DNA of 64,000 nucleotides from Candidatus Methylomirabilis sp. (GTDB lineage Bacteria; Muiribacteriota; Ozemobacteria; Ozemobacterales; Ozemobacteraceae), in contig DYKG01000012.1 of assembly GCA_020722725.1 (NCBI GenBank), forward strand, positions 1 through 64,000, given 5' to 3'. The position numbers were made by a program, and so were the translations under genes. This document shows positions 1 to 64,000 of the stretch, one piece after another. Below the pieces are notes generated by a model that did not search any database, was not told where the DNA came from, and worked only from the letters and a program-made list of their open reading frames with translations. Every line of letters starts with the position of its first letter. Position 1 is the stretch's first letter.

Positions 1-51
1 TTCCTGCGTGTGGCGCTCGGGCGAGAAGACTTCATACTTTAATGCGAACAT
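1..51 (-). CDS. N-terminus of an unidentified protein, cut by the window edge
   Basis: An ATG at 49-51 opens a leftward frame reading MFALKYEVFSPERHTQE up to the edge. Only 17 residues are visible, so the family cannot be named. No strong ribosome-binding site precedes it. It lies downstream of the DegT-type aminotransferase on the same strand, separated by a palindromic repeat. Confidence 0.35.
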   Translation of the reverse strand, partial: MFALKYEVFSPERHTQE

Positions 52-83
52 AGCCCGATAAATATAAAACTGGCCAAAAAAAA

Positions 84-119
84 CGGTCATTGAGCCCATT
101 AAATGGGTCGAAATGACCG
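84..119. repeat. Dispersed palindromic repeat, copy 1
   Basis: An imperfect inverted repeat of about 36 bases with arms CGGTCATT and AAATGACCG and inner arms around GAGCCCATT/AATGGGTCG. The reverse complement is nearly the same as the element at 13269-13302, so this is a dispersed REP-like family. It lies between the DegT gene and the next gene on the minus strand. Confidence 0.6.
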
Positions 120-179
120 ATGAAAAAAACTAAAAAAATCTTAAGGCCTTAGAGCAGCCCTGAACCAGAAGCTTTAAGA

Positions 180-1286
180 TCAGCGGCTGGTGAATTCGTT
201 GACCGTCTGGGCGACGAATTCGATCTGTTCTTTCGAAAGTTCGGGATAAATCGGCAAGGCGATGGTTGAATTCGCGGCCTTTTCTGATTCAATAAAATCG
301 CCTGGTTTGTAGTTCAGATAAGCGAAGCATTTCTGCTGATGCATTGACAGGGGGTAGTAAATCGAACAGCCGATTTCTTTTTCGGTCAGATAATTCTTCA
401 GCTCATCGCGTTTGTCAACCCTGATGACATACTGGTTAAAGATATGATAACGGTCGGCAAGTTCAACCGGCCTGACTACTTTTGGATTGTTTTTGAATAA
501 CTCGTTATACAGAGCGGCGTTACGTCTGCGGCCTTCGGTCCATCCGGCAAGATGTGGCAGCTTAACTGCTACAACAGCAGCCTGCAGTGCATCAATGCGA
601 GCATTTAGGCCTACTTCCTGATGATGATATTGAACGATGCCGCCATGAACGCGCAGACCCATAATGCGGTCGTAAAGTTCTTTGCGGTTAGTTGAAATCA
701 GACCACCATCGCCGAAGCAGCCAAGATTTTTGCTTGGGAAAAAGCTGAAGCAGCCTATGTCGCCGAGCTGACCGGCGTTTTTACCTTTGTATCGGGCCCC
801 TATTGCCTGCGCAGCATCTTCGATAACCTTGAGATTATGCTTTCGGGCGACTTCCATCAGCGGACCCATGTCAACACACTGGCCGAAAAGGTGAACCGGC
901 ATAATTGCTTTGGTTTTCGGTGTAATTGCCGCTTCAATTTTTTTAACGTCGATCAGATATGAGGCCGGGTCGATGTCAACGAAAACCGGTCTGGCGCCTA
1001 CACGATGAATTGATCCGGCAGTCGCGAAAAACGTGTAGGGTGTGGTAATGACTTCGTCACCCGAGCCAACATCGATGGCCATCAATGCAAGAAGCAAAGC
1101 GTCAGTTCCGGATGAACAACCAATGGTGTAGCTGGTGCCGATGTATTCGGCCATTTTTGCTTCAAGTTTGCTCACTTTAGGGCCGAGAATAAAAGCCTGA
1201 TTCTCAATGATATCCATAATCTCAGGTATAACCTGGTCTTTTATTTGAGCATACTGGGGTTTAAGATCCAGAAGAGGAACCTTCAT
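180..1286 (-). CDS. DegT/DnrJ/EryC1/StrS-family sugar aminotransferase
   Basis: A 368-residue PLP-dependent fold-type I aminotransferase of the class that installs amino groups on nucleotide-linked keto sugars for surface polysaccharides. The internal-aldimine lysine is visible in FFPSKNLGCFGDGG, and the cofactor-binding segments GCSSGTDALLLAL and EDAAQAIGA are intact. Length is normal for the family. Two ATGs are adjacent; the second (1284-1286) lies five bases from a GGAGG and is preferred over 1289. The amino-sugar substrate cannot be read from sequence. It is divergent from obg, and no other sugar-nucleotide genes are visible in the window. Confidence 0.9.
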   Translation of the reverse strand: MKVPLLDLKPQYAQIKDQVIPEIMDIIENQAFILGPKVSKLEAKMAEYIGTSYTIGCSSGTDALLLALMAIDVGSGDEVITTPYTFFATAGSIHRVGARPVFVDIDPASYLIDVKKIEAAITPKTKAIMPVHLFGQCVDMGPLMEVARKHNLKVIEDAAQAIGARYKGKNAGQLGDIGCFSFFPSKNLGCFGDGGLISTNRKELYDRIMGLRVHGGIVQYHHQEVGLNARIDALQAAVVAVKLPHLAGWTEGRRRNAALYNELFKNNPKVVRPVELADRYHIFNQYVIRVDKRDELKNYLTEKEIGCSIYYPLSMHQQKCFAYLNYKPGDFIESEKAANSTIALPIYPELSKEQIEFVAQTVNEFTSR

Positions 1287-1423
1287 CATCGCCTCCGACG
1301 CAATAGAATAAGTAAGGATAGTGAAAAAAATAACAGGATCAGACTATCACCAGCGGGCATTAATAGTCAAGATTAATCAATAGTTCTGGAGATTTTCACC
1401 AATTGATGCTATACTCGCTGCCT

Positions 1424-2707
1424 ATGAAATTTGTTGACGAAGTAACCATAGAAGTAACCTCAGGTAAAGGCGGCGACGGCTGTGTCGCATTCAGACGCGA
1501 GAAATTCGTGCCGATGGGCGGCCCTGCAGGTGGCGATGGCGGTCGAGGCGGCGATGTGGTATTTGAGGCCACCGACGATTTGACCACGCTTTATGAACTG
1601 AGTTTTGCCCGGCGCTGGGAAGCAGAAGATGGAGACGATGGTCAGGTTAAGGATATGATCGGGGCCAATGGAAAGGCTCTGCTGGTCAAGGTTCCGGTTG
1701 GAACGCTGGTTTATGATGTTGAATCGGGCCAGCTTCTGGTAGATCTGGCGGAAAAAGGCCAGCGGGAGGTCATTGCTCGTGGCGGTCGTGGCGGCCGCGG
1801 CAATGCCCGTTTCACCACTTCGGTACGGCGTGCGCCGCGAATCGCCGAAAAAGGCGAGCCGGGGAGGCATCTGCGCCTGCGCCTGGAACTGAAGCTTCTT
1901 GCAGATGTTGGTCTGGTAGGCATGCCCAATGCCGGCAAATCAACTTTTTTGCGGGCGGTAAGCAATGCCCGGCCAAAAGTGGCTGATTACCCATTCACCA
2001 CCCTTGTTCCAAGCCTTGGAATCGTGAAGCCTGAAGGTGCCCCATCGTTCTGTATGGCCGATATTCCCGGATTGATAGAAGGCGCTCATCAGGGAACGGG
2101 TCTCGGTACTCAGTTTTTAAAGCATATTGAACGCACCAGAGTTCTGCTGCATCTGGTAGATACCAGCCAGCTCGACATGGAAGACGTGGTAAAAAATTAC
2201 GATATAATAATGGCTGAACTCAAGGCCTTTTCTGAAGAACTTGCGAACAAACCTGTGGTTGTAGCTGCCAACAAAATGGATCTGCCTGATTCAAGAGAAC
2301 TTTTTCCGATGTTCAAAGAAGAACTTGAAAAGAGGGGAATCAGGGTTTTTTCAGTTTCGGGGGCAACCCGGGAAGGAGTTGAAGACCTTCTCAAGTTTTT
2401 AAGCAGCATGCTCAAGGAATTCAAGGCCACCGAACATATTGAGGCAAACCAGGAAGAAGCGCTTTATCATTACCTTGCACCTTTCGTCATTGAAAGTGCC
2501 GGTGAAGGGCATTATCAGGTATCTGGTTCTGAAATTGAGCGTCTGGTTGCGATGACCGATTTCACCAGTGATGATGCGATAGCCATGTTCAAACGAAAGC
2601 TTAAAAAAATGGGTTTTATCGATGAACTGGCTGTCATGAATGCTGATCCCAGGGATGTTTTTTCAATTGGTGAAATGGAGTTTGAGTATCGGGAGTTTTT
2701 TGATTGA
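1424..2707 (+). CDS. obg: GTPase Obg (CgtA)
   Basis: A ribosome-associated GTPase of 427 residues involved in late 50S assembly and stress signalling. The glycine-rich Obg fold begins at MKFVDEVTIEV and contains GGRGGRGNARF. The G domain has G1 GMPNAGKST, the G3 region DIPGLIEGA and G4 NKMD. A C-terminal OCT domain ends in an acidic tail typical of the family. ATG 1424 is chosen by alignment to the family start. Upstream TTG 1403 and ATG 1406 would add residues the family lacks. No ribosome-binding site precedes 1424, and a TATACT lies at 1410-1415, so the message may be leaderless. Its stop overlaps the nadD start. Confidence 0.97.
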   Translation: MKFVDEVTIEVTSGKGGDGCVAFRREKFVPMGGPAGGDGGRGGDVVFEATDDLTTLYELSFARRWEAEDGDDGQVKDMIGANGKALLVKVPVGTLVYDVESGQLLVDLAEKGQREVIARGGRGGRGNARFTTSVRRAPRIAEKGEPGRHLRLRLELKLLADVGLVGMPNAGKSTFLRAVSNARPKVADYPFTTLVPSLGIVKPEGAPSFCMADIPGLIEGAHQGTGLGTQFLKHIERTRVLLHLVDTSQLDMEDVVKNYDIIMAELKAFSEELANKPVVVAANKMDLPDSRELFPMFKEELEKRGIRVFSVSGATREGVEDLLKFLSSMLKEFKATEHIEANQEEALYHYLAPFVIESAGEGHYQVSGSEIERLVAMTDFTSDDAIAMFKRKLKKMGFIDELAVMNADPRDVFSIGEMEFEYREFFD

Positions 2708-3795
2708 GAATTGGCATTTTTGGCGGTTCTTTTAACCCGGTTCACCGCCAGCATCTGGTGATTGCCCGTGCTGCAAGAGATCAGCTTGGTCTTGATCAGA
2801 TCATGTTCATTCCGGTTTTTCAGCCGGTTCATAAGAGTACCGAAGATTTTCTCGATTACACGCATCGTCGTCGCATGCTTGAGCTTGCCATTGAAGATGA
2901 GCCGTCGATGAGAATCTGTGATGCAGAAAAAGAGCTGGGTGGTGCTTCATTTACGATTAGAACGGTTCGCCATCTGCTGAGTCATGGTTCTGATCAAACA
3001 TTTTTTTTAATCATTGGTGGTGACTCTCTTGCAGATCTTTCAACCTGGCGCGAAATTAACAACCTGGTTCACCTGGTGGAGTTTGTGGTAGTTGAGCGGC
3101 CGGGATTCAAAAAAAATTCACCGGTTGCAGATGCACGGCTGCATTGGGTTGAGGCTGAGGTTTCCCCGATATCTTCTACTGAAATCAGAAAAGATCTTCG
3201 CCTGAGAAAGCCTTGTTATAAGGAACTGGATGCGAGGGTTCTCTATTATATTTTGCGCAATAATCTATATGGTGCCATCGGCGATTTTTTTGCCGGGGTT
3301 CTGAAAAAATTGAACAAATATTTGTTGGAACTTCCAGAGGGTCTGCAGCGTCATATTGAAAGTGTGGCTTTTCAATGCGTTCTGCTGGCAACCGGGGCTG
3401 ACATCCCTCTTGAAAAAGCGGTGGTTGCCGGGCTGGCTCATGATATTTTTCGAATTGCGCCGGCTGAAACGATTTTGAATTGGGCAGCCAGAGCGGGCTG
3501 GTGTCTGAAAGAAAGTGAAATTCAGATGCCAATGCTGGCTCACGGAGCCGCTGCTGCCGGCATGCTGCGAGAAGAGTTTCCCGGCATCGATTCTGAGTTG
3601 CTGGATGCTTTGCGCTTTCATACACTTCCAGAGCCAGGATTGAGTACCCTTGCAAAAATTCTGGTGATTGCCGATACTCTTGATCCTTTGCGGCAACTGA
3701 CCGACCGGGAAGAACTGCGAAGTGCCGACCTGCCGTTTGAAGAAAAATTTGCCAGGGTTCTGGCTTTGAAGCGGGCTGCAATAAAGGATCTGTAA
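2704..3795 (+). CDS. nadD: NadD-YqeK fusion: nicotinate-nucleotide adenylyltransferase plus HD hydrolase
   Basis: 363 residues from a TTG start that overlaps the obg stop. Residues 1 to about 190 are NadD, which adenylates nicotinate mononucleotide in NAD synthesis: GGSFNPVH is the nucleotidyltransferase (H/T)xxH motif and ISSTEIR is the C-terminal signature. Residues from about 200 form an HD-domain protein like YqeK, a diadenosine tetraphosphate hydrolase. Candidate metal ligands are the His in LQRHIESVAF, the HD of GLAHDIFR and the later AHGAAAA and RFHTLPEPG. In many Firmicutes nadD and yqeK are separate adjacent genes; here no stop separates them. The usual HDYAK-type motif reads HDIFR, so activity of the second half is less certain. 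Confidence 0.92.
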   Translation: MRIGIFGGSFNPVHRQHLVIARAARDQLGLDQIMFIPVFQPVHKSTEDFLDYTHRRRMLELAIEDEPSMRICDAEKELGGASFTIRTVRHLLSHGSDQTFFLIIGGDSLADLSTWREINNLVHLVEFVVVERPGFKKNSPVADARLHWVEAEVSPISSTEIRKDLRLRKPCYKELDARVLYYILRNNLYGAIGDFFAGVLKKLNKYLLELPEGLQRHIESVAFQCVLLATGADIPLEKAVVAGLAHDIFRIAPAETILNWAARAGWCLKESEIQMPMLAHGAAAAGMLREEFPGIDSELLDALRFHTLPEPGLSTLAKILVIADTLDPLRQLTDREELRSADLPFEEKFARVLALKRAAIKDL

Positions 3796-3865
3796 GTTCG
3801 GCGGTTTTTGAAACGAGTTGATTTTTTCTGGAGTTTATAACCGCCGTCTGCTATCATTGCAGGCA

Positions 3866-4864
3866 ATGTTAAGATTTTTTTTTAAAGGCAGATCTGGTTG
3901 TAAATTAAGGCATTTGCGGCGGGTCGGGCAAATTTTACCCGAACTGCTTCTTCTGGCCACCACGTTTTTCTTTTTTTATGCCATGGCCAGTCAGTTTTAT
4001 CTGAGGTCAAGCGTGCCGGTCGGGGTAAATTTTACCGCCGGTGAAAATCAATCCGGTCTGATGCCAAGAGTGGGCAATATCAATATTCTTCTGTTGGGCG
4101 TAGATTCTGTCGAGGGAACCCACCGGGCCGACACCATAATAGTTCTCGGGGTTAATCCTGCCAAAGGCAGAATTTCCATGCTGTCAATTCCCCGCGATAC
4201 CAGGGTGATAACCAATGGCCGCCCACGAAAGATCAACGAAATTCTGCCACGTTACGGAGAATCGGTATTGCGTTCATTGATCGAAGACCTGATGCAGATT
4301 AAAATAAGTCGATATGTAAAGGTTGATTTTCAGGGGTTTATCAACATCATCGACATTCTTGGCGGTCTTGAAGTCGATATTGAAAAGGCAATGAATTACG
4401 ATGACAACTGGGGAAAGCTGCACATTCACTTTGATAAGGGCAGGCACACCCTAAATGGTAAGGATGCATTGAATTTCGTTCGATTCAGAGCCGATGCCAA
4501 CGCTGACCTGGGAAGAATCAAGAGACAGCAGAAGTTTATAAAAGTTCTGGTTGAAAAGGTTCTGTCACCCGCGACTTTTGTTAAGCTTCCGCAGATTGTT
4601 AATCAGGCATTCGAGCATGTTCAGACCGACTTTTCAGTTCAAGAGCTGTTTGCCATGTTTCGTGGATTCTCCGATTACAAAGTGCAGTTTCGATCTAATT
4701 CTCTGCCCGGCGAAGCGCGGTATGTTGATAAAATCAGCTATTTTCTACCCTATCAGGATAAGGCAATTGAGCTGGGCAACAGTCAGTTCTCTGACCTTGC
4801 TGCTCTTGAACTGGTCGCCAGTTTTTCTTCAGGCCTTGCCACTGGAACTCTTGATGAAAACTGA
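3866..4864 (+). CDS. LytR-CpsA-Psr (LCP) family membrane protein
   Basis: LCP enzymes transfer undecaprenyl-linked glycopolymers onto peptidoglycan or other acceptors outside the cytoplasmic membrane. The 332-residue protein has a basic cytoplasmic tail, one membrane helix (PELLLLATTFFFFYAMA) and then the LCP domain with GTHRADTIIV, SIPRDTRV, and DFQGFINIIDILGGLEVDI, which includes the conserved Asp/Arg residues. ATG 3866 is chosen because GCAGG lies five bases upstream. A TTG at 3818 in the same frame would add 16 residues. It overlaps queA by 11 bases. Its acceptor here is unknown. Confidence 0.88.
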   Translation: MLRFFFKGRSGCKLRHLRRVGQILPELLLLATTFFFFYAMASQFYLRSSVPVGVNFTAGENQSGLMPRVGNINILLLGVDSVEGTHRADTIIVLGVNPAKGRISMLSIPRDTRVITNGRPRKINEILPRYGESVLRSLIEDLMQIKISRYVKVDFQGFINIIDILGGLEVDIEKAMNYDDNWGKLHIHFDKGRHTLNGKDALNFVRFRADANADLGRIKRQQKFIKVLVEKVLSPATFVKLPQIVNQAFEHVQTDFSVQELFAMFRGFSDYKVQFRSNSLPGEARYVDKISYFLPYQDKAIELGNSQFSDLAALELVASFSSGLATGTLDEN

Positions 4865-5879
4865 GCTTTTTGATTTCAATCTTCCGGAAGAACTGATTGC
4901 GCAGGTTCCTGCCCAAAGCCGATCTGACTCGAGACTACTCGTATTTAACCGCAGTAGCGGCGAAGTTGAGCATCGAATTTTTGCCGATATTGTCGATTAT
5001 TTTTCCAGCGGTGATCTTCTGATTCTCAATAGTTCCAGGGTCATTCCAGCCCGCATGTTTTCGATTGACTCTGATTATGGCCGTTCGGGCTACGAAGTGC
5101 TTTTTGTCAGACTTCTTGATAATGGGCGCTTCACGGCGATGGTAAAGCCAGGCAGGCGTTTCAGGCCTGGCAAAAGGCACATGATGCCGAGAGGCAATCT
5201 CATCGAAGTTGATGAAGTTCTGGATTCGGGGTTACGGGTGATGCATTTTGTCGAGACTAAAGACCCGGTAGCCCTTTACCGTGAATTTGGTGAAATGCCC
5301 CTGCCGCCGTATATCACTTCAAGAGAGAGCGAACCTGATAGGTATCAGACGGTTTTTTCTCGGGAAGAAGGCTCAATTGCCGCTCCCACTGCCGGTCTGC
5401 ATTTTGATGATAAAGTTTTTTCGGCTTTGAGAAACAGGGGGGTGCAGATCGCCCATGTGGTTCTTCATGTGGGTTTGGGCACTTTCAAGCCCGTCGAAGT
5501 CGAGAATATTCATGATCATCAGATGCACGAGGAAGTTTTTTTTGTTTCGGAAGAGACTGCAAGCCGGTTTGCCGAAGTTCGAAAAACCGGCGGCAAGGTT
5601 TGGGCCTGCGGTACAACTTCGGTCAGAACTCTTGAAACGGCCATTCAGACCGATGGAAGTCTGAAAACCGGTTGGCAGTCAACCGCCTGTTTTATTACTC
5701 CTGGATATAAATTTAAAGCTGTTGACCGGCTTATCACCAATTTTCATTTGCCCCGCTCAACGCTATTAATGCTGGTTTCAGCTTTTTCTTCTCGTGAGCG
5801 GGTGCTGGAGCTTTACGCTGAGGCGGTCAGACAGAGATACAGGTTTTTCAGTTTCGGAGATGCGATGGTATTATTATGA
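4854..5879 (+). CDS. queA: S-adenosylmethionine:tRNA ribosyltransferase-isomerase
   Basis: QueA transfers and isomerises the ribosyl moiety of SAM onto preQ1-modified tRNA, making epoxyqueuosine. The 341-residue protein starts MKTELFDFNLPEELIAQ and carries LILNSSRVIPARMF, AAPTAGLHFD, HVGLGTFKPV and ITNFHLPRSTLLMLVSAF, all family signatures, and is full length. The start ATG lies inside the end of the LCP gene, and the stop overlaps the tgt start in ATGA, so translation is probably coupled through to the next queuosine enzyme. Confidence 0.97.
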   Translation: MKTELFDFNLPEELIAQVPAQSRSDSRLLVFNRSSGEVEHRIFADIVDYFSSGDLLILNSSRVIPARMFSIDSDYGRSGYEVLFVRLLDNGRFTAMVKPGRRFRPGKRHMMPRGNLIEVDEVLDSGLRVMHFVETKDPVALYREFGEMPLPPYITSRESEPDRYQTVFSREEGSIAAPTAGLHFDDKVFSALRNRGVQIAHVVLHVGLGTFKPVEVENIHDHQMHEEVFFVSEETASRFAEVRKTGGKVWACGTTSVRTLETAIQTDGSLKTGWQSTACFITPGYKFKAVDRLITNFHLPRSTLLMLVSAFSSRERVLELYAEAVRQRYRFFSFGDAMVLL

Positions 5880-7003
5880 ATCAAACAAATTTTTATTTTA
5901 ATTTGAAGTTTAAATCAAATGAATGTTTAGGAAGGGTCGGAGAAATACAAACCCGTCGTGGCATGATTCCAACGCCTATTTTTATGCCGGTTGGTACGGC
6001 GGGAACCGTAAAAACTCTGTCGCCCGATGAGGTTGAACAGGCTGGGGCATCAATAATTCTTGGGAACACTTATCATCTTTATCTGCGGCCCGGCACCGAA
6101 GTTCTCGATCATTTCGGCGGTCTGCACCGCATGATGGGCTGGGATCGCCCCATGTTAACCGATTCGGGGGGATTTCAGGTTTTTTCTCTGAAAAAGCTGA
6201 ATCGTATCACCGACGACGGGGTAGAATTTTCTTCGCATCTCGATGGTTCGAAGCACTGGCTGACTCCCGAAGAATCGATGCGGATTCAGCGTTCGATTGG
6301 TTCAGAAATAATGATGGCGTTTGATGAATGCTGCCCTTATCCGGCAGATGAAAAAAAGGCACGATCTGCAATGGAACGTTCGGTTGCCTGGGCGAAACGC
6401 TGTCGCTGCGATCACCCGTCGATGCGCAATGGACAGGCTTTGTTTGGCATAGTTCAGGGTTCGATGTATCTTCCTTTAAGGCTTGAATCGTTGCAGCGTA
6501 CCGCCGAAATTGGTTTTGAAGGATTGGCAATCGGGGGATTGTCGGTAGGTGAGCCGAAAGAAATGATGATTCAGGTGCTTGACGGACTGATGCCTTCGAT
6601 GCCAGAGAATCTGCCTCGTTATCTGATGGGGGTTGGCACGCCCGAAGATCTTTTTACTGGAGTAGAGCGGGGTATCGATATGTTCGATTGCGTTCATCCG
6701 ACTCGCATTGCCCGCCATGCCACGGTTTTCACCACCGAAGGAAGAATCAGCCTGCTCAATGCCCGTTGGCAGAAAGATGAATCGCCCATCGATTCTGAAT
6801 GTGGCTGTTATGCCTGCCGCAAATTTTCCCGTGGTTATCTGCGGCACCTGTTCAAAGCGAAAGAAATTCTTGGCCTGAGAATGGCAAGCTTGCATAATGT
6901 TACATTTATGATTAATCTGATGAATAAGATTCGACAATCGCTGGTTGAAAAAAAGTTCATTCAGTTCAGGAATGAATTTCTGGCAAAATATTCAGGAGGA
7001 TAA
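5876..7003 (+). CDS. tgt: Queuine tRNA-ribosyltransferase (tRNA-guanine transglycosylase)
   Basis: Exchanges guanine 34 of GUN-anticodon tRNAs for preQ1. The 375 residues contain the catalytic and base-recognition segments DSGGFQVFSL, GGLSVGE and FDCVHPTRIARHA, and the zinc site CGCYACRKFSRGYLRHLF followed by a histidine. Overlap with queA by four bases makes a queuosine gene pair. No preQ1 biosynthesis genes are visible in the window. Confidence 0.97.
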   Translation: MNQTNFYFNLKFKSNECLGRVGEIQTRRGMIPTPIFMPVGTAGTVKTLSPDEVEQAGASIILGNTYHLYLRPGTEVLDHFGGLHRMMGWDRPMLTDSGGFQVFSLKKLNRITDDGVEFSSHLDGSKHWLTPEESMRIQRSIGSEIMMAFDECCPYPADEKKARSAMERSVAWAKRCRCDHPSMRNGQALFGIVQGSMYLPLRLESLQRTAEIGFEGLAIGGLSVGEPKEMMIQVLDGLMPSMPENLPRYLMGVGTPEDLFTGVERGIDMFDCVHPTRIARHATVFTTEGRISLLNARWQKDESPIDSECGCYACRKFSRGYLRHLFKAKEILGLRMASLHNVTFMINLMNKIRQSLVEKKFIQFRNEFLAKYSGG

Positions 7004-7006
7004 AAA

Positions 7007-7564
7007 ATGGCAAGTCAGGAAAAGCAACTGATCGATTCAGGTATTGCAGCTTTCAGAAAGGGTGAGACCGACAAGGCGGAAGAAGCTTTCAGAAGTTTTC
7101 TGCGCGAGTATCCTGGTAGTGATCTGGCTGATAATGCCGTTTACAATCTCGCCAAAATCTTTTTGAAAAATGGAAATGAACAAAAAGCCCTGGAATGGTA
7201 TGAATATCTGCTCGAACATTATCCCGAATCGGATGCTGCTTATTTTGGAAAAGATGAATATGTTGAACTCAGTCGCTCGATGGGCCGAGGGCCAACCGAG
7301 ATCGCCGACGAGTGCTATTTTAAGGGCAAAAAGCTTTGTCATGAAGGTAAGTTTGATGCGGCAGAAGCTCAGTTTAACCGGCTGATTCAGGATTACCCGA
7401 CCTGTGAATATGTTGATAACGCCCATTATCAGCTGGCTCTCATCTGTAAAAAACGTGGCGATAAAGAAGGCATCGAACGTCATGTAAAAATCATCATGAC
7501 GAAATACGCAGATACCGATGCTGCTCTTTATGCTCAGGGCCTGCTGGCGGGTTCAGAAGGCTAA
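7007..7564 (+). CDS. TPR-repeat protein
   Basis: A 185-residue protein made of about four tetratricopeptide units, for example IAAFRKGETDKAEEAFRSFLREYPGSDLADNAVYNLAKIF with a similar unit starting at ECYFKGKKL. The pattern resembles the TPR repeats of YbgF/CpoB and BamD proteins, but there is no signal peptide or lipobox, so it is probably cytoplasmic. It starts three bases after tgt with a strong AGGAGG and ends at a terminator, so it is the last gene of the obg-tgt run. Partner unknown. Confidence 0.8.
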   Translation: MASQEKQLIDSGIAAFRKGETDKAEEAFRSFLREYPGSDLADNAVYNLAKIFLKNGNEQKALEWYEYLLEHYPESDAAYFGKDEYVELSRSMGRGPTEIADECYFKGKKLCHEGKFDAAEAQFNRLIQDYPTCEYVDNAHYQLALICKKRGDKEGIERHVKIIMTKYADTDAALYAQGLLAGSEG

Positions 7565-7583
7565 TTTCAAACAAATATTTGCA

Positions 7584-7618
7584 TAAAAAAAGAGCCCCCG
7601 TGCAGGGGGCTCTTTTTC
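7584..7618. terminator. Bidirectional intrinsic terminator
   Basis: A perfect nine-base-pair stem AGAGCCCCC/GGGGGCTCT (7591-7599 with 7605-7613), flanked by A and T runs so that it can stop transcripts from both the TPR gene and the convergent lipoprotein gene. Confidence 0.93.
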
Positions 7619-7627
7619 ATGAGACTC

Positions 7628-8953
7628 TTACTGGAGACCAACGTTGACGGTATAGGCACTGTTACCATCTTCTTCGATCGTAATTGGCTGTGAAGTTGTT
7701 TTGTAATAACCTGCGGTCATGTTTACGACCAGAAGATTGATCGGGTATCCGGTGATTACCCCGGAAATGTAACCTTCTGCCCGGAAGTTAACCGATACCA
7801 CATCGACGTAGGGAACGATATCCTTGCCGCCCTGCTGAATGTAAATTCTTGCGATATCACCACTGGCAAAGCTTGACCTTGAGGAGCTGGGGTCAGTTCC
7901 GGTAACGACTACGCGAAGATCGCGTTTGATTGGCTCGATGTTGGCAAAGTCTGCATCGATAGAACCGATGGTGCCGCCGGGCATATTGCCTGGCAGACTG
8001 ACCGCCGGATTGATGGTGACCAGATCGTAGCCTCTGATTTTGCACTTGATGGCTACGCTTCCTGCGGTAACTGGAATATTCTGAATGTTGTAAGTTATTG
8101 AGCCTTTGTATGCATCGAGGCTTGAACCATCAGCAGGAGTGTAAGAAGCAACGACTCTGCCGGCTGATTCGGCCCAGATAACGATATCCCGCTGCTGAGA
8201 TCCGAGAACGTAGCCGGGAAGATTTCTCAGAGTGCCTGATACTCCAACGGTCATTGGAACCATCTTGATGGTGCCCAGATCGGTTGATGTAATACCGATT
8301 ACAATGTTTTCGTCGGCGCTGTTGGGCTGGGTAAGTTTCATTTCCTGATAGTTATTGGCGGTAATCGAAAATTTCATCTGTCGGCCGCCGGGAATACCAG
8401 TAAATCCAACGTCTCTGAAGTCTTCTGCCATTTCAAATGTCTTGGTTTTTCGATAAATGTATGGGTCGGTGATGTTAACATTGAAGTTGCGCAGAGGGCG
8501 ACCGGTAATACTGTCGATTGGGTAGCCCTTGAGGGTTCCTTTAATGGTATCGATCAGCATATCCATTTTAATGGTCGGAACGATGACGGTCTCACCGTTG
8601 TTTACCGCTACTTTGGCCGCTTCAATTGCGGAGGTATCTGAAGCACTGGCTTCTTTAGAGAGAACATAACCGGTTTTTTCTACTGAAAACGACCAATCAC
8701 CCTGGGTCATGTCATGAAAACTGTAGCTACCGTCACCAGTAGAGTAGGTAGTCATTGACTGATGAGCGTTAACCGCTCTGACCAGAACCTCTGAAATGGG
8801 TTTGTCGGAAGAAACGTTCACGATGTAACCCATTGCCGTTCCACCCTTGACGCCCAGCGAGCCTTTTTCGCAGCCGGTAAAAACGATGCTTGCCAACGCC
8901 AGGACAATCAGCAGCAGCCAGCGTCCTTTGGCCGATTTTTGTTGTTTAACCAT
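7628..8953 (-). CDS. Lipoprotein with carboxypeptidase-regulatory-like domains, paralogue A
   Basis: A 441-residue exported lipoprotein. A signal peptide ends in a lipobox (FTGC) followed by CEKGSLGVKGG. The next region, GTAMGYIVNVSSDKPISEVLVRA with YSTGDGSYSFHDMTQGDWSF, is the beta-sandwich pattern of carboxypeptidase-regulatory-like (transthyretin-like) domains. Further beta-rich repeats follow, including GTLRNLPGYVLGSQ. GGAGG lies four bases before the ATG. It shares its N-terminal tag and layout with the genes at 9136 and 10418 and is divergent from them. No enzymatic residues are evident; a surface structural or adhesion role is a guess. Confidence 0.8.
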   Translation of the reverse strand: MVKQQKSAKGRWLLLIVLALASIVFTGCEKGSLGVKGGTAMGYIVNVSSDKPISEVLVRAVNAHQSMTTYSTGDGSYSFHDMTQGDWSFSVEKTGYVLSKEASASDTSAIEAAKVAVNNGETVIVPTIKMDMLIDTIKGTLKGYPIDSITGRPLRNFNVNITDPYIYRKTKTFEMAEDFRDVGFTGIPGGRQMKFSITANNYQEMKLTQPNSADENIVIGITSTDLGTIKMVPMTVGVSGTLRNLPGYVLGSQQRDIVIWAESAGRVVASYTPADGSSLDAYKGSITYNIQNIPVTAGSVAIKCKIRGYDLVTINPAVSLPGNMPGGTIGSIDADFANIEPIKRDLRVVVTGTDPSSSRSSFASGDIARIYIQQGGKDIVPYVDVVSVNFRAEGYISGVITGYPINLLVVNMTAGYYKTTSQPITIEEDGNSAYTVNVGLQ

Positions 8954-9135
8954 GGTGCCTCCATGTCATCTGAAAATATCTCTGGAACTTTATCGGCTTA
9001 AATTAATGGCTGCTTTAATCAAATTTTCATGATTTCAAAATTTCTTTCAAAATTTTTATGGTTAAATTTTTGATGGATTGAGCCGATTAGGTATTGAAGC
9101 CAACTCTTAACGAAAATATGTTGGAGGCGTTAAAC

Positions 9136-10374
9136 ATGAACAGAGAAAGGCGGAATCCGAAAGCTTTCGGACTTCTGACGGCACTATTTATAGTGCTGAT
9201 TTTAACCCTTGTCGGTTGTGAAAAGGGATCATTGGGGTTGAGTGGCGGTGCCATTTCGGGCACTGTACTTGACAGCCAGACCCTGGTCGGAATTGCAGGC
9301 GTCAGTGTCATTGCCAAGTCAGGACTGGATGCAAATAAAGCCACCAAGTTCACCTCGACTGACAGTAACGGCAATTACCATCTGGGTGATATGCGGTCTG
9401 ACGAATGGACTCTGACTTTTGACAAATTCGGTTACAACCCGATTGACGAAACAGCTTCCAGTTCTCCGAAGGTTGTGGTGGTGAACAATGAAACCTCCAT
9501 CGTTCCCCCTGTTCGCATGGATTCCACCATCGACAACCAGTACATTACAGTCAGAGGGACTCTGAAAGACGCCACCAACGGAACCCTGATAACCTACGGT
9601 AATGCCAATTTCGTGTTTGGAAAAGAAGCCTTCAACAATCGACTGCCCAGTGAATTTACTACGGGGTTCAGAATCCCCGCTTCTCCTGTTCCAATTTCGC
9701 TCGATATTTCAGTAGCCGGTTATGCTCCTGTTAATTTGCCGATTAACCGGCCTGCTGCTGATGTGGATCTTGGAACAATTATGCTGCAGCCGGAATCATA
9801 TCAGATCGTCGGCCGCTGGACCGATGTTCCGGGCTGGGTTTTCCAGGAAGCGCCGACTGCAAACATCTTCGCCTATGCCGGAAACCGCCTCGTAGCGACT
9901 TCCACTTCGACGCTTAATTCCCAATCATTTACCATTCCCGGTATTCCCAAGGGAACCTCGGTTTCGATTGAAGCTGAAATCAAAGGTTATCGCATGAACG
10001 GGCCAGTTGTTGTTTACCCCAGCGGTGATTTCCAGGGAACGATTTACCAGACATTCTCTCTGAAGAATAACTTCGCCCAGATAATGCGCGATGTAAGACT
10101 GGTTATCAGCGGCAATGGCATTACCACCAACGATTACGTTGGCGGTTTCTGTGAACAGACCGGAACTCAATGGCCGCAGACGATTGTAACCAATCCACCC
10201 GGGTTCACCATCGGAACGCCACGCGTTATCGATTTGGGAACTCAGCAGATTCCAACTGGATATACACTTTCTTTCTCTGGATACATAGTCGGTGCGGGAA
10301 CCATTACCACCGAAGAAGTGCGCATCAATGATGATGGCACCGATGCTCAGATTGTTACAATACAGGTGAATTGA
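9136..10374 (+). CDS. Lipoprotein with carboxypeptidase-regulatory-like domains, paralogue B
   Basis: 412 residues from the ATG eight bases after GGAGG (an ATG at 9094 in frame lacks a site). The signal peptide ends in LVGC, followed by EKGSLGLSGGAISGTVLDSQ. A regulatory-like beta domain follows with TDSNGNYHLGDMRSDEWTLTF, closely parallel to the tail of the same domain in paralogue A. A second shared segment is WTDVPGWVFQEAPTANIFAY, matching the NLPGYV region of A. Probably membrane-anchored and facing outward. Function unknown. Confidence 0.8.
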   Translation: MNRERRNPKAFGLLTALFIVLILTLVGCEKGSLGLSGGAISGTVLDSQTLVGIAGVSVIAKSGLDANKATKFTSTDSNGNYHLGDMRSDEWTLTFDKFGYNPIDETASSSPKVVVVNNETSIVPPVRMDSTIDNQYITVRGTLKDATNGTLITYGNANFVFGKEAFNNRLPSEFTTGFRIPASPVPISLDISVAGYAPVNLPINRPAADVDLGTIMLQPESYQIVGRWTDVPGWVFQEAPTANIFAYAGNRLVATSTSTLNSQSFTIPGIPKGTSVSIEAEIKGYRMNGPVVVYPSGDFQGTIYQTFSLKNNFAQIMRDVRLVISGNGITTNDYVGGFCEQTGTQWPQTIVTNPPGFTIGTPRVIDLGTQQIPTGYTLSFSGYIVGAGTITTEEVRINDDGTDAQIVTIQVN

Positions 10375-10417
10375 TATGAAAAATACCACTTCTCATACTG
10401 ACGGGGGGTTTAATTAC

Positions 10418-11872
10418 ATGAATCTTAGATTCTTGGGCGGATGGTTCCTGGTTCTTGCAGGAATCGGCATTCTGTTGACGATGGGCTGCGAAAAAGGGGC
10501 CCTGGGTGTAAAACCTGCGGTGGTTACCGGTCAGATTGTTGACAAGGATAACCCTACTCTTGGCGTGGCCAATGCTGTGGTAAAGATGGTGTCGAAAGAA
10601 CAGGTCGGCAGCAGCGAACTCAAACAGGGTGCAACCTATGCAACTGCAGTTACCAATGCTGAGGGAAATTTCATTTTCGAGAACGTATCAGCCGATAACG
10701 TGGTTTTTGAAATTGAAGCCAGCGGTTATGCCAAATCACAGTACCCTGAAGTCTCATCAACAGCAACCCAAGATGGCGAAACCGCTCTGACTGCGGTTGT
10801 TGACAAAGTTTACATTCGCAGTGGCTCGGTAACCAATCTTGGTCGCATCAGCATGCGCAAGATTGCCAACCCACTGCCTGAAACCATTACTGCCAGCATC
10901 GTGCTGCGTGACAGTAAAACCATGGAAATTCTTGATGAGTCGGCAGGTCCGGTGACCATATCGTTCAACAATCAGGCAATTACACTGCCGGTTACCAACT
11001 GGAGAAACGGCCTTGATCTGACTGGCAATCCCATTGTTCTTACTGCCGAATCTGAATTCAAGGTCATGGTTCGTGCCAATCCCAGTTTCTACCTGGCTAA
11101 AGAAGAAACTTTGTCTGGTTCGGGCAACATTCAGGCTGATATTCTTGTAACTCCGGTTACTTACAATATTTTGCTGAGATGCACCAACGTGCCGGATTAC
11201 ATTGATGGTGGAGTTGTAAATGTCTTTGCCGAAACAATCAAAGGCGATAAACCTCCTCAAGTGATTGCCACTCATACATTAGATGATCTTGGCAATCTCT
11301 CTGCCCCGAATCTGCCTGAAATTATTACCATACCTGGACTGGCACTTCCCGTGAATCTTAGAATACAGGTCAGAGGCTATCATGACGAAGTAATGGTTAT
11401 CTCGCAGGATAATCTTCCCGCCGGAACAATGGGAACCTACCGCCTCGATGTTAACTTCCTTGAAAATATTCAGGGTCCGATTATTTACCACCCGACAATT
11501 GCATCTCAAGCTGGTTTGCTTGATAACCGTATCAGACGTAATGTAATTTTAAGAGTGGCTGGTCCTCATCTTATTGCGGGCGATTCAACCGATGCTTTTA
11601 TCAATCTTCCTTATGAAAGCAAAACTTATGTGAATGACATCGGTGATGCTTCTTGGGTAAGCAACAATGGCGGTCCCGTAGATGTAATTTTCAATAACAC
11701 TGTTGTTGGTTACAATCTTACTTATACAGTCAGCGTGACTGCCGGGAGTCCTTTGAGTATTGCATCAGGGTCGTATGTTATAAGCCTCGAAAATCCAATA
11801 ATGGTAAGCCCCCCGCAGGATTCAAACAACCCGGCTTTGCTTATCGGTGTACCAGCAGAAAGACCCCAATAA
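10418..11872 (+). CDS. Lipoprotein with carboxypeptidase-regulatory-like domains, paralogue C
   Basis: 484 residues, with lipobox LTMGC followed by EKGALGVKPAVVTGQIVDKD. TNAEGNFIFENVSADNVVFEIEASGY is the beta domain, and RCTNVPDYIDGGVVNVFAE corresponds to the second shared segment of A and B. The start at 10418 follows a G-run eight to nine bases upstream; ATG 10376 in the same frame is possible and would begin two bases after the stop of paralogue B. Co-transcribed with B. Function unknown. Confidence 0.8.
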   Translation: MNLRFLGGWFLVLAGIGILLTMGCEKGALGVKPAVVTGQIVDKDNPTLGVANAVVKMVSKEQVGSSELKQGATYATAVTNAEGNFIFENVSADNVVFEIEASGYAKSQYPEVSSTATQDGETALTAVVDKVYIRSGSVTNLGRISMRKIANPLPETITASIVLRDSKTMEILDESAGPVTISFNNQAITLPVTNWRNGLDLTGNPIVLTAESEFKVMVRANPSFYLAKEETLSGSGNIQADILVTPVTYNILLRCTNVPDYIDGGVVNVFAETIKGDKPPQVIATHTLDDLGNLSAPNLPEIITIPGLALPVNLRIQVRGYHDEVMVISQDNLPAGTMGTYRLDVNFLENIQGPIIYHPTIASQAGLLDNRIRRNVILRVAGPHLIAGDSTDAFINLPYESKTYVNDIGDASWVSNNGGPVDVIFNNTVVGYNLTYTVSVTAGSPLSIASGSYVISLENPIMVSPPQDSNNPALLIGVPAERPQ

Positions 11873-11968
11873 CAGTGACCTGAAAAATATTCGTAGAGGC
11901 CGGCCACTGCGCCGGCCCGCTTAATTTTAGACCAGCATTTGTTCGAAATTAAATCATTCGTTTAAAAC

Positions 11969-12007
11969 AAAATCGGGGTCTGAAGAAAATCTTCAGGCCC
12001 CGATTTT
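11969..12007. terminator. Bidirectional intrinsic terminator
   Basis: A stem of about 17 base pairs, AAAATCGGGGTCTGAAG with CTTCAGGCCCCGATTTT, with one wobble pair. It lies between the convergent paralogue C and phosphopentomutase genes and is followed by T-rich sequence. A GC-rich hairpin, GGCCGGC/GCCGGCC near 11899-11920, precedes it. Confidence 0.88.
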
Positions 12008-12029
12008 GCTTTTGCGTGATTTTATTAGC

Positions 12030-13175
12030 TTAAATAACCGGAGTGCCTTTTGGGTAGTTTACCCCAAGGTGTTTGGCGACGGTTGCGGCTACATCCCAGA
12101 AGCCTTTTCTGATACCGAGATCTTTGCCGGGTTTGCCGGGCCGATACACGAGAAGCGGCACCGCTTCGCGGGTATGGTCTGAGCCTTTATAGGTCGGGTC
12201 ACAGCCGTGGTCAGCGGTAATCATAAGAATGTCATCATTTTTCATGGTTTTAACAAACTTGCCCAGCCAGAGGTCAAACTCTTCAAGGGCTTTGCGGTAG
12301 CCGGGCACATCACGGCGATGCCCATAGTTCATGTCGGTTTCGACCAGATTGGTAAAAATGAAGCCATCTTTGACTTTTTGCATCGCTTCATCGGTTTTCT
12401 GCATTCCATCAGCGTTACTCTTGGTGGTAACGTGGGGCTCAACGCCTTGGCCGGCAAAAATATCGTAAATTTTGCCGACACCGTATGTCGGAATGCCCTT
12501 GGCTTTCAGCACGTCAAGAACGGTCTCGTCAGGGGTCAAACTGAAATCATGGCGGTTGGGGGTTCGGGTGTATCTGCCCGAAGTTCCAAGGAAGGGGCGG
12601 GCGATGACCCGTGCTGCGCCAAGATCAGGCGGTTGCAGCATATCGCGGGCAACCTGGCAGATGCGATAAAGTTCTTTCAGCGGAATGATTTCTTCATGAG
12701 CGGCAATCTGAAACACCGAATCAGCCGAAGTGTAAACGATCGGGTTGCCGGTTTTTACATGTTCATCGCCAAGCTGCTGAATTATTTCAGTGCCCGAAGC
12801 AGGGTAATTGCCGATGGTTTTGCGGCCAATCGCTTTTTCGAATTTTTCAATGAATTCTTTCGGAAATCCGTCGGGAAAAACCGGAAAAGCGAAATCAATT
12901 TTGGCTCCCATCATTTCCCAGTGGCCGGTGGTAGTATCTTTGCCCGGTGAAAGTTCATACATGATGCCGTATGAGCCATTGGTTTCTTTAGTTGGCGCAA
13001 CGCCAACGATGTCGGCCAGATTGCCCAGCCCCATTTTCTGCATATTGGGAACATTCAATCCGCCGGCAACTCGCGCCAGATTTGGGATGGTTGCCGCACC
13101 GGTATCGCCATATTCGGCCTGGTCAGGCATCGGGCCGATGCCTGCGCTGTCAAGTACTATACATATAGCTCGCAT
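12030..13175 (-). CDS. deoB: Phosphopentomutase, last gene of the BMC operon
   Basis: DeoB interconverts (deoxy)ribose 1-phosphate and 5-phosphate. The 381 residues contain the alkaline-phosphatase-superfamily metal site beginning at Asp9 in [20 protein letters not shown], the nucleophile region [18 protein letters not shown], and [12 protein letters not shown]. Start ATG 13175 is chosen by the family start ([10 protein letters not shown]); an in-frame TTG upstream gives a poly-lysine extension. Last gene downstream of the shell and enzyme genes, separated from rpiB by 231 bases with palindromic repeats. Inferred role: feeding phosphorylase-derived (deoxy)ribose 1-phosphate to the compartment. 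No encapsulation peptide is visible, so it probably acts outside the shell. Confidence 0.95.
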
Positions 13176-13230
13176 TTCAATTTTTTTCCTTTTCAAAAAT
13201 TTGTGGTTGTAATTTACAAAAAACCTTATG

Positions 13231-13257
13231 CGATCATCGAGCCTGTCGAAATGACCG
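13231..13257. repeat. Dispersed palindromic repeat, partial copy
   Basis: The sequence contains GAGCCTGTCGAAATGACCG, the same half-element seen in the copy at 84-119 (GAGCCCATT...TCGAAATGACCG). It lies immediately upstream of the full element at 13269. Confidence 0.5.
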
Positions 13258-13268
13258 ATTCAACACCT

Positions 13269-13302
13269 GTCACTTCGACCAGTTAAACTGGCTCAGTGAC
13301 CG
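13269..13302. repeat. Dispersed palindromic repeat, copy 2
   Basis: Outer arms GTCACTTCGACC and GGCTCAGTGAC surround AGTTAAACT. The element aligns over its full 34 bases with the reverse complement of 84-119 with few differences. It sits between rpiB and deoB, where the hairpin could stabilise the upstream message or reduce deoB expression. Confidence 0.6.
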
Positions 13303-13406
13303 TTCTGGTTAAAAACTGTTTAAACAAGAATAGCCTGAAACTCCAAAATCAAAGAATTATTCAGGTTTTTTAGCCACAGGGCTGGTAAATTGATATTTTC
13401 AAAGAA

Positions 13407-13868
13407 TCAACAACTATTGTTCTTATAAATATCTTCGATTTTCATGATTTTTTCAACCCGATTTGCATGACGCCCCGGAGCCGGGGCTGTCTCAAGCCAC
13501 AGATCGACGATCTGCTTCATGTAGCCGGTGCCGATAACCATGCTGCCAAGGGTCAGGACATTAGCATGATTATGTTCGCGGCTGTTGCGTGCGGTATAAA
13601 GGTCGTTGCAGCAGGCGGCACGAACTCCCGGCACTTTGTTGGCCGCCATGCATGAGCCGATTCCCGCACCATCAATGATTATTCCGAGGGTGTGGGGGTT
13701 CTGAGAAACCCGAGAAGCCACGAGAAAAGCAATGTCGGGATAATCTACCGCAGCAGTCGAGTAGGCACCAACGTCGTCATAAACGATGCCCTTTGAATCG
13801 AGATGTTTTTTCAATTCTTCTTTATGGGGAAATCCGCCGTGATCGGCACCTATTACCAGTTTAGGCAT
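13407..13868 (-). CDS. RpiB-like ribose-5-phosphate isomerase homologue of the BMC operon
   Basis: 153 residues of the RpiB/LacAB fold. GADHGGFPHKEELKKHL, VDYPDIA, MAANKVPGVRAA and REHNHANVLTLGS align along the family. In E. coli RpiB a cysteine in CGTGIG acts as base; here the motif reads DGAGIGS, with Asp66 in place of that cysteine. Some RpiB enzymes replace it with serine and use another residue, so activity is possible but the substrate may differ. RpiB-like proteins are a hallmark of the sugar-phosphate-utilising BMC class. The start shares a base with the pduT stop (TGATG), so translation is coupled. Confidence 0.88.
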   Translation of the reverse strand: MPKLVIGADHGGFPHKEELKKHLDSKGIVYDDVGAYSTAAVDYPDIAFLVASRVSQNPHTLGIIIDGAGIGSCMAANKVPGVRAACCNDLYTARNSREHNHANVLTLGSMVIGTGYMKQIVDLWLETAPAPGRHANRVEKIMKIEDIYKNNSC

Positions 13869-14422
13869 CAGATAAACTCCTGAAAAAGCTCTTCTCTGGG
13901 TCGTGGAATAACCACATGATGAACCACCAGACCCTTGCCTTCGAGTGAGCTGATGCCGGCAGCCACTGCGGCTTCTACTGCAGCCACATCACCGGTCATT
14001 GTGTAAAAAGCTTTGCCGCCGATTGCCATGGCAATGCGAATTTCACAAAGAGTTACGTTGGCAGCCTTTACCGAAGCGTCAGCAGCAAGAATCGCGGAAA
14101 CGATGTCGAAAGTCTCGATGACCCCAAGAGCCCCGGTTTCTTTAACCTGATTGGTCGCGGTCATTGCCGGGTAAATCTGCGGATGAAGGTTGGGAATGAC
14201 CAGATCATTTACCAGATAGCCTTGTCCCATGCGGATTCCAGCTTCAACGCTGGCTTCTACTGCTGCCACATCACCCCATACCAGGCACACGAATTTGCCC
14301 GGGCAGACGGTTCGCGAAAGAACCAGTTCTACCGAAGCGGTTTTCAGCATGGTGTCGGTAACCAGATAACCGACTGAGATGCTTGATAATTCAATCAGTC
14401 CAATGGCGTTTTGATTAATCAT
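13868..14422 (-). CDS. pduT: Tandem-domain BMC shell protein, PduT type
   Basis: 184 residues with two BMC domains: about 5-90 (AIGLIELSSISVGYLVTD) and 95-180 (GALGVIETFDIVSAILAAD). Length and layout match Salmonella PduT, a pseudohexameric trimer whose pore cysteine in CPGKF binds a [4Fe-4S] cluster. The same motif, TVCPGKF with Cys40, is present here. The inferred role is moving electrons or a cluster through the shell together with PduS, the preceding gene. It follows pduS by seven bases. Confidence 0.9.
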   Translation of the reverse strand: MINQNAIGLIELSSISVGYLVTDTMLKTASVELVLSRTVCPGKFVCLVWGDVAAVEASVEAGIRMGQGYLVNDLVIPNLHPQIYPAMTATNQVKETGALGVIETFDIVSAILAADASVKAANVTLCEIRIAMAIGGKAFYTMTGDVAAVEAAVAAGISSLEGKGLVVHHVVIPRPREELFQEFI

Positions 14423-14429
14423 TTGAACC

Positions 14430-15743
14430 TCATTCTCTGGTGATGGTAACAGACTGGTCGGTGACCGCGGTTACTTTGCCGCTGATCGTGGCATGCAGAG
14501 CCGCGCCCAGTTTTCCTTCGGGTATGGCGGCGACAAGCTGGCCGATTTTTACTTTTTCACCGACTTTTACCACCGGCATAGAAGGCGCGCCAATGTGCAT
14601 TTTCAATGGTAGAAGAACTTTTTCGAATCTGACGTTAACCGCTTCATACGGAGCCTTTTTGTCATATTCGAGCAGTGCCAGCTTTTTAAGCAGCCTTTCG
14701 ATGCTGACCCGGCGCACTGAACGCATGGGGTTTACCGTTGGCGGGCCTTTGAAATCAGCGGCCTTTACGCCTTTTGCCAGGTGATTGCGTTTGGAAATCC
14801 GGCACATTTCTCTGGGGGTCAGGTCTTCGGGGCATGAAAAAAGGGAACACAGACCGCATTCGCTGCAGAAAATCGAATCAATTGCATAGTTTGAGTCGGC
14901 ATAAGGGGCGAACTGGGAGGTGCGCATTGCTTTATGGGGCCTGATCGGGTAACCGAGCAGAGCTCTCGGGCACAACTCGCTGCAGTCGGTGCATTGATCG
15001 CAGGCTGAGCGGGCGATGCGTGAATTTTCATGGTCGTTGCGCTTCATTTTTCTTATCAGAACGTGATCATCTGGCAAAGCGATCAGACCGCCGCAGGTTT
15101 TGCTGACGATTTCAGTAACCGGGTTGCTGATCAGCCGGCCCATCATTGGCCCGCCGTCAATAACACAAAGGCCTCTCAGGTCGTTCAACCCTGCAAGGCT
15201 AAGGGCCTCGGCTACCGTAATTCCAAAGGGAATTTCGATGGTTTTCGGCATTGGCAAAGCCCCGGTCAGGGTGAGAAATTTTGTGGTAACCGGGCGTTGG
15301 CGGCCCAGATTCATCAGGGTTTCCACATTGCTGACCACGCAGCCGATGTTGAGTGGAATGCCGCCGAAGGGAATCAGCTTGCCGGTTGCTTCATAAACCA
15401 GCTCATACTCGTCGCCGGCGGGGTAAAAATCACCAAGCGGCAGCATTTTGATACGTTTGTCGGGAACGGCTTTTTCGAGATAAGCCAGCAGTTTGGCGTA
15501 TTTTTTCTTCATGCCGATGAATGACTGGCGCGCGCCGGTCATTTCCATGGCCATGATCAATCCTCTGAAGAAATCGTCGGTAAAGTGCCAGAGAATTTCT
15601 TTGTCTTTGTGCAGCAGCGGTTCACATTCGGCGGCGTTAACGATGATCGCGTCGACGTTTTTGGCCGCCAGCTTCACATGGGTGGGAAAACCGGCACCGC
15701 CACAGCCAACCAGGCCAAGTTCTGCCAGATTAAAATTTGCCAT
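14430..15743 (-). CDS. pduS: PduS-like flavin/iron-sulfur oxidoreductase (RnfC family)
   Basis: 437 residues. The N-terminal SLBB/RnfC-like NADH and FMN-binding part begins LGLVGCGGAGFPTHVKLAAK and includes VNAAECEPLL. Two [4Fe-4S] sites follow: Cys248, 251, 254, 258 (CDQCTDCSELCP) and Cys293, 296, 299, 304 (CSECGLCSLFSCP). A C-terminal lipoyl-like hammerhead closes the protein. In propanediol compartments PduS reduces cobalamin using NADH and contacts PduT. No B12-dependent enzyme is encoded nearby, so here it more likely re-oxidises NADH from the aldehyde dehydrogenase, with electrons leaving through PduT. A terminator-like hairpin separates it from the upstream gene. Confidence 0.92.
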   Translation of the reverse strand: MANFNLAELGLVGCGGAGFPTHVKLAAKNVDAIIVNAAECEPLLHKDKEILWHFTDDFFRGLIMAMEMTGARQSFIGMKKKYAKLLAYLEKAVPDKRIKMLPLGDFYPAGDEYELVYEATGKLIPFGGIPLNIGCVVSNVETLMNLGRQRPVTTKFLTLTGALPMPKTIEIPFGITVAEALSLAGLNDLRGLCVIDGGPMMGRLISNPVTEIVSKTCGGLIALPDDHVLIRKMKRNDHENSRIARSACDQCTDCSELCPRALLGYPIRPHKAMRTSQFAPYADSNYAIDSIFCSECGLCSLFSCPEDLTPREMCRISKRNHLAKGVKAADFKGPPTVNPMRSVRRVSIERLLKKLALLEYDKKAPYEAVNVRFEKVLLPLKMHIGAPSMPVVKVGEKVKIGQLVAAIPEGKLGAALHATISGKVTAVTDQSVTITRE

Positions 15744-15762
15744 TTTTATTTCCAGTTCTGAT

Positions 15763-15820
15763 AAAAAACTGCATCAGTTTCTTCTGCCATTTTGCGGCAA
15801 AACGCGAAAACCGATGCAGT
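15763..15820 (-). terminator. Terminator-like hairpin inside the BMC operon
   Basis: On the minus strand ACTGCATCGGTTTTC pairs with GAAACTGATGCAGT with one mismatch and a bulge. An inner TTTTG/CAAAA helix continues the stem, which is followed directly by TTTTTT. It lies between the aldehyde dehydrogenase stop and the pduS start, so it probably attenuates the pduS-pduT-rpiB-deoB half relative to the shell and enzyme genes upstream. Confidence 0.72.
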
Positions 15821-15833
15821 CGGGAATCTGATT

Positions 15834-17249
15834 TTACACGATTCTGAAAGAATCTACGATAACGCAGCGTCTTTGCCGGGTGAATGAGCGGGCAGTCGTA
15901 ATACCTTCACCAGTTGGCGAAGCAATGGTCATGGTGGTGCAGCCTTCGCCACCAAAACCCAGACCGGCATAGCTTGGCCCGTTTTTAACGAAGATCGAGC
16001 AGTCACATTTTCTTGCCATCAGGTGAAGGTTGTCGATGTTCTTGCTGTGCATTACCGCAGTGTGCCGATTGCCGTGTTCAACTTTTACTGCCAGATCAAT
16101 TGCAGCATAAACATCGCGAACCCGAACCAGTGGAATAACCGGCATCAACAGTTCTTCAACGACAAACGGATGATCGGGCGCCACTTCACAGAGAACGATA
16201 CGTGTATCATCGGGAACACGAACGCCTATTTCGGCTAGAATAACTGAAGCGTTGCGCCCCACCAGTTTTCGATTGGGAGCACCGGTTTTCTGATCGATGC
16301 ATATTTTTTCAAGCTGCATGATCTCACGGGCTGATGCTTCGTAAGCTCCACTGTTGCGCATGTGCTTTTTGAGATCATCGGCAACGGATTCGACAACGAT
16401 AATTTCTTTTTCGGCAATACATAGAACGTTGTTGTCGAGGCTGGCCCCAGAAATTATATCGCGGGCAGCTTTGCGCAGGTCAGCGGTTTCGTCGACCACG
16501 GCAGGCGGGTTGCCTGGGCCGGCTGCGATGTATTTTTTCTGAGATTTGGATGCAGCGGCAACCACACCAGGGCCGCCGGTTACCGTCAGAAGTCTGATCC
16601 CCGGGTGCGTCATAATCTTTTGAGCATTATCCTGATTGGCCTCGGCAACTGTGGTCAAAAGGTTTTCCGGACCTCCCGCTTCGACGATGGCATCGTTGAG
16701 AAGGCTCATGGTGAACCGGCTACAGCCGGCAGCTGCGGGGTGGGGGGCAAAAACAACGCCATTACCGGCTGCAATCATACTTATGGAATTATTGATGACT
16801 GAGGCGGTTGGGTTGGTTGATGGAGTAATGGCACCGATTACGCCGTATGGAGCGAGTTCCATAATTGTGAGTCCGTGATCCCCTGAATTTGCGGTGGGGT
16901 AAAGATCTTCAAGACCCGGCGTCTTTTCGATAACCAGCTTGTTCTTTTGAATTTTGTCTTCAATTCTGCCGTAGCCGGTTTCCTGATGGGCAAACCGGGC
17001 AAGTTCTTCAACTTTTTCCATCGAGCGCCGCCGCATATTGGCAATGATCTTTTCGCGGGTGGCAAGGGGAAGATCCATGAGCTGTTTCTGCGCCTTATCT
17101 GCGGCAGCAACAGCTTCATCGACGGTAATGAAAACCCCCCGTCCGGCAGGTACTGCAGAACTTGTCTGGGGCGCAGCGACTCCGGATACATTCAGCTTTT
17201 TGATCACTTCCTGAACGATCAGGCTCAAATCTTCCCTTGAAACGCTCAT
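15834..17249 (-). CDS. CoA-acylating aldehyde dehydrogenase, PduP/EutE type
   Basis: Oxidises an aldehyde to acyl-CoA with NAD+ inside the compartment. The 471 residues begin with an amphipathic helix, SREDLSLIVQEVIKKLNV (about 4-21), then a flexible Ala/Pro linker; this is the usual encapsulation peptide. The catalytic cysteine is Cys277 in NNVLCIAEKE, and the NAD-binding segment VTGGPGVV is intact. The aldehyde is not specified by sequence. Acetaldehyde is the natural candidate if deoxyribose 5-phosphate is cleaved, but no aldolase is encoded in the window. Confidence 0.93.
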   Translation of the reverse strand: MSVSREDLSLIVQEVIKKLNVSGVAAPQTSSAVPAGRGVFITVDEAVAAADKAQKQLMDLPLATREKIIANMRRRSMEKVEELARFAHQETGYGRIEDKIQKNKLVIEKTPGLEDLYPTANSGDHGLTIMELAPYGVIGAITPSTNPTASVINNSISMIAAGNGVVFAPHPAAAGCSRFTMSLLNDAIVEAGGPENLLTTVAEANQDNAQKIMTHPGIRLLTVTGGPGVVAAASKSQKKYIAAGPGNPPAVVDETADLRKAARDIISGASLDNNVLCIAEKEIIVVESVADDLKKHMRNSGAYEASAREIMQLEKICIDQKTGAPNRKLVGRNASVILAEIGVRVPDDTRIVLCEVAPDHPFVVEELLMPVIPLVRVRDVYAAIDLAVKVEHGNRHTAVMHSKNIDNLHLMARKCDCSIFVKNGPSYAGLGFGGEGCTTMTIASPTGEGITTARSFTRQRRCVIVDSFRIV

Positions 17250-17283
17250 TTAAGTTTCTCCCGAATATTAGCGCTCAGAGGGC

Positions 17284-17565
17284 TCAGGAACGTTCCGAGT
17301 CAAATACCACTTCATCTACGATGGCGCAGACGGCGGCATCGACTGGTTTTTTGAGGGTTCTTTCGGTTAAACGAGCCGAACTCCCTGAAACCACCAGAAC
17401 GTTCTCTGAGGCTCCGGCTCCAACCGCGTCAACAGCTACAACATGATTGCCAGTCGGTTTTTTCGTATCAAGAGCCAGCTCTTCTACCACGAGAAATTTC
17501 ATGCCAATCAAGCTGTTATCTTTGCGGGTACAAACAACAGTACCGCATACGCGGCCAAGTATCAT
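17284..17565 (-). CDS. BMC-P pentameric vertex protein (EutN/CcmL family)
   Basis: 93 residues starting MILGRVCGTVVCTRKDNSLIGMKFLVVEEL, the standard EutN/CcmL/PduN opening, with VAVDAVGAGASENVLVVSGSSAR and DAAVCAIVDEV. Such proteins form pentamers that cap icosahedral shell vertices. Only one BMC-P gene is present, lying between BMC-H and the aldehyde dehydrogenase. Confidence 0.95.
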   Translation of the reverse strand: MILGRVCGTVVCTRKDNSLIGMKFLVVEELALDTKKPTGNHVVAVDAVGAGASENVLVVSGSSARLTERTLKKPVDAAVCAIVDEVVFDSERS

Positions 17566-17583
17566 AGCTTTATTCCTGCTTTA

Positions 17584-17880
17584 TTACTTCTTGGAGTTGG
17601 CGATCATTTCGCGAATCGGCATAACTTCATCAAGATTCTGATGAGGGCGGGGAATAACATGAACGCAGACCAGTTCGCCGATTTTCTTGGCGGCGGCTGC
17701 ACCGGCATCAGTAGCAGCTTTAACTGCGGCAACATCGCCTCTTACGAAAGCAGTTACGTAGCCTGAACCGATTTTTTCCCAGCCTACCAGTTTAACGTTG
17801 GCGGCCTTGACCATTGCGTCAGTTGCTTCGATAAGTGCGGTTAATCCTTTAGTTTCAATCATACCCAGGGCTTCCTGCAT
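17584..17880 (-). CDS. BMC-H hexameric shell protein (PduA/EutM type)
   Basis: 98 residues with one Pfam-BMC fold: [26 protein letters not shown], the pore loop [18 protein letters not shown], and [15 protein letters not shown]. The GSG pore resembles PduA and EutM, which pass small polar metabolites. The ATG at 17880 is five bases from a strong GGAGG; an earlier TTG is rejected because it overlaps that site. It is the only BMC-H in the operon, so the facets are probably built from this one protein plus PduT. Confidence 0.95.
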
Positions 17881-17913
17881 GATGACCTCCAAAAATATTT
17901 TTAAGCAGATTTT

Positions 17914-18555
17914 TTAAGCAATTAATTCAACCATGTCGCCGTTTTTTATGCCGGCGGCGTTGGCTTCATCCGTATCAAGGTGAAAATCAAGTGCAAACTT
18001 GTTGCTGGCACGAACCAGAACATTGTTGAAAACTACTGACTTGGGGCCGTTTGATTTGATCGAAATGCGATCCATATCTTTGAGGCCGAATTTTTCAGCA
18101 TCTTTGTCGCTGATGTGCAGATGGCGGGCGGCGACGATTACGCCTTCTTTAAGGGTTACTGCGCCCTTGGGGCCGATAACGATGCAGCCAGGGGTTCCTG
18201 CGGTGTCGCCTGAATCTCTTACAAATGGCTTAATGCCAAGTTTGAAACAGTCGGTAGTTGAAATTTCAACCTGAGTTGCCGGGCGAACTGGTCCGAGAAT
18301 TCTTACTTTTTCGATTATCCCTTTGGGCCCGATGATGGTGATACATTCTTCGGCGGCAAACTGGGCCGGCTGAGAAAGATCTTTCATCGGGGTCAGCTTG
18401 TAGCCCTGGCCAAAAATGGTTTCAAGGTCAGCCTGAGAGATGTGAGCGTGTCGATTGCTGACTCCACAAGGTATCATGCCCGGTTTGATGCGGCCACGAA
18501 TGTCGATGTGTTTCAGGACTTCGGCTACGATTAATTTAACCTGATTTTCATCCAT
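17914..18555 (-). CDS. pduL: Phosphotransacylase PduL
   Basis: Converts acyl-CoA and phosphate to acyl phosphate, recycling CoA within the compartment. The 213 residues start with a short amphipathic helix, ENQVKLIVAEVLKHI, a likely encapsulation peptide. Two PduL beta-barrel repeats follow: CGVSNRHAHISQADLE and VAARHLHISDKDAE, supplying the zinc-binding histidines, with FHLDTDEANA near the end. No acetate or propionate kinase gene is nearby to use the acyl phosphate. AAGGA precedes the ATG by nine bases. Confidence 0.95.
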   Translation of the reverse strand: MDENQVKLIVAEVLKHIDIRGRIKPGMIPCGVSNRHAHISQADLETIFGQGYKLTPMKDLSQPAQFAAEECITIIGPKGIIEKVRILGPVRPATQVEISTTDCFKLGIKPFVRDSGDTAGTPGCIVIGPKGAVTLKEGVIVAARHLHISDKDAEKFGLKDMDRISIKSNGPKSVVFNNVLVRASNKFALDFHLDTDEANAAGIKNGDMVELIA

Positions 18556-18561
18556 TGCTGT

Positions 18562-19629
18562 TTATCCTTTCCTGAAAGGCAATTGCATAAGATAATCATT
18601 CTCGGCGATTATTGCTCCCGTTGCCGGTAAGCCGCTCTGATCAAATAGTCTGGCATCATACAACGGTGTCAGCGGCAGTGAAGACGCAACATCAGTGGCA
18701 ATTATATCACAGCCGGTACCAGACGCAAGTGTAAAAGTTGAAAAAAGCTCAAGGTTATGTTTTTTTGCCTGCTTTAACAGATCCTGCAGGTTTTGTGGCT
18801 GGCAGTACGGCGGAAAAGCGGGGATAATGGCCCCGTGACAGCGCAGGTCGGCAAGCATGGCCGCCGAGGTCTCGCCGGTAAATGCGCCCTGATGCGCCCA
18901 ATGAATAGTCGATGCAACGACTTTTTCACGCAAAGAAGGGCAAACCTGAGCAAAAACCGGGATCACCAGAGGATTGAGAACGAAAAACAGATCCTGATTG
19001 AATCGTGACGCGAGATTGAAAAAATCACTCCGCTGGTTAAGAATCTTAGATGGGCTTAATCGGCTGAAATCAGCAAGAAGCTTCAAATTGTCGGCGGCGA
19101 TTTTCATGCCCAGCGATTCGGCCACTTCGGCCGCCCATGAGGTTATCGGCCGGGATTCAGAAATGGTTCTGATGCCGTTCTGGTGCATTTCTCTGATTTC
19201 GTCGGCAGTTATAAAGTCGTGGTTCGAAGCATAATCTGTTTTTTCAGAAACTGGCCCGGTCGATTGTTGAGTCAGCTCTGCCAGTTCCCCGGCGAGAATG
19301 TAGTCGATTCCAAGCTCTCGCATTTCTTTGCCTGGAGCCGATTTTCGATCAACGAGAATGAAAACCCTGGCCCCGGATGAACCACAGAATACGTGCCACA
19401 AGGCTTCGGTTTCTGTGGTGTCGCGAATACCCAGGCTGATTTTGGTGAGGTGCGGATGAAGAGAACCACAGTCAATGACTACGGCGGCAAACTGTTGCAG
19501 GCCCATGTAATTCAATGAAGCCGGCCCGGTCGCCGTAAATTTTTCTATCGGCAAAGAGAAGGGTGGGGAGGCAAATTGCCCAGCTGCCCTGGATTTGTCG
19601 GTTATTATCAGAATTTTTTTTGCGGTCAT
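18562..19629 (-). CDS. BMC three-part protein: flavoprotein-like domain, EutQ-like linker, degenerate TIM-like domain
   Basis: First gene of the operon, 355 residues, function unknown. Residues 1-120 resemble flavoprotein-like proteins of BMC loci (VVIDCGSLHPHLTKISLGIRD, then a distal GIDYILAGELAEL). Residues 138-176, FITADEIREMHQNG through PITSWAAEVAESLG, match the segment found in EutQ and related BMC proteins. Residues 178 to about 310 look like triose-phosphate isomerase: DNLKLL recalls the NWKxN strand, NPLVIPVFAQ the next, and GAFTGETSAAML at 248-259 is the TIM signature. The catalytic His of GHSERR is replaced (IPAFPPYC) and no clear AYEPVWAIGTG glutamate loop exists, though a GTG occurs at 304-306. 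It is probably non-catalytic, perhaps a binding or scaffold protein. The domain assignment is inference. Confidence 0.7.
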   Translation of the reverse strand: MTAKKILIITDKSRAAGQFASPPFSLPIEKFTATGPASLNYMGLQQFAAVVIDCGSLHPHLTKISLGIRDTTETEALWHVFCGSSGARVFILVDRKSAPGKEMRELGIDYILAGELAELTQQSTGPVSEKTDYASNHDFITADEIREMHQNGIRTISESRPITSWAAEVAESLGMKIAADNLKLLADFSRLSPSKILNQRSDFFNLASRFNQDLFFVLNPLVIPVFAQVCPSLREKVVASTIHWAHQGAFTGETSAAMLADLRCHGAIIPAFPPYCQPQNLQDLLKQAKKHNLELFSTFTLASGTGCDIIATDVASSLPLTPLYDARLFDQSGLPATGAIIAENDYLMQLPFRKG

Positions 19630-19641
19630 GACTCGATTATG

Positions 19642-19671
19642 ATATTAGCAGGCGTCTTTAAAAGCAATCAA
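19642..19671 (-). promoter_or_regulatory. Probable BMC operon promoter
   Basis: On the minus strand TTGATT, 18 bases, then TAATAT (-10 at 19642-19647). The expected start site is only about five to eight bases before the ATG at 19629, and there is no clear ribosome-binding site, so the first message may be nearly leaderless. Confidence 0.6.
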
Positions 19672-19681
19672 AAAACTAAAC

Positions 19682-19721
19682 AAAAAAATACCGACATGCT
19701 CAAAGCCTGCCGGTATTTTTA
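19682..19721. terminator. Bidirectional terminator upstream of the BMC operon
   Basis: Stem ATACCGACA (19688-19696) with TGCCGGTAT (19708-19716), one wobble pair, flanked by A7 and T5. On the minus strand it would end a transcript arriving from 19.7-19.9 kb just before the operon promoter. Confidence 0.85.
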
Positions 19722-19897
19722 AATTTTAGACCCCGCAATTGCCGTGTTAAAGAAAAATTGAACCCGACTGAAACAGTACGGTTGTCCGCCTGTTTAATCG
19801 CCGGGGGCTTCGTGCCGGCGATTATGCCGGTCGTAAGTGTTTCTCGGTGATAAACAGAGACAGATTCCCTTTCGGATACAGGTGTCGGCTCAATTTA
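19682..19897 (-). ncRNA. Candidate structured small RNA of about 215 nt, family unknown
   Basis: Read on the minus strand, ATTGAGCCGAC (19884-19894) pairs with GTCGGGTTCAAT (19757-19768) to close a multibranched fold. Inside are a nine-base-pair hairpin, AATCGCCGG/CCGGCGATT (19796-19823), and an AAACAG/CTGTTT hairpin with an inner CGG/CCG. A CCGAAAGG tetraloop-like element also lies inside. A terminator ends the unit at 19682. A TGATAATAC extended -10 at about 19902-19910 would start it at the closing stem. I found no cobalamin, c-di-GMP, T-box, RNase P, SRP or tmRNA core motifs. It could be 6S-like, or a leader of the operon. Confidence 0.42.
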
Positions 19898-20037
19898 ACC
19901 TGTATTATCACGCACAACGCAGGGAAAACTTTTCAAAGAGCTTATAATTAAAAAATATCAAAATACCGGGGCTCGCGCAACAAATTTAAGCAAAATTTAA
20001 ATCTATATTTATCATGGAAAAAACTTGTTCGATAAGG

Positions 20038-20066
20038 TTGTCAAAACCATTTTTATTGGGTAAAAT
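20038..20066 (+). promoter_or_regulatory. Sigma-70-type promoter of the secreted-protein gene
   Basis: TTGTCA, a 17-base spacer, then TAAAAT. AGGGA at 20090-20094 is the ribosome-binding site, seven bases before the ATG. Confidence 0.65.
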
Positions 20067-20101
20067 CAGTTAAAATCATACCTTAAATCAGGGAAAAATA
20101 G

Positions 20102-20737
20102 ATGAAATTTTCGCTTAGAGTCGGCTTTCTGATTCTTGTAATACTGGTGCTGACGGCCAATATCGTTTCTGCGGTCACTCCTGAATTTGCCGAGGCGCAT
20201 CGTGAGCCATTGCAACCTGAAAAAGACATCGTATTCAAGAAAACACTGTTTGTTTGCGGGCTGGTAAATGCGGCCTACCTGGGAATAAACGACCTGGTAG
20301 CAGCTCTGCAGCTGGCAAAAACCACCAAATATAAAAATGTTAACCCTGATGGCCTTGCTGCCCAGCTGCTGGCCGTTAAAATCGGATTGGTTGAAAAGCC
20401 TGCTCTGATCAGGTACATCGCCAGAGAGATTACCTTCTGTGAAAAATACCCCCATTTTCCCCTGGGGTTCAACGATTCGCCTGAAGGCCGCGAAAAAATC
20501 AGTGTGGAATTCTTCAAAATCGCTGATCATATTGAGAAGTTGCCGGTTAACCACAATTTAAAAGACCTGCCGGCACTCAAAAAAGAAGCAGAACGGGTGG
20601 TGTTTGAACTGTTCTGGACCGACAGCGAAAAAATGCGCACCCTCTGCATCGATATGATGAACTTCATCAGGGTCGAACTCAAAGAAGACTTGCCGTTTGA
20701 CATTTTCGCCAAACCTATACCCCGCCCGGAAAACTAA
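20102..20737 (+). CDS. Secreted protein of unknown function
   Basis: 211 residues. A cleavable signal peptide covers about 1-24 (LRVGFLILVILVLTANIVSAVTPE, cut after VSA). The mature part is mainly helical and charged, with two cysteines (FVCGLVNAAY and TFCEKYPHFPLGFND) and no motif I recognise. It has its own promoter and overlaps the end of the convergent uvrB by four bases. It may sit in the periplasm or outside the cell; no lipobox. Confidence 0.7.
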   Translation: MKFSLRVGFLILVILVLTANIVSAVTPEFAEAHREPLQPEKDIVFKKTLFVCGLVNAAYLGINDLVAALQLAKTTKYKNVNPDGLAAQLLAVKIGLVEKPALIRYIAREITFCEKYPHFPLGFNDSPEGREKISVEFFKIADHIEKLPVNHNLKDLPALKKEAERVVFELFWTDSEKMRTLCIDMMNFIRVELKEDLPFDIFAKPIPRPEN

Positions 20738-22827
20738 CCCCGTTTTCTGCTTTTTCCGCTGTTCGAAGACCCGGGATTGCGCGTCGCCCGCTTTTTGGCA
20801 ACGCCCTTTTCTCTGCCCGATTTCAGCGCCTGACCAAGCTGGGTGAGTACTCCAAGTTCCAGGTGCTCTTCCTGCATAGCGATGATTTCGTCACGAATCA
20901 TGGCTGCTTTCTCGAATTCCATGCGTGCGGCAGCCTGTTCCATTTCTGACTTGAGCTGGTTGATCAGTTCTAAAAGCCTTTCAGAAGTTAAATCTCCGGG
21001 TTTTTCAGGTCGGTCACTGCCACCTGGCAGGAAAAGGGCCGGCAGCCGCTTGCAGATCGTTCTGGGCTCGATACCGTGAGCAAGATTGTACTGATGCTGA
21101 ATTTCGCGCCGGCGTGCCGTCTCATCAATGCAGTATTTCATCGCCGCGCTGACTTTGTCGGCATAGAGAAAGACTTCACCCGACGAATTGCGGGCGGCCC
21201 GGCCACAGGTCTGCATTAATGACCATGAAGAACGCAAAAAGCCTTCTTTGTCGGCATCGAGAATCGCGACCAGAGATACTTCGGGCAGATCCAGGCCTTC
21301 ACGAAGCAGATTAATGCCGACCAGCACTTTGATGTTGCCGATTCGCAGATCGCGCAGTATTTCGATTCGTTCAAGCGTGTCGATTTCATCGTGCAGATAA
21401 CCAGTTGGTATGCCCATTTCGGTCAGATAGGCAGAGAGTTCCTGCGACATTTTTTTAGTCAGGGTAGTCACCAGAACCCTCTCATTAGCGGCAATTCGCT
21501 GATCGATTGCATTTATCAGGTGGTCGATCTGCCCTTCGGTTTTCACTACGGTGATTTGTGGATCAAGAAGCCCGGTAGGCCTGATCAGCTGTTCGGCGAT
21601 TCTATTTTCTGAAGTTTGCAGCTCGTATGGGCCAGGAGTTGCAGAAACAAAGAGCAGCGGTCGTTTGCGGCCGAGAAATTCTTCGAAAGTCAGGCAGCGG
21701 TTATCAAGAGCTGATGGCAGGCGAAAGCCAAAGTCGATAAGAGTTTGTTTGCGGCTTCGGTCGCCGCGATACATGCCTTTGAGTTGCGGCACCGTCATAT
21801 GAGACTCGTCGAGAATGATCAGGCAATCTTTGGGAAGATAATCGACCAGGGTGTCGGGCGGTTCGCCTTCGTTGCGCCCGGAAAGATGACGCGAATAATT
21901 TTCGATGCCTTTGCAGAAACCGGTTTCGCGCAGCATTTCCAGATCATATCTGGTTCGCTCGTAGATGCGCTGAGCTTCGATTAGTTTGTTGTTTTTCTCG
22001 AAAAATTTGACCTGCTCTTTCATCTCTTCTTCAATTGCACCCATTGCTTTCTCAAGCTTTTCATGGGTGGTGACAAAGTGTTGGGCGGGAAAAATCTCAA
22101 CCGCTTTAAGAACTTTGGCCACTTCGCCGGTCAGCGGCGAAAATTCTTCGATGCGATCGATTTCATCGCCGAAGAATTTTACTCTGATGGCGACTTCACT
22201 TGAAGCCGGGAAAATATCGACGGTCTCGCCTCTTGCCCTGAACCTGGAACGGTGAAAATCCATGTCATTGCGCGAATATTGAATTTCGATCAGCGATCGC
22301 AGCAGTTTCTGCCGTGGCATGGTCATGCCGGCCTGCAGGGAAATGCGCAGATCGGCGTAATCTGCTGGCGAGCCGAGGCCGAAAATACAGCTGACCGAAG
22401 CCACTACCAGAACGTCGCGGCGCGAAAACAGCGAGGTGGTGGCTGAGTGCCTGAAGCGGTCTATCTGCTCGTTGATCGAAGAATCTTTTTCAATGTAGCT
22501 GTCAGTCGAGGGAATATATGCCTCGGGCTGATAGTAGTCATAGTAGCTTACAAAATATTCGACGGCGTTTTCCGGAAAAAATTCTTTAAATTCGCTGTAA
22601 AGTTGAGCTGCCAGAGTTTTATTGTGAGTTATGATCAAAACCGGTCTCTGTATGCGTTCAATAACGTTGGCCATGGTGAAAGTCTTGCCTGAGCCGGTTA
22701 CGCCGAGCAAGGTCAATCGATCTTGCCCGTTTTCAACCCATTGTTGCAGTTTGTTGACCGCCTGTGGCTGGTCGCCACGCAGTTTAAATGGACTTTTAAG
22801 TTTGAAATGCTGATTTTGCTGATTCAT
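20734..22827 (-). CDS. uvrB: Excinuclease ABC subunit B
   Basis: The helicase-like damage-verification subunit of nucleotide excision repair. The 697 residues show Walker A GVTGSGKT (42-49), the beta-hairpin region YYDYYQPEAYIPSTDSYIEK, the DESH box (ILDESHMT), helicase motifs through NLLREGLDLPEVSLVAILDADKEGFLRS and QTCGRAARN, and the C-terminal UVR motif (EMEQAAARMEFEKAAMIRDEI) that binds UvrC. Start ATG 22827 is used; the upstream frame is not conserved. The stop is TAG, rare in this window. A lysine/arginine-rich tail ends the protein. uvrA and uvrC are not in view. Confidence 0.98.
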   Translation of the reverse strand: MNQQNQHFKLKSPFKLRGDQPQAVNKLQQWVENGQDRLTLLGVTGSGKTFTMANVIERIQRPVLIITHNKTLAAQLYSEFKEFFPENAVEYFVSYYDYYQPEAYIPSTDSYIEKDSSINEQIDRFRHSATTSLFSRRDVLVVASVSCIFGLGSPADYADLRISLQAGMTMPRQKLLRSLIEIQYSRNDMDFHRSRFRARGETVDIFPASSEVAIRVKFFGDEIDRIEEFSPLTGEVAKVLKAVEIFPAQHFVTTHEKLEKAMGAIEEEMKEQVKFFEKNNKLIEAQRIYERTRYDLEMLRETGFCKGIENYSRHLSGRNEGEPPDTLVDYLPKDCLIILDESHMTVPQLKGMYRGDRSRKQTLIDFGFRLPSALDNRCLTFEEFLGRKRPLLFVSATPGPYELQTSENRIAEQLIRPTGLLDPQITVVKTEGQIDHLINAIDQRIAANERVLVTTLTKKMSQELSAYLTEMGIPTGYLHDEIDTLERIEILRDLRIGNIKVLVGINLLREGLDLPEVSLVAILDADKEGFLRSSWSLMQTCGRAARNSSGEVFLYADKVSAAMKYCIDETARRREIQHQYNLAHGIEPRTICKRLPALFLPGGSDRPEKPGDLTSERLLELINQLKSEMEQAAARMEFEKAAMIRDEIIAMQEEHLELGVLTQLGQALKSGREKGVAKKRATRNPGSSNSGKSRKRG

Positions 22828-22844
22828 GACAAATGGAGTATAAT
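22816..22844 (+). promoter_or_regulatory. Promoter of the DppA-like gene
   Basis: TTGCTG, a 17-base spacer, then a perfect TATAAT. It overlaps the 5' end of the divergent uvrB gene and gives a 5' leader of about 33 bases. Confidence 0.65.
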
Positions 22845-22883
22845 ATATTATCAATTCAAAAACCAGATTGGGCGGTTGGCAAG

Positions 22884-23699
22884 ATGAAAATATACATTGT
22901 CGCAGATATGGAAGGCATCTCCGGAGTTGTTACACCTGAGCAGACGTCAGGCAGCTCATCTTATTTTGAAGCGGCAAGATTCCAATATACCCGTGAAGTG
23001 AAAGCGGTGTGCGAAGCAGCTCTCGAATCAGGGGCTGAAGAAATATATATAAATGATTTTCATGGCAATGGCCTGAATATAATGCCTGAAAAGATGCCTA
23101 AAGAAGCCATGGTAATCCGCGGCACTTTCAGACCCTGCTCCGGCTTCGATCTTCTTGATAAAACCTTTTCCGGCCTGATTCTTCTCGGTGTTCATGTCCG
23201 CTCTGCTACATCCAAAGGTGTCATTCCCCATACCTACACCCAGAAAATCAGCTATGAAATTTTTGGGCAACCGGTTGGTGAATTCGACCTTCTTTCTTTG
23301 ATCGCCGGCGAGTGCAACGTGCCGACAATTCTGATTTCGGGCGATTCGCTCGCGATCGAACAGGCGCGAACCAATCTTCCCTCAACTCACATGGTAATTA
23401 CCAAGTTTCCGGTCGGTAATGAAAGCGCCCTGTGCATTCATCCTGACCGCGTTATCGAGCAGTTGAAAGAAGAAACCCGGCGCGCCGTAAAAGCAATTCG
23501 AACCATCGAACCGCCCCAGATTGCCCCACCAACCCAGCTGGTCATCAAACTTAACGATGTCTCAATCACCCCAAGAATCGAATGGATTCCCGGACTGAAG
23601 AAAACAGGCGAAAACACCTATGAATACCTTGGGCAAAGCATGAAAGAAATTGCCAATATTGTTTATGGCACGGCAACCCTGGCTGAGTGCAAATTCTGA
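22884..23699 (+). CDS. D-aminopeptidase DppA family (peptidase M55)
   Basis: 271 residues from MKIYIVADMEGISGVV. Asp8 and Glu10 of the DMEG motif are M55 zinc ligands, and FHGNG and GVHVRS supply further conserved positions. B. subtilis DppA is a decameric cytoplasmic enzyme that releases D-amino acids from D-Ala-containing peptides. Start 22884 is chosen by family alignment; the first ATG (22833) overlaps the -10 element. No dipeptide transporter adjoins it, so a role in peptidoglycan peptide recycling is a reasonable guess. Confidence 0.9.
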   Translation: MKIYIVADMEGISGVVTPEQTSGSSSYFEAARFQYTREVKAVCEAALESGAEEIYINDFHGNGLNIMPEKMPKEAMVIRGTFRPCSGFDLLDKTFSGLILLGVHVRSATSKGVIPHTYTQKISYEIFGQPVGEFDLLSLIAGECNVPTILISGDSLAIEQARTNLPSTHMVITKFPVGNESALCIHPDRVIEQLKEETRRAVKAIRTIEPPQIAPPTQLVIKLNDVSITPRIEWIPGLKKTGENTYEYLGQSMKEIANIVYGTATLAECKF

Positions 23700-23711
23700 G
23701 GCAATCCCATT

Positions 23712-25091
23712 TCAGTTGTCGATGAATTTTTCAATCGAATATTGTTTTATTTTTCGCTGAAGGGTGCGCCGCGAGATCTCAAGCGAATCGGCTGATTTTG
23801 AGACGTTGAAGTTATTCTGGCGCAGAACGCTGATTATTATTGCCTTTTCGGCAGCCTCGACCCGTTGTTCGAGCGAGCCGTGGCTTTGCCGGGGCTGGAA
23901 GTTTTCAGGGGTAACCGCAGAATTGTTTTCAAATTCGCGTATAATTGCCGGAAAATGTTCCGGCTCGATCAGCTGGTCTGCGAGAACTACTGCCCGCTTC
24001 AGTGCATTTTCCAGTTCGCGGATGTTGCCCGGCCAATTGTATCGGTTAAGCATCACTTCTGTTTCTGAACTTAGTTTGGGCACCGGCTTCTGATTCTGTC
24101 TGGCAAATGAATTGATGAAATGCCTGGTCAGCAATGGCAGATCAGTTTTTCTTTCGCGTAATGCGGGAAGATTGATGGTCATTTCGTTGATGCGGTAATA
24201 GAGATCGTGTCTGAAAGCCCCGGACTTTACCAGGTCGAGAATTTCACGGTTGGTTGCCGCGATGATTCGGGTATTTACTTTAACCGGGCTGGTGCCGCCA
24301 ACCCGGTAGAATTGTTTTTCCTGTAAGACGCGCAGCAGCTTGACCTGTGTATTCAAAGACGTTTCGGTTATTTCATCGAGGAATATCGTGCCGCCGTCGG
24401 CGATTTCGAAATATCCCTTTTTCTGCATGTCAGCACCGGTGAACGCGCCTTTTTCGTAGCCAAAAAGTTCGCTTTCTATGATGCTGTCTGGCAATGCCCC
24501 GCAGTTAACCGGGATAAAGCTTTTGCCTGCGCAGCCCGAAAGGTTGTGAATGGCGTGAGCAACAAGTTCTTTGCCAGTGCCGCTTTCGCCCTGAATCAGA
24601 ATCGAAAGGTTACTGTTGCTGATTCTGGTGAGGCAGTTGAACATCGAAAGCATCTTTTCTGACTGGCCAATGATGCCGTTAAAGCAGATGTCGCCGGTTT
24701 TTGCCGCTGGGGCGTCGTTGCTGCCGACCTCGCAGATATTGGCGGGGCTCAGTTCGACAAAACATTTTTGTGAAACTTTCTGCAGCCAGTCGGGAATGGT
24801 ATCAATCAACTGCTGAATCTCATATTCAAAAAGGCGCAGTCGCCGGCCTTCCTGCCATATAAAGCCGACCAGTTCTTCACGGTTGACTTTGTGAATTTCC
24901 TGCTGGTGGCGTTCAATCAGTTTGTTGAGCAGAATCAGGTATGGCACGTAGTGCTCAGAGACTGCCGGGGTCGTTGATTCAACGATGCCGATGTCGCCCA
25001 GAATGCGGCGTCGCATTTCGGGAGGCATGGCCATTCCAAAATTCACTTCGCTTTTGGCGGGAACATCGAATTTCAGCTGCTCAAACAGCAT
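23712..25091 (-). CDS. Sigma-54-dependent transcriptional activator with amber-interrupted N-terminus
   Basis: 459 residues from the first methionine after the amber codon. An N-terminal part of about 150 residues is unlike receiver, GAF or PAS domains and may sense an unknown signal. The AAA+ core has Walker A GESGTGKE, the sigma-54 loop GAFTGA, and FLDEITE as Walker B; a C-terminal Fis-type helix-turn-helix follows ([20 protein letters not shown]). The same frame extends upstream to an ATG at 25172, two bases after the stop of the preceding gene. That extension (MSNKEQLKDIAGDFLA, TAG, IAPDELKQID) is interrupted by TAG at 25122-25124. The gene may be a nonsense mutant, use readthrough, or restart at 25091, which has no good ribosome-binding site. 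Confidence 0.82.
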
Positions 25092-25121
25092 ATCGATCTG
25101 CTTTAGCTCATCGGGGGCTAT

Positions 25122-25124
25122 CTA
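25122..25124 (-). other. In-frame amber codon in the activator gene
   Basis: Translating from ATG 25172 gives 16 residues, then TAG, then ten codons in frame that run directly into the activator at [10 protein letters not shown] single C-to-T change from CAG would restore FLAQIAPDELKQI. Confidence 0.7.
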
Positions 25125-25174
25125 TGCGAGAAAATCTCCGGCAATGTCTTTCAGCTGTTCTTTATTGCTCATCT

Positions 25175-25957
25175 TTATTTCTTGGTTTTGAGAAGGTCGG
25201 CTGGAATCTCTGCCTTAAGCTTTTTCAGAAAATGAATTGAGGTTTTGTCGCCGGGTTCTATGGCAAGCGCTTTTAGATAGGCTTCTTTTGCAAGATCGTT
25301 CTGCTGGTTTTCCATGCTGATGCGGCCAAGCCACTGCCATGCCTCTTTATTCATCGGATTGGTTTCAGTGGCTTCGCTGATCAATTCAGTTGCGCTGGCA
25401 ATGTTTTTCTGGCGGTAGAACAGAAAGCCCCATTTGCGCAGAGCTTCAGACAGGTAGATCTTTACGAAAGACTTTTTCGAAGTTTTGGGAAATTTCTGCA
25501 AGTATTCGCGCCATACCATGGCTTCCTGCGAATAAAATTCCATCTGATGCAGAATTTTGCCTTTTCTGAACAGAAGTTTTTCCGCCTGATCGGGGCTTTT
25601 TTCAAGAAGGTAGCCAATTTTCATCAGCTCTTTTTCAAGTTCGGCCCGTTCAGATTTGCCAAGCTTGAGTTCTTTTCTAACTTCAGGATCAATGGAATTG
25701 AGCACCCGCATTTCGGCGAGAGGCGCGTTGCACTTAATGCAGAAATCAGCATTGGCCGGGTTGGGAGTGCCGCAGTCGAGGCAGAGGTTAATCGGAGTTC
25801 CGCACTCAGGGCAATGGGTCGCATCAACATCGGTTGCAATCTGGCATTCGCGGCACATGTTACGCTGCGGGGCGGCTTCAGAAAAAGAGTTCAGTGAAAA
25901 AATCAGGGCAATGACGACCAGAAGACGAATGAGCTCAAATCTTGATGAAATAATCAT
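25175..25957 (-). CDS. Exported double zinc-ribbon TPR protein
   Basis: 260 residues. A signal peptide (RLLVVIALIFSLNSFSEA, about 9-26) is followed at once by two zinc-ribbon knuckle pairs (CRECQ...CPEC and CLDC...CIKC), then TPR units ending EAWQWLGRISMENQQNDLAKEAYLKALAIEPGD. Zinc ribbons of the DZANK type are usually cytoplasmic; placing them behind a signal peptide is unusual. ATG 25957 is about six bases from GGAG; the earlier ATG overlaps that site. It overlaps the acetyltransferase-like gene by 23 bases and its stop is two bases from the activator start, so these three genes probably form an operon. Confidence 0.72.
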   Translation of the reverse strand: MIISSRFELIRLLVVIALIFSLNSFSEAAPQRNMCRECQIATDVDATHCPECGTPINLCLDCGTPNPANADFCIKCNAPLAEMRVLNSIDPEVRKELKLGKSERAELEKELMKIGYLLEKSPDQAEKLLFRKGKILHQMEFYSQEAMVWREYLQKFPKTSKKSFVKIYLSEALRKWGFLFYRQKNIASATELISEATETNPMNKEAWQWLGRISMENQQNDLAKEAYLKALAIEPGDKTSIHFLKKLKAEIPADLLKTKK

Positions 25958-26777
25958 ATAACACTCCATCGGAGGCGGGTATGATGTCTGCTGCTTCCAT
26001 CGCCGAAGCAGAAAGCAGTATGCGTGACGGGTTCATTGATGCAATAGTTTTGACAATTGAAGCTATAGCTTCTTTGTCACCTTTAAAATCGCCCTTTTTG
26101 AATACATGCCATTCTCGGCCATCAAAAGAGGCGACATAAGATTTAATTGAATATTTGATTTCATAATGGGCGGGCCTTCGGAAATGATAGAGCCCCTGTT
26201 CGGCTGCCATTGTGGCACGATAGTTCAGATATGTGGCGGGCAGAGGTGACCCTAGAAACGGGTGCAGGCCCATGCGTACAACATCATCCGGATGAATTGA
26301 AACCGGGTTGCTTTCAAGAATTACCCCATTTTCGCATTCTGAAGATCTTGCATAGGCGTATTCACGGTCGGGCTGGCAGCCAATCATGTTCAGGTCAGCC
26401 ACCACTTCGGGGTGGTCGGCGAAAATCAGCATACCGATGCAGTTTCTTTTTCTGGCTTCTTCTTTAAGGCCTTCAAAAAGCTTTCTGATAACCTGTGGAT
26501 ATCGGTAATCGGTATGGATCCTCCATGCGACCACTACTCCTTCGCCTGAAGCAGATTTTATCAGGTCTGCATGGGCAAAAATCATGTTGCCATATGAAAC
26601 TACCCAGGAGGAACCTGGTATTTTGGCAATAAGTTTGGCGTGAAGTTTGCAGGTTTCGGTAGCGTCGAACCATGATCCTTCAAGGGTTTCGGCGCACCGG
26701 TGCATATCGACAATCGCATCCGGGTCTTCTTCGTATGAAAAAGCCCTGAATTCCATTTTATCGAAAACTTCACGCAT
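25935..26777 (-). CDS. GNAT-type acetyltransferase-like protein
   Basis: 280 residues. The region of about 40-150 looks like a GNAT fold: SWVVSYGNMIFAHADLI, then VVAWRIHTDYRYPQVIRKLFEGLKEEARKRNCIGMLIFADHPEVVADLNMIGCQPDREYAYA, where the acetyl-CoA loop is poorly conserved. The C-terminal part (YEIKYSIKSYVASFDGREWHVFKKG) is unassigned. GGAG lies six bases before the ATG. Substrate unknown. First gene of the presumed operon with the zinc-ribbon protein and the sigma-54 activator. Confidence 0.6.
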   Translation of the reverse strand: MREVFDKMEFRAFSYEEDPDAIVDMHRCAETLEGSWFDATETCKLHAKLIAKIPGSSWVVSYGNMIFAHADLIKSASGEGVVVAWRIHTDYRYPQVIRKLFEGLKEEARKRNCIGMLIFADHPEVVADLNMIGCQPDREYAYARSSECENGVILESNPVSIHPDDVVRMGLHPFLGSPLPATYLNYRATMAAEQGLYHFRRPAHYEIKYSIKSYVASFDGREWHVFKKGDFKGDKEAIASIVKTIASMNPSRILLSASAMEAADIIPASDGVLYDYFIKI

Positions 26778-27082
26778 GTTTTTCTCCAGCCGGCATTTTA
26801 CCACAAATTAAACGGATTTTATGGGAAAAATCAAGTCTCAGGCTGTAGTTTTATTGCTTTTTAGTTGAGATATATTACTGAAACTGTTGGTTTTGCAGTT
26901 TTGCCCGCTTTTATTTTTATCCATGACTGGAACCATTTCCAGTCACGGCTTTTTGTTGAAAACCGCAGCTTTGAATAAAATTTGAAACTGCAAATTACCG
27001 AGAAAATGAAAATGAGAATGGTCTTTAGAAAAATGCTTTAAAGGTCGATTAGGAGGGTAATGATTGCGTGAAAGGCTGAACC
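26778..27082. other. Intergenic region with one hairpin
   Basis: About 305 bases without a gene, between divergent genes. It holds a nine-base-pair hairpin TGACTGGAA/TTCCAGTCA at 26924-26945 followed by CGGCTTTTTG, which looks like a rightward terminator although no rightward gene precedes it. A GGAGG at about 27052 lies far from the MscS start. No clear promoter is seen. Confidence 0.5.
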
Positions 27083-28645
27083 ATGAGCGGATTTATTCTA
27101 GACGAACTGACGATCAAACATCTTCTGACCGGTTTTTTATTTTTTGGTCTGTTTGGTGTGATTTCTGCCATCTGGCGGGGAATTCTTCGCGCAGCTCAAA
27201 AGAAAGGCGCATTTACTGAGGGCAATCTCTGGAAAGCGGTCGCATTGCCGGGTTATGTGCTAAGTTTCAGCTTGACTTTCTTCGCCTGTAGCCATTATTT
27301 GCACCTTCAGATCGAGAAACCCCAGGTTTATAATCTTGCGAAAATTTTACTTAATGCCTCGTTGATTCTGATGATTGGTGAAGTGCTTTTCTTTGCAGGG
27401 TTGCGATACTATTCACGCAGCAAGCCGGGCGAAGAGTTTCCCAGTATTTTCAGGCAATTGCTCAAAACCATTGTTTATGTGATCTTGTTTCTGTCTTTCT
27501 TGTCTAACTCATACCACATCGACATAACCCCGCTTCTTACCACTTCGGCTGTGTTTACCATGGTTCTGGGTCTTGCATTACAGGATGTTCTGGGAAACCT
27601 GTTTTCGGGGCTGTCGGTTCACATTTCGCCGCCATTTAGAATTGGTGATTGGATCAAGAGCGGAAGTTTCAAAGGCAAGGTGGTTGAGTCGAGCTGGCGC
27701 GCCACTACATTGTTGCTATACAACGGAGCCCAGCTGGTAATACCCAACAACCAGATTGCCCGTGGCGAGATAATCAATTATTCCGATAATTCGGGAACAA
27801 TGTTCAATGAGCTTGAAATTGGCCTGCCTTACGATGTTTCGCCTGAACGTATCCGTCGCATTTTATCGAGCTCATGCCGCCAGGTTGAAGAAATTTTCTC
27901 AAAGCCATCGCCGGTCATTATGCTTGAGAAATTTGATGAATACACGATTAACTACAAAGTCAGATTCTACATGGCGAATGAAGAAAACCCCGATATAGTG
28001 GCCAATCAGCTGGCATCAAGGGTCTGGTATCGCTTGAAGCGTGAAGGCATCTCGATTCCGTTCCCGATTCAGGATCTTTATCTGCACCAGGAAAAGGATG
28101 ACCACCATAAGGTCACTGAGCATCGCCTGAGTCTGATGACCGGCATTGATTTCCTTGCCGGGCTTAATCAGGAACAGCGAATGTTTATTGCTGAAAGGCT
28201 TGAAGAATGCTGGTATGAAACCGGCGAAGAAATTGTGGTCGAAGGTGCTTTCGACAGCGACTTTTATGTTATCGATCGAGGCAGAGTCAGTGTTTTGATC
28301 GCAAAGCTTGGTGCAAAACCAGTTGCTGAGCTAGGTGAGGGCGATTTCTTCGGTGAAATGTCTTTGCTTACCGGGGAAAAGCGGTCGGCAACCGTAGTTG
28401 CCAAAACCGAAACCCGGTTGCTCAAGCTGAGTCGCGATTCAATGGGTCGCCTTTTGAGCGAAAACGAAAAACTTGCCGAAAAACTTAGCGGTGTGCTTGC
28501 CAAACGCAGCAGCAAAAATGCCGAACTGATTGACAGCCATCAGACCAGTGTTCACCACAAAAACCCGCTCAAAACCAGCTTGGAAGGTTCAGCCGCCAAA
28601 GCCGCCATTCTTGGAAAAATAAAAAGCTTCTTCAAACTTAGCTGA
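27083..28645 (+). CDS. MscS-family channel with a cyclic-nucleotide-binding domain
   Basis: 520 residues. Several N-terminal membrane helices precede the MscS pore helix and beta domain: TMVLGLALQDVLGNLFSGLSVHISPPFRIGDWIKSG and PNNQIARGEIINYS are family hallmarks. Residues of about 350-470 form a cNMP-binding domain with FYVIDRGRVSV and the phosphate cassette FFGEMSLLTGEKRSATV, keeping the Glu and Arg that contact the nucleotide. MscS-cNMP channels form a known subfamily in which the ligand modulates gating. No nucleotide cyclase gene is visible nearby. A Lys/Ser-rich tail ends the protein. Confidence 0.9.
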   Translation: MSGFILDELTIKHLLTGFLFFGLFGVISAIWRGILRAAQKKGAFTEGNLWKAVALPGYVLSFSLTFFACSHYLHLQIEKPQVYNLAKILLNASLILMIGEVLFFAGLRYYSRSKPGEEFPSIFRQLLKTIVYVILFLSFLSNSYHIDITPLLTTSAVFTMVLGLALQDVLGNLFSGLSVHISPPFRIGDWIKSGSFKGKVVESSWRATTLLLYNGAQLVIPNNQIARGEIINYSDNSGTMFNELEIGLPYDVSPERIRRILSSSCRQVEEIFSKPSPVIMLEKFDEYTINYKVRFYMANEENPDIVANQLASRVWYRLKREGISIPFPIQDLYLHQEKDDHHKVTEHRLSLMTGIDFLAGLNQEQRMFIAERLEECWYETGEEIVVEGAFDSDFYVIDRGRVSVLIAKLGAKPVAELGEGDFFGEMSLLTGEKRSATVVAKTETRLLKLSRDSMGRLLSENEKLAEKLSGVLAKRSSKNAELIDSHQTSVHHKNPLKTSLEGSAAKAAILGKIKSFFKLS

Positions 28646-28664
28646 ATCAGGGATTGGTAATTTG

Positions 28665-28692
28665 TTTGACGAAAATCATTTTGGCGGTATAA
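28665..28692 (+). promoter_or_regulatory. Strong promoter of the YkgJ-family gene
   Basis: TTGACG, a 16-base spacer, then TATAAT. A G-run ahead of the ATG at 28724 serves as ribosome-binding site. Confidence 0.7.
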
Positions 28693-28723
28693 TGATCGTA
28701 ATCTGCCAGTTGTGGGGGCATAA

Positions 28724-29059
28724 ATGCAAAAAGTTTATAAAAAAGTGGTAACTTCTTTTAAGATGCAGCTCAAGCGGCGCTATTTGATGCTGCTGAAAAA
28801 AGATGTGGTCGAAGATGGCCTGAAAAGGCGCAGGGGCGAATGCCTTGGCTGTGGTGCCTGCTGTAGATCTTCTTTTCCGTGCCCGTTTCTTTTTGAAAAA
28901 GACGGAAAGTTGCTTTGCAAGATCCATGAAACCAAACCAGACGTCTGCAAAACCTACCCTTTCAACGAACAGGATGTCTTTCCGCACACCAGGGCAACCT
29001 GTGGCTACTACTTCATTTCAGAAGAAGAGGCAGCCAAAGATGCAAAAGATCATAACTGA
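28724..29059 (+). CDS. YkgJ-family CxxCxxCC cysteine-cluster protein
   Basis: 111 residues, basic N-terminus, then GECLGCGACCRSSFPCPFLFEKDGKLLCKIHETKPDVCKTYPF and a final cysteine in ATCGYYF. This is the CxxCxxCC pattern of the YkgJ family, a metal or Fe-S-binding domain of unclear function. It has its own promoter and is convergent with pyk. Confidence 0.82.
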   Translation: MQKVYKKVVTSFKMQLKRRYLMLLKKDVVEDGLKRRRGECLGCGACCRSSFPCPFLFEKDGKLLCKIHETKPDVCKTYPFNEQDVFPHTRATCGYYFISEEEAAKDAKDHN

Positions 29060-29073
29060 ACGCTGATAAAGAC

Positions 29074-30492
29074 TTAGCGAACTTTTTGCATTTTCATCAG
29101 GTTGGTGCCGCCTTTTACGCCGAGCGGAACTCCGGCAAGAATGACGATGGTTTCGCCACTTTTAACCAGCTTTTTTTCCAGCAGGATTTTTTCGGTATAT
29201 TCGATCATTTCATCGGTGCTGCTTATGTTTTTAACCAGCAGCGGGGTGACGCCCCAGCTCAAAGCCAGCCGGCGGCAGGTTTCTTTGCGCGGAGTCAATG
29301 CAATGATCGGGGTTGGCGGATGATATTTTGAAATGTGTTGGGCAGTCGCGCCACTGAAAGTAAAGGGAACTATGCAGCTGGCATTCAGGTCTAAAGCCGC
29401 TTCGCAGGCAGAATGAGCGATTACCTCTTCGATTTCTCTTGAAACCTCAGGCAGCATTTGATTAACCCGATTCTGATTGCGCGACAAAACTTTTTCAGCT
29501 TCAATGGCAATGGCGGCCATCATTTTAACGGCATCGACCGGGTGTTTGCCCGATGCTGTTTCGCCAGAAAGCATAACCGCATCGGTTCCTTCGACAATGG
29601 CATTGAAAACATCGGTGGTTTCAGCTCTGGTCGGACGCTGGTTCTCGATCATCGATTCGAGCATCTGGGTGGCGGTAATAACCGGCTTGCCCCGGCGGCT
29701 GCAGCGCTCGAGAATCAGCTTCTGAACGGCGGGAACCTGGTGAATCGGCATTTCGACCCCGAGATCGCCGCGCGCAATCATGATGCCGTGGCAGTGATCG
29801 AGAATGCTTTCGAGCTCGTCGACCGCCTCGGGTTTTTCAATTTTGGCGATAGTTCTGATATCTTTGCTGCCGATGAGATTTTTAAGGTCGATCAGGTCCT
29901 GGGCTTTTCTGACAAAGCTCAAAGCCACATAATCCAGTTCGTTTTCCATCATGAATTGCAGATCAAGCTTGTCTTTTTCGGTGATGGTTTCGATTGAAAG
30001 GCCGATTCCGGGCATCGACATGCCTTTTTTATCTTTGAGCAGGCCGCCATCGATGACGGTGCAGAAAACCCGATCAGCTTCGACCCGCAAAACTTCGAGA
30101 ACGATATTGCCGTCGTCAAGCAGAACCGGGTTGCCAGGCTTTAGGTCTTTGGTCAGATAAGGGTAGGAAGTGCCGATTCCTTCTTTGGTGCCTGGCAGGG
30201 TCGGGTCGTTGCTGAGAAAGAAAGTCTGCCCTTTTTTCAGCTCGACCGGGCCTTCTGGAAAATTGCCGACTCTTATTTTCGGGCCACAAAGATCGCCGAG
30301 AATAGCGACTTCGATGCTTGTAGTTTCAGCAGCAGCGCGGATATTTTTTATATATTGAAGATGGCTTTCGTGGGTGCCGTGTGAAAAGTTAAGTCTGAAT
30401 ACATTTACCCCGGCATCGATAAGGCTTTTGATCATTTCGGTTTCAAAAGAGGCGGGGCCAAGAGTTGCAACGATTCTGGTTCTTTTCATCAT
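29074..30492 (-). CDS. pyk: Pyruvate kinase
   Basis: Converts phosphoenolpyruvate and ADP to pyruvate and ATP. 472 residues with RTRIVATLGPAS, the substrate site IAKIEKPEAVDELESILDHCHGIMIARGDLGVE, and TATQMLESMIENQRPTRAETTDVFNAIVEGTDAVMLSGETASGKHPVDAVKMM. It ends shortly after the allosteric C domain (ETIVILAGVPLGVKGGTNLMKM). Two adjacent ATGs (30492, 30489) follow GAAGGG; either could start. Monocistronic in this view. Confidence 0.97.
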   Translation of the reverse strand: MMKRTRIVATLGPASFETEMIKSLIDAGVNVFRLNFSHGTHESHLQYIKNIRAAAETTSIEVAILGDLCGPKIRVGNFPEGPVELKKGQTFFLSNDPTLPGTKEGIGTSYPYLTKDLKPGNPVLLDDGNIVLEVLRVEADRVFCTVIDGGLLKDKKGMSMPGIGLSIETITEKDKLDLQFMMENELDYVALSFVRKAQDLIDLKNLIGSKDIRTIAKIEKPEAVDELESILDHCHGIMIARGDLGVEMPIHQVPAVQKLILERCSRRGKPVITATQMLESMIENQRPTRAETTDVFNAIVEGTDAVMLSGETASGKHPVDAVKMMAAIAIEAEKVLSRNQNRVNQMLPEVSREIEEVIAHSACEAALDLNASCIVPFTFSGATAQHISKYHPPTPIIALTPRKETCRRLALSWGVTPLLVKNISSTDEMIEYTEKILLEKKLVKSGETIVILAGVPLGVKGGTNLMKMQKVR

Positions 30493-30659
30493 CACAGTAT
30501 TCCCTTCAAAAATAATCGAGATTTCATTCGCAAGATTACCTTTTCGTCGTCAATGATGCAACCACAAAAATGATTCGAACCCTACATTAATTTGCTCAAC
30601 CTGCCGATATTCGAGAGGAATAAAAAAATACAGATTCGAATTGAATCAGGAGGCAAAAT

Positions 30660-32294
30660 ATGAAAAAGCTCATTTCCGGCGTATTCTTACTGCTTTTTCT
30701 CGGTTTTCCCGCCTATTCTCTGACTTTTGACGCGCTCCCCAACTATCAGGATGAGGGAATGAAGCTTTACATCAGAGGAACCGGCAGAATTCAGGAAAAA
30801 AATTACGCTGAAGCCATAACCGATCTGCGGCAGGCTGTCAGGCTTCGACCCGACCTTCCCGAAGCTTTTCATAATCTTGGTTTTGCCCTCGAACGCACTG
30901 GAGATTTGAAAACAGCGGCCAGAGCTTATGAAAAGGCGATCAGTCTGAAGCCCAATTACCCCTCTGCCCTTAACAATCTTGGTTTTCTGCTGGCCACCAC
31001 TGAGACCGACCCGGCGAAGGCGGTTATGCTTTGTCAGCGTGCCGTTGAACTACAGCCCAATTCAGCGAGCTTTCGTGATTCTCTCGGCTGGGCTCTGTAT
31101 AAGTCTGGAAGAAGCTCTGAAGCTATCAGCCATTTTCAGGCGGCAATCAAAATTGATCCGACATTTTTCAAATCGTATTTTAACATTGGTTTGATTGAAC
31201 TGACTCAGAGCAACTTTCAGGCTGCTGCTGAAATGTTCAGGGATGTTATCAGGCTGCGCCGCGATTATCTCAAAGCCTATGTTTCGCTTGGCGAGTGTTA
31301 TGAAAAACTTAATGAAAACAGCAAAGCCCTGTATGTTTATCGCCAGGCCATAAGCCTTTCACCCGATTCTCAGCCGATAAAAAAGCACTTGGAAAAGAAG
31401 GTCAAGTCTTTGTCGAGCGAATCGAAGAATTACTACTTCCGCAATGTTAAGCAGATGCAGGGCAGCTCTAAATTGCAGGAATTCATGAATCGCAAGAATA
31501 AAAACAGCATTTCGGCCAAACTTGCGCCGGCTTTTAACCCGATTGAATCTTCGGGGTCGTTTACTCCGGTAAGCGCAATAGTAGAACCATCGCCAATTTC
31601 ACCGCCCTTTCCGGCACCGGTTAGAGCAGTGAGCAGGTCGGCGGCCTCGATTGCCGACAATTCTGCCGATACCTGGTCTTCATCGTATTCAGCCGCATCG
31701 GTTTACCCGGTTCAGAGCGATCAAATTCAGCTCAGCGTCGAACAGGAAAGGGAATTGGAGCGCAAATATTCTTTGAGCAAGTCTTACATGGATCGCGGGC
31801 TGGTTGCTGAAGCAGAAAAAGAGCTCAGGCATATTATAAATATTGCTCCTGATGGATCAACGGTAAATCGCCAGGCTCGTAACCTGCTGCTGAAAGTCAA
31901 AAAAATGATTGAAGAAAAAACCGACGAGAGAGCAGCAACCCACATTGACATGGGCAAAGATTTCTTCAGATCCGGGCAGTACGAAATGGCTAAAAACGAA
32001 TTCAACAAAGCTCTACAGCTCGACCCGGAAAATTCGGAAGTTCACAAGGATATGGCATTGCTGCATTATAACCTTGGCAATCTGAAAGAAGCATACGAAG
32101 CCAGCAAACGGGCTATTGCCCTCGACCGCACCAAAAAAGAAGCCTATGTCGTTCTTGGGTCATTATATGCACAGAAAGGCAGAAAAGACGATGCTCTGCG
32201 CACACTCAAAATGGTGCGTGAAGTTTCAAATGGCACTGATGCGGTTGATGAGCTGGCAGATAAAATGATTGCCGAGCTTTCGTCAGAATATTGA
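30660..32294 (+). CDS. Exported TPR-repeat protein
   Basis: 544 residues. Signal peptide MKKLISGVFLLLFLGFPAYS, then a block of about six TPR units (EAFHNLGFALERTGDLKTAARAYEKAISLKPNY and repeats) to about residue 240. A Ser/Pro-rich low-complexity linker follows, then a second TPR block (ATHIDMGKDFFRSGQYEMAKNEFNKALQLDPEN). AGGAGG precedes the ATG. The protein probably works as a scaffold outside the cytoplasmic membrane. The PgeF-like gene starts two bases after its stop. Confidence 0.82.
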   Translation: MKKLISGVFLLLFLGFPAYSLTFDALPNYQDEGMKLYIRGTGRIQEKNYAEAITDLRQAVRLRPDLPEAFHNLGFALERTGDLKTAARAYEKAISLKPNYPSALNNLGFLLATTETDPAKAVMLCQRAVELQPNSASFRDSLGWALYKSGRSSEAISHFQAAIKIDPTFFKSYFNIGLIELTQSNFQAAAEMFRDVIRLRRDYLKAYVSLGECYEKLNENSKALYVYRQAISLSPDSQPIKKHLEKKVKSLSSESKNYYFRNVKQMQGSSKLQEFMNRKNKNSISAKLAPAFNPIESSGSFTPVSAIVEPSPISPPFPAPVRAVSRSAASIADNSADTWSSSYSAASVYPVQSDQIQLSVEQERELERKYSLSKSYMDRGLVAEAEKELRHIINIAPDGSTVNRQARNLLLKVKKMIEEKTDERAATHIDMGKDFFRSGQYEMAKNEFNKALQLDPENSEVHKDMALLHYNLGNLKEAYEASKRAIALDRTKKEAYVVLGSLYAQKGRKDDALRTLKMVREVSNGTDAVDELADKMIAELSSEY

Positions 32295-32295
32295 T

Positions 32296-33009
32296 ATGCA
32301 GCTGATATCCCAGGAAAACATTCTCGCAGCCTTCTCTGATCGATCTGATGGTGATCTGGCACTTTATAACATGGATGAAGCCCAAGCCCGGCAGAGATGG
32401 CATGAAACCGACGTGGCAAAGGCTTTTTCCCTGAAAGATCCATGTTTTGCCCGGCAGGTTCATGGCAGCCGGGTTCTGGTGGTTGAAAAAGACGCAAAAC
32501 CCTTTTGTGTCGGCGAGGGTGACGCACTGATCACCGCATTGCAGGATCAGCCGATCGGGGTATTTGCCGCCGATTGTCTGCCCATTCTTTTCTGGCATCC
32601 GCAGGCAGTCGCGGCCGCCCATGCAGGCTGGCGCGGCAGCTGCAAAAACATCTCGGCGGCAACCGTCAGCGCATTGCATGAAAAATATGGCATTCCCGCT
32701 TCCCAGATCAGGGCGGCTATTGGCCCGTGTATCGGAGGGTGCTGTCTCGAACTGGGCGACGATGTGTTCATGCAGTTTACCAGTGCCGATGCCGAATATC
32801 AGAAATTCTTCGTCAGACAGCGGAAATGGCACCTTGACCTGGTTGCGCTTAACCGGTTCCAGCTGATTTCTGCCGGTCTGTCGCCAGAAAATATCGAAAT
32901 CAGGCATCATTGCACGTTCTGCAAACCTGACCAGTTTTTTTCCTTTCGCCGCCAGAAGAAAAGAAACGGCAGCATGTTCTCTTTTGTCGTGAGGCGAAAG
33001 ACAAATTAA
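32296..33009 (+). CDS. PgeF/YfiH-family purine nucleoside phosphorylase-like protein
   Basis: 237 residues of the multicopper polyphenol oxidase-like (laccase-domain) family: ARQVHGSRVL, DALITALQDQPIGVFAADCLPILFW, AAAHAGWRGSCKNI, AAIGPCIGGCCLEL and HHCTFCKPDQFFSFRR. Zinc ligands are the His of QVHG, the Cys of ADC and the His of HAGWRG. YfiH (PgeF) enzymes are reported to act on purine nucleosides or on peptidoglycan precursor edits. Start 32296 is two bases after the upstream stop without its own ribosome-binding site, so translation is probably coupled. Confidence 0.9.
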   Translation: MQLISQENILAAFSDRSDGDLALYNMDEAQARQRWHETDVAKAFSLKDPCFARQVHGSRVLVVEKDAKPFCVGEGDALITALQDQPIGVFAADCLPILFWHPQAVAAAHAGWRGSCKNISAATVSALHEKYGIPASQIRAAIGPCIGGCCLELGDDVFMQFTSADAEYQKFFVRQRKWHLDLVALNRFQLISAGLSPENIEIRHHCTFCKPDQFFSFRRQKKRNGSMFSFVVRRKTN

Positions 33010-33094
33010 TGCTTTTTACTCTAATCAGTTTGTGAATCTTTGACGATGTTTAATGAGAAACTTTGTCAAGTGAACCAGTAAAAGGAGAGCCCTT

Positions 33095-35047
33095 ATGTGG
33101 AAAAAGGTTGTGCCCAGAAAAACCGGGCGGAATATCATGGCTGTTGCCTTGCTGCTCATGCTATTCACCCTGTTTGGCTGTACTACGGGGGTGCAGAAAG
33201 ACCCAGGTCTGACTGACTATGAAGCACCCACTATTCCTCAGAATGTAACCGGCGTTGGCAAAGAACGCGCCATTCTGATCAACTGGAGTTCGAACACCGA
33301 AGCCGACCTGGTTGGTTATCGTCTTTACCGTTCGAACAATTCGGGCGGCCCATTCACTCTGATCGCTACAATCGGCACCCAGCCGGCCCCGTCATATCTT
33401 GACAACGACCAGCAGAACGGGCTGGTTAACGATCAGTATTATTACTACAAGATTTCGGCCTTCGATACTCAGGGTAAAGAATCTGACCTTACCAGAACCA
33501 ATGCGGTTCAGATCAGAGCAGGTCTGCCCGTCGAAGAAAGACCTCCCAGGGTTGTAAATCTCAAGGCACGCGCTTCTACTGAAGCCGTTTACGTCGCCTG
33601 GGACAAAGTTACGTCAAGCCACATCAAGGGTTATAATATATATCGCGGCCTTTCAACTAGTGCCGGCGGCGTTCAGTGGATCAACTCAGTTCCTCAGAAC
33701 ACTCCTGGTTTCGTCGATAACTCTATTTCAAAATCATCTGCTGAACAGTACACCTATATTATTCGTTCGTTCAACGAAAACTATACTGAAAGCGAAAACT
33801 CTGACCCGATTCAGGTTACTCTGAAATCCGGTGACGATACCAGACCCCAGCCTCCTTACGATCTCAGCATCAGCAACGATACTGATCCCATCATCAGCTG
33901 GCGCAAACCAACCCTCAACGAAGACGGTTCGCCGATTTTCGATGGGCAGAATCCTTCACTTGATCTTGATGCATACGTAATCTTCAGAGCCAGCTCAAAC
34001 GATGGTCTGTTCTCGTTGATCGGTATCGTTGAAGATAACGGCACCGCCAACATGACCCAGACTTTTAAAGATATCAACGGCACCCCGTATAATCTTTATG
34101 CAGTGCGGGTTATCGATCGCAACGGCAACATCAGCGGTCTGAGTTCAATAACAACTCAGGCTTCAGATGCAGACATCCCGGCGGTTCCGAAGAATTTGCA
34201 GGCATGGTCTTCAAGCTCTACCGAAGCAGGCATAAGACTCGCCTGGGAGGCCAGCAAAAATGCAGTCAGCTACAACGTTTACTTCTCGACGGTTGCCGAT
34301 GGCGGTTACACCAAAATGCTGACCGGTCAGCCTCAGTGGACCGAAGCTTCTTCGTATGTCATCAATTCCTATCCCAGTAACTTCAATCAAAAGCCTGAAA
34401 AGAAAAGCCAGAAACTTGAATTTGGTGTACCTTATTTCTTCAAGGTTTCTGCCGTAAGCTCTTCAGGTAAGGAAAGCGAATTGAGCAGCTATGCCAAGGC
34501 TTATCCCGGTGGCATTTTCGTGGCTATGCTCGAAGGCGAGAACCCGAACTGGGAATATATTAACATCGCCAATGATAATCTGAACCATTTCTACGTGGTT
34601 TACAGCTCCAAAGATTATCCTTCGATCGATTATTTCTCGGGCGCAGGGTCGGCGCTGCTGGTTCCCTCAACTGTTGGAACCATCGGCAATGGCGACACCT
34701 TCTCCTATGGAACCGGCAACCTGTTTTCGTCAGATTACTTCAGACTTCCCAGCCCAACCAGCGGGGCTTATCGTTACAATGTCTATGCCTGCTATTTCCC
34801 GCACACTTCAAGTGGAAACTGGCGTGTGTCGATCAGAGAAAACGGCATTATCAACACAACCCTGCTTGAAAAAGATCTGAACGGTTACAGCTCGGTTAAC
34901 AAGGGCAGAACCACTCTTGCTCTTGGACAGATTCAGGTTAATTCAGGTGTGGCAGGAGTTGATGTTGTTCTGACTGCGATCAACGCGGGCTCAGGCGGCA
35001 ATGCCACCCTTTTCCTCGATTCATTGGTGTTTGTAAGAATCCAGTAA
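33095..35047 (+). CDS. Fibronectin type III lipoprotein
   Basis: 650 residues. The signal peptide ends in a lipobox (LFGC) followed by TTGVQKDPGL. At least three FN3 domains follow, with the pattern IPQNVTGVGKERAILINWSS...GYRLYRS, RVVNLKARASTEAVYVAWDK...GYNIYRG and PKNLQAWSSSSTEAGIRLAWEA...YNVYFS. The C-terminal 150 residues are a different beta-rich region. Probably on the cell surface; target unknown. AAGGAG before the ATG; a terminator follows. Confidence 0.85.
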   Translation: MWKKVVPRKTGRNIMAVALLLMLFTLFGCTTGVQKDPGLTDYEAPTIPQNVTGVGKERAILINWSSNTEADLVGYRLYRSNNSGGPFTLIATIGTQPAPSYLDNDQQNGLVNDQYYYYKISAFDTQGKESDLTRTNAVQIRAGLPVEERPPRVVNLKARASTEAVYVAWDKVTSSHIKGYNIYRGLSTSAGGVQWINSVPQNTPGFVDNSISKSSAEQYTYIIRSFNENYTESENSDPIQVTLKSGDDTRPQPPYDLSISNDTDPIISWRKPTLNEDGSPIFDGQNPSLDLDAYVIFRASSNDGLFSLIGIVEDNGTANMTQTFKDINGTPYNLYAVRVIDRNGNISGLSSITTQASDADIPAVPKNLQAWSSSSTEAGIRLAWEASKNAVSYNVYFSTVADGGYTKMLTGQPQWTEASSYVINSYPSNFNQKPEKKSQKLEFGVPYFFKVSAVSSSGKESELSSYAKAYPGGIFVAMLEGENPNWEYINIANDNLNHFYVVYSSKDYPSIDYFSGAGSALLVPSTVGTIGNGDTFSYGTGNLFSSDYFRLPSPTSGAYRYNVYACYFPHTSSGNWRVSIRENGIINTTLLEKDLNGYSSVNKGRTTLALGQIQVNSGVAGVDVVLTAINAGSGGNATLFLDSLVFVRIQ

Positions 35048-35067
35048 TACACAATTCTTTTATTGAA

Positions 35068-35098
35068 GAGGCTTCCCTGATCGGGGATGCCTCTTTTT
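35068..35098 (+). terminator. Intrinsic terminator after the FN3 lipoprotein
   Basis: Stem GAGGC..CCC with GGG..GCCTC closing on TGATC, followed by TTTTT. Confidence 0.82.
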
Positions 35099-35136
35099 CA
35101 TTTCAGGTCAGGTTTGACAGATACATTTTTCTTAAA

Positions 35137-35165
35137 TTGAAATTGCCTTAACACAGTGCTATAAT
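35137..35165 (+). promoter_or_regulatory. Promoter of the SurA-like gene
   Basis: TTGAAA, a 17-base spacer, then TATAAT, with GGAGG and an ATG at 35199 downstream. Confidence 0.7.
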
Positions 35166-35198
35166 TCCTGCGCATTGAAAAAAAATTGCGGAGGCGTT

Positions 35199-36866
35199 AT
35201 GCACCTGACAAAACAGCGCTTGAGCGCTTTGTTTATTTTTACAATTGTTCTGGGAATGATTGTTTCTTCTCTCGCAGCAGCTGAAACTGTTGCTTCCTCT
35301 ACCGGTTCACCCGATGATGTGCTTGCCGAAATTGGCGATAAAAAAATCACCAGGGCAGAATTTGAGAAAGAACTGAATCAGTTTAACTCAACCGCCAATC
35401 CTCAGGCAGCAGCTCATTTTGCTTCAGCCGAAGGCCGGGCCATGTTTCTCAATCAGATCTGTGAAATCTACGCTCTCGATGCAAAAGCCCGGAAAATGGG
35501 TCTTAACAGTGGCGCTGAATTTGAAAAAAATCTACATGAAATAGCCGTTTCGAGATTGGCTCAGGAAAAAATGCAGCAGAGCATCAGTTCTGTTAAAGTC
35601 GGCGAAGATGAAGCTAAAAAGCATTATGAAGCCAACAAAAACAATTATACCGAGCCACCCTCCTGGCATCTGTATCAGATTGCCGTTGCCGATGGCGAAA
35701 AAGCAGCTGAGCTGAAAAAAGAGCTTGATGCTGGTAAATCGTTTCTCGAAATTGCCAAAAAAGAGTCAACCGACGACTATAAAGAAGCCGGTGGCGACCA
35801 GGGCTTCGTTCCAGAAAACGGGATTTCTCCCATGGTGCTCGAAATTCTCAAGCAGCTGAAACCGGAACAGGTTTCTGGTCCGATCAAGGTCGATGAAAAA
35901 AACTTTCTGCTGGTAAAGTTCACTGAAAAGAAAGATGGCGGCCTCAAGAGCTATGATTCTGTTTCTGCCCAGGTGATGCGCGAGCTCGAGTCAAATAAGC
36001 AGCGCGAACTTTATGAAGGCGAAATTGAAAAACTTAAAAAGGATCTTTCCTACAAGCTCAATCAGGATTCGCTCGAGCTGGTTAAGAAGGAAACTCTGAC
36101 CGACGAAGAAAAAAACAAGGTTCTGTTCAGCTTTGCCGGAAAAGAAATTAAAGTAAGCGAACTTTTCGCTGAACTGCAGCAGATTCCACCGTTCCTGCGC
36201 CCTCAGATTCTCAGTGAAAAAGGCCTTCAGGATATTCTTAACAATTTCAGTTCAAGATATCTTGCTACTGAAAACGCCGAAAAGAATTTCGAAGCCCTTT
36301 CGAAAGAATTTCCCGCAGTCATTGAAGATTCTAAGAGAAGAGTTGCGATTCGCAAGCTTCTTGATGATAAAATCGGCAGCCTTGTCATTGCCGATAAGGA
36401 TATCGAAGATTTCTACAACAAAAACATGGCTCAGTTTTCTCAACCAGCCCAGATCAGTGCTCACCACATCCTGGTTAAAGAAGAAGCCGATGCCAGGAAG
36501 ATTCTTGAAGATCTCAAGGCCGACCCGACCAAATTTGAAGCAATCGCCAAAGAAAAATCAACCTGCCCCTCTGGTAAGCAGGGCGGTGACCTTGGAAAAT
36601 TTGGCGAAGGTCAGATGGTTCCTGAATTTGACGCTGCCTGCAAAGAAGCTGAAATTGGCAAGATCGTCGGACCGGTTAAAACCCAGTTTGGTCACCACAT
36701 TATCAGAGTTGACGAAAGAACTGCTGCCGGCACCAAAAAACTTGAAGAAGTTAAAGACGAAATTCGTGCCCAGCTGCTTCCTGAAAAACAGAAAGAAGTT
36801 TTTGGCGCTCTGGTAGAAGAAGTTAAGAAAGAATTCAACGTAAAAATTTATAAAGATAAACTTTGA
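35199..36866 (+). CDS. Exported SurA/PpiD-like peptidyl-prolyl isomerase with two parvulin domains
   Basis: 555 residues. Signal peptide (TKQRLSALFIFTIVLGMIVSSLAAAE), a SurA_N-like chaperone region (EIGDKKITRAEFEKELNQF), a divergent first parvulin domain (SWHLYQIAVADGEKAAELKKELDAG...) and a canonical second one (SAHHILVKEEADARKILEDL, GGDLGKFGEGQMVPEFDAA, QFGHHIIRV). It probably assists folding of exported proteins. ATG 35199 has GGAGG four bases upstream. Followed by rny with a short gap. Confidence 0.9.
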   Translation: MHLTKQRLSALFIFTIVLGMIVSSLAAAETVASSTGSPDDVLAEIGDKKITRAEFEKELNQFNSTANPQAAAHFASAEGRAMFLNQICEIYALDAKARKMGLNSGAEFEKNLHEIAVSRLAQEKMQQSISSVKVGEDEAKKHYEANKNNYTEPPSWHLYQIAVADGEKAAELKKELDAGKSFLEIAKKESTDDYKEAGGDQGFVPENGISPMVLEILKQLKPEQVSGPIKVDEKNFLLVKFTEKKDGGLKSYDSVSAQVMRELESNKQRELYEGEIEKLKKDLSYKLNQDSLELVKKETLTDEEKNKVLFSFAGKEIKVSELFAELQQIPPFLRPQILSEKGLQDILNNFSSRYLATENAEKNFEALSKEFPAVIEDSKRRVAIRKLLDDKIGSLVIADKDIEDFYNKNMAQFSQPAQISAHHILVKEEADARKILEDLKADPTKFEAIAKEKSTCPSGKQGGDLGKFGEGQMVPEFDAACKEAEIGKIVGPVKTQFGHHIIRVDERTAAGTKKLEEVKDEIRAQLLPEKQKEVFGALVEEVKKEFNVKIYKDKL

Positions 36867-36944
36867 GATTGAATGAAGAAACTGAATGAGGCAGCCGCAG
36901 ACCGGCTGCCGGACTTTATTAAAAAATATTTTCCCGGAGGTTCC

Positions 36945-38495
36945 ATGCTACAGGTGGCTTATTACGTGTTTTTCCTTGCTACTGGCGGCATCATCGGATA
37001 TTTCCTCAGCAGTCATTTCACCAGGAAAGATGGCGAAGGTATTCTAGCCGAAGCCCGGAAGAAAGAAAAAGAAATTCTCGATGAAGCCAACGACAATGCA
37101 CAGAAAGAATTAGAAAAAGCCAGAAAGCGCGCTAAAGAAATCAAGGACAAGGAACAGAGTCTGCGCAAACAGACTGAACGCGAGGCGGCCAAGCGTCGTC
37201 AGGAATTGGAAAAGCTGGAGGCTTTGCTTAACAGCCGCATAGAAAAGGTTGACGCCCGCGCCGATAACCTTGAAAAAAAAGCCGATTTGCTTAGAGACAG
37301 GGAATCTGAACTCGATAAGCTGCATCAGCAGCAACAGGAAGTTATCGAACAGCAGAAGAAAGAACTCGAAAGAGTTGCCGGCTTAACTCCTGAACAGGCT
37401 CGTGAACAGCTGATGAAGAAGCTTGAAGATGAACTCAGTTATGAAATTGCGCTTAAGGTCAATGAAGCGGAACAGCGCATTAAAAGCGGTTGCGACAAAA
37501 AATCCCGCGAAATTCTGGCCAATGCCATTCAGCGTTGCTCGACTGACCACTCTACTGATCCGATCGTTACCGTAGTAGAATTGCCCAGCGAAGAAATGAA
37601 GGGTCGCATTATCGGCCGTGAAGGGCGAAATATCAGAGCATTCGAAAATCTCACCGGCGTTGACGTGATTATCGACGATACGCCTGAGGCTGTTGTGCTT
37701 TCTTCGTTTGACCCGATCAAACGCGAAGTTGCCCGGGTGACTCTTGAGACTCTGACTCTCGATGGCCGCATACATCCTGCAAAGATTGAAGAAATGTATG
37801 AAAAAGCCCAGAAAGAAGTTAACCTGCGCATCAAGGAAGCCGGCGAACAAACCATGCTGGCTCTGGGTATTCAGAGCATTCACAATGAGCTGGTCGAAAT
37901 CGTCGGTCGTTTGAATTTCCGAACTTCATACGGCCAGAATGTTTTGCAGCATTCAATCGAAGTCGCTAATCTGGCAGGCAATCTGGCAGCTGAAATTGGT
38001 GCCGATATCCAGTTGGCCCGTCGCGCTGGTCTTCTGCATGATATTGGAAAAGTTATTGAAAGCGACGAAGGCAACCATGCAAAGCTGGGTGCTGATTTTG
38101 CCCGAAAATATCAGGAATCAGCCAAAATAGTGAATGCGATTGCCGCTCACCATGAAGATGTTCCATTTGAAACTCCAGAGGCCGTTCTGATCGCTGCTGC
38201 CGATGCCATTTCCGCTTCGCGTCGCGGTGCCCGCAGCGAATCTCTCGATGCCTACATCAAGAGACTTGAAGAACTGGAAACGATTGCCCGCGGTTTCAAC
38301 GGGGTGTCTTCGGCTTATGCAATTCAGGCTGGTCGAGAAATTCGCGTCATGGTCAGTCCCGAAGAAGTTGACGATGTTCTGGCACCGAAACTGTGCCGTG
38401 ACATCGTTAAGAAAATTGAAAACGACATGGAATATCCGGGTCAGGTCAAGGTTGTTCTGATTCGCGAAACCAGAAGTGTCGAAGTAGCCCACTGA
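36945..38495 (+). CDS. rny: Ribonuclease Y
   Basis: Membrane-anchored endoribonuclease that starts mRNA decay. 516 residues: N-terminal helix (LQVAYYVFFLATGGIIGYFL), a long charged coiled coil to about 170, a KH domain (ELPSEEMKGRIIGREGRNIRAFENLTGVDVIIDD) and an HD domain (RRAGLLHDIGKVIE, IAAHHED). The start at 36945 has CCCGGAGG four bases upstream and gives the usual length; an in-frame ATG at 36873 would put 24 residues before the anchor. The downstream ymdB neighbour is common in Firmicutes. A terminator separates the two. Confidence 0.97.
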   Translation: MLQVAYYVFFLATGGIIGYFLSSHFTRKDGEGILAEARKKEKEILDEANDNAQKELEKARKRAKEIKDKEQSLRKQTEREAAKRRQELEKLEALLNSRIEKVDARADNLEKKADLLRDRESELDKLHQQQQEVIEQQKKELERVAGLTPEQAREQLMKKLEDELSYEIALKVNEAEQRIKSGCDKKSREILANAIQRCSTDHSTDPIVTVVELPSEEMKGRIIGREGRNIRAFENLTGVDVIIDDTPEAVVLSSFDPIKREVARVTLETLTLDGRIHPAKIEEMYEKAQKEVNLRIKEAGEQTMLALGIQSIHNELVEIVGRLNFRTSYGQNVLQHSIEVANLAGNLAAEIGADIQLARRAGLLHDIGKVIESDEGNHAKLGADFARKYQESAKIVNAIAAHHEDVPFETPEAVLIAAADAISASRRGARSESLDAYIKRLEELETIARGFNGVSSAYAIQAGREIRVMVSPEEVDDVLAPKLCRDIVKKIENDMEYPGQVKVVLIRETRSVEVAH

Positions 38496-38507
38496 TTGCA
38501 GATTGAT

Positions 38508-38549
38508 CAGGTCTGCTGATGCCTTCTGGGCAACGGCAGACCTGTTTTT
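38508..38549 (+). terminator. Intrinsic terminator after rny
   Basis: A nine-base-pair stem CAGGTCTGC/GCAGACCTG around a 19-base loop, then TTTTT. Fifteen bases later ymdB begins, so part of its expression must come by readthrough or an unseen promoter. Confidence 0.85.
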
Positions 38550-38564
38550 ATTAAGTATGTTCAA

Positions 38565-39344
38565 ATGAAAATTTTAATTATTGGTGATATTTACGGAAAG
38601 ACCGGCCGCGATGCGCTTACTGAGTTTATGCCGATTCTTCAAAAAAAATACCAGCCGGACTGGGTGATTGCCAATGGCGAAAATGTCACCGCCGGCAATG
38701 GACTTTCAGCCAGACATGCTAAATTTCTCAAAGAACAGGGCATTGATATCATTACGACCGGCAATCACCTTTTTTCCCGACTGGATTGGCCTGAGTTGCT
38801 GACTAAAGACGAAGCAGTGCTGCGGCCTCATAATATCGGGCCGACAGATGCATCTGGCAGCGGCTATCGGGTTTTTAAAAAATCAAATGGCATGATTTTG
38901 GGTGTCATCAATCTTGCTGGTCGTGTTTTCATGGAAAAAGCGCGTTGCCCATTCAGGAGTGCAGATAATCTAATTTCACTAATCGGTGAAGGATTTCCGG
39001 TAATTATTGACTTTCATGCTGAGGCTACTTCTGAAAAACAAGCTCTTTTCTGGTATCTTGACGGCCGGGTAAGTGCAATTGTCGGAACTCACACCCATGT
39101 TCAGACTTCAGATGAGCGCATTTTGCCTGGTGGAACAGCGGTAATTTCTGACCTGGGAATGACCGGGTCACGTGATGGCGTGCTGGGAGTTGATCGTGAA
39201 ACCGTTATCGGCCGTTTTTTAAACGGTTATTCAGATAAATTTCTTTGTTCGACCGGTGCCAAAAAGATCGAGGGTGTCAGTATCACCCTGGGCCTGAGTG
39301 GACGAGCTGAAAATATCGAGCGTTTCAGGCTTGAGAGTCAGTAA
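38565..39344 (+). CDS. ymdB: YmdB-family metallophosphoesterase
   Basis: 259 residues, 2',3'-cyclic nucleotide phosphodiesterase family. Metal-binding motifs are complete: GDIYGKTGR, GENVTAGNG, TTGNHLF, DFHAEATSEKQA and GTHTHVQT. It lies behind rny, as in Bacillus, where YmdB influences RNase Y. It ends 20 bases inside the convergent thioredoxin-like gene. No obvious ribosome-binding site. Confidence 0.92.
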   Translation: MKILIIGDIYGKTGRDALTEFMPILQKKYQPDWVIANGENVTAGNGLSARHAKFLKEQGIDIITTGNHLFSRLDWPELLTKDEAVLRPHNIGPTDASGSGYRVFKKSNGMILGVINLAGRVFMEKARCPFRSADNLISLIGEGFPVIIDFHAEATSEKQALFWYLDGRVSAIVGTHTHVQTSDERILPGGTAVISDLGMTGSRDGVLGVDRETVIGRFLNGYSDKFLCSTGAKKIEGVSITLGLSGRAENIERFRLESQ

Positions 39345-39693
39345 TTTTCTGGCTGGCTTCGTCAGCCATCTTGACTATATGGCGCAGGTAAGCCTGAAGA
39401 AAATCGAGGGTTTGATAGCCTGGTAGAATTTCGACTATTTCGCCCTGAGCGTGCAGAACCGTCGTCGGCAGAGTTCTGGCTTGAAATTGATCCGCGAGGG
39501 CAGGTTCCTGGTCAACATCAACCACTTCGATCATCACTTTTTCACTAAACTCTTGCTGCAGTTCGTCAACAATCTGCATTTGCAGTCTTGAAGGCTTGCA
39601 CCACTGAGCCGAAAAAATCAGCACCGCAGTTTTCTTTTTTTCCACGATTTCCCGGGCAAAAGTTTCAGGGTTTAACATTAAGCTCAAACTCAT
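39325..39693 (-). CDS. Thioredoxin-like protein with a single active-site cysteine
   Basis: 122 residues with a thioredoxin fold: AVLIFSAQWCKPSRLQMQIVDEL, VVDVDQEPALADQF, then the cis-proline TLPTTVLHAQG. The active site reads CKPS instead of CGPC, so a resolving cysteine is missing and ordinary disulfide exchange is unlikely. Monothiol CxxS proteins can act on glutathione or mixed disulfides, or bind partners. Start ATG 39693 is uncertain; an upstream extension in frame is not thioredoxin-like. Divergent from the operon at 39779. Confidence 0.78.
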   Translation of the reverse strand: MSLSLMLNPETFAREIVEKKKTAVLIFSAQWCKPSRLQMQIVDELQQEFSEKVMIEVVDVDQEPALADQFQARTLPTTVLHAQGEIVEILPGYQTLDFLQAYLRHIVKMADEASQKITDSQA

Positions 39694-39702
39694 CGCTATT
39701 AA

Positions 39703-39731
39703 TTGTATGCATAAACAAGATACTGTATAAT
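39703..39731 (+). promoter_or_regulatory. Promoter of the 39.8-49.8 kb run
   Basis: TTGTAT, a 17-base spacer, then a perfect TATAAT, about 45 bases before the first gene. Confidence 0.65.
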
Positions 39732-39778
39732 AGCAGACAAATTTGTTAAAATCGACTGTATTTTTGTTGGGGGAATTC

Positions 39779-40606
39779 TTGAACATCTACTCGGTCAGAG
39801 ATTATCTGAGACAATGGTTTTCAACCAAGGGCATTCCTGAATGCCCTGAATTTCCGGCTGCATTAAGCGATGGCTGGCATCACCCGGATGTTCTGCTGAC
39901 CATGTTTGGTGAAAATCCGGCCTCTTTTTGTGTATTTCAGACACTTTCTGAAAAAAGTTTCTGTAATATCGCGCCATTAAATAACACTCCCGGTCTGATC
40001 TGGCTGATCAGGCCTTTTTCTTCAGATATAACCGATCTGCTGGCAGATTTTCTCAAAGACTGGCAGCAACAGATGTATAATGCCGCTGACGAGACGAGAT
40101 TTGTTTTGAGCTCGATAATTGTAAGTGGTTGCGACTTTTTCGAGCGCGGCAGTACTTTTAAAATTTTGTTTAATGGTGCCCAGGTTGGCGATGTAAGAGT
40201 CTTTTCTTCGGTTTTTGAGGAAAAACTCGATGAGCCTGTGCTGATTCTGACCATGGATGTAGGCAAAGTTCTGCGCTGTGTTTCCCGCGACACCGTCAGT
40301 TTTGAACCTGACTGGCTGGATAATGCCAAGCTCAGTCGATATTCAGCATTCCACGCATTTTCTGTTCCCAATTATGCTGCCAGTCGCACCTCTGACTTTC
40401 TGGTGCATGAAATTGAAAGAATCACGAAAAAGAGCGGATGTTCTGAGTTTGAAAAGCTGAATTCAATGATCCTTCTTTATAACAGTTCACGAGGCACCTT
40501 TTCAGAATGTCAGAAATTGCGAATGGTTTTTAAAGATTCAATGAAAGCCATTATTAAAGCTATTGAGAACTCCATTCTTTCTGAAAAGGCGGTTCGGAGC
40601 CAATGA
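39779..40606 (+). CDS. Protein of unknown function, first gene of a seven-gene run
   Basis: 275 residues from a TTG with GGGGG five bases upstream; the same frame runs back to 39743 but without a site. No signal peptide, no membrane helix and no motif I recognise. Visible features are a mixed alpha/beta composition and six or seven cysteines scattered along its length (GIPECPEF, SFCVFQ, SFCNIAP, VSGCDFF, LRCVSR, SGCSEF, SECQKL). It overlaps the LolA-like gene by four bases. Confidence 0.65.
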   Translation: MNIYSVRDYLRQWFSTKGIPECPEFPAALSDGWHHPDVLLTMFGENPASFCVFQTLSEKSFCNIAPLNNTPGLIWLIRPFSSDITDLLADFLKDWQQQMYNAADETRFVLSSIIVSGCDFFERGSTFKILFNGAQVGDVRVFSSVFEEKLDEPVLILTMDVGKVLRCVSRDTVSFEPDWLDNAKLSRYSAFHAFSVPNYAASRTSDFLVHEIERITKKSGCSEFEKLNSMILLYNSSRGTFSECQKLRMVFKDSMKAIIKAIENSILSEKAVRSQ

Positions 40607-41424
40607 GATTGATCAGTTCAGTTGTGCTGATATCGGTTTTGCTTTTTGTTTCGGGTTCTCTGGTGCATGCCCAGGATATTGCTTCAACAGCCATGCCGGC
40701 TTCTGCTACCGCAAATTCAATGTTTGACATGATGGAAAAGCGCACTGAAAAAATTAATTCAATTCGAGTTGAAGTGTTATTGAAAAACAACCTTCATTCG
40801 AAAAACTGTAAACTTTTGATCATGAACCCCAACAAATTTGCCATTGAATTCGACGATGCTTCAATTCAGACTTTTTTTGATGGCAGTAAACTCTGGTTGA
40901 AAATTGCCGAACTAAAAGAGGTCTTTTATCATTTTTCCGACTCAAACAGCTATTTTCTTTCACATCTTCCACTTTTCAACCCTGCAAAAATTTTTACCAA
41001 TCTTACCAGAAAAAGCCTTTTTTCTTTGTTTAACGTCACTCTGACCGATCAGAAGAAAAATTCAAAAAATAATTTTACTTTTTATACTTTGAAGTTCGTG
41101 CCGAAAATGAAGTCTGTATTCAAAGAAGTTTTCAGTATTGGCCATTATCTTATGATCTTTTCCGATGAAAACTATCTGCCGGTAGAGGTCATCGAATTTG
41201 ACCCCGATGGAAACGAACGGGGGCGTCTTATCGTCAAACAGTATTTCATCAATGAGTCTATTCCCGCAAGCAGTTTCGAATTCACTCCGCCGCCAGATTA
41301 TTCTTTGGTGCCGCTTAGCGTGGTCTTTGCTCAGAAACTTGAGGAGTGCGGGAATTATATTTTGAACCGTATTGGAGAGGCTGCCGGCAGCATGAAAAAA
41401 ACCATACTTGACTGGGGATTCTAA
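40603..41424 (+). CDS. Exported LolA-like protein
   Basis: 273 residues. Signal peptide (LISSVVLISVLLFVSGSLVHAQD), then the outer-membrane lipoprotein-sorting pattern: MMEKRTEKINSIRVEVL, IMNPNKFAIEFDDASIQTFFDGSKLWL, and late SSFEFTPPPDYSLV. LolA-like domains bind acyl chains and carry lipoproteins across the periplasm; this protein is larger than LolA (about 180) and has a C-terminal extension. The start overlaps the upstream stop (ATGA). Confidence 0.68.
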   Translation: MRLISSVVLISVLLFVSGSLVHAQDIASTAMPASATANSMFDMMEKRTEKINSIRVEVLLKNNLHSKNCKLLIMNPNKFAIEFDDASIQTFFDGSKLWLKIAELKEVFYHFSDSNSYFLSHLPLFNPAKIFTNLTRKSLFSLFNVTLTDQKKNSKNNFTFYTLKFVPKMKSVFKEVFSIGHYLMIFSDENYLPVEVIEFDPDGNERGRLIVKQYFINESIPASSFEFTPPPDYSLVPLSVVFAQKLEECGNYILNRIGEAAGSMKKTILDWGF

Positions 41425-41425
41425 A

Positions 41426-42631
41426 ATGGCAGAATTCAGAAAAAAACTGAGTATGCATGAAATCGAAAGTGGCTCGATTTTCTGGACGGAAAAACAGGAT
41501 CGGGAGATTAAGGCGGTCATTCCGCAAACCCTGGTATTTGACCTGATTTGTAATGGTCAGGAATTTGCAAATCTCTCGGCAGAATGGGAAAAACGACGTT
41601 TGTTCGTCGGTGAACCGATTGCAACTGCCATGCCCGAATCCGAGCTGGTGCTGCTCAGTTCAAAAGACCGCGCATCTATGGTTAACTGCCTGATTCTTGC
41701 ACCCCAGGATAAAATGGTTATACGCAAAAGACTTTCGCATCAGGAGCATTCGAGGCGGCATCTTAAATGGTTTGCCCGCGAAGATGAACTTTATGCGCGA
41801 CTCCTCTCTTCCTGTGGCGACTTCATGATTGAAATTGCCGGCAAAAAAACTCGCGGAAGGCAGCCTGATTTTGACAAGCGCACTCTTTTCGTGGGTGATC
41901 CCATCAGATTTTTCAGCCCTGGTGATGATCTGCTTATTCACTGGAATCAGGCAGGCGAAACCCCGACTCTGGTTGTTACCCGAGAAGAATTTGTGGTCAA
42001 ACCTTCCCTTGACGCAACCACTCCATTGCGCTCGCTGGTTGCTAGACTGCTTTCCAGGCCCCTTGGAGAATTCAATGAAGGAGAAGTCAAAGGGCTGATC
42101 GTGCTTCTCGAAGAGAATAAAAAATTATGGGAAAAACTTCATAATCTTCAAGAAGATAACCGTCGCCTTAAAGAACAGGTAAATATGCTTGAATCTTTAT
42201 TTGAGCAGTTTGCTTCAAACAGTTTTTTTAATTCCAAAAAAGAATTTGAACTTTGGATATCTGCTCACGTAAATATTATTGAGAAGGGCCTGCGGGTGAT
42301 TCATCGCAATTATTCCGTGACCTTTGACGGTGGGCGCAAGCGAAGAATCGACCTGCTCTGCCAGGACCGCAAGGGAATTCTGGTTGCAGCCCAGATTCTT
42401 TTTAACCCTGAGCCGGCTCAGGTGGATGAAACCATTGAATTGATGGATCATCTTCGCGCAAATATCGAAGCGTTTGGCAGCGAACTTACCGGTGGTCAGC
42501 TCAAAGCTGCCGATATTCGCGGCATGATCATTGCAGATTGTGAAAAAGCCGATCTGGTTGAAAGTTGCATGCAGCACCGGGTTAAGCTCTGTCTGGTTAA
42601 AAGTGGCTGCCTGATCGATATTCTGGAGTAA
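41426..42631 (+). CDS. Protein with duplicated N-terminal module and degenerate NucS-like nuclease domain
   Basis: 401 residues, soluble. Residues of about 35-95 and 125-185 are repeats of one another (KRRLFVGEPIATAMPESELVLLSS and KRTLFVGDPIRFFSPGDDLLIHW). A coiled coil runs over about 228-262. Residues of about 272-345 resemble the NucS/EndoMS endonuclease core: FELWISAHVNIIEKGLRVIHRN, then RIDLLCQDRKGILVAAQI. The Asp of IDLL is kept, but the ELK part of the catalytic motif reads QIL (323-325), so cleavage is unlikely. Role unknown. It begins two bases after the LolA-like stop. Confidence 0.65.
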   Translation: MAEFRKKLSMHEIESGSIFWTEKQDREIKAVIPQTLVFDLICNGQEFANLSAEWEKRRLFVGEPIATAMPESELVLLSSKDRASMVNCLILAPQDKMVIRKRLSHQEHSRRHLKWFAREDELYARLLSSCGDFMIEIAGKKTRGRQPDFDKRTLFVGDPIRFFSPGDDLLIHWNQAGETPTLVVTREEFVVKPSLDATTPLRSLVARLLSRPLGEFNEGEVKGLIVLLEENKKLWEKLHNLQEDNRRLKEQVNMLESLFEQFASNSFFNSKKEFELWISAHVNIIEKGLRVIHRNYSVTFDGGRKRRIDLLCQDRKGILVAAQILFNPEPAQVDETIELMDHLRANIEAFGSELTGGQLKAADIRGMIIADCEKADLVESCMQHRVKLCLVKSGCLIDILE

Positions 42632-42636
42632 AAATT

Positions 42637-45135
42637 TTGACGAAGCAAAGTAGTGTCTGGCTTGATGAGTTGAGAAAAGAGCGGTTGCAAAGTTCTTCGA
42701 GAAATCCTGGGGTTGCCGCTCTGATGTCGTTTTTCGTCATGGGTCTTGGTCAGATTTACGCAGGTCATATTGACCGCGGCATCATGCTTCTTGCCATTCA
42801 TCTGTCAGGAATTTTTTCTAGTTTCAGCCTTTACAACAAGGGGCTGATTTACGACCTGATCAGTCCGATGATGAGTACCGGCGCCATGGTAGCTTTCACC
42901 TACTGCTTCTGCGTGGTCTTCATTCTGCTGTGGATTTATAATATCAAAGATGCATATTACCTCTCATTATTCAGTAGTTTCCGCGACTGGTTCGAGGTTG
43001 AAAGGGTTCTGCTGCCCATTCTTAAAGTTCAGCCTGATAATCTGCTGAGCGCACCTGAACATCCGGTTTCCAGCCTGATCGATGGAAGCGTCGAAACAGG
43101 CCCTCTGCCGAATGCTTCGGTTGCAGAGGCTCATGATACCGAATTTGTCGAAGTTAAAGCTGAGACGGTGGTTACGGAAACGCATGAAGAACCGGTTGGA
43201 TCAAGATCGCAGGAATACGAAGAAGAGGTCTCAACTGGCGCTGATGTTTTTTATGCCGATGTTGATGCGGTTTCCTTTGGCGGCCAGTCATGGAAGCTTT
43301 ACACCGGCCTTATTCTGATTTTCATTCTGGTCGGTTTATGGTTCAACAAAAAGTCCGATGACGAGCGCTCTCCGGTGCCGGAAGCCGAAACTCTGTTTGC
43401 CATGGCTGCCGATCTGCCCGATCCGGCAGCGGTAAAACAGATTATTGATCAACCAGATCTGGCGCTCGAAGCCCGGCAAAAAGCTGCCCAGACAATAACC
43501 ACTACTTTTGTGGCTTCAGAAACGGTTATTGCGCCCGAGCCTCCTGTCGCGGCAGAACCGGTTTCCATCCCTTTTCAGAAGGGAATCGAGCTGATGGGTG
43601 TGCAGGAATTTGCTCAGGCCTGTGCCGAATTTGAAAAGGATCTTGTTGTTGCCAAACCGGATAAGGATACCTGGATTCTGATTTTGAATGCTTTCTATCG
43701 TTCAGAAAACAAGCTGGCCTACGAACTCAAACTGCGCAAATACCTCGAAAGCTTTTCCCAGGATTCAGCAGCGTGGTTCAATCTGGGCAAAACTCTTTAT
43801 GATCGCCAGGCTTTTGCTGAGGCGGCCCAGGCAATCATACAGGGCTTAAAATATGACCCCGATAACGTCAGGGGCAATTTTTTGCTCGGGTCGATTTATT
43901 TTGATCTCAAACTCTATGCCGATGCCGCCGCAAGCCTGAAAAAAGCTGTGGCTTTCGAACCACTGAATACCGAATTTGTGTTCGAGCTTGCCCAATGCCT
44001 TGATTTTTCCGGCGAGAAAAACGATGCCGCCAGATACTACCAGCGGGTTTTAAGTATTGATCCCTCGCATTCTGAAGCAGAAAAGGCATTGAAGAGAATT
44101 AATCTTGTGGTGGCGCAAGTTCAGAATTCTGAGCCTTTTGTTAATCCAGCGATTGCTGAAGACGAAAGCGCTGTTGTGGTTATTCAGGGAAAACAGACCG
44201 CGAAAGTTATTGCCAGATCTGAATCTACAAGCGGCGAGGTTCTTTATGATGATAAAAATTTGTCTGAAGCTGGTGATAGCGCAGGTGAACCATCTGTTGA
44301 TCAGCCTGCCCAGGAAAAGGCTTCAGAACTGAGCCATCAACCAGCTGGAAAAGTGCTCTTCGAGGCGTCGCCAGAAGCTTTGCCAGCACCTGAGAAAGAG
44401 CTTGAAGACGTTATCATGGCGGCAGAAAGCGATAAAACTCAGAACGTTAGTGAAAAAACGGTTAATCAAAAAGAACCGCCCGTTAAGCCGGAAAATCGGG
44501 TGGTACAGGCCCCAATAATTGCTTCAGCATCCAAAAAACTTGAAATAGACGCTTTGGTTTATGGTGCTGCTGTTGAAAAGACAAAAAAAGAAACCGAGCC
44601 TGCTGTTCAGGATTGGGATGATAATCTGGCTGACGCAGTAGCAATTGAAAATGTGGGGTTTGAGCAGGCTGCCGAGGCTATTAGAAAAAGTGCTTTCAAC
44701 GAATATTCCCGGGGAAACTGGGAAAGATCTCTGCCCCTGTATCTTGAATATCTCAAGAAAAAACCAGATCCCAGGGCATACGATATTGTAAGTATAATTT
44801 TTGAAAAACTGAACATGCCTCAAGACGCCTTTGAAGCAAGTGAACATGCTTACAACATGGGTTTTAAAGATCATTCAACCCTGATCAGGCTTGGTCGTCT
44901 TGCTGAAGAAACCGGGCACTTCAAGGATGGTGAAAAGTATTTAAAAATGGCGCTTGAAAAAAGTCCACATCGCGTTGATATTCGTATCCGTTATGCAAGA
45001 TGTCTGGCAAAAACGGGGCGGCAGGATAAGGCAATTGCTGAGCTGGAAAGTCTGGCAAAAGCAAACTCGTCTTCATACTCTGTTAAAACCAGAATAGAAA
45101 CTGAATTGAAACAGATACAATCCAGAGGCTATTGA
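42637..45135 (+). CDS. Membrane-anchored TPR protein
   Basis: 832 residues from TTG 42637, nine bases after GGAG. The N-terminal 110 residues hold two or three membrane helices of a TM2-like type (AALMSFFVMGLGQIYAGHIDRGIMLLAIHL and GAMVAFTYCFCVVFILLWIYNIKDAYY). Another helix (LYTGLILIFILVGLWF) lies near 230. The rest has TPR units (AWFNLGKTLYDRQAFAEAAQAIIQGLKYDPD) and a long acidic Ala/Glu/Pro-rich segment, then more TPRs. Probable scaffold. Confidence 0.75.
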   Translation: MTKQSSVWLDELRKERLQSSSRNPGVAALMSFFVMGLGQIYAGHIDRGIMLLAIHLSGIFSSFSLYNKGLIYDLISPMMSTGAMVAFTYCFCVVFILLWIYNIKDAYYLSLFSSFRDWFEVERVLLPILKVQPDNLLSAPEHPVSSLIDGSVETGPLPNASVAEAHDTEFVEVKAETVVTETHEEPVGSRSQEYEEEVSTGADVFYADVDAVSFGGQSWKLYTGLILIFILVGLWFNKKSDDERSPVPEAETLFAMAADLPDPAAVKQIIDQPDLALEARQKAAQTITTTFVASETVIAPEPPVAAEPVSIPFQKGIELMGVQEFAQACAEFEKDLVVAKPDKDTWILILNAFYRSENKLAYELKLRKYLESFSQDSAAWFNLGKTLYDRQAFAEAAQAIIQGLKYDPDNVRGNFLLGSIYFDLKLYADAAASLKKAVAFEPLNTEFVFELAQCLDFSGEKNDAARYYQRVLSIDPSHSEAEKALKRINLVVAQVQNSEPFVNPAIAEDESAVVVIQGKQTAKVIARSESTSGEVLYDDKNLSEAGDSAGEPSVDQPAQEKASELSHQPAGKVLFEASPEALPAPEKELEDVIMAAESDKTQNVSEKTVNQKEPPVKPENRVVQAPIIASASKKLEIDALVYGAAVEKTKKETEPAVQDWDDNLADAVAIENVGFEQAAEAIRKSAFNEYSRGNWERSLPLYLEYLKKKPDPRAYDIVSIIFEKLNMPQDAFEASEHAYNMGFKDHSTLIRLGRLAEETGHFKDGEKYLKMALEKSPHRVDIRIRYARCLAKTGRQDKAIAELESLAKANSSSYSVKTRIETELKQIQSRGY

Positions 45136-45136
45136 A

Positions 45137-46138
45137 ATGCCCGGCTCACTAATAGATGCCCTTGCCCATGAAGTGGAGCAATTTCAGAATTCTCTGCTTA
45201 AAGTTAAAGAAACATTTAAAAATTCCATCCAGGCTGTTGACAGTAAAAAGATAATTGCCGGACGACTTGATGACCTTGAAAATATCATTCTGGCTGCTTC
45301 ATCGACAATGCCCGCGCATATTAAAGCAAAAGCCATTAAAGCCTTTGGAGAGCTAAGAAAATCGGTCGATACCGATTCTTCGGTTGACGAATCTGAACTG
45401 GTTCAGCTTTACTCGCGGCTTAAATCTCAGTCCGATATGATCAACAAAAGAGTGTCTGCAATTCTCCAGGCTTATAATTCTTCAGAAAATACCGCCAATG
45501 GTATTATCCTGGCTCAGGAAGAAGAGCGTCGCCGAATTTCACGAGAAATTCATGACGGTCCTGCGCAGTCTCTGGCAAGCTTGACGATGAAAATCGATTA
45601 TTGCCTCGAACAGCCAGGTGTAAACGATAACCTTGCGAGCGAGCTGCGAGAACTGAAGGATTCTGTTGTCAGAAGTCTGAAGGATATCAGGCGCTTCATT
45701 TTTGACCTGAGACCGATGGCTCTCGATGATCTGGGTCTGGTTCCGACCCTGGAACAGTTTATTGCCGGATTCAAAAAGCGTACCGGAGTTCCGGTATATG
45801 TAAATGTCGAAGGCGAAAGATCGCCGATGAATGCCGAAGTTGAACTGGCAGTTTTCCGGGTAATCCAGGAAGCTTGCAATAATGCAATTAAACATGCAGC
45901 TCCTGCATCAGTTCAAATTTTTGTGAAATTTGACGAAGAGAAGAACCGTCTCGCAGTAGTGGTTAAAGATGACGGGCACGGGTTTGATGTCAGCAGCGTG
46001 AAGAAAAACTATGGATTGCTGAAAAAGCTGGGTCTGAAAAGCATGGAAGAGCGGGTTCGCCTCGCTGCCGGTGAGTTTGAAATTGTTTCTGACCAGGGTG
46101 GTGGCACCATAGTTTCTTTTTGGGTTCCCATGGAGTGA
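45137..46138 (+). CDS. Soluble sensor histidine kinase, HisKA_3 type (DegS/NarX-like)
   Basis: 333 residues, no membrane segment. An N-terminal helical, partly coiled-coil region runs to about 125; the phosphoacceptor box EEERRRISREIHDGPAQSLASL has the HDGPAQ motif of the NarX/DegS class; then the DLRPMALDDLGLVPTL motif and an ATPase domain (VIQEACNNAIKHA, VVKDDGHGFD, GLKSMEERVRLAAGE). This class normally signals to NarL-type regulators, but none is adjacent; the only response regulator nearby is NtrC-type. Begins two bases after the TPR gene. Confidence 0.88.
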   Translation: MPGSLIDALAHEVEQFQNSLLKVKETFKNSIQAVDSKKIIAGRLDDLENIILAASSTMPAHIKAKAIKAFGELRKSVDTDSSVDESELVQLYSRLKSQSDMINKRVSAILQAYNSSENTANGIILAQEEERRRISREIHDGPAQSLASLTMKIDYCLEQPGVNDNLASELRELKDSVVRSLKDIRRFIFDLRPMALDDLGLVPTLEQFIAGFKKRTGVPVYVNVEGERSPMNAEVELAVFRVIQEACNNAIKHAAPASVQIFVKFDEEKNRLAVVVKDDGHGFDVSSVKKNYGLLKKLGLKSMEERVRLAAGEFEIVSDQGGGTIVSFWVPME

Positions 46139-46140
46139 AG

Positions 46141-48378
46141 ATGGCCAGGGGAAACATTCAGGCAAGACTGGTTTTTCTTTTTTTCGCCCTGATCCTTTTA
46201 ACCAATGGAATTTTTGCCCTGGTGGCAGTTTCCCGCGAAAAAATCATGCTCGACGCCGATCTGCTTGAAGATGGAATTTTTCTTGGCAATTCAATGGTTT
46301 TGCCGGCCATGGATTTTCTGTTGTCCGGGGATGATAAAAATTTTAAAAATATTTTTGAAAATCGCCGCAGATTGCTTGCCGAATTTAAAATTACGGTTTA
46401 CGATACCAACTGGTGGCAAAAGCTGGGCGATGAAGCTCGCATTCCCAGAGATGGTTTTCCGGTCATTGAGGGCGATGAAAAAATTTACCATAAGACGGGT
46501 ACCGGAAGTATCGCAAAAGAGATTTTTTTCCCGGTTCGCATAGATGGAAAGGTTATTGGGGCGATCGGCATCGGAATCCCTATTGTAGATATTGTTGAAT
46601 CCAACGCGGCTGTGTCAGATTTTCTTCTTATTCTCATCATCAATCTTTTTATCGGAGTCGTGGCTGCAATTATTGTGGCTCGTTCTATTCTTCAGCCTTT
46701 AAGCGGTCTAATGGAAGGAATTGATGCTTTTGCCAATGGCAACTATGCCTTGCGCGTTGAAACCACCGGACAGGGTGAGCTTAGAACCTTGTGTGAAACT
46801 TTTAACCGTATGGCTGGTACAGTTCAGGAGAATGTAAAAGAGAGCCTGCTGCGCAATCGTATGCTCGACGAAAAACTGCAGGAGCTATGGGAAATTTACG
46901 AAATAACCCGAAATATGAGTTTTAGCCTTGATCTTAAGACGATTCTCGAACGCCTGGTTGAAAAGGCGGCTACCTTGTCATTCAGCTCAAATTCACAGAT
47001 AATTCTGCAAAATCGCTCTTCAGGTAGACTTGAGGCTATTCTTAGTGGCCATCAGATTCCTGATGTGAAAGCCGAAGAATATGAAAATGCTTTGAACAGT
47101 TGCTTTCTTGAGGGGCACCTGATTGAGCGAAATTCAAATGAATATTCGATTATTTTTGTTCCATTGCTTTCGTCGCTCCGGGTGCAGGGAGTCTTGTTTC
47201 TGGCAAAACGTGATCTTGCCGGATATTCTGAAGGAACCCGCCGATTTCTTCAGACTATTGCACCGGTTGCGGCTTCGATGATTGAGAATGCCCGTCTTTA
47301 TGAAGAGATTTCCGAATGGAACAATAATCTCAAGAACATAATGGCCAGCGTCAATGCCGGCCTGGGTGCTTTTGACCAGAAAGGCCGCATGATTACATTT
47401 AATGAAAAATTCGTCAGGTTCTTCTTTGACGATTATTCCCCGGAAATTCTCGACACAATTCAGGAATATTGCCATAGTCTGCATGACCGGGTTTTCGCCG
47501 GGCAACTCGAAAAGGCATTGACCGAATTTTTGAAACCCCATTCAGAAGATAGCATTCTCGAACACCGAATTCGTTATAAAACCCAGTGGCATGGCAACGA
47601 TCTGGTCAGAGATTTTGAAGTAAGGCTCATGCCGCTTGTTGAAGAACAGCAGTTTCGTGGTGGTGTCATCGTTTTTGATGACATTTCAGAGCAGAAAAAG
47701 TTTGAAAAGCAGATGGTGGAGTCGGAAAAATGGGCGGTTCTAGGCAAACTTGCCGCATCGGTGGCACATGAAATCAGAAATCCGCTGGTGGCGATCAGAA
47801 GTCTTGTAGAAATCATCGGCGACAACGTGTCGGGTGATTTGAAAGAGCATGTAAGCGTCATTCTTGGCGAAGTTTTTCGCTTGAATCGTGTGGTAACCGA
47901 ACTTCTCAGTCTTGTTCGTCCCGAAACTGCGCAGATGCAGTTTGCTTCGATCAAGCAGGTGATTGGTGAGATGCTTTTGCTGGTGCGACATGAGGCAGCA
48001 AGAAACAACATCATCATTAAAACCGATATTCCAGAAGAATCGATAAGAATTCTTCTGGACACTGAAAAAATCAAGCAGGCTTTTTTAAACATAATTTTGA
48101 ATGCGATTCAAGCGGTTGGCAACGGCGGCGAAATTGAAATTTCGTTAAAAAAGTCCGCCGAGCATGTCAGAGTTGGCTTCAGAAACAATGGGCCAGTGAT
48201 TCAGGCTGATCTGATATCGAAAATTTTTGAACCCTTTTTTACAACTAAACCGACGGGAACCGGCCTCGGTCTGGCTATCACCAGAAAAATTGTTGAACTG
48301 CACAGTGGTCAGATTGAAATTCATTCTGATTCTGATTACACTGAATTTACCTTTGTGCTGCCATTGGAGATTAAGTGA
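46141..48378 (+). CDS. Membrane sensor histidine kinase (HAMP-GAF-PAS-HisKA)
   Basis: 745 residues. Helix 1 (ARLVFLFFALILLTNGIFALVAV), an extracytoplasmic sensor domain to about 155, helix 2 (FLLILIINLFIGVVAAIIV), HAMP, GAF (LDLKTILERLVEKAATLS), PAS (SVNAGLGAFDQKGRMITFNEKF), HisKA with KLAASVAHEIRNPLVAIRS, and an HATPase ending TKPTGTGLGLAITRKIVE. GGAG lies five bases before the ATG. Its stop shares a base with the NtrC-type gene start, so the two are a cognate pair. Confidence 0.93.
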   Translation: MARGNIQARLVFLFFALILLTNGIFALVAVSREKIMLDADLLEDGIFLGNSMVLPAMDFLLSGDDKNFKNIFENRRRLLAEFKITVYDTNWWQKLGDEARIPRDGFPVIEGDEKIYHKTGTGSIAKEIFFPVRIDGKVIGAIGIGIPIVDIVESNAAVSDFLLILIINLFIGVVAAIIVARSILQPLSGLMEGIDAFANGNYALRVETTGQGELRTLCETFNRMAGTVQENVKESLLRNRMLDEKLQELWEIYEITRNMSFSLDLKTILERLVEKAATLSFSSNSQIILQNRSSGRLEAILSGHQIPDVKAEEYENALNSCFLEGHLIERNSNEYSIIFVPLLSSLRVQGVLFLAKRDLAGYSEGTRRFLQTIAPVAASMIENARLYEEISEWNNNLKNIMASVNAGLGAFDQKGRMITFNEKFVRFFFDDYSPEILDTIQEYCHSLHDRVFAGQLEKALTEFLKPHSEDSILEHRIRYKTQWHGNDLVRDFEVRLMPLVEEQQFRGGVIVFDDISEQKKFEKQMVESEKWAVLGKLAASVAHEIRNPLVAIRSLVEIIGDNVSGDLKEHVSVILGEVFRLNRVVTELLSLVRPETAQMQFASIKQVIGEMLLLVRHEAARNNIIIKTDIPEESIRILLDTEKIKQAFLNIILNAIQAVGNGGEIEISLKKSAEHVRVGFRNNGPVIQADLISKIFEPFFTTKPTGTGLGLAITRKIVELHSGQIEIHSDSDYTEFTFVLPLEIK

Positions 48379-49781
48379 TGGGCAAATCAGCCTCGAGAAA
48401 ATACGTGCCATCTGTTCTGCTGGTCGATGATGAAGCTTCAGTTCTTTACACTCTTGAGGCTGTTCTAAAGCCTGAAGGTTACCAGATTGCCAAGGCATCA
48501 TGCGCCGAAAACGCCTATGAATTATTCAAAAGCGACCCCTTCGATCTGGTGATTACCGACTTGACCATGCCTGGTGATTCCGGACTGGTCTTGCTCGAAA
48601 ACGTTTTAAAGATAAGGCCTGATTCAATGGTTATTCTTATTACCGCTTATGGCTCAGAGTCTATAGCGGTCGATGCCATGAAGAAGGGGGCTTATGATTA
48701 CCTGCCCAAGCCTTTTGCCAACGATGAGCTGAAAATTACCGTTCGTCGCGCCCTTGAAAAGCTTTCGCTCCGCCAGGAAAACCAGCTTTTGAAAGAACGC
48801 CTGAATGAGAGAGCCGGGCTCGCTTCAATTGTTGGAGCATCAGAGGGTATGCAGAGCGTTTATGACCTCATTACCCGGGTAGGGCCGGCTGATGTGACCG
48901 TGTTGATTACCGGAGAGTCGGGAACCGGCAAAGAACTGGTGGCAAACGCCATTCACAGTCTCAGCCCACGCAAGAACAGCCCCTTTATTCGGGTAAATTG
49001 CGCTGCATTGCCTGAAAACCTTATTGAGAGCGAACTTTTTGGCTACGAAAAAGGTGCATTTACCGGCGCGATAAACCGAAAGCTTGGAAAATTTGAAATC
49101 GCCCATCAGGGAACAATTTTTCTCGATGAGATTGGTGAAATGTCGCCCGCAACTCAGACCAAGGTTTTGCGAATTCTTCAGGAAAGAGAATTTGAAAGAC
49201 TGGGAGGCAATCACACCATTTCCGTTGATGCAAGGGTCATTGCGGCAACCAACCGTGATCTACAGGCAGAAATAGCTAATGGTAAATTTCGCGAAGATCT
49301 TTTTTATCGGTTGAATGTAATTAACATTCATTTGCCTCCGCTTAGAGAAAGACTTTCTGATATACCCCTGCTTCTGGAAGCTTTTGCCCGGAAATTTTGC
49401 GAAAAGTTTTCGAAAAAATACGAAAAGTTTTCTGATGATTTTATGGGGCGTCTGATGCAGTATTCATGGCCCGGTAACGTCAGAGAACTGCAAAACCTCA
49501 TTGAACGTGTCATCATTCTCGAAGACGAAAGCCTTTTTCAGAATTCTTCCAATCGGTTTAACATGCGATCGAAGCTCGAGAATGAACAGTTCATCGAAGA
49601 GGGGCTTTTATCCATGCATTATAAAGACGCTAAAGAAGTTTTGTTAAAGACATTTGAAAAGAAATACTTCGAAGGCTTGCTTGACAAGGCTGCGGGGAAT
49701 ATGTCAGAAGCAGCCAGAATAGCCGGAATGCACAGAAAAAACCTTTATTTGAAACTTAAAGAGCTGGAAATCAAGGAGTGA
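48378..49781 (+). CDS. NtrC-type response regulator
   Basis: 467 residues: receiver domain (VLLVDDEASV, phosphoacceptor Asp in LVITDLTMPG, Lys in YLPKPF), sigma-54 AAA+ domain ([22 protein letters not shown]) and a Fis-type helix-turn-helix (NMSEAARIAGMHRKNLYLKL). It should activate sigma-54 promoters when phosphorylated by the kinase encoded just upstream. Target genes are unknown; I saw no TGGC-N7-TGC-like site I would trust. Confidence 0.95.
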   Translation: MGKSASRKYVPSVLLVDDEASVLYTLEAVLKPEGYQIAKASCAENAYELFKSDPFDLVITDLTMPGDSGLVLLENVLKIRPDSMVILITAYGSESIAVDAMKKGAYDYLPKPFANDELKITVRRALEKLSLRQENQLLKERLNERAGLASIVGASEGMQSVYDLITRVGPADVTVLITGESGTGKELVANAIHSLSPRKNSPFIRVNCAALPENLIESELFGYEKGAFTGAINRKLGKFEIAHQGTIFLDEIGEMSPATQTKVLRILQEREFERLGGNHTISVDARVIAATNRDLQAEIANGKFREDLFYRLNVINIHLPPLRERLSDIPLLLEAFARKFCEKFSKKYEKFSDDFMGRLMQYSWPGNVRELQNLIERVIILEDESLFQNSSNRFNMRSKLENEQFIEEGLLSMHYKDAKEVLLKTFEKKYFEGLLDKAAGNMSEAARIAGMHRKNLYLKLKELEIKE

Positions 49782-51051
49782 TAGCCGGCCTTTGGCTACT
49801 GATATTGCGAGGTCTGGTGGTTTTTAATAAAAAGCTGCAGCTGGTGCCGATTCCGGGCTTTGATTCTATCGCCAGAGATGTGCCATGACCCGCAAGAATT
49901 TTTTCACATATTGCAAGACCAAGGCCAAGCCCCCCGCGGGGTCGAGTATCAGATTTATCGGCCTGATAAAATGGTCGTTTGATCATGTCGATTTTGTCTT
50001 CAGGGATCCCGCAGCCCTGGTCACTTATTGAAACCTTTACCTGATCTGAAGAAGCCAGTTCTGCTTTAATTAATACAATGGTTCCAGGCTCAGAAAATTT
50101 TATGGCATTATCGATCAGATTAATCAGAACACGATTGATCAACTCTGCATCAACCAGAACCCAGGGCAGTTCGCCTGAGCAATCGGCAGTTACTTCCACC
50201 TGGCTTTTATCGGCAATTGGTTTCATCGAATCTACCGTATCGCTGATCATTGAATTGATTCGTTGCCCAACCAGATCAAACTTCAGTTTCCCTGCTTCCA
50301 TGCGAGCAAAATTCAGAATTGAAGAAATCATTGAATTAAGGTGACTGGTGTTCTTTAATGATATGCGCAAAGCCTTTCGCTGACCTTCGGTTAAGGGTCC
50401 AAATTTCTCGCTTTCCATCAAATCCATATAGCCTTTAATTGAAACCAGAGGTGTTTTTAATTCATGGCTCAGGGTTGCAAGAAATTCTGATTTGAGCTGA
50501 TCTATTTCTTCAAGCTTTTTAAGGTCACTGTCTTTCTGCTTTAGAGATTTGACCATATCGTCCATCAATATTTCAGCATTTCCAGGAAATGTCATCGCCA
50601 GCCAGATTAAATTCTTTTCTTTTTCCTTAAAGGATCTGATCAGCGCAAAAAAGTCTATCTCTTCAGTCGGTGAGTCAGATTGCGATGCTTTGATGCCCAA
50701 TACAATCGGCTTCTCAAGCAAATGTTTTTTTGAAGCAATTTTTTCAAGCGTTTGATATAAAATATCATTTCTGGCAAAAGGATATTTGCTTAGAAAATTG
50801 TTTCCATTCAAATTTAATGGCGAAATTTTGAATAATTCAGCGAAACGGTTGTTGCAGAAAAGAATATTCATTTCCTGGTCTAAAACTGCTGCACTCAACT
50901 CCGAAGCTATGAGCATGCCATACAATTGCTGCTGCGAAGATTCTTCCTGTTTGCCGCTGCTTTGGCCTTTATTTGTGCGACTGGCGAGATAAGAAATAAG
51001 AACGATTGCCGCAAGCAGAAGTGATGGAATTAAGATATGGTCAAGGCTCAT
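49771..51051 (-). CDS. Sensor histidine kinase with one membrane helix
   Basis: 426 residues starting MSLDHILIPSLLLAAIVLISYL, which is its only membrane helix. A PAS-like region (SAAVLDQEMNILFCNNRFAELF) precedes HisKA (FLATLSHELKTPLVSIKGYMDLME) and an HATPase ending GLGLGLAICEKIL. No response regulator follows. Its 3' end overlaps the NtrC-type gene by 11 bases on the other strand, and its start overlaps the upstream O-antigen ligase-like gene by 11 bases. Confidence 0.88.
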   Translation of the reverse strand: MSLDHILIPSLLLAAIVLISYLASRTNKGQSSGKQEESSQQQLYGMLIASELSAAVLDQEMNILFCNNRFAELFKISPLNLNGNNFLSKYPFARNDILYQTLEKIASKKHLLEKPIVLGIKASQSDSPTEEIDFFALIRSFKEKEKNLIWLAMTFPGNAEILMDDMVKSLKQKDSDLKKLEEIDQLKSEFLATLSHELKTPLVSIKGYMDLMESEKFGPLTEGQRKALRISLKNTSHLNSMISSILNFARMEAGKLKFDLVGQRINSMISDTVDSMKPIADKSQVEVTADCSGELPWVLVDAELINRVLINLIDNAIKFSEPGTIVLIKAELASSDQVKVSISDQGCGIPEDKIDMIKRPFYQADKSDTRPRGGLGLGLAICEKILAGHGTSLAIESKPGIGTSCSFLLKTTRPRNISSQRPAITP

Positions 51052-53602
51052 CTGGGGTTGGTAATCTTTCTGTATGGGTGGCCGGAATTGCAAAAGAATT
51101 ACTCGCAATCGGCTTTTCAGTTTGAAGTTTGAACAGTTCAAGATCTTTCAATCGTGTTTCTTTCAGCCTGGTCCACTCAGTTGGGCATTCTTCCCAGGCG
51201 ATTTGCAGAAGTTTGCCGGCCTCTTCCAGCTTCCCTCTCTTCCAGTAAAGCATCCCCAAACTATGGGCAACCATCAGTAGATCTGACAACATTGGAGTTT
51301 CTGATGCCTGAATCATTTTGTGGGCTGATTCCAGTAATTGTTGAGCCCGGTCAAGGTCATGCTCCCGTCGCGTCAAAATGAAACCTACGGCATTCATGAT
51401 TTTGGGGTTCTCGGGACTTTGAATCAGAGCTTTTTCAAACAATGGCAAAGCCTCTTCCTCTTTTCCGGCGTTGGTCAGCAGCATTCCCTTCAGATATAGA
51501 ACGTCACTGCTTTCAGAGATAGTGGTTCTTATCTGATCAAGATAGTTTCGGCATTTTTCGAGGTCATTGTTGTTAGCTGCCAGAGCGGCGAGGTTTAGCC
51601 TGATTCTATCAGCAGCAAGACGCTCTTCGGCAAGATACTCGGGAATAAAGATCAGGCCTTCTTCAAATATCTTTTCAGCTTCGGCGTATTTGCCTTCAAG
51701 TAAAAGAATTCGTCCCAGCAGCTCGTAACTTTGTGGCGTAGTGTTCCAGTTCAAAGCTTTAAGAGTATACTTATGCGCTTCAAGCACATGCTTGTGTTCT
51801 AATAGAATTCCTGCCATCTCAAAATTACTGTTGTAAGCATTGGGAACCAGCTGATCAAGCTTTTCCAGGGTGTTTCTTGCTTCATCAAGAAGGTTTTGCC
51901 TTTTCAAACTTTTACTTAAACCATAAAAAGCTCGAAGAGATTGGGGATTGGCCCTCAGGGCAGATTCGAAATATGACTGGCTGCGCTGAAGGTCTCCTGA
52001 GGCAAGCATCTGGTTACCATTGAACAGCATCAATTGCTCTTTCTGGTAGGCACCATAAAGGTTGTAGGCACAAAAAACAAATATAACCGGCAAACAGAGA
52101 TAGGGCAGGGCAGTGAATGAAAACCTGCGGTTCCATTTTACCGGTTTGAGGCTGTTGCTCAATAGCAGGCTTGCTACCAGCATAACATTCATCATTAAAG
52201 GAATGATGTGAAGATTGTTGTTGAAGGTTGAATGAAAGATAAAAACTATGATTGTAACCAGTGGAGCTTTGGCCAGTAGAAATCTTCGCTTTTTTTCCGA
52301 ATGATCGAGACTGAGAAATATGCCATGAAAAGCAATAACTGCTGGAATAGAATAAAAAAATGATCGAAGGTCGAAAAAGCCGGCACCGTAGGCGAGAACT
52401 GCTACCGTAATTGGAATAAATATTGTATAGCCCGGGCTGAATAAAGAAAACGAAATCTGGCCGGTTTCAGCGTTTTCTTCATGGGCCCGGCAGGTCTTTG
52501 CCCGCCTCCGGATTCCTATTCCAAGTAAGACTGCGAACAGCGAAGCGGCGGCGAAAAAGCCCAAAACTCCCGTCTCAGCCAGCAGTGAAACTATTATCGA
52601 GTGGGGATCGTCATTCATTATTTTCAGGCCAAGGGCTGTGCCAAAAGGGGGGCGGTTCGGAGGCATCAGATAGCGAATTACTCCCGGGCCAATACCGGTT
52701 AAAGGGCTGGTTAGAAATATGTTGAAGCCCATTTGCCATACTACCAGCCTTGAAATGACCGAAAAATATGGTTTCGGTGATTTGGATAAATTTTCCCAGG
52801 GGTAGGTTGAAGTGGAATAAAAAACGATTGCCTGAACAAGCAGCAGAACCAAACAAATGATTGCCCCTGAAACAAAAGGGGAAACCCTGAGTATGCGACC
52901 GGGCCTTACTTCCCATGCACAGGTTGAATAAAGGGCTAAACCAAGAACAAGACCAATCATTGCTCCTGAAGAACTACATAGCAAAAGGGCAGAGGCCTGG
53001 GTGAAGAAGAAAAAAATGTGCAGCAGCCTGGCCCCCGGTTTCACTGAATGGTTGTCCATCGCTATTCCTGCTGTAAAAACCGAAGTCAGCATCAGATAAG
53101 CCCCGAGAAAATTGGGATTGCTGAAGGTGCCTACCATTGAGTAAGGCGAACTGTTCCAGTGAAAGAAGTCATAGCCCGCCCGTTGAAAAAGGCTGTAAAC
53201 CGCCATCGCTGTGCCGGCAAACGAAAACATCGAGCCGATTCCCAGGTTGTCTGAATCCGACCTCGATAGTCTGAGAAATGCCAGAATTATCAAGTAGCTC
53301 GACCAGATCAGAGAAACTCTCATGCTGTTCATATAAGGCGAAAAGAATAGTGCAATACTGATGGTTAAAAACAGCAGTAAAAGAGGAGAAAAAAAAGCAA
53401 AATGACCCCGGCGGGGCCGGAAAAATAGAAAAACCACCGCCAGTTCTGAAATACAAAGAGCCGCTAAAGTCAGAAGCACCCAGCCTTGCATCAAAAAAGG
53501 GTCTTCGCTGGCGGTGGTAATCAGCCACGGTGAAGCGGCCAGTAATGAGCTGACTGCAATGCCGGAGTAACGATAGAACTTTGCTATGGCGGCGGGCAAC
53601 AT
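51041..53602 (-). CDS. O-antigen ligase-like membrane protein with C-terminal TPR domain
   Basis: 853 residues. About a dozen hydrophobic segments fill residues 10-490, with the Wzy/ligase-type loop (NIFLTSPLTGIGPGVIRYLMPPNRPPFG and NDDPHSIIVSLLAETGVLGFFAAASLFAVL). From about 525 a soluble TPR region continues to the end (AYQKEQLMLFNGNQMLASGDLQRSQSYFESALRANP and repeats). Such proteins join glycan chains to a lipid or protein acceptor in the periplasm. The acceptor cannot be told from sequence. The start overlaps the DUF192 stop (TAATG). Confidence 0.85.
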   Translation of the reverse strand: MLPAAIAKFYRYSGIAVSSLLAASPWLITTASEDPFLMQGWVLLTLAALCISELAVVFLFFRPRRGHFAFFSPLLLLFLTISIALFFSPYMNSMRVSLIWSSYLIILAFLRLSRSDSDNLGIGSMFSFAGTAMAVYSLFQRAGYDFFHWNSSPYSMVGTFSNPNFLGAYLMLTSVFTAGIAMDNHSVKPGARLLHIFFFFTQASALLLCSSSGAMIGLVLGLALYSTCAWEVRPGRILRVSPFVSGAIICLVLLLVQAIVFYSTSTYPWENLSKSPKPYFSVISRLVVWQMGFNIFLTSPLTGIGPGVIRYLMPPNRPPFGTALGLKIMNDDPHSIIVSLLAETGVLGFFAAASLFAVLLGIGIRRRAKTCRAHEENAETGQISFSLFSPGYTIFIPITVAVLAYGAGFFDLRSFFYSIPAVIAFHGIFLSLDHSEKKRRFLLAKAPLVTIIVFIFHSTFNNNLHIIPLMMNVMLVASLLLSNSLKPVKWNRRFSFTALPYLCLPVIFVFCAYNLYGAYQKEQLMLFNGNQMLASGDLQRSQSYFESALRANPQSLRAFYGLSKSLKRQNLLDEARNTLEKLDQLVPNAYNSNFEMAGILLEHKHVLEAHKYTLKALNWNTTPQSYELLGRILLLEGKYAEAEKIFEEGLIFIPEYLAEERLAADRIRLNLAALAANNNDLEKCRNYLDQIRTTISESSDVLYLKGMLLTNAGKEEEALPLFEKALIQSPENPKIMNAVGFILTRREHDLDRAQQLLESAHKMIQASETPMLSDLLMVAHSLGMLYWKRGKLEEAGKLLQIAWEECPTEWTRLKETRLKDLELFKLQTEKPIASNSFAIPATHTERLPTPDEP

Positions 53603-54126
53603 TATTCTGAATATAGCATGGTTACAGGAATATCAAGGCGATCCCCGACCTTGATGCCGGCCTTTTCTATCATTCCGCCTTTCAGTTCAAGTGCATACTG
53701 GGCAGGCATTTGTGAAAGATAACGAGGCAATCTCGATGGTAGCTGACCATAGCCCGGCTGCATGGCTTTAATAAATTCGGTTACCATAAGATCCTCTGAA
53801 AAGAATACTATGTCGAGCTCTATCCTGGTATTGTACATCCAAAAAGCCATTTTTCTTGGCGAAGAGTATACAAAAAGCATTCCTTCGTTCTCTGGCAGAG
53901 ATTCATAAAACATCAAGCCCTGTGCTCGCTGCTCATCATTCCGTGCCAGCATGATCTGCCAGTTCTGACCAGATAGCGAAGCCTGTGTTTTTGGCAGAAT
54001 CTGGGGCTGACCAATTTCAACTGCCGACTGACTGACTGCGGCAGGAGAACTTGAGTCTGCCTGGCATGATGAGCAGATAATACTGATCAAAAACAGAAAG
54101 TTAATTAGAAATACTTTGCTTTTCAC
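53602..54126 (-). CDS. DUF192-family lipoprotein
   Basis: 174 residues. Signal peptide ends in a lipobox-like ICSSC. The DUF192 domain shows NDEQRAQGLMFYESLPENEGMLFVYSSPRKMAFWMYNTRIELDIVFF and YALELKGGMIEKAGIKVGDRLDI. Function of the family is unknown. Four-base overlap with the enzyme I gene upstream suggests co-translation. Confidence 0.88.
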   Translation of the reverse strand: MKSKVFLINFLFLISIICSSCQADSSSPAAVSQSAVEIGQPQILPKTQASLSGQNWQIMLARNDEQRAQGLMFYESLPENEGMLFVYSSPRKMAFWMYNTRIELDIVFFSEDLMVTEFIKAMQPGYGQLPSRLPRYLSQMPAQYALELKGGMIEKAGIKVGDRLDIPVTMLYSE

Positions 54127-55868
54127 TGTATCCCAATTTTTCGGTTTATTTTTCCGAGAACCGCTTCGATTTCTTCCGAAGTGTCCAGATTGAGAACGGG
54201 TTCGATCAATTGATCTATTTCAGCGCAGGATACATTGCGGATAATCTGCTTGACGTTCGGAATCAATACTGCATTCATCGACAGTTCTCTTATGCCCAGA
54301 CCCAACAGGAGAATGACATAACGACTGTCACCGGCCATTTCACCGCAAAGACTGACTTCAATATTGTTTGCCCGTCCGACCCTGACAACTTCAGAGATGA
54401 GCTTAATTACCGCAGGGTTGGCTGGTTGATACAAGTGTGAAACCTTAGAGTTGGTACGGTCTACGGCGAGAGTATACTGTACCAGATCATTGCTGCCGAT
54501 TGAGAAAAAATCTACTTCGCGGGCGAATTTTTCTGCCAATAGCGCCGCTGATGGAATCTCAATCATTATACCGATACGAATTCTTTCTGGAACCGGGATT
54601 CCCGCGTGAATCATTGATTCCTGCTCGCGGAATAGAAGTCCCTTAACTTTTCTGAGTTCAGAAATATTAGAAATCATGGGAAAAAGAATGCTAACCTGAT
54701 TGTTTGCCGCATTTCCTGCAGCTTTTAAAATGGCCCGCAGCTGTGTACAAAAAATCTCTTCGCAGTCCATGGCCATTCGAACCGCTCGCCAACCAAGTTC
54801 TGGATTGCGCTCAAGCGAATTGCCCATCAGATGAGAAATTTTATCACCACCGATGTCAATGGTTCTGATAACGACACTGCGATTTTCAAGTTTGCTGATA
54901 ACACTGTTATAGCAATCTGAAAGTTCATTCTCGGTTGGAAAGGTGCGGCGGGTCAGATATGCAAACTCGGTTCGATAAAGTCCGACCCCATCGGCGTAAT
55001 TCTTAATTACCGAATCAACGTCACTTGGTTGGCCAATATTGGCTTTTAATAATATGCGTACATTGTCGCGGGTTATCGATGGTTCGGCAAGAACCTCAAA
55101 AATGCGGCGCTGCCTCTCCTTGTAACTTTCGAGTTCCCGCGAATATTTTTCCCTGAGGGAGCTATCTGGGTTGAGAATGATCTGACCAGCGTTGCCGTCG
55201 AGAATGGCAAAAGACCAGTCCTGGGCTTTTTGCATAAGCCCTTCGACCTGTATCAGAGCTGGAATGCCCATGGACCTCGCGAGAATGGAAGCATGTGAAG
55301 TGGGAGTGCCCTGTTCAATTGCTATTCCTAGAAGTCTTGATGGGTCAAGGCTTACAAGCTCGGAAGGGGTAAGATCTTCAGCGCAGACAATAATTCCTTC
55401 GCTGGTATCATGCAGATCTTTTTGTCTGGTTTGTCTTTTGCTGCAGTTTTTAAGAATCCGCTTTCCAACATCCATAATGTCGATCGCTTTTCCCTGAAAC
55501 TGGGGGTCGGGCAGGTTACGGAAAAAATTGCTGTAATCCTTGATAACACTGCTGACAACTGACTGTACATCCTGTGAGAGGGTTCTGATCCTTTGGGTGA
55601 CTTCTTTTTGAAGATCAGGGTCGTCAATCAAAGTGAGGTGGGCCTGAAAGATGTTTGAAATTTCAAGGCTGCTCTTGATCTGGGGCAGTTCCAGCAACTG
55701 ATTGATCTCTGCACGAGAAAGTTCGAGGGCAGAGCGAAATCGCTGTATTTCGTTTTCAAGTTCGGTCGGGTCAACTGTACTTGCTTCAAAATTTTCAAGC
55801 TGAATATGCCTGAGACAGTGAACCCGCCCCAGGGCAAAACCCGGTGAAATTACCAGCCCTTTTAGCAT
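54123..55868 (-). CDS. ptsI: PTS enzyme I (phosphoenolpyruvate-protein phosphotransferase)
   Basis: 581 residues, full length. Starts LKGLVISPGFALGRVH; the phosphohistidine is in GTPTSHASILARSMGIPAL; the PEP-binding barrel has RTEFAYL, EIPSAALLAEKFAREVDFFSIGSNDLVQY and the catalytic cysteine in SLCGEMAGD. It transfers phosphate from PEP to HPr. No HPr, EIIA or sugar permease is visible in the window, and no GAF domain is present. It may serve a regulatory PTS. AAGG lies seven bases before the ATG. Confidence 0.93.
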   Translation of the reverse strand: MLKGLVISPGFALGRVHCLRHIQLENFEASTVDPTELENEIQRFRSALELSRAEINQLLELPQIKSSLEISNIFQAHLTLIDDPDLQKEVTQRIRTLSQDVQSVVSSVIKDYSNFFRNLPDPQFQGKAIDIMDVGKRILKNCSKRQTRQKDLHDTSEGIIVCAEDLTPSELVSLDPSRLLGIAIEQGTPTSHASILARSMGIPALIQVEGLMQKAQDWSFAILDGNAGQIILNPDSSLREKYSRELESYKERQRRIFEVLAEPSITRDNVRILLKANIGQPSDVDSVIKNYADGVGLYRTEFAYLTRRTFPTENELSDCYNSVISKLENRSVVIRTIDIGGDKISHLMGNSLERNPELGWRAVRMAMDCEEIFCTQLRAILKAAGNAANNQVSILFPMISNISELRKVKGLLFREQESMIHAGIPVPERIRIGIMIEIPSAALLAEKFAREVDFFSIGSNDLVQYTLAVDRTNSKVSHLYQPANPAVIKLISEVVRVGRANNIEVSLCGEMAGDSRYVILLLGLGIRELSMNAVLIPNVKQIIRNVSCAEIDQLIEPVLNLDTSEEIEAVLGKINRKIGIQ

Positions 55869-55896
55869 GAAAAAACCTTGAAAACAAAGTTAGAAC

Positions 55897-55925
55897 ATCT
55901 TATCATGATTGCATATCTGTAGCAA
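55897..55925 (-). promoter_or_regulatory. Promoter of the ptsI-to-kinase run
   Basis: On the minus strand TTGCTA, a 17-base spacer, then TAAGAT, about 30 bases before the ATG at 55868. Confidence 0.6.
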
Positions 55926-55978
55926 GTAATTTAGTTCTCAGCAGGGTTACAGCACTAATTTGTCGCACCGGGGGTACC

Positions 55979-56746
55979 ATGCAGATTTTATTATGTAACG
56001 ATGATGGAATACATTCGGCGGGTCTCGTATCTCTGGCCGCTGAATTGATCAGGATGGGCGATGTTTATGTGGCGGCGCCCGACACCGAGAGAAGTGCTGC
56101 CAGCAGTGCTCTTACTCTCGCCACTCCATTGAGAGCACGAAAGGTTGATTTTCCCGTCAAAGTTAAAAGTGTCTGGGCTATCTCCGGTACTCCCGCAGAC
56201 TGCGCGAAAATTGCCCTGGCCAACCTGATGGAGCATCGGCCTGATCTGGTAGTTTCCGGTATTAACCGTGGTCCCAATCTCAGTGTGGATATCTTTTATT
56301 CGGGTACGGTTGGTGCAGCCTTTGAAGGAGCTTTCAAGGGCATAAGATCTTTTGCTTTGTCGCTCGACAGTTTCGACCCCGATGCCTTTTATGAAACGGC
56401 AGCGTCGTGGGGGGGGCGCTGTATTCGGAAATTGATCGAGCTAAATGCCGACCCTGGCAGGGTTTACAACATCAATGTTCCGAACCTTGGCCCTGAAAAC
56501 ATCAAAGGCGTAAAAATAACCCGGGCTGGTAATGTTGATTATCGTGAAAAATACGATCATCGGGTTGATCCTTACGGTCGCAGCTATTATTGGATTAAAG
56601 GAAGTCCAGAGATCGTTGATAAAAACCAGGAATGTGACATTGTTGCGGTTAGAGATGGGTATGTCTCGATTACTCCGTTGAAACCAGACCTTACCGATTT
56701 ATGCCTGTTTGAAAAGCTTGAGAAGAGCGATATTTTTTCTTTGTGA
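55979..56746 (+). CDS. surE: 5'/3'-nucleotidase SurE
   Basis: 255 residues. MQILLCNDDGIHSAG supplies the metal-binding DD, with PDTERSAASSALTL, SGTPADCAKIAL and VSGINRGPNLSVDIFYSGTVGAAFEG completing the active site. Dephosphorylates nucleoside monophosphates, a stress-survival role in other bacteria. The stop overlaps the birA start (GTGA). Confidence 0.95.
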   Translation: MQILLCNDDGIHSAGLVSLAAELIRMGDVYVAAPDTERSAASSALTLATPLRARKVDFPVKVKSVWAISGTPADCAKIALANLMEHRPDLVVSGINRGPNLSVDIFYSGTVGAAFEGAFKGIRSFALSLDSFDPDAFYETAASWGGRCIRKLIELNADPGRVYNINVPNLGPENIKGVKITRAGNVDYREKYDHRVDPYGRSYYWIKGSPEIVDKNQECDIVAVRDGYVSITPLKPDLTDLCLFEKLEKSDIFSL

Positions 56747-57504
56747 ATTCTGAAGCCCGGCAAAATTTGCAAAATCTGATCCATCAGCTTCCCGGTTTTG
56801 CTGGATACAAGCTGGACTGGGAAGTTTCGACCGGTTCGACCAATGATGATCTAAAACAGAGCGGAGCTGAAGGAAACTGGCAGAGAATTCTTGCATCAGA
56901 CTATCAGACGGGTGGAAGAGGTCAGTTTGACCGCAGATGGCATAGCGATGCCGGAAGTGCGCTGCTTTTTTCTTTTTCAGGTGTTGGTCATGACCAGTTT
57001 CCTCTTTCACTTCAGCTGGGATCCTCTGTTGCTGAGGCTATCAAGGAATTGGCCGAATTTCCCGAACTTTGGCTCAAGTGGCCAAACGATATTTTCCTTG
57101 GTTCGGGAAAACTTGGTGGAATCCTGGTTGAAAGCTTTATTGAGGGTGCAAAAAGAAATTTTGTTGCGGGAATAGGAATCAACTTTGCTGTTCCTGCTGC
57201 GATTCCAGGGGCAGCGGCAATTCAGCAGAAAGAAATTGATCGTGCTGATCTGCTGTTTAGAATTTTGCGTCAGTTCGCCAGCAATCGGCATCTTGAGCCA
57301 ACACTTCAGGTTAAGCGCTGGGAGAATCATGCCGGTCAATTTTTTTCGTCAGATTTTATGTGCGAAGAATACGGAAAAAATGAAAAACCGTCATCGGTTC
57401 GGCCAAAAGGCCTTAACAGTGACGGTTCTCTGACGGTTTTAAAAAGTGGAACTCGGTTAAAACTGTATTCAGCTCATTTAACCATCATTTCACCGGAATA
57501 TTGA
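56743..57504 (+). CDS. birA: Biotin-protein ligase without DNA-binding domain
   Basis: 253 residues from GTG. The ligase core is complete: STGSTNDDLKQ, the biotinyl-AMP loop GGRGQFDRRWHSDAGSALLFSF, WPNDIFLGSGKLGGILVE and GIGINF. The helix-turn-helix of class II BirA is absent, so it is a class I ligase that should not regulate transcription. Its 3' end overlaps the convergent Ser/Asp-rich gene by 20 bases. Confidence 0.92.
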   Translation: MNSEARQNLQNLIHQLPGFAGYKLDWEVSTGSTNDDLKQSGAEGNWQRILASDYQTGGRGQFDRRWHSDAGSALLFSFSGVGHDQFPLSLQLGSSVAEAIKELAEFPELWLKWPNDIFLGSGKLGGILVESFIEGAKRNFVAGIGINFAVPAAIPGAAAIQQKEIDRADLLFRILRQFASNRHLEPTLQVKRWENHAGQFFSSDFMCEEYGKNEKPSSVRPKGLNSDGSLTVLKSGTRLKLYSAHLTIISPEY

Positions 57505-59740
57505 GTCGGTAGGAAAAGCTTTTCTTATCTACTTTTCCGCTGACCATGAAGCTTGCCTGGGCGGGTTTGTCAAATACGTAGGCGAAGGCTTCTCCCCAGG
57601 TTTTAAGATCGCCGGCAACCTTGCCCTTGCCAGCATCAAGCTCGATTTTAACCGATTCAGGATCGACATTGTTTGCAAAGCTCATGCTGAAGGTTACTTC
57701 TGTGCCTGCAGGGATCGAAGCCGAGACCGGGCTTTTTTCATCGATGAAATCGAAAGACTGGTAGATTTTTTTGCTTACAGCCTGCATCGACAGAGCCATT
57801 ACAAAAGAATCCCCTTCCTGGGAATTTTCTTTATCGTTGCCGATTGCCGCAGAACTGGCAGCCGAAGATCCGGCAGCCGGGCCAGATGACCCATCGCCCG
57901 TGCCAGCCGCGCCCTGGCTTTCGCCGGCTCCGCTATAATTGCTGTCTCGGTCGCCTGGGGTATTTTGGCCGTCATTGCCGGCGAGGTTGCCATCATCATC
58001 GCCTGATTCAGAACCTGATCCTGCATAAGAAGCGCCTGAGCCTGTGTTCCCAGATGATGAACTGTCTGAAGAAGATGAACTCCCACCTTTGTTGCTACTG
58101 GCTGAAACAAAGTCTGATGAATCAGGATTTTCTGAATCACTGCCAGAGCCATTACTTGAGGAGGCTGAGGAATCACTGCCGGTAACTTGTGAGTCAGAAC
58201 CGGATTCATTTGATGAGATATCAGCAGAGGTTCCTGAAGAGTCACTGCCTGACGAATTACTTGCTGAAGAGCCACTGCCTGACGAATTACTTGCTGAAGA
58301 GTCACTGCTTGAATAGCCTGATTCTGAGCCGGAGCTGCCGTCACCTTCACTTGAGTTTCCTGAGCTGTCTGATTCGCTGGAACTGCCTGCGTTTGAGCTG
58401 GCAATCTGATTGTCGTTAATTTCAGAACCAGCCTGCGGGTCGCTGTAGAGGTCAGAAAGATCAACCTGCTGCGATTTGCCGAATGATGAATGATTGTAAT
58501 CGCTGTCTGAGCTTGAATGCGAGGTGGCAGCGGAATTGGTCAGACCTTCAGAGCCCTGTTTTCTTCTGGTGTCGTCGATCGTCCGGCTGTCAAAATCAAC
58601 TTTTACAACCGGAATTTTAACCTTCATAATTTCTTTCTGCTCAGTTCCTTCGTTAACGACAACCGATGCATAATACTGATCTTCAGAAGGCACGCGAAAG
58701 AGGTGCCGATAGTTTTTCGTTTTATTCGAAGCTACCGGAGCGTTTTTTCCCTCTTCATCGGTAACTACCAGTGCCACTTTGGCAGGATCTACTTCTTTAG
58801 AGAGTTCCAGAGCAATTTTAACGCGGGTATCTTCAGGTATTTTAAATCTGCTCAGCGAAAACTCTACAGGAGCTTCGCTATTGGTATTGGCCGGGAAAAC
58901 TTCTTCTGAAAAGTCGGTCGGGTGCTGAATAACCATGCGCACGGCGGGATCAGGGAGTTTGGTCGGAGCGGGATCGATTCCAGGAAGAGGTTTTTCTTCA
59001 GGTTTGCCTGGTTTTTCGGGGGCGCTGCCGGTAGAGGCTGGCTTTGCATCTGAATCTGCAGGTTTGGCCGGGTCTGCTTTTGCCAACGAGCTGGAATCAG
59101 CCGGCGACGAGGGAGAGCCTGATGAAGAACCAGATGAGGGCTCCGAAGGCTCTTCGGGATCGCTGGAGCTGTCGGGTTTAATCGCAACCTTGGTGTCTGA
59201 TATAGAATCTTCGTCTTCATCAGAGCCTTTTGCTTCGGGTTCATCCGGTTCAGGGTCTTTTTCCTTTTTGTCACCGGTTCCGAAGGCTGCTTCATTGTAA
59301 GAGTCAGAAAGCACATATTTTCCGTTTTTGAATTTAACACTCCACTGGTAACCTGCCCCGCCTCCGGCAAATCCTGTGGTATTTGGGGTGGCAGAGGTAA
59401 TCATCATGTCTTTCATCTTGTTAACGCTCGTATTAACCGCGTTTTCCATTTTTTTCTGGGCGTCATTGTCCGATGATTTGTTGCCGTCACTCGAAGAGGT
59501 GATTTTGGTTATATCGGGAGAGGCTCCGCTTTCTCCGAGGTCCTTCTGCTGTTTTTCCCAGTCAGATTGTATTTGCTTGAGATGTTCATCCATCTTTTTC
59601 TGATATTCAGCCGCACGCCTTTTTGCTGCCGCCTCAGCCTCTTCAAAAGAGCTGAACTCAATATCGTCAGCGAGAATGAGGTTGGAGCAACTCAGCACCA
59701 CCAGTAGGGCTGACAAGATCAAAAAATTAACCTTTTTCAT
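57485..59740 (-). CDS. Exported Ser/Asp-rich protein with two related beta modules
   Basis: 751 residues. Signal peptide ending SNLILADD, a charged helical segment, then acidic Pro/Ser-rich sequence. A beta module at about 265-390 contains IPEDTRVKIALELSKEVDPAKVALVV, and the C-terminal 100 residues repeat the layout (SIPAGTEVTFSMSFANNVDPESVKIEL). Between them lies a long Ser/Asp/Gly linker like the SD repeats of staphylococcal adhesins. No cell-wall sorting signal is present. Function unknown. A TATAAT lies about 37 bases upstream and a GGGAGAG precedes the ATG. Confidence 0.72.
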   Translation of the reverse strand: MKKVNFLILSALLVVLSCSNLILADDIEFSSFEEAEAAAKRRAAEYQKKMDEHLKQIQSDWEKQQKDLGESGASPDITKITSSSDGNKSSDNDAQKKMENAVNTSVNKMKDMMITSATPNTTGFAGGGAGYQWSVKFKNGKYVLSDSYNEAAFGTGDKKEKDPEPDEPEAKGSDEDEDSISDTKVAIKPDSSSDPEEPSEPSSGSSSGSPSSPADSSSLAKADPAKPADSDAKPASTGSAPEKPGKPEEKPLPGIDPAPTKLPDPAVRMVIQHPTDFSEEVFPANTNSEAPVEFSLSRFKIPEDTRVKIALELSKEVDPAKVALVVTDEEGKNAPVASNKTKNYRHLFRVPSEDQYYASVVVNEGTEQKEIMKVKIPVVKVDFDSRTIDDTRRKQGSEGLTNSAATSHSSSDSDYNHSSFGKSQQVDLSDLYSDPQAGSEINDNQIASSNAGSSSESDSSGNSSEGDGSSGSESGYSSSDSSASNSSGSGSSASNSSGSDSSGTSADISSNESGSDSQVTGSDSSASSSNGSGSDSENPDSSDFVSASSNKGGSSSSSDSSSSGNTGSGASYAGSGSESGDDDGNLAGNDGQNTPGDRDSNYSGAGESQGAAGTGDGSSGPAAGSSAASSAAIGNDKENSQEGDSFVMALSMQAVSKKIYQSFDFIDEKSPVSASIPAGTEVTFSMSFANNVDPESVKIELDAGKGKVAGDLKTWGEAFAYVFDKPAQASFMVSGKVDKKSFSYRLNIPVK
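58236..58305. repeat. 30-base tandem repeat inside the Ser/Asp-rich linker
   Basis: Two adjacent 30-base units (58236-58265 and 58266-58295) differ at one position and a third partial unit follows. They encode decapeptides ASNSSGSGSS and ASNSSGSDSS. Length variation by slippage is expected. Confidence 0.85.
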
Positions 59741-59776
59741 AGTTCTCTCCCTTGGGCAAACTGTTGTCTATTTAAG

Positions 59777-59782
59777 ATTATA
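59777..59782 (-). promoter_or_regulatory. Probable -10 element of the Ser/Asp-rich protein gene
   Basis: A perfect TATAAT on the minus strand, 37 bases before the ATG, with only a weak TTTAAA-like -35 region 16 bases away. Confidence 0.5.
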
Positions 59783-59929
59783 CCCTTTCATCCACAGTTT
59801 TAAAGATATAATTTGCAGACAATACCGATATCTTTATTAATTAAACGTTTTTTATGGCAAAAAAGTTTCAAAATTTTTTCTTTTGCGGTAATCTGCCAGT
59901 GTACATAATTTTAGGCTTGAGGTGTGGAT

Positions 59930-60310
59930 ATGTCAGATGAAAATTCGCAAAAGCTTATTTCGTGCAGGGTTTGTGGGGTAATTATGGTAAAGCTTGCTCG
60001 AGATATCTGCTCAAAGTGCTTTCAGAAAGAAGAAGAACTTTTTCAGAAGGTAAAAGGTTTTCTTAGGGCAAACCCCGGTGCGAGTGTCAAGGAAGTTGCT
60101 CAGGCGATGAATTGTCCTGAAGAGCAAGTTGAATATTTTATCCGATCAGGCCGTCTTGAAAGAATCGGGGTTAAGGTTGCTCACCCTTGCCAGATATGCC
60201 AGAAGACCATTCTTGATGGTATGATCTGTCCTGAATGTAAGAGAAATTTGAAAGATCAGGTAAGCACTCTAAAAAGTGCCGCAGGGATCAAGGATGATGA
60301 AAAAGAATAG
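59930..60310 (+). CDS. YvyF-like (TIGR03826-type) zinc protein
   Basis: 126 residues. Two CxxC pairs near the start (CRVCG, CSKC), then a helical domain (FQKVKGFLRANPGASVKEVAQAMNCPEEQVEYFIRSGRLERIG) resembling a small winged or MerR-like fold, and two more CxxC pairs (CQICQ, CPEC). Layout and sequence resemble YvyF, encoded in flagellar operons of Bacillus, but no flagellar genes are visible here. GAGG lies seven bases before the ATG. It is one of the few genes in the window ending in TAG. Confidence 0.75.
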   Translation: MSDENSQKLISCRVCGVIMVKLARDICSKCFQKEEELFQKVKGFLRANPGASVKEVAQAMNCPEEQVEYFIRSGRLERIGVKVAHPCQICQKTILDGMICPECKRNLKDQVSTLKSAAGIKDDEKE

Positions 60311-60530
60311 CCTGCCCCAGTTTTTTGGCCGCTTGATCGTGAAATGTTGCATTGCATCTGACACTGTGTTAGACTTTTTCGATTTAGGGCGATCAGCTCT
60401 TAACAGTTTGCTTTTTTCTGGCTTCTCAACACTGTTCCGGTGTCCCTGACGGTCAGATTAACAAGCGCATTGTTTCCGGGTTGATACGGTCATTGAGTTA
60501 TTCATTCTGTTTGAATTGTAGGGAGAAGGT

Positions 60531-62663
60531 ATGAATCCAGACGGAAATGGGGAGATCAGCAACGAATTCTTCAAGAAGTTGAATCAGCAGATTGTCCAGA
60601 AAGACAATCTGATCAAGTTATTGCAGCTCCAGATTCGCAATTTGAAAAGCCAGATCGACGCTGGTGGGTCGGGCTCTGAAGATTCTGCTGAAATTAAGAA
60701 GGCATTAGAAGAAAAATCGCTTGAAATTGAAAAACTTCAAGCTGAATTAAATGAACAGAAAAGTCAGTTTGACCTTTTCAGCCGGGAAAAAGATGAGCAG
60801 ATTCAGGCTCTCAACCGCATGCTTGAAGAACAGCAGTCGGGTGGGGGTTCAGACAGCTTTGAAGATCCGAGAGTAGCTGATCTTGAAGCTCAACTGGCTG
60901 CCATGTCAATAGAGCTTCAGACTGTCAAAACTCAGCCTTCGCCTGAGCTCATTTCTGAGTTGGCTTCTCGCGACCAGATGATCGAAGAGCTTCGCCAGGA
61001 AATAGAAAATTTAAAGGCTTCTTCCGGCAATGAAAATGTGCAGATTCAGCAATACCGTATCGAGGCCGAAGCTGTCAAGGCCGATCTGAAACAGGCTGAA
61101 ACAGTGATTGCCCAGCTGAATGACCAGATCAAAGAAAGAGATCTACAGCTTCAGGAGCTTAAAACGGCAGCTCTTGAGCCGATCTCAAACGCTGCCGACG
61201 AGTCGATTGCCAGAGTTGTTGAATTAGAGCAGGATATTGAAACCCTGCGAAGTCTGCTGGCCGAAAAAGACGAGGCTCTTGCTGCCCGGCAGTCTGGCGA
61301 ACCGGCTGTAGATCCTCAGATTATGGCTGAGCTTGCTGAGGCCAAAGCACAGGTAGAAATGTTTAAATCCCGTATGGCTGATTTGCAGAATGCTGCGCCG
61401 ACCCTCCCTGCCGGCGTTGCAGAAGAGCTTGATCGCCTGCGTGAAGAAAATACCAGACTTGCCGAACTTGAACAGAAAATAGCCTTCCTGCAGGCTGATT
61501 CTGATCAGCTTGCCGAAACCGCAATGCGCCTGACCGCCGCTGAATCCGAAAGAGAACAATTGGCTGCTCAGGTTGAAAAACTCAGTAACCAGGGCGAATC
61601 GGCCCAGGAACAATCTCTTAAACTTGAAGTTGCCAGGCTCAAACAGGAACTCGCCAATCGAGACGACGAAGTTGCGCGGCTGCGGGTATCGATTGAAGCT
61701 CGCGGTGACGAAAGCATGAGTGATCCGACTCTGCGTGAAGAAGTCGAACAATTGACCAGGCAGGTTGCCGACCAGCTTCTTGCAATTCAAAACTTTGAGG
61801 GAATGCTGAACAAGGCAAAAGAACAGATCGATTCGAAAAATCTTGAAATCGATGCTTTGCGTGCCAGGGTTTCGCAGACTTCACAGTCACAGGCCGTAAT
61901 ACCGGTAAGTGGCGATAGCGAAATTATCAGCAGTTTTATTGATTTCTTCGATGGCCTTGATTCATTCCTGGCACGCAATCCGCTTCCAGAGCTACATGGA
62001 CTGCATCAGAAGCTGCTTGATCGTTTGATCATTCCCAATCAGATTCACTATTTCCCGGTAATCTCTGAAGAATTCGATCCGGAAAAGCATATCGCAACCG
62101 ATTACTTCAGATCTGATCGATTCCCTGAAAGATGCGTGGTTTTTGAAGTTGAAAAGGGCTACGCAAAAGGCGATTCCATCATTAAAAAATCCAAGGTATG
62201 GGTGGTGCAGAACCTTTTCAACTGCATGGAATGTAATGCAATGCAAAGCAACTCTGACAGCCGGTTTTGTCATATGTGCGGTGCCAAAATGGTTGCACCT
62301 AACGGCCTGCCAGTAGACAGCCTGCCGGAATTCTCGCCGACCCCGGCAACCTATCAGCGTTTTGCCGAACGAATGATCGAAAAGGGCGAAGTCGAAAAAG
62401 CCAAAGAATACCTGCGATCCGGACTTGAACTCGATAACAATTTTGTGCCCCTGCTGGTCAAGCTTGGTGACATCAAAGCCTCTGAATCAAACTATGATGA
62501 AGCTCTTGAGTTGCTCAACAAAGCCTTCAGCCTCAAGCAGGATTCCAAGGTGCAGGAAAAAATCAAGGCGATCGAAGTTAAGCTCAGTATTTTCAAACAG
62601 GCCCAGAGCCTCAAGCTTGATCCTGAAGAATTCAGCAAGCTGGTCAATCTTATTCAAAAATAA
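60531..62663 (+). CDS. Coiled-coil protein with zinc ribbon and TPR tail
   Basis: 710 residues. Residues of about 12-450 are almost continuous coiled coil, rich in Glu, Gln and Leu. A globular stretch follows (FIDFFDGLDSFLARNPLPELHGLHQ), then a zinc ribbon (CMECNAMQSNSDSRFCHMC) and two TPR-like units (AERMIEKGEVEKAKEYLRSGLELDN). No signal peptide or membrane helix, so cytoplasmic. GGAGAAGG precedes the ATG. Its role is unknown; the fold order suggests a scaffold or tether. valS follows after 17 bases. Confidence 0.75.
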   Translation: MNPDGNGEISNEFFKKLNQQIVQKDNLIKLLQLQIRNLKSQIDAGGSGSEDSAEIKKALEEKSLEIEKLQAELNEQKSQFDLFSREKDEQIQALNRMLEEQQSGGGSDSFEDPRVADLEAQLAAMSIELQTVKTQPSPELISELASRDQMIEELRQEIENLKASSGNENVQIQQYRIEAEAVKADLKQAETVIAQLNDQIKERDLQLQELKTAALEPISNAADESIARVVELEQDIETLRSLLAEKDEALAARQSGEPAVDPQIMAELAEAKAQVEMFKSRMADLQNAAPTLPAGVAEELDRLREENTRLAELEQKIAFLQADSDQLAETAMRLTAAESEREQLAAQVEKLSNQGESAQEQSLKLEVARLKQELANRDDEVARLRVSIEARGDESMSDPTLREEVEQLTRQVADQLLAIQNFEGMLNKAKEQIDSKNLEIDALRARVSQTSQSQAVIPVSGDSEIISSFIDFFDGLDSFLARNPLPELHGLHQKLLDRLIIPNQIHYFPVISEEFDPEKHIATDYFRSDRFPERCVVFEVEKGYAKGDSIIKKSKVWVVQNLFNCMECNAMQSNSDSRFCHMCGAKMVAPNGLPVDSLPEFSPTPATYQRFAERMIEKGEVEKAKEYLRSGLELDNNFVPLLVKLGDIKASESNYDEALELLNKAFSLKQDSKVQEKIKAIEVKLSIFKQAQSLKLDPEEFSKLVNLIQK

Positions 62664-62680
62664 TCAACCGGGAACATCTT

Positions 62681-64000
62681 ATGTCACAGAATGCCGATAT
62701 CCTTCCAAAAGCCTATGATCCTGCCCAGGTAGAAACCTCGGTTTACCATAAATGGGAAGAAAACCGATGTTTTCATGCTGATGAAAAATCATATAAAAAG
62801 CCCTATTGCATAGTCATTCCGCCACCTAACGTCACTGGAATGCTTACTATGGGTCATGTTCTTAATAATACTCTCCAGGATATCCTGATCAGACACCAGC
62901 GCATGCTTGGTCACGAGACACTATGGCTCCCGGGAACCGACCACGCCGGCATTGCCACACAAAATGTGGTTGAAAAAGCTCTGGCCAAAGAAAAAATTAC
63001 CCGCCATGACCTCGGACGCAAAAAATTTCTCGATAAAGTCTGGGCCTGGAAGGAAAAATATGGCGGCATCATTCTCAGTCAGCTTAAAAGACTGGGTTGC
63101 TCATGCGACTGGCAGCGCGAGCGCTTCACCATGGATGAAGGGCTGAGCGCCGCCGTTCAAAAAAGCTTCATCAAGCTTTATCGCGATGGGCTGATTTATA
63201 AGGGAAAATACATTATCAACTGGTGCCCACGCTGTCGCACCGCTCTTTCTGACGAAGAAAAAATTCCCGAAGATACCAGGGGCAATCTCTGGCACATTCG
63301 CTACCCGCGCAAAGATGGAAAAGGCTTTGTCGTGGTTGCGACCACCCGCCCCGAAACCATGTTTGGTGATACTGCTGTAGCGGTTAACCCCGCCGATGAA
63401 CGCTATGCCGACCTGATCGGCAAAACTCTGATTTTGCCGTTCGTTAACCGTGAAATTCCGGTTATCGTTGATGATTATGTTGATCGGGCATTTGGTTCTG
63501 GTGCCGTAAAAATCACGCCCGCTCACGATCCCAATGATTTTGAAATGGGTCGCCGGCATAATCTTGAACAGGTTATCGTCATGGATGAAGGCGGCGTCAT
63601 GAACGAGCTTGCCGGTGAATTTGCCGGTATGGATCGCTTTGTTGCCCGCAAGGCGGTTGTCGAAGCTCTTGAAGCCAAAGGCCTGCTTGAAAAAATTGAA
63701 GATCACGAACTGGCGGTAGGGCATTGCGAAAGATGCAAAACCGTTATTGAACCATATCTTTCAGACCAGTGGTTCGTAAAAATGAAACCTCTGGCAGTGA
63801 AAGCCATTGAAGCGGTTAACCGCGGCAAGCTCAGATTTACCCCGAACCGCTGGGTTGGCGTTTACCTGCACTGGATGGAAAACATCCGTGACTGGTGTAT
63901 CAGCCGCCAATTGTGGTGGGGCCACCGAATTCCCGCCTATAGCTGTCAGAGCTGCAAAGAGGTCATTGTTTCTGAATCTCAGCCGGAAAAATGCCCGAAG
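62681..64000 (+). CDS. valS: Valyl-tRNA synthetase, N-terminal part (runs off the window)
   Basis: 440 codons visible without a stop. MSQNADILPKAYDPAQVE is the usual opening. The HIGH-type motif region is PPPNVTGMLTMGH, the editing domain shows ATTRPETMFGDTAVAVNP and ITPAHDPNDFEMGRRH, and WCISRQLWWGHRIPAY confirms the identity. The first histidine of the common HMGH is threonine here. Class I enzyme that charges tRNA-Val and edits Thr-tRNA. The C-terminal half lies outside. Confidence 0.96.
   Translation, partial: MSQNADILPKAYDPAQVETSVYHKWEENRCFHADEKSYKKPYCIVIPPPNVTGMLTMGHVLNNTLQDILIRHQRMLGHETLWLPGTDHAGIATQNVVEKALAKEKITRHDLGRKKFLDKVWAWKEKYGGIILSQLKRLGCSCDWQRERFTMDEGLSAAVQKSFIKLYRDGLIYKGKYIINWCPRCRTALSDEEKIPEDTRGNLWHIRYPRKDGKGFVVVATTRPETMFGDTAVAVNPADERYADLIGKTLILPFVNREIPVIVDDYVDRAFGSGAVKITPAHDPNDFEMGRRHNLEQVIVMDEGGVMNELAGEFAGMDRFVARKAVVEALEAKGLLEKIEDHELAVGHCERCKTVIEPYLSDQWFVKMKPLAVKAIEAVNRGKLRFTPNRWVGVYLHWMENIRDWCISRQLWWGHRIPAYSCQSCKEVIVSESQPEKCPK

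Follow-up and report, generated by a model that had tools for sequence, protein, structure and literature searches.

A gene at the head of a bacterial microcompartment operon was found to encode a protein of 355 aa, designated FlavTIM, whose C-terminal ~175 residues descend, as judged from profile comparison and the predicted fold, from triose-phosphate isomerase (TIM). In the aligned sequences the catalytic residues and phosphate loops of the enzyme appear to have been lost from this domain, and the dimer-interface loop 3, GA[F/Y]TGE.S..M, was present in 17 of 17 FlavTIM homologues. Our tentative reading is that the domain may be a pseudoenzyme docking module, a plug for genuine TIM at the microcompartment. 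The preliminary description of this DNA had proposed a degenerate TIM domain in a three-part microcompartment protein, and the analysis upheld that proposal: a microcompartment accessory protein, encoded in a shell locus with RpiB, AldDH and PduL, carries a fused TIM-derived domain that is degenerate and apparently non-catalytic, and DeoC is encoded on another contig.

Gene and protein layout

The window, a stretch of 64,000 nucleotides, belongs to a genome of 3.6 Mb in 89 contigs (G000). FlavTIM occupies positions 18562..19629, where the open reading frame had already been placed; it lies on the minus strand, with its ATG at 19629 and its stop ending at 18562. The N-terminal domain (residues 1-122; 19264..19629, minus strand), which carries an SLGIRD motif, is weakly indicated to be Rossmann-like, and possibly flavoprotein-like, by the AF2 secondary structure and by a TIGR02536 match in homologue L047. 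It is followed by an EutQ-like segment recognised by the NCBIfam EutQ model (residues 136-176, TADEIR...TSWAAEVAESLG; 19102..19224, minus strand) and by the TIM-derived domain (residues 180-355; 18565..19092, minus strand), a truncated barrel according to AF2 and PDB fold matches. The last codons of FlavTIM contain the probable Shine-Dalgarno site of the next gene, pduL (AGGAAAGGA; 18565..18573, minus strand). A C-terminal Lys-Gly is conserved in FlavTIM because these codons are that probable site read in frame, and its interpretation as a functional tail was therefore rejected.

Descent of the C-terminal domain from TIM

The Pfam TIM model (PF00121) matched FlavTIM residues 227-269 (E = 1.1e-6; score 28.8 bits, above its cut-off of 20.1) and also matched 10 of the 10 homologues tested; the NCBIfam TIM equivalog cut-offs were not reached by FlavTIM (23.4 vs 293 bits and 20.2 vs 130.6 bits). 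When a profile of the C-domain family was aligned with TIMs using hhalign, a probability of 97.5% (P = 8.7e-12) was obtained over TIM residues 15-123, about strands 1-5, which correspond to FlavTIM residues 191-294 (18748..19059, minus strand). The controls gave 1.3% (C-domain vs DeoC) and 0.5% (N-domain vs TIM). An AlphaFold2 model of residues 173-355, made with ten sequences (pLDDT 80.5, pTM 0.78), showed seven strands, and its confidence was low at domain positions 131-144. All of the 50 PDB matches listed for this model were TIM or the TIM-family L-erythrulose-1-phosphate isomerase, with a TM-score of up to 0.59 of the query; tighter superpositions on several TIM-family structures gave about 3.2 A over about 127 columns. 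The full-length model returned the same fold answer as the isolated domain. Profile comparison and structure prediction, the checks named in the preliminary description, both pointed to TIM. A chance match of the motif to TIM was ruled out by the Pfam, profile and fold evidence, as was a generic TIM-barrel similarity, given the lack of a C-domain match to the DeoC barrel and the restriction of the 50 listed fold matches to the TIM family.

The original observation concerned residues 248-259 (GAFTGETSAAML), described as identical to E. coli TpiA. The motif aligned with many PDB TIMs, among them 1tre and 4k6a, which are E. coli TIM entries; E. coli TpiA has the motif letter for letter. Joint alignment also placed NPLVIPVF at TIM strand 2 (PPF), as had been suggested. 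The proposed resemblance of DNLKLL to NWKLN was borne out as to its rough position at strand 1, but neither Asn nor Lys is conserved there in the family. The domain was also found to be shortened, as reported, with about 175 residues vs 250 in TIM. In a phylogenetic tree the FlavTIM C-domains formed a single, fully supported clade, but its distance from the TIMs, nearly 4 changes per site, was too great for the tree to point to a donor TIM.

Residues lost and residues kept

Asn11, Lys13, His95, Glu97 and Glu165, present in 15 of 15 TIMs in the joint alignment, were conserved in none of the 17 FlavTIM homologues. Strand 4 and loop 4 (residues 266-278; 18796..18834, minus strand) read GAIIPAFPPYCQP in place of the TIM GHSERR, the loss of which had been noticed in the window protein and extended to all 17 homologues; neither the loop-4 catalytic His nor the Glu-Arg was conserved among them. 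The profile alignment stopped at TIM residue 123, and TIM strands 6-8 with their phosphate loops were gone or unrecognisable. Because the catalytic residues have been lost, isomerase activity is expected to be absent.

In the TIM dimer, loops 1 and 4 of each subunit form a socket beside which loop 3 of the partner inserts, and in every TIM loop 3 ranks with the best-conserved parts. This loop interdigitates with the partner subunit as a dimer contact, and its deletion leads to monomers (PMC4664265). In FlavTIM, loop 3 and the start of helix 3 (the dimer plug; residues 248-262, GAFTGETSAAMLADL; 18844..18888, minus strand) were marked by invariant columns: G248, A249, T251, G252, E253, S255 and M258 were invariant among the 17 homologues, position 250 was F or Y in all of them, and D261 was conserved in 94%. 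Mean pairwise identity was 69% in the loop-3 core and 61% over residues 237-270, compared to 47% in the EutQ-like segment; the N-domain and the remainder of the C-domain reached 30-37%. Eight of the 14 C-domain columns conserved at >=94% fell within the 12 plug positions (hypergeometric P = 6e-8, in a test devised after the motif had been seen). No FlavTIM column in loops 1 and 4 exceeded 88%, and loop 4 carried a new, partly conserved P..PY motif. With loop 3 kept and loops 1 and 4 not conserved, FlavTIM therefore has a plug without a socket.

Whole-gene dN/dS between pairs of close homologues was 0.11-0.36. The C-domain gave 0.10-0.43, and values for the loop-3 region went down to 0.04. The FlavTIM frames were open, with no internal stops, in all genomes. 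FlavTIM is under purifying selection and is not a decaying gene.

Operon and compartment type

Downstream of FlavTIM, all on the minus strand, lie genes for the PduL phosphotransacylase (PTAC; 17914..18555; PF06130, E = 3e-78), a BMC-H shell protein (17584..17892; PF00936), an EutN/CcmL pentamer shell protein (17284..17565; PF03319), an aldehyde dehydrogenase (15834..17249; PF00171), a PduS/RnfC-like flavo-iron-sulfur protein (14430..15743; PF01512, PF13375, PF13534), a BMC-T shell protein with two BMC domains (13868..14422; PF00936 twice), an RpiB-type sugar-phosphate isomerase (13407..13868; PF02502) and a phosphopentomutase-like protein (12030..13196; PF01676), which from knowledge of the family we take to be DeoB. 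In 16 of 16 homologous loci FlavTIM immediately preceded pduL, and the order FlavTIM-pduL-BMC_H-eutN-aldDH-pduS-BMC_T-rpiB, often then deoB, recurred where the contig was long enough; in locus L027, deoB was on the other strand.

Judged by its gene content, the operon is a sugar-phosphate (SPU-type) microcompartment locus. Survey accounts of this type give it AldDH, PduL, RpiB, PduS, shell proteins and a DeoC aldolase (PMC4207490, PMC8217296). RpiB, AldDH, PduL and shell proteins were found in the operon, and DeoC was found beside a second EutN on contig C74 of the same genome. The DeoC protein (L042:2363-3865) has 500 residues: its start is encapsulation-peptide-like, and a TIGR02536-like domain and a Cys-rich linker precede the DeoC part; most FlavTIM genomes had a DeoC with such a start and its own TIGR02536-like domain. 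Two conserved Cys clusters in the linker, HKCxxC...C..C and CxxxxCxxxYGSC, could form a metal or Fe-S cluster site. A separate full-length TpiA is encoded in a gap-pgk-tpi cluster of the window's genome (contig C61, 263667-264404), and a separate TpiA was found in every genome searched.

Two further features were observed near the operon. A full-length match to 6S RNA (RF00013), the sole one in the genome, lies just upstream (19726-19928, minus strand; 40.5 bits vs a gathering score of 46.4, E = 9.7e-7); a hairpin with a T run comes next. A 6S match recurred at the equivalent place in 9 of 15 homologous loci, and the matches in L006 and L004 (49.1 and 47.8 bits) exceeded the cut-off. On the plus strand, positions 20102-20737 hold an open reading frame of 211 aa with a signal-peptide-like start and no Pfam match, which was also found near the operon in several relatives (49-71% identical).

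The N-terminal region

The N-terminal 175 residues of the window protein and its homologues had no credible Pfam match, and a PDB profile search with the N-domain returned one weak designed protein only. Residues 87-174 of homologue L047 matched the C-terminal half of TIGR02536 (eut_hyp; E = 9.3e-5), a family of ethanolamine loci and presumably a flavoprotein-like module; the cut-off of this model was not reached, the best score being 22.1 vs 152.6 bits, in L047 only. Residues 136-180 matched the start of the EutQ model, about positions 2-51 of 233, with low scores (E = 0.0052 in the window protein and 6.3e-4 in L047), and T141, T163, W165, A166, E168, A170 and L173 of this segment were invariant among the 17 homologues. 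In EutQ a cupin-type part follows, whereas in FlavTIM that part is absent and the TIM-derived domain takes its place. Of the two N-terminal parts in the preliminary description, the EutQ-like linker was recovered at E = 6e-4 to 5e-3, and the flavoprotein-like domain was reached only through TIGR02536 in one homologue (E = 9e-5). The TIGR02536 model also touched the N-domain of the DeoC protein (E = 0.0013); direct profile comparison of the FlavTIM and DeoC N-domains was not significant (0.2%), so that the weak TIGR02536 signal is all they share. The TIGR02536 and EutQ signals hint at a module shared among microcompartment proteins but stop short of proving one. No recognisable encapsulation peptide was found in FlavTIM.

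Distribution and natural loss

Homologues of FlavTIM were found in 16 other genomes of the same family (Candidatus Riflebacteria, Ozemobacteraceae) and in none outside it among the phylum genomes searched; a weak extra match in G012 was the ordinary TIM of that genome. The N-domain model, searched against 382 genomes, matched only the 17 family members. Because the matches were confined to these genomes, FlavTIM is lineage-restricted at present sampling.

Within the family, the fate of FlavTIM follows the shell. The four genomes of genus g10 (loci L108, L109, L110, L111) had no FlavTIM and no BMC-domain shell protein anywhere, two of them being about 95% complete. In this genus pduL and deoB were still side by side, with no aldDH, pduS or rpiB beside pduL, and DeoC, where found, was a protein of 234-254 residues without the flavoprotein-like part; one (L138) keeps an encapsulation-peptide-like start. 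In more distant families of the phylum, which have an SPU-like locus or a pduL-eutN-aldDH cluster, FlavTIM was absent from it. The absence of FlavTIM from G006 was not counted as a true loss: an assembly gap is more likely, because the 6S RNA that elsewhere lies just upstream of FlavTIM sits at the end of a contig. Separately, loci L114, L115 and L117, from family f8 of the phylum, hold an additional TIM paralogue, divergent and full-length, whose gene neighbourhood is conserved and which does not lie with the first tpiA.

A possible docking role and its alternatives

The binder or scaffold role suggested in the preliminary description stands only as an inference for the C-domain, drawn because the part retained is the TIM dimer-interface loop. 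A TIM may have been fused to a TIGR02536/flavoprotein-like module with an EutQ-like segment and later reduced to roughly the first five of its strands. With the plug kept and the socket gone, FlavTIM is unlikely to form a symmetric homodimer of the TIM type; the simplest use of the retained loop would be to dock one-sidedly into a subunit of a genuine TIM, the genome's own TpiA. Docking of this kind would recruit TIM to the compartment, the site of glyceraldehyde 3-phosphate release by DeoC, or would regulate it there. The N-terminal part probably attaches FlavTIM to the compartment or its cargo. In other families, catalytically inactive paralogues are known that partner the live enzyme and regulate it (PMC5201418, PMC3663545). 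A fuller version, in which the pseudo-TIM recruits or controls TpiA by mimicry, presenting only loop 3 to its subunits, is less likely than not; in that version TIM would either receive at the shell the glyceraldehyde 3-phosphate made by DeoC or be restrained there.

The retention of loop 3 could partly reflect folding or helix-3 capping, although the equally conserved catalytic loops of TIM did not survive in FlavTIM. A partner other than TpiA, or FlavTIM itself with a new socket, would leave an identical signature. Docking to TpiA is put forward with considerable reserve, and other docking or self-association is about as likely.

One such arrangement, possible though uncertain, is that the C-domain serves self-association or scaffolding, forming a homo-oligomer or binding PduL, AldDH or DeoC through loop 3 and a rebuilt socket, with no involvement of TpiA. 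It is consistent with the part played by loop 3 as an interface element in TIM (PMC4664265) and with the constant position of FlavTIM beside pduL (16 of 16), and the new P..PY motif of loop 4 could belong to the new socket; however, the C-domain varies strongly outside loop 3, which would be unusual for a rebuilt and conserved socket. It is improbable that FlavTIM is a remodelled enzyme, with an N-domain that binds flavin or a nucleotide and a TIM-derived domain that has gained another catalytic or substrate-binding role. The relation of the N-domain to the flavoprotein-like TIGR02536, its invariant L66, G67 and D70, and the CDI[I/M] motif after strand 5, conserved in most homologues, would fit such an enzyme, but no invariant polar set resembling an active site was found in the C-domain outside loop 3 among the 17 homologues, and divergence has been fast (31-45% identity to the window protein among FlavTIM homologues vs mostly 60-90% for the operon neighbours).

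TIM loops 6-8 hold the phosphate of the substrate. The sensing of glyceraldehyde 3-phosphate raised in the preliminary description, or its buffering, is therefore very improbable, since those loops and strands 6-8, like Lys13, His95 and Glu165, have been lost or are not conserved across the 17 homologues, and the phosphate site is gone, even though DeoC, which produces this compound, belongs to the same compartment type in the published catalogue (PMC8217296). A vestigial domain, in which the fused TIM no longer has any function and is being lost, is equally hard to credit: FlavTIM branches are longer than TpiA branches from the same genomes, divergence is fast, and one homologue has a shortened tail (L032/G008) and another lacks a stretch (L029/G005), but the C-domain dN/dS values given above and the intact loop 3 in 17 of 17 homologues stand against it.

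Relation to known systems and meaning

FlavTIM is homologous to TpiA (PF00121) over about strands 1-5 and keeps loop 3 as GAFTGE.S..ML; it differs in its fusion to a microcompartment protein and in the loss of the conserved catalytic Asn, Lys, His and Glu and of the phosphate loops. Its locus shares AldDH, PduL, RpiB, PduS, shell proteins and the DeoC aldolase with other SPU loci. A 2014 survey described an Atribacteria SPU locus with an ordinary, separate TIM, 44% identical to a known TIM, which helped to name the type (Axen 2014 PMC4207490). Because that locus has a separate TIM protein and FlavTIM carries a degenerate, fused one, TIM is tied to SPU-kind compartments in two forms. In its main text, the 2021 catalogue is silent on both Riflebacteria and triose (Sutter 2021 PMC8217296). 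The trypanosome prozyme of S-adenosylmethionine decarboxylase and the dead deoxyhypusine synthase paralogue likewise coexist with a live enzyme, and are proposed to act, as FlavTIM may, through an ancestral oligomer interface; they belong to another fold and pathway, and in FlavTIM binding to the live enzyme is only inferred.

Judged by the databases and literature consulted, FlavTIM is a new domain arrangement, with a well supported TIM-derived domain, and it adds a pseudoenzyme to the bacterial microcompartment parts list. The fate of the triose phosphate released by DeoC in SPU compartments is not settled in the literature consulted, and FlavTIM raises the question of whether a compartment may organise core glycolysis around itself by means of an interface copied from a glycolytic enzyme and since worn down. 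The survival of loop 3 alone through strong divergence is a natural experiment on the reusable part of an ancient enzyme.
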